DNA from: Candidatus Acidiferrales bacterium
GTDB taxonomy: Bacteria > Acidobacteriota > Terriglobia > Acidoferrales > UBA7541
NCBI GenBank assembly: GCA_030043155.1
Contig: JASHYE010000278.1
Coordinates: 1-8,565 of the forward strand
Length of the DNA stretch: 8,565 nucleotides
Direction of reading: 5' to 3'
Shown: positions 1-8,565 of the stretch, one piece after another
Layout of the letters: each line of letters starts with the position of its first letter
Position numbering within the stretch: the stretch's first letter is position 1
Program-made: the position numbers and the translations under genes
The notes under the pieces: generated by a model
Told to the model about the DNA's origin: nothing
Databases searched by the model: none
What the model saw: only the letters and a program-made list of their open reading frames with translations

Positions 1-1066
1 CCGCGGTTAATTCCGGAAACAGCGGCAGGGCCAAGGCTCGTCTGCATGCGCGCTCGCTGTGAGGAAAATCCCCAGCCTTGTATCCGAGATATGCGAGCGC
101 CTTCTGCAAATGAAGCGGCTGCGGATAATGGATAGCGGTGCCAATGCCGCGGTTTTTCAGTTCCGCTTGAACCGAATCGCGATTGTCGACGTAGATCACG
201 AATAAATGATAGGCGCACTCGTCCCGAGAATCGTCCTGCGGAAGATCAAGCGCGAGAGAGCTTAGCCTTTCGCGATAACGGGCCGCAATTGCTTTGCGGC
301 GAGCGGACCAGTCGTCCAGATAGCGTAGTTTGACCCGCAGAACCGCGCCCTGAAAACCTTCCATCCGGTAGTTGTACCCAATGAAATCGTGGAAATAGCG
401 GCGGAATTCTCCGTGGCTGCGAGCAGCGTGGCAATACTGGGCTACGCGATCATCGTTCGTGACGATGGCGCCGGCTTCGCCATACGCGCCGAGATTTTTG
501 GAGGGATAAAAGCTAAAGGCCGCTGAAATTCCCAGCGAACCGATGCGCTTCCCGCGAAATCGTGCACCGTGTGCTTGCGCGGCATCTTCGATCAAGGCCA
601 GCTTGCGAGAACTGGCAATTTTCTCGAAAGAGCCCATATCAGCCGGGCGTCCATAGAGATGAACAGGAAGAATTGCTTTGGTGCGCGAAGTTATGGCTGC
701 TTCTGCCAGGGCGGGATCGAGATTTGCGGTGCGCGGATCGATGTCCGCAAACATGATTTTCGCACCGGTGTAAGCGATCGCTTCAGCAGTGGCGATGAAA
801 GTATTGGGCGTGGTGATGACTTCATCGCCCGGGCCAACGCCGGCGGCCAGGAGCGCGAGATGGAGGGCGCTGGTGCCGGAATTGAGCGCGATGCAGTGAC
901 GAGCTTCGCAGTAATCGGCGAACTCCTTCTCGAAAGATGCGACTTCGTCTCCCAGGCTGAAAGCAGTATTGCAGCAGGTGCGGTCGAGTGCTTCTAAGAT
1001 TTCCGAGCGCAACGCGGCGTACTGCTCCTTCAGGTCATAGTAAGGAACCGCGGTGATCGTTTTCAC
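1..1066 (-). CDS. DegT/DnrJ/EryC1/StrS-family PLP-dependent sugar aminotransferase, partial at the left edge (C-terminus missing)
   Basis: Reading the complement from a GTG at 1066 gives 355 residues open to the window edge. An in-frame TAA lies four codons upstream (1078-1076), so GTG is the only plausible start; no clear Shine-Dalgarno is visible. The protein is a fold-type I aminotransferase of the DegT family. It shows an N-terminal YYDLKEQY stretch, the cofactor-binding NSGTSALHLAL segment near residues 62-72, IEDAAQAHGA with Asp161 and Gln164 contacting PLP, and SFYPSKNLGAYGEAG with Lys190 as the Schiff-base lysine. These enzymes normally transfer an amino group from glutamate to a nucleotide-linked keto-sugar in the cytoplasm, for glycan or antibiotic sugar synthesis; the exact sugar cannot be read here. 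Family members are usually about 365-400 residues and the last residues seen are LPLFPELTA, so only a short tail is missing. It diverges from the glycosyltransferase gene, which fits a surface-glycan locus. Confidence 0.93.
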   Translation of the reverse strand, partial: MKTITAVPYYDLKEQYAALRSEILEALDRTCCNTAFSLGDEVASFEKEFADYCEARHCIALNSGTSALHLALLAAGVGPGDEVITTPNTFIATAEAIAYTGAKIMFADIDPRTANLDPALAEAAITSRTKAILPVHLYGRPADMGSFEKIASSRKLALIEDAAQAHGARFRGKRIGSLGISAAFSFYPSKNLGAYGEAGAIVTNDDRVAQYCHAARSHGEFRRYFHDFIGYNYRMEGFQGAVLRVKLRYLDDWSARRKAIAARYRERLSSLALDLPQDDSRDECAYHLFVIYVDNRDSVQAELKNRGIGTAIHYPQPLHLQKALAYLGYKAGDFPHSERACRRALALPLFPELTA

Positions 1067-1171
1067 GCTGATACTTTACTGTTTTGAGAGAAACCGTGCA
1101 AATGAGGAGAGAAGAAGCGTTTTCTATGTCACCGCGAAGTGCCCGTGATAGTCTTTTGAAGGAGTACGCCT
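1067..1171. promoter_or_regulatory. Divergent intergenic region between the aminotransferase and glycosyltransferase genes
   Basis: These 105 bases separate two divergently read genes, so they should hold both promoters. The only element I can place firmly is the glycosyltransferase ribosome-binding site: AAGGAG at 1159-1164, seven bases before the ATG at 1172. I could not identify convincing -35/-10 pairs for either direction. Short open frames crossing this stretch have no recognisable product and overlap the start of the glycosyltransferase. Confidence 0.4.
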
Positions 1172-1999
1172 ATGGCATCACCTCGCATGGCTGCGGAGAA
1201 GTCGCGGTCCATCATCGAGGCGGCGACTCCAGAAGCCGCCATGAGAGCGAGACCCCAGCTCACGCTATCGGTGATCATCGCCGCATACAATGAACGCCCG
1301 TTCATTGAGGAAATTCTATTTCGCATCCAGTCGGTAGGCTTGGCGCATGAGATTGTGGTCGTCGATGACGGATCTCGCGACGGAACGCGTGAATGGCTCG
1401 CCGAAATGCAACGCAAGCAACAGGCTGGTGAAACGGAAGCGGAAATCCTGGAGGGCGAGGAACGGCTGAGGCTGGGGCCATTACGGTTTTTGTTCCAGGA
1501 ACGCAATCAGGGGAAAGGTGCTGCGCTGAGGCGCGGATTTTCCGAGGCCAGTGGAGACATCTTGCTGGTCCAGGATGCGGATCTTGAATACGATCCGCGG
1601 GATTACCCCAAACTGCTGGAACCGATTCAGGACGGGCGCGCAGATGTTGTTTACGGTTCGCGATTCCTGGGCGGACCGCAGCGCGTTCATTTCTTCTGGC
1701 ACTACATCGGCAACAAGTTCCTGACGTTGCTTTCCGACATGCTGACCAATCTCAAAATCACGGACATGGAAACCTGCTACAAGGTTTTCCGGCGCGAGGT
1801 GATCGGCAGCATGCGGCTGCGGTCCAATCGATTTGGATTCGAGCCCGAAGTGACGGCGCGGGTGGCGAAGGGGCGCTGGAGGGTTTATGAAGTTCCCATC
1901 TCGTATGCCGGCCGTTCGTATGAAGAGGGGAAAAAGATTACGTGGAAGGATGGGCTGACGACGCTCTTCGCGATTTTGCGATACCGCTTCTTTGATTGA
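1172..1999 (+). CDS. Family 2 glycosyltransferase, dolichol-phosphate-mannose-synthase-like
   Basis: This 275-residue GT-A fold enzyme should transfer a sugar from a nucleotide-sugar donor, possibly to a polyprenyl phosphate. Seen in the sequence: the GT2 opening LSVIIAAYNE near residues 32-41, VVDDGSRDG with Asp65/Asp66, NQGKGAALRRGF in the donor site, the metal-binding DAD at 135-137, DVVYGSRFLGG, and the acceptor-side DMETCYKVFRR. The last motif is typical of the DPM1-like subgroup. There is no C-terminal membrane anchor, so it resembles the soluble catalytic form. About 30 residues precede the fold, and a Gln/Glu-rich insert lies near residues 75-100. The ATG at 1172 has a good AAGGAG seven bases upstream. 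It converges with the ABC permease across a 26-base gap. A role in cell-surface glycan assembly with the neighbouring aminotransferase is likely; modification of the lasso peptide is only a possibility. Confidence 0.92.
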   Translation: MASPRMAAEKSRSIIEAATPEAAMRARPQLTLSVIIAAYNERPFIEEILFRIQSVGLAHEIVVVDDGSRDGTREWLAEMQRKQQAGETEAEILEGEERLRLGPLRFLFQERNQGKGAALRRGFSEASGDILLVQDADLEYDPRDYPKLLEPIQDGRADVVYGSRFLGGPQRVHFFWHYIGNKFLTLLSDMLTNLKITDMETCYKVFRREVIGSMRLRSNRFGFEPEVTARVAKGRWRVYEVPISYAGRSYEEGKKITWKDGLTTLFAILRYRFFD

Positions 2000-2025
2000 G
2001 TGAGTCTCCAGCGATTCGCTGACGC

Positions 2026-2847
2026 CTAAATATGGGTGAGCGTGCCGGTGATTTTTGTGCGGCGCAGGGCCCAGGCAAAAACGACGAAGGAAAGCGGCAG
2101 TAGCACAGCGGCAAAAATCAGCAGGGCGACGATGGAAGGGAAGATTTCGCGGAGTGCCGCGCCGCCGAGAAGCGCGGCACGCAGACCTTCGAGTGAATAG
2201 GTGAGCGGAATGAAGCGCGCGAGCGTCTGCAAATAGCCGGGGAGGACAGAAACGGGGTACATCATGCCCCCGACCAAGCCGGAAACGCCCAGCAGGAGCC
2301 ATTTCGCAGGATTGCCTCGTTTGAACAGCAGCAGATAGCTCGTGGAAAGGACTCCCAAGCCAGAAAAAGCGAGAATCGAGGCAAGCAGAATGAGGATAGC
2401 GCCAGGCCAGTTCGCCCCGCGCAGCGAAAAGCCGAACAGCAAGACTCCCCATGCGAGATAAACAACCGTTCTCAGAACGGTCGCGAAGAAAGGATAGACC
2501 AGTGACCCAACCAGCATGGCAGGCAGCGAAGTTTGGGTGACGAGAAGGGCTTCGAGAGTGCGATTCTGGCGCGCGTCTTCCAGCGATTTATCGAAGGAGT
2601 CGAGGGCAACACCGAGGTAATCGAAAAGCGCGAAGCCAATCAGTGCAAAGGCGAAATAGTTTCCACCCTGCGGAAGCGCGCGTGTGAGTTCGGGGCTTTG
2701 AACGAAACGAGAGAGAAAATAGAAAGTGGCGACGCCGAAGAGCGCTTCGAAAACCTGCAAGACGAAAGCGCCGCGATACGCTTGCGCGATTCGGAAGTCG
2801 CGGAGAAAAAAGGCGTAAATCTTTCGCAAAATGCGCAGAAGGCTCAT
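2026..2847 (-). CDS. ABC-2 type transporter permease
   Basis: This is the integral membrane subunit of a two-protein ABC transporter, 273 residues from the chosen start. It shows the ABC-2 pattern of about six hydrophobic segments: after an amphipathic start (FFLRDFRIAQAY) come segments around FVLQVFEALFGVATFYFL, YFAFALIGFALFDYLGVAL, a pair near the middle (VLRTVVYLAWGVLLFGF and ILILLASILAFSGLGVL), LLLGVSGLVGGMMYPVSVLP, and IVALLIFAAVLLPLSFVVFAW. The sequence MMYPVSVLPGYLQ followed by IPLTYSLEGLRAALL is characteristic of the family. The ATG at 2847 overlaps the ATPase stop as ATGA, giving translational coupling. An in-frame start at 2928 would add 27 residues, but these merely read through the end of the ATPase gene and are unlike a permease N-terminus. 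Known relatives export drugs, lipids, polysaccharides or peptides; the substrate here is unknown, though divergence from the lasso operon makes the peptide a candidate. Confidence 0.93.
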   Translation of the reverse strand: MSLLRILRKIYAFFLRDFRIAQAYRGAFVLQVFEALFGVATFYFLSRFVQSPELTRALPQGGNYFAFALIGFALFDYLGVALDSFDKSLEDARQNRTLEALLVTQTSLPAMLVGSLVYPFFATVLRTVVYLAWGVLLFGFSLRGANWPGAILILLASILAFSGLGVLSTSYLLLFKRGNPAKWLLLGVSGLVGGMMYPVSVLPGYLQTLARFIPLTYSLEGLRAALLGGAALREIFPSIVALLIFAAVLLPLSFVVFAWALRRTKITGTLTHI

Positions 2848-3650
2848 GTTTTCGGATCGGCCTCCGAATGCGGAGGAGCGAGAATACGGAGGACGTCCTC
2901 GAGGCGAGCCGTATTCGTTGAACGACACAGATTCTTTGCGGTATCCAATGCGCGAATTTCTCCACGATCGAGCAGGAGGACGCGGTCGGAAAGCTCCTCG
3001 ACTTCGGCTACGGAATGCGAGGCGAATAGTAGAGTTGTGCCGTATCGGCCGAGGATTTCAGTTTTCAGGAAGCGACGGAAGTCCGCTGCAGCAAGAGGAT
3101 CGAGGCTTCGCGTAGGTTCGTCGAGAAGAAGGATCGAGGGAGAATGAACAAGCGCGCGCGCGAGGCCGAGCCGCTGGAGCATGCCGGTGGAGTAAGTCCG
3201 TGCCTGGCGGTCGAGAGAGTCCATCCGGAGCAGATCGGCAAGCTCTCCGATCCGGCGCGCGGTTTGCGCGCGCGCGCGATTGTTAAGGATTGCAAAGAGG
3301 GTGAGATTGTCGCGGCCGGTCAGCCGGCCATAAAAACCTTCTTCGATACCTGTGTCATAGCCGATGTGTTTGCGGGCCGCGGCTGGGTCGCGGATAGCGT
3401 CCTCGCCAGCGATTTCAACTCGTCCGCTGGATGGGACAACCAGCGTGGCGAGGACGCGGAGCAGCGTCGATTTGCCTGCACCATTTTCTCCCATCAGGGC
3501 TACGGCCTCTCCGGGTTGGACAGAAAAGGAAATTCCGCCGAGCGCGCGCAACGTTTGCCTGGCGAATGGGTTCCATAGAGCGCGCCACCCGGAATGGGCA
3601 GGCGGGAAATATTTTTCAAGTGCTTGAACGGCAATGGCCGGATGAGGCAC
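2844..3650 (-). CDS. ABC transporter ATP-binding protein, CcmA/DrrA-like, partner of the ABC-2 permease
   Basis: This 268-residue nucleotide-binding subunit powers the adjacent permease at the inner face of the membrane. Visible motifs are Walker A GENGAGKST (54-62), a signature in the STGM form (YSTGMLQRL, 153-161) instead of LSGGQ, Walker B ILLLDEP (173-179), a D-loop in SLDP, and the switch His212 in ASHS. The usual Q-loop glutamine is not evident in the stretch after IGY (IGYDTGIEEGFYGRLTGRDNL region, 96-115). That region and the STGM signature match a subgroup of ABC-2 ATPases rather than classic peptide exporters. The start is GTG at 3650, because a TAA lies four codons upstream. No good ribosome-binding site is visible, while a TATAAC element ends 10 bases upstream, which would suit a leaderless mRNA. 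The gene is read away from the lasso operon across a 145-base gap. Confidence 0.94.
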   Translation of the reverse strand: MPHPAIAVQALEKYFPPAHSGWRALWNPFARQTLRALGGISFSVQPGEAVALMGENGAGKSTLLRVLATLVVPSSGRVEIAGEDAIRDPAAARKHIGYDTGIEEGFYGRLTGRDNLTLFAILNNRARAQTARRIGELADLLRMDSLDRQARTYSTGMLQRLGLARALVHSPSILLLDEPTRSLDPLAAADFRRFLKTEILGRYGTTLLFASHSVAEVEELSDRVLLLDRGEIRALDTAKNLCRSTNTARLEDVLRILAPPHSEADPKT

Positions 3651-3795
3651 GAATGCTGGTTATACCGGAGTAGGCTTGTGGAATCCAGTTCGCATTGCAA
3701 GCTGGACTCCGATGCCTGTAGAATTGAGCTCTCCAGCCGATCCGCGCCATCGCACGTTGATAAGGTAGATTGCTGAATCTCACGCTGAGCCGGTC
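3651..3795. promoter_or_regulatory. Divergent regulatory region between the ABC transporter operon and the lasso operon
   Basis: These 145 bases must serve both transcription directions. On the minus strand, TATAAC (complement of 3661-3666) is a plausible -10 element. TGGATT 17 bases further upstream (complement of 3684-3689) is a weak -35. The predicted RNA start would fall almost at the GTG at 3650. On the plus strand, TTGATA at 3757-3762 looks like a -35 but has no well-spaced -10, and the ribosome-binding site before the B1 start is weak. The region also carries an imperfect inverted repeat, listed separately. All assignments are by eye. Confidence 0.35.
3672..3717. repeat. Imperfect inverted repeat, candidate operator or hairpin
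   Basis: GGAATCCAG at 3680-3688 pairs with CTGGACTCC at 3702-3710, eight of nine positions complementary, across a 13-base spacer. After a small internal loop the outer AGGC (3672-3675) pairs with GCCT (3714-3717). The left arm overlaps the weak -35 proposed for the ABC operon. This would suit an operator for a dimeric regulator, or an RNA hairpin if transcribed. No regulator gene is present in the window. Chance pairing is possible. Confidence 0.35.
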
Positions 3796-4131
3796 ATGTA
3801 CGAGACAAACGCCAACCTCTGCAGTCAGACTATCCTCGTCGCCAGCAAAGAGCAGGTGCACTGCGAGCTCGGAGACGAAGTCGCTATTCTGGGATTGAAG
3901 AACAGCGTGTACTACGGACTGAATCCGGTCGGTGCGCGTGTATGGGGATTATTGCAGCGGCCCAGAAGCGTCGGTGAAATTCGCGACGCGATCGTCACCG
4001 AATATGAGGTAACCGCGGAGCGTTTCGAAAGCGATCTGATTGATCTGCTTCAGCAAATGCTGCGCGAGGGTTTGGTGGAGTTGAGCCGCGAAACCAGTGC
4101 GGCGCCAGAGTCAAGCGCCCGCGAAATTTGA
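3796..4131 (+). CDS. Lasso peptide B1 protein: PqqD-like RiPP recognition element
   Basis: This small cytoplasmic protein of 111 residues should bind the leader of the precursor and present it to the B2 protease. It is a stand-alone PqqD-fold RRE. After a short N-terminal strand region it shows the hallmark ILGLKNSVYYGLNPVGARVW (31-50), where the YYGLN turn and the NxxGxxVW helix start are diagnostic. It then has a helical part with SVGEIRDAIVTEYEV and a final helix LIDLLQQMLREGLVEL (81-96). The last 15 residues are a polar, probably disordered tail. Stand-alone lasso B1 proteins are typically about 80-100 residues, so this is slightly long because of the tail. The start is ATG at 3796, with only a weak upstream GAG. 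It is the first gene of the operon; B2 follows after 60 bases. Its target motif, YxxPxLxxYG, is present in the precursor at 6679-6840. Confidence 0.9.
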   Translation: MYETNANLCSQTILVASKEQVHCELGDEVAILGLKNSVYYGLNPVGARVWGLLQRPRSVGEIRDAIVTEYEVTAERFESDLIDLLQQMLREGLVELSRETSAAPESSAREI

Positions 4132-4191
4132 ACCGTCCCAGCGTGCGAGTGCAGTTTAAGGTCTCTACATTTGGGGATCCTCAGGATTCAA

Positions 4192-4671
4192 ATGCCATTT
4201 ATGAATTCGGCCTTTCATCGGTTTTTCAGACTTTCCTCTCTTGAACAAGGGATGTTTGTCCGCGGAGTTCTCCTGCTGCCCATTGCTGCGTGCGCGCTTC
4301 GGTTCGTTCGAATGAAGACCGTCATGAGTTGGATGGAGGCGCGTGCGGGTGGCGAGCGGCTGCAATGCGAAAGGGATCAGGATGCGATTCGAAGACTGTC
4401 ACAGACAGCGCAAAAAATGCTGGAAGCTGCGTCGCGATACGGCGTGGCCCGAGGAAATTGTCTGTCCAAGTCGATAGTGCTGTGTCATCTCTTGCAGCGA
4501 AATGGTTTGCCGGCAATGCTGCGCGTCGGAGGAAGAAAAGAAGGATTGCAATTCGCGGCGCATGCATGGGTTGAATTGGACAGCATTGTGATCGGTGACT
4601 TCGAAGGTCTCCACAAGGACTTTGTGCCGTTTGATGGAACAAAAAGTGGCGCTTGGAGCAGCGAGCCATGA
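4192..4671 (+). CDS. Lasso peptide B2 protein: transglutaminase-fold leader peptidase
   Basis: This 159-residue protein belongs to the transglutaminase-like cysteine proteases that remove the leader from lasso precursors. The catalytic triad is visible: Cys90 in GNCLSKSIVLCHLLQRNG, His124 in AAHAWVEL and Asp136 in IVIGD. These have the spacing and flanking residues typical of lasso B2 proteins. The N-terminal third is basic and hydrophobic (GVLLLPIAACALRFVRM, about 25-41), as is common in this family, and may associate with membrane or partners. An upstream TTG at 4171 would add seven residues. I prefer ATG at 4192 because AGGA at 4183-4186 lies five bases before it; ATG at 4201 is a less well-spaced alternative. 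The stop overlaps the cyclase start as ATGA (4668-4671), so B2 and C are translationally coupled. Confidence in the family is high because of the triad and the operon context. Confidence 0.92.
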   Translation: MPFMNSAFHRFFRLSSLEQGMFVRGVLLLPIAACALRFVRMKTVMSWMEARAGGERLQCERDQDAIRRLSQTAQKMLEAASRYGVARGNCLSKSIVLCHLLQRNGLPAMLRVGGRKEGLQFAAHAWVELDSIVIGDFEGLHKDFVPFDGTKSGAWSSEP

Positions 4672-6575
4672 GCGGGATTGCAGGTATCGTTCACCTCGGC
4701 GCGAAATCACCAAGCCCAGAACTGCTGCTTCAAATGGCCCGTTCACTGTCATTTCGCGGACCAGACGGGCAACAAATCTGGAGTGATTCCGCGGCCGCGC
4801 TCGTGCATGCGGTGCATTTGATCAAGGGAGACACTACGCGAGCGCAGGGGCCGGAAAGCCTCGGCACGGGCACATGGATTGCAGCGGATGCGCGGTTGGA
4901 CGCGCGCGAGGAATTGATCGAGCACTTGCGCGAGGCTGGTCGGGAAGCTCAAACCTCGTGCAGCGACTCGCGCTTGCTGTTGCATGCGTATGAAGCATGG
5001 GGCGAGGCGTGCGTCCGTCACGTCGCCGGGGATTTCGCATTTGGCATCTGGGATGCCCGGCGAAGGCAACTTTTCTGTGCGTGCGATCAGTTTGGGATTC
5101 GGCAGCTTTATTATTTCACTGACCTTCAGTCCTGCCTGATTTTCAGCAATACCCTCGATTGTGTGAGGTTGCATCCGGACGTTTCCGACAGGCTCAACGA
5201 CACGGCGATTTGCGACTTTCTGCTCTTTGGAGCGAACACGGAAGGAAGCACAACCTCCTTTGCCGATATTCGGCGGTTGCCGCGAGCGCATTGGCTGAAG
5301 TGGTCGGCGGACGGAATCGAGATTCGCGAGTACTGGCGGCTGCCAACAGATGGTGAAATACGTTACAAAAAACGGCGAGAGTATGTGGAGCATTTTAGCG
5401 AGTTATTCCACAAAGCGGTGGCAGACAGAATTCGTGGAGACAGCGCAGGCGTGCTATTAAGCGGCGGGATCGATTCGTCTTCGGTCGCCGCGATTGCTAA
5501 AGAGATAGAACTGAAAGAAGGCTGTCCGAAAGTCTGTGCATTTACCATAACGAGCACAGATAGCGAAGATGCCGATCGCACCGCGGCCCGAACAGTGGCC
5601 GACGCATTGCAAATTCCATTTCATCTCTTGAGAGCGGAGGACGGGGATCTGTCTCAGCACTGGAGCGCCGACGGTTTTCACTTCCCGGAACCCGTAGACG
5701 ATCCTTTTGCGGCGGATACTTTGCGCCACTCCCAGCAAATCGCGAAACTCACAGGCGTGCTTCTGTCGGGTGAAGGATCTGACAACCTGATGGACTGCGA
5801 GCCCGCATATCATCTCCGTCTGGCCTGGAACCAAGGCAGGCGAAAGCAGGCTGCGCTCGACGCGCTAGAGCATGTTGCCGCGCGGTTTTTTGCGCCAGAT
5901 GGAATAAGGGGAACGCTGCGGCGATTCCGATCACTGGCAAGTCCTCCAGCGGAACTGCAGTTTCCGAACTGGATGAATGAAGATGTTGTGCAGCGGCTGA
6001 AACTCAAACAACGTTGGCTCGAACACGATTCATCGATTCCATGGAGAGCTCATCCGGACCGCCCAGGCGGCTACGCATCCCTGTTTTTCCCGCAGTGGAG
6101 AATCTTTTTTGAGCGCCTTGACCCTGCCTATACGCACGCGGCTTTGGATGTGAGGTATCCGTTCCTGGATCTGCGGGTGGCTGAATATTTGTTGGCCATT
6201 CCGGCGATGCCCTGGTTTTTTCGCAAGTTCCTGCTGCGAGAATCCATGCGAGGCCGCCTGCCAGAAGAAATTCGCAAACGGGCGAAGATACCTAACAAAG
6301 CGCCGCAGCCGTCTGGCTCGCGGCATGATGTGGAGAAGTTCAATTTTTCAGGAGAAAAGTTGTGCCCGGAGCTTGATCAATATGTGAAGCCGGAAGCTGT
6401 CGAACGGACTCCGTCCGGCGCGAATCCTGAGGCAATAGAGATGAGCCTTCGACCGTGGTATTTGAACTTTTGGCTGGAGGGCTTGCAAAAGGAGAACGCT
6501 GCGAACGCGGCAGACACGGATCGCATTTACCGGCGCAGGGTTGATTTTTTTCAGCAAAGTCAGCCCTTCACCTGA
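4668..6575 (+). CDS. Lasso peptide C protein: asparagine-synthetase-like macrolactam cyclase
   Basis: This 635-residue enzyme should adenylate the side chain of an Asp or Glu in the core peptide and form the isopeptide bond with the freed N-terminus. It has the two-domain AsnB plan. Residues 1 to about 210 resemble a class II glutaminase domain (MSGIAGIV, FRGPDG, HVAGDFAFGIWD, CDQFGIRQLYY). The rest is the ATP-pyrophosphatase synthetase domain with the PP-loop SGGIDSS (265-271), LSGEGSDN (366-373), and a C-terminal KFLLRESMRGRLP with Lys520 and Arg524. The nucleophilic Cys2 of real amidotransferases is Ser2 here, so glutamine hydrolysis is not expected; this fits cyclase duty and argues against asparagine synthesis. 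In the second motif the usual ADE is SDN. ATG 4668 is chosen over TTG 4653 because it matches the conserved MSGIAGI start and overlaps B2. The precursor gene follows after 103 bases. Confidence 0.93.
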   Translation: MSGIAGIVHLGAKSPSPELLLQMARSLSFRGPDGQQIWSDSAAALVHAVHLIKGDTTRAQGPESLGTGTWIAADARLDAREELIEHLREAGREAQTSCSDSRLLLHAYEAWGEACVRHVAGDFAFGIWDARRRQLFCACDQFGIRQLYYFTDLQSCLIFSNTLDCVRLHPDVSDRLNDTAICDFLLFGANTEGSTTSFADIRRLPRAHWLKWSADGIEIREYWRLPTDGEIRYKKRREYVEHFSELFHKAVADRIRGDSAGVLLSGGIDSSSVAAIAKEIELKEGCPKVCAFTITSTDSEDADRTAARTVADALQIPFHLLRAEDGDLSQHWSADGFHFPEPVDDPFAADTLRHSQQIAKLTGVLLSGEGSDNLMDCEPAYHLRLAWNQGRRKQAALDALEHVAARFFAPDGIRGTLRRFRSLASPPAELQFPNWMNEDVVQRLKLKQRWLEHDSSIPWRAHPDRPGGYASLFFPQWRIFFERLDPAYTHAALDVRYPFLDLRVAEYLLAIPAMPWFFRKFLLRESMRGRLPEEIRKRAKIPNKAPQPSGSRHDVEKFNFSGEKLCPELDQYVKPEAVERTPSGANPEAIEMSLRPWYLNFWLEGLQKENAANAADTDRIYRRRVDFFQQSQPFT

Positions 6576-6627
6576 CATTTTCCTCTGTTTTATACAGCGA
6601 TATATGCAGTACCAGACGAAGTTTCTG

Positions 6628-6655
6628 TTGAAGACTGAAAGCTTGGGCGTATACC
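6628..6655 (+). promoter_or_regulatory. Possible internal promoter for the lasso precursor gene
   Basis: TTGAAG at 6628-6633 and TATACC at 6650-6655 each match four of six bases of the sigma-70 consensus, and they are 16 bases apart. The predicted start of RNA, near 6662, would leave a short leader before the precursor ATG at 6679. A separate promoter would let the precursor be made in excess of its enzymes. Matches of this quality occur by chance, so support is modest. Confidence 0.3.
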
Positions 6656-6678
6656 ATTTTGATCAGGTGCGAGGAACC

Positions 6679-6840
6679 ATGAATACGCAACGGCCAAACT
6701 CGACGAACGACAAAAGAGCATACCATCGGCCGGTGCTGACGGTTTATGGGACCGTGTGGCAGTTGACGCAGAGGATCGGCCGGCATGGCAATTCGGATTC
6801 GACACATCCGTTTGGCCTGCGCGTCAGAACCCATGCCTAG
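6679..6840 (+). CDS. Lasso peptide precursor (A)
   Basis: The 53-residue product is a RiPP precursor. The leader, residues 1-31, carries Y15-HR-P18-V-L20-TV-Y23-G24, the YxxPxLxxYG motif recognised by B1 proteins, followed by WQLTQ with Thr30. Lasso leaders usually have Thr at the penultimate position, which puts cleavage after Gln31. The core would then be RIGRHGNSD (ring, Arg32 to Asp40) plus the tail STHPFGLRVRTHA, 22 residues in all. Asp40 is the only acidic residue in the core and would be position 9, within the known 7-9 residue ring range. The alternative of Gly34 as first residue would give a 7-residue ring. There are no cysteines, so no disulfide; the core is basic with four Arg and three His. 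ATG 6679 has GAGG at 6671-6674. An in-frame ATG at 6604 would add 25 residues and make an unusually long leader. Its target and activity are unknown. Confidence 0.88.
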   Translation: MNTQRPNSTNDKRAYHRPVLTVYGTVWQLTQRIGRHGNSDSTHPFGLRVRTHA

Positions 6841-6895
6841 TCTGAAATTCGATTGCTTTTTGCGATAAACAACAAGATACAGTCAAAGAAGCAAA

Positions 6896-7894
6896 GTGAC
6901 ACCTGCCCCGTTTGCCTATTCCGCGTTTGGGTTGCGACTCGTCTCAACTCGGCAGCTTCACGGATTAATACCCATCGGCGGTCAGACGGCGATCGCCGAT
7001 TTGCGGGTTGAATTCGTTAAAGGAGCCAATGGGACCATTGGCGATCCGGCAGGCGAGACCATTTGGTATACGACCGACATCCTCGATGAGCACGGTGATC
7101 CGGCGCTAAGAATCTGGAAGGGGCGGAGCGCCGGAGAATACTTCATTCGATATATTAACGGCCTGACGTTTTGCCTTGATTCCACGATTACACGCATGCT
7201 GGTGCTGTGCGGGCAGCCGATGAGTCATGCGGACGTTTGTTCCTTTCTGCTGGGGCCTGTAATGGGAATTGCTTTGCGGATCAGAGGAATCACGTGCTTG
7301 CACGCGAGCGCAGTGGAAATCCGAGGGCACGCCGTCGCCTTCCTGGGTCAGATGGGCGCCGGAAAATCAACTACCGCTGCAATATTTGCCCGCAATGGCC
7401 ACGCAGTCTTGACGGACGATATTGTGGCCCTCGAGAAATGCGGAGATACCTTCTTCGCACACTCAAGCTATCCCTTTCTAAACCTGCTACCCGATTCGAT
7501 GAGACTGGTGTTTGGCACCGGTGACGGGTGCTCCTCCACTGATCCCGAAGTTGAAAAAACTCAAGTAATGCTGAATGGAGGAGGGCTTCGATTTGAGAGC
7601 CGATTGCTGGCTCTGGACCGCATTTATCTCTTGGAGCGCGCCAGCGACACTGCTGCAACAACAATCCTTCCTGTTCGTCCGCAACAAGCGCTCATCGAGC
7701 TTTCCTCGCAGACCTACGCAAACAAGATACTGGATCAACAAATGCGCTCGCGCGAGTTTCAGATGCTGGGTGAGCTGGTCAAGAATGTAGTGGTCCGCCG
7801 CCTGATTGCGCCAGCGAACGCGCCGGATATCGGCAACTTGTACCGCACGATCATTCAAGATGCTTCGTCAAGCACGCTTGTGCGGAGCCATTAA
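6896..7894 (+). CDS. HPr kinase-like protein associated with the lasso operon
   Basis: This 332-residue protein resembles the HprK-related kinases found in lasso peptide clusters. The N-terminal 130 residues are poorly conserved. The kinase core then shows LHASAVEIRG (135-144), the P-loop GQMGAGKST (151-159) and GHAVLTDDIVAL with Asp174/Asp175, the same order as the HxxxVxxxG, Walker A and ADD motifs of bacterial HPr kinase. Some lasso-associated homologues phosphorylate a C-terminal serine on the precursor. Here the precursor ends in Ala, so the substrate is unclear; Ser39, Ser41, Thr42 and Thr51 are the hydroxyl residues in the core. The start is GTG at 6896 with a weak AAGAAG upstream; it opens the fold with FAYSAFGLRL, typical of this family's N-terminus. 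It lies 55 bases after the precursor on the same strand, with no strong terminator between, so it is probably co-transcribed. Confidence 0.87.
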   Translation: MTPAPFAYSAFGLRLVSTRQLHGLIPIGGQTAIADLRVEFVKGANGTIGDPAGETIWYTTDILDEHGDPALRIWKGRSAGEYFIRYINGLTFCLDSTITRMLVLCGQPMSHADVCSFLLGPVMGIALRIRGITCLHASAVEIRGHAVAFLGQMGAGKSTTAAIFARNGHAVLTDDIVALEKCGDTFFAHSSYPFLNLLPDSMRLVFGTGDGCSSTDPEVEKTQVMLNGGGLRFESRLLALDRIYLLERASDTAATTILPVRPQQALIELSSQTYANKILDQQMRSREFQMLGELVKNVVVRRLIAPANAPDIGNLYRTIIQDASSSTLVRSH

Positions 7895-7998
7895 CCATAC
7901 AATTTGAGGTCGCCTCCCCGGTTGGAGGATATTCCGGAACGATTTTGTTGTTGCGCTGGCCAAGATTCTCGTAGCAGATTACGACGCGAGGAACTTGC
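7895..7998. other. Intergenic region after the kinase gene, with a short hairpin
   Basis: These 104 bases separate the kinase from the TPR protein gene. CCTCC at 7913-7917 pairs with GGAGG at 7924-7928 around a six-base loop, just after the kinase stop. There is no following T-run, so it is at best a weak terminator. The ribosome-binding site GAGGA at 7988-7992 supports the GTG start at 7999. No promoter was placed with confidence. Confidence 0.3.
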
Positions 7999-8018
7999 GT
8001 GGAGGATATTCGAAAACG
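7923..8018. repeat. Pair of short direct repeats around the start of the TPR protein gene
   Basis: TGGAGGATATTC occurs at 7923-7934 and again at 8000-8011. With the following seven bases, 16 of 19 positions match between 7923-7941 and 8000-8018. The copies are 77 bases apart. The second copy covers all but the first base of the GTG start and the first codons of the TPR gene. This could be a short duplication or chance; no function is evident. Confidence 0.3.
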
Positions 8019-8565
8019 CGGAGCGGTTCTCTGCATTAGTGCGTTGATCTTTATAGCCATCGTTTATCAGGCGGCAAGTCTCTGGGTCGCGTGGCACTGG
8101 GAGCGCTCCAGCGAACAGAGCGAACAAATCAAGGGCGCGAAACTCATTCCCGGAGATGCAGAGGCATGGGATCGCATTGGAGAGGCCGAGGAGGCCAATT
8201 TCGATGCTCCCCCCGCAGGAGCCATCGGGTTTCTTGAGCACGCCGTGAAAGCGAACCCGCTGTCGGCCCGCAATTGGATGGACCTTGCGCAAGCCTGCGA
8301 AGCCAATGGAGACATAGTGGATGCGAACACGGCGTATCAGAAGGCCCAGAAAGACGATCCAATTTCGCCTGATGTTGCCTGGAAGTACGGTAATTTTCTA
8401 TTGCGACAAGGAGAAACTACCGCGGGCCTGGAACAGGTGCATCGCTCACTCTTGAGGGATCCACGGCTGGTTCCGCTGGCCATTTCAAGAGTTTGGCGTT
8501 CAGATCTGAATATCAAAGCGATGCTCCATGAAGTCCTTCCGCAAGATGAGTCCTCCTGGTTTTAT
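7999..8565 (+). CDS. Membrane-anchored TPR-repeat protein, partial at the right edge
   Basis: The frame stays open from GTG at 7999 to the end of the window, 189 residues, with the C-terminus missing. GTG is chosen because an in-frame TAG lies at 7972-7974, no other usual start codon intervenes, and GAGGA ends six bases upstream. The N-terminus has a basic start (EDIRKRG) followed by one hydrophobic segment, about residues 8-31, that should be a signal anchor placing the rest outside the cytoplasmic membrane. From about residue 53 there are helical repeats of the tetratricopeptide type: an AEAWDRIGEAEEA unit, GAIGFLEHAVKANPLSARNWMDLAQACEANGD, ANTAYQKAQKDDPISPDVAWKYGNFLLRQGE and LEQVHRSLLRDP. 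TPR proteins act as protein-interaction scaffolds; the partner cannot be inferred. Proteins of this plan are common beside exopolysaccharide genes, which would match the left flank, but a link to the lasso operon is not shown. Confidence 0.82.
   Translation, partial: MEDIRKRGAVLCISALIFIAIVYQAASLWVAWHWERSSEQSEQIKGAKLIPGDAEAWDRIGEAEEANFDAPPAGAIGFLEHAVKANPLSARNWMDLAQACEANGDIVDANTAYQKAQKDDPISPDVAWKYGNFLLRQGETTAGLEQVHRSLLRDPRLVPLAISRVWRSDLNIKAMLHEVLPQDESSWFY

Follow-up and report, generated by a model that had tools for sequence, protein, structure and literature searches.

A complete lasso-peptide operon with an HprK-like kinase gene in an uncultured acidobacterium and its recurrent exopolysaccharide neighbourhood

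Open reading frames were taken over the full window, the whole 8,565-nucleotide stretch of DNA analysed here, in which five genes follow one another in the order B1-B2-C-A-K, all on the plus strand at 3796-7894. These genes, their parts and their neighbours are as follows:

2-1066, minus strand: DegT-type sugar aminotransferase, outside the ABC pair
1172-1999, plus strand: GT2 glycosyltransferase, outside the ABC pair
2026-2928, minus strand: ABC-2 permease, 273 aa from an internal Met (PF01061, E 7e-12)
2844-3650, minus strand: ABC transporter ATPase, divergent from B1, candidate exporter/immunity gene (D) (PF00005, E 4e-29)
3796-4131, plus strand: B1, PqqD-like RiPP recognition element (RRE), 111 aa (PF05402, E 3e-16)
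4171-4671, plus strand: open reading frame of B2, leader peptidase (PF13471, E 1e-18)
4668-6575, plus strand: C, AsnB-like lasso cyclase, 635 aa, ATG at 4668 (Asn_synthase, E 3e-38)
6679-6840, plus strand: A, lasso precursor, 53 aa, ATG at 6679 (related database proteins and L001)
6679-6771, plus strand: leader of A, 31 aa, with Tyr(-17), Pro(-14), Leu(-12) and Thr(-2)
6772-6837, plus strand: predicted core of A, RIGRHGNSDSTHPFGLRVRTHA (register from Thr(-2) and Tyr(-17))
6796-6798 and 6829-6831, plus strand: codons of Asp9 and of Thr20 (candidate phosphosite) of the predicted core
6896-7894, plus strand: K, HprK-like kinase, 332 aa, GTG start (catalytic motif, structure model)
7999-8565, plus strand: TPR protein, 5' part only, the gene being cut by the window end (TPR matches)

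The start of C overlaps the stop of B2 by 4 nt, and gaps of 103 and 55 bases separate C from A and A from K. Against L001, a Candidatus Acidiferrales MAG that is the nearest relative among the loci listed and whose enzymes are 82-95% identical to those of the window, dN/dS was 0.12-0.38 over all five genes. Together with the recurrence of the five-gene order in 43 of the 79 loci described below, this indicates that the operon is not a chance arrangement. Coordinates, strand, profiles and conservation all agree with the complete co-directional lasso operon read at 3796-7894 in the preliminary description. No RNA family scored above its gathering threshold in the window, and a promoter and terminator scan of 3500-8100 gave no more sites than shuffled sequences did.

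B1, B2 and C were firmly identified by Pfam profiles; the preliminary description had named them as RRE, peptidase and AsnB-like cyclase, and the profiles on which it had staked those identities all matched. B1 scored above the cut-off of PF05402 and below that of the lasso model NF033536 (58.3 vs 80 bits), its family profile matched TbiB1 (5v1u, E 2e-22) and TfuB1 (6jx3, E 2e-6), and Tyr39 was invariant in 18/18 aligned B1 proteins. B2 exceeded the curated cut-off of NF033537 'lasso peptide biosynthesis B2' (68.6 vs 33 bits) as well as that of PF13471 (Transglut_core3), with relatives favouring an ATG at 4201 over the reading frame start at 4171. Its Cys97 and His131 (numbered from 4171) were invariant in 17/17 proteins; Asp143 is present in the window protein and is not invariant among relatives. 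A search of the PDB with the B2 profile returned a single row, a designed protein, at E 0.76. In C, the Asn_synthase (PF00733) and GATase domains were above cut-off, and the match to the lasso cyclase model NF033535 was below it (301.9 vs 525 bits). AsnB has a glutaminase Cys2, which is absent from C here: C carries Ser at position 2 along with an SGGIDSS ATP motif, and M1-S2-G3 and SGG-DSS were invariant in 50/50 cyclases. Viral contigs contained none of six exact peptide patterns taken from the cyclase.

The 79 loci were obtained with the cyclase profile from the best 80 of at least 447 confirmed matches, and 59 of them have A between C and K (C-A-K). Among the acidobacterial loci L001-L024, several of which end at contig ends, 13/24 have B1-B2-C-A-K and 23/24 have C-A-K (23/25 if the Acidiferrales locus L045, with C alone, is counted). 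At least 1400 bases lie upstream of C in 19 of these 24; 12 of the 19 carry all five genes, and in 5 others C-A-K lacks B1/B2 upstream and an isolated B1-B2 pair is found at another place. The preliminary description had presented the order as distinctive, with the precursor following the enzymes. That claim fell: 43/79 loci have the identical order, orders with C before A appear in the available accounts of paeninodin and BGC 44.1, and an unusual gene order was rejected as a novelty. The cluster is a complete lasso operon of a known kind, and its gene order is the one usual in its lineage. Of 396 genomes drawn from the phylum, 35 had matches to the cyclase profile (E up to 1e-60). The corresponding loci (L080, L083-L111) come with flanks of about 1.5 kb, and many resemble other AsnB proteins. 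All were kept out of the order counts; only L083 and L085 supplied sequences of K, B1 and B2 to the alignments.

Variants of this layout were also seen. In the genomes of L007, L010, L013, L014 and L022, which have C-A-K without B1/B2, the B1-B2 pair lies on another contig (L113 480-1233, L118 4026-4731, L114 4524-5325, L116 4377-5085 and L119 2625-3342), with no cyclase match in the fetched flanks of the five pairs; in these genomes the lasso system perhaps works in trans. A further B2 lies beside a distant cyclase-like gene in three of these genomes (L112, L115, L117); the B2 match G401:C9 was left out of this comparison. Two precursor genes lie between C and K in L002 (10000-10389) and L025 (9583-9935), while L009 has two K matches and an extra precursor-like reading frame in a genome holding four precursor-profile matches.

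The precursor A is best read as 53 aa from the ATG at 6679, which is preceded by GAGGA and is also the start in P0002-P0004 and L001. A longer reading from 6604 gives 78 aa, the form held in the database entry of the window's own protein (P0001). Relatives of A in the database were three besides that entry (P0002-P0004), plus L001, with whose precursor it shares 47/52 residues at a dN/dS of 0.165; A is under purifying selection. A matched NF033528 'lasso_cyano' at E 6e-6, below the cut-off (26.1 vs 33 bits). Since B1, C and A in their lasso models and K in its HprK models all stayed below cut-off, precursor and kinase were checked by other routes. Tyr15, Pro18, Gly24 and Thr30 were invariant in an alignment of 30 precursors. 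A profile search found at least 214 precursor-like proteins, of which 120, the window's own included, were examined. The leader pattern fits 119/120, the exception being P0213 with Phe instead of Tyr, and the YxxPxL-type leader given in the preliminary description was confirmed, Tyr(-17), Pro(-14), Leu(-12) and Thr(-2) all being kept in A.

K scored below the cut-off of Pfam Hpr_kinase_C (27.2 vs 33.3 bits). Its His-Gly-Lys-Ser-Asp-Asp residues have the spacing of H148-G163-K169-S170-D186-D187 in BsfK, as given in the available text on that kinase, its structure model aligns with HprK and PEPCK, and its GTG start is shared with L001. The catalytic His-Lys-Asp-Asp and the HprK/PEPCK-like model uphold the HprK-like kinase proposed earlier. 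As to its target, the accessible accounts state that paeninodin-type lasso kinases phosphorylate a C-terminal Ser (PMC8498205) and that the site of BsfK is core Ser3 (PMC10368454). The window core ends in R-T-H-A, lacking the C-terminal Ser acceptor of the paeninodin type, and related tails carry [K/R][S/T]; we therefore filed the locus as a kinase-bearing lasso cluster and not as paeninodin type. With a search profile that already contained the C-terminal motif, [K/R][S/T] occurred within the last 6 residues of 100/120 precursors (91/110 distinct tails), against a mean of 20.5 and a maximum of 36 in 2000 trials with shuffled tails. In loci with both A and K, the first precursor carried the motif in 18/23 cases among L001-L024 vs 4/35 among L026-L079 (5/36 if the latter are joined by L025, a Gemmatimonadetes locus with the motif that falls outside both groups). 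This fits a specificity of the acidobacterial kinases, short of proof; no acidobacterial cluster turned up that has a precursor but lacks K and could have served as a control.

Thr20 is the sole core Ser/Thr kept in 4/4 close rows (the window and its three relatives) and in L001, and we consider that K probably phosphorylates it, judging from the C-terminal [K/R]-[S/T] motif. Alternatively, K may act on another residue (Ser8, Ser10 or Thr11) or be inactive on this peptide. BsfK and the paeninodin-type kinases with their different targets, the second absent here, give that view some footing, as does the rarity of [K/R][S/T] in K-adjacent precursors outside Acidobacteriota. However, Ser8, Ser10 and Thr11 vary among close relatives while Thr20 is constant, which leaves the alternative rather improbable, though well short of negligible.

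The core register was set from Thr(-2). Tyr(-17) with Thr(-2) is a published spacing, and RREs are reported to help form a pocket for Thr(-2) (PMC10368454, available text). The distance from Tyr to Thr was 15 residues in each of the 119 precursors fitting the leader pattern, equal to the published spacing. In this register, residue 1 was T in 39, A in 32, S in 19, K in 11, R in 9, N in 5, M in 2 and Q and H in 1 each, and Gly in 0/119, the window's precursor included. The acidic residue fell at position 9 in 61-62, at 10 in 49 and at 8 in 5, with two places in 3/119 and none in 1/119. The Asp of the window's precursor falls at core 9, within the required Asp/Glu at 7-9; for this precursor the register gives RIGRHGNSDSTHPFGLRVRTHA as the most likely core, closed by a ring from Arg1 to Asp9. 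Arg1 would be unusual as residue 1 of a lasso peptide; fusilassin has Trp1. Gly, Cys, Ser and Ala are given as examples of earlier first residues, and Asn is reported as new, in the available text of the metanodin paper (PMC12670498).

Lasso rings are described as having 7-9 residues (PMC5067487, available text). The acceptor Asp lies beyond that range, at 10, in 49/119 precursors, of the YGD-leader type (for example P0158, P0184 and P0192), where a ten-residue ring or a one-residue shift of the cut could apply; the Thr(-2) register may thus not hold for all precursors. Core position 3 is Gly in 68/119, and a Gly start accordingly remains the main rival: the same operon with a core from Gly34 of the precursor, GRHGNSDSTHPFGLRVRTHA, would have a Gly1-Asp7 ring, a mass of 2183.08 Da, or 2263.05 Da with a phosphate, and Thr at -4. 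Gly34 is present in 4/4 close rows (window and P0002-P0004) as well as in those 68, seven-residue Gly1-Asp7 rings are known from huascopeptin, and for BGC 482.1 the available text of Negri et al. (PMC9064862) describes cores chosen for a Gly suitably spaced from an Asp, with Leu or Ser replacing Thr(-2). Yet with this start Tyr would stand at -19 and Arg at -2. In addition, 51/119 precursors have A, S, P, T, N, H, V, L, D or R instead of Gly34, whereas none of the 119 lacks the Thr, and RREs are reported to help shape the pocket for Thr(-2) (PMC10368454); we regard the Gly34 start as unlikely. An Ile(-2) register as in Bradymonas was rejected, for Ile33 at -2 leaves only six residues to Asp.

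Taken together, the locus is likely a working operon for lasso-peptide biosynthesis, from an uncultured acidobacterium close to Candidatus Acidiferrales, and would yield an Arg1-Asp9 lasso with a phosphate on Thr20. From the gene content, order, motifs and conservation observed, we infer the following route. B1 would bind the leader through Tyr-17, Pro-14 and Leu-12, and K would phosphorylate the linear precursor, most likely at core Thr20. The B1-B2 pair would then cleave after Gln31 in Thr-Gln, with Thr at -2, and C would adenylate Asp9 and attach it to Arg1 at the alpha-amino group as the tail is threaded. The predicted lasso has 22 residues, nine of them in the ring, and a calculated mass of 2452.27 Da (2532.24 Da with the phosphate); it is probably exported by the divergent ABC transporter. 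The test offered in the preliminary description, a peptide 18 Da lighter than the core, left the core undefined and ignored the kinase; the expected product is the core minus 18 Da and probably plus 80 Da. With a core register to aim at, a specified phosphosite and two masses to tell the outcomes apart, a further expression attempt becomes testable.

The closest described layout is that of BGC 44.1 (Negri et al. 2022, PMC9064862), whose order of ABC permease, ABC ATPase, B1, B2, C and A, with acidobacterial best matches, resembles the window from 2026 on. By its description, gene sizes are close, and the 273-aa permease equals the D1 gene (822 bp) in size. Unlike the window, BGC 44.1 has no kinase listed or cloned in the available text. 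Cloned as A, B1, B2, C and two D genes, it gave no detectable product in E. coli or Burkholderia, and such a failure of a cluster of similar layout in two hosts counts against the reading we favour. The related metagenomic BGCs 40.1 and 482.1 gave no detectable product in E. coli (PMC9064862), and the bsf cluster of Bradymonas is described as silent under laboratory conditions (PMC10368454). These cases would suit a silent or decaying cluster making no lasso peptide in nature, but all five genes of the window are open and under purifying selection relative to L001, so we hold that explanation to be highly improbable. The failed expressions may be due to the lack of a kinase or to an incorrectly predicted mass. 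No description of the product was found in the literature excerpts covered, in line with the earlier impression that it appears uncharacterised, nor did these excerpts describe any acidobacterial lasso product.

Other known systems share parts of the arrangement, as far as their available texts go. Paeninodin has split B1/B2, an HprK-like kinase and A directly between C and K (PMC5067487, PMC9266682), whereas its order is C-A-K-B1-B2-D (PMC5067487) and its phosphate sits on the C-terminal Ser in place of the conserved [K/R]-T of the window. The bsf cluster has the same kinase residues and spacing and the B1/B2 split, but Ile(-2) and Ser3 phosphorylation where the window has Thr(-2) and Gly at position 3 (PMC10368454). 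Metanodin, a soil metagenome lasso peptide, likewise has a residue 1 other than Gly, set by Thr(-2) and the ring-forming Asp; it differs in Asn1 and a classical ABC architecture, the window having a predicted Arg1, a split B and a kinase (PMC12670498).

Residue 1, the phosphosite and the exopolysaccharide neighbourhood are the points of the cluster that deserve attention. In L001 (5669-11629), genes for Wzy_C, Poly_export and Wzz/tyrosine kinase come after a TPR gene, and the TPR gene of the window corresponds to the first of this run. By tblastn with L001 and L002 proteins, exopolysaccharide genes flank the lasso cluster in 11/24 loci L001-L024 (L001, L002, L007-L010, L013, L014, L016, L022 and L024). 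Wzy_C was then checked in 17 of the 24 genomes, picked after the tblastn outcome and mostly with longer contigs; the 7 omitted (L003-L006, L012, L015 and L021) had no exopolysaccharide gene by tblastn. It lay at most about 7 kb from the cyclase on the same contig in 10/17 genomes (10/24 with the omitted 7 as misses), where about 0.29 of 17 is expected from copy number and genome size. The corresponding P of about 3e-14 assumes independent genomes, which they are not, and is unadjusted for the choice of the 17. The exopolysaccharide run occurs in at least two layouts, downstream on the same strand and upstream and divergent, which indicates that the linkage is not one frozen arrangement. Acidobacterial lasso clusters thus repeatedly lie next to portions of an exopolysaccharide run (TPR, O-antigen polymerase, Wza-like, Wzz/tyrosine kinase), a first clue to a possible role of the peptide, which may lie in exopolysaccharide biology. 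A bolder proposal, which we hold to be distinctly unlikely, is a separate acidobacterial lasso family with a non-Gly start (here Arg1-Asp9) and a C-terminal [K/R]-T motif whose Thr is phosphorylated by the co-encoded HprK-like kinase, acting with the adjoining exopolysaccharide locus; if true, the phospho-Thr could serve, for example, as an attachment point or a capsule-assembly signal. On the other side of the operon, the divergent ABC pair beside B1 is also found in L002, L008, L016, L017 and L020, and L001 has an ABC ATPase near its contig end. DegT aminotransferase and GT2 genes lie on the same side of the lasso cluster in L002 as in the window.
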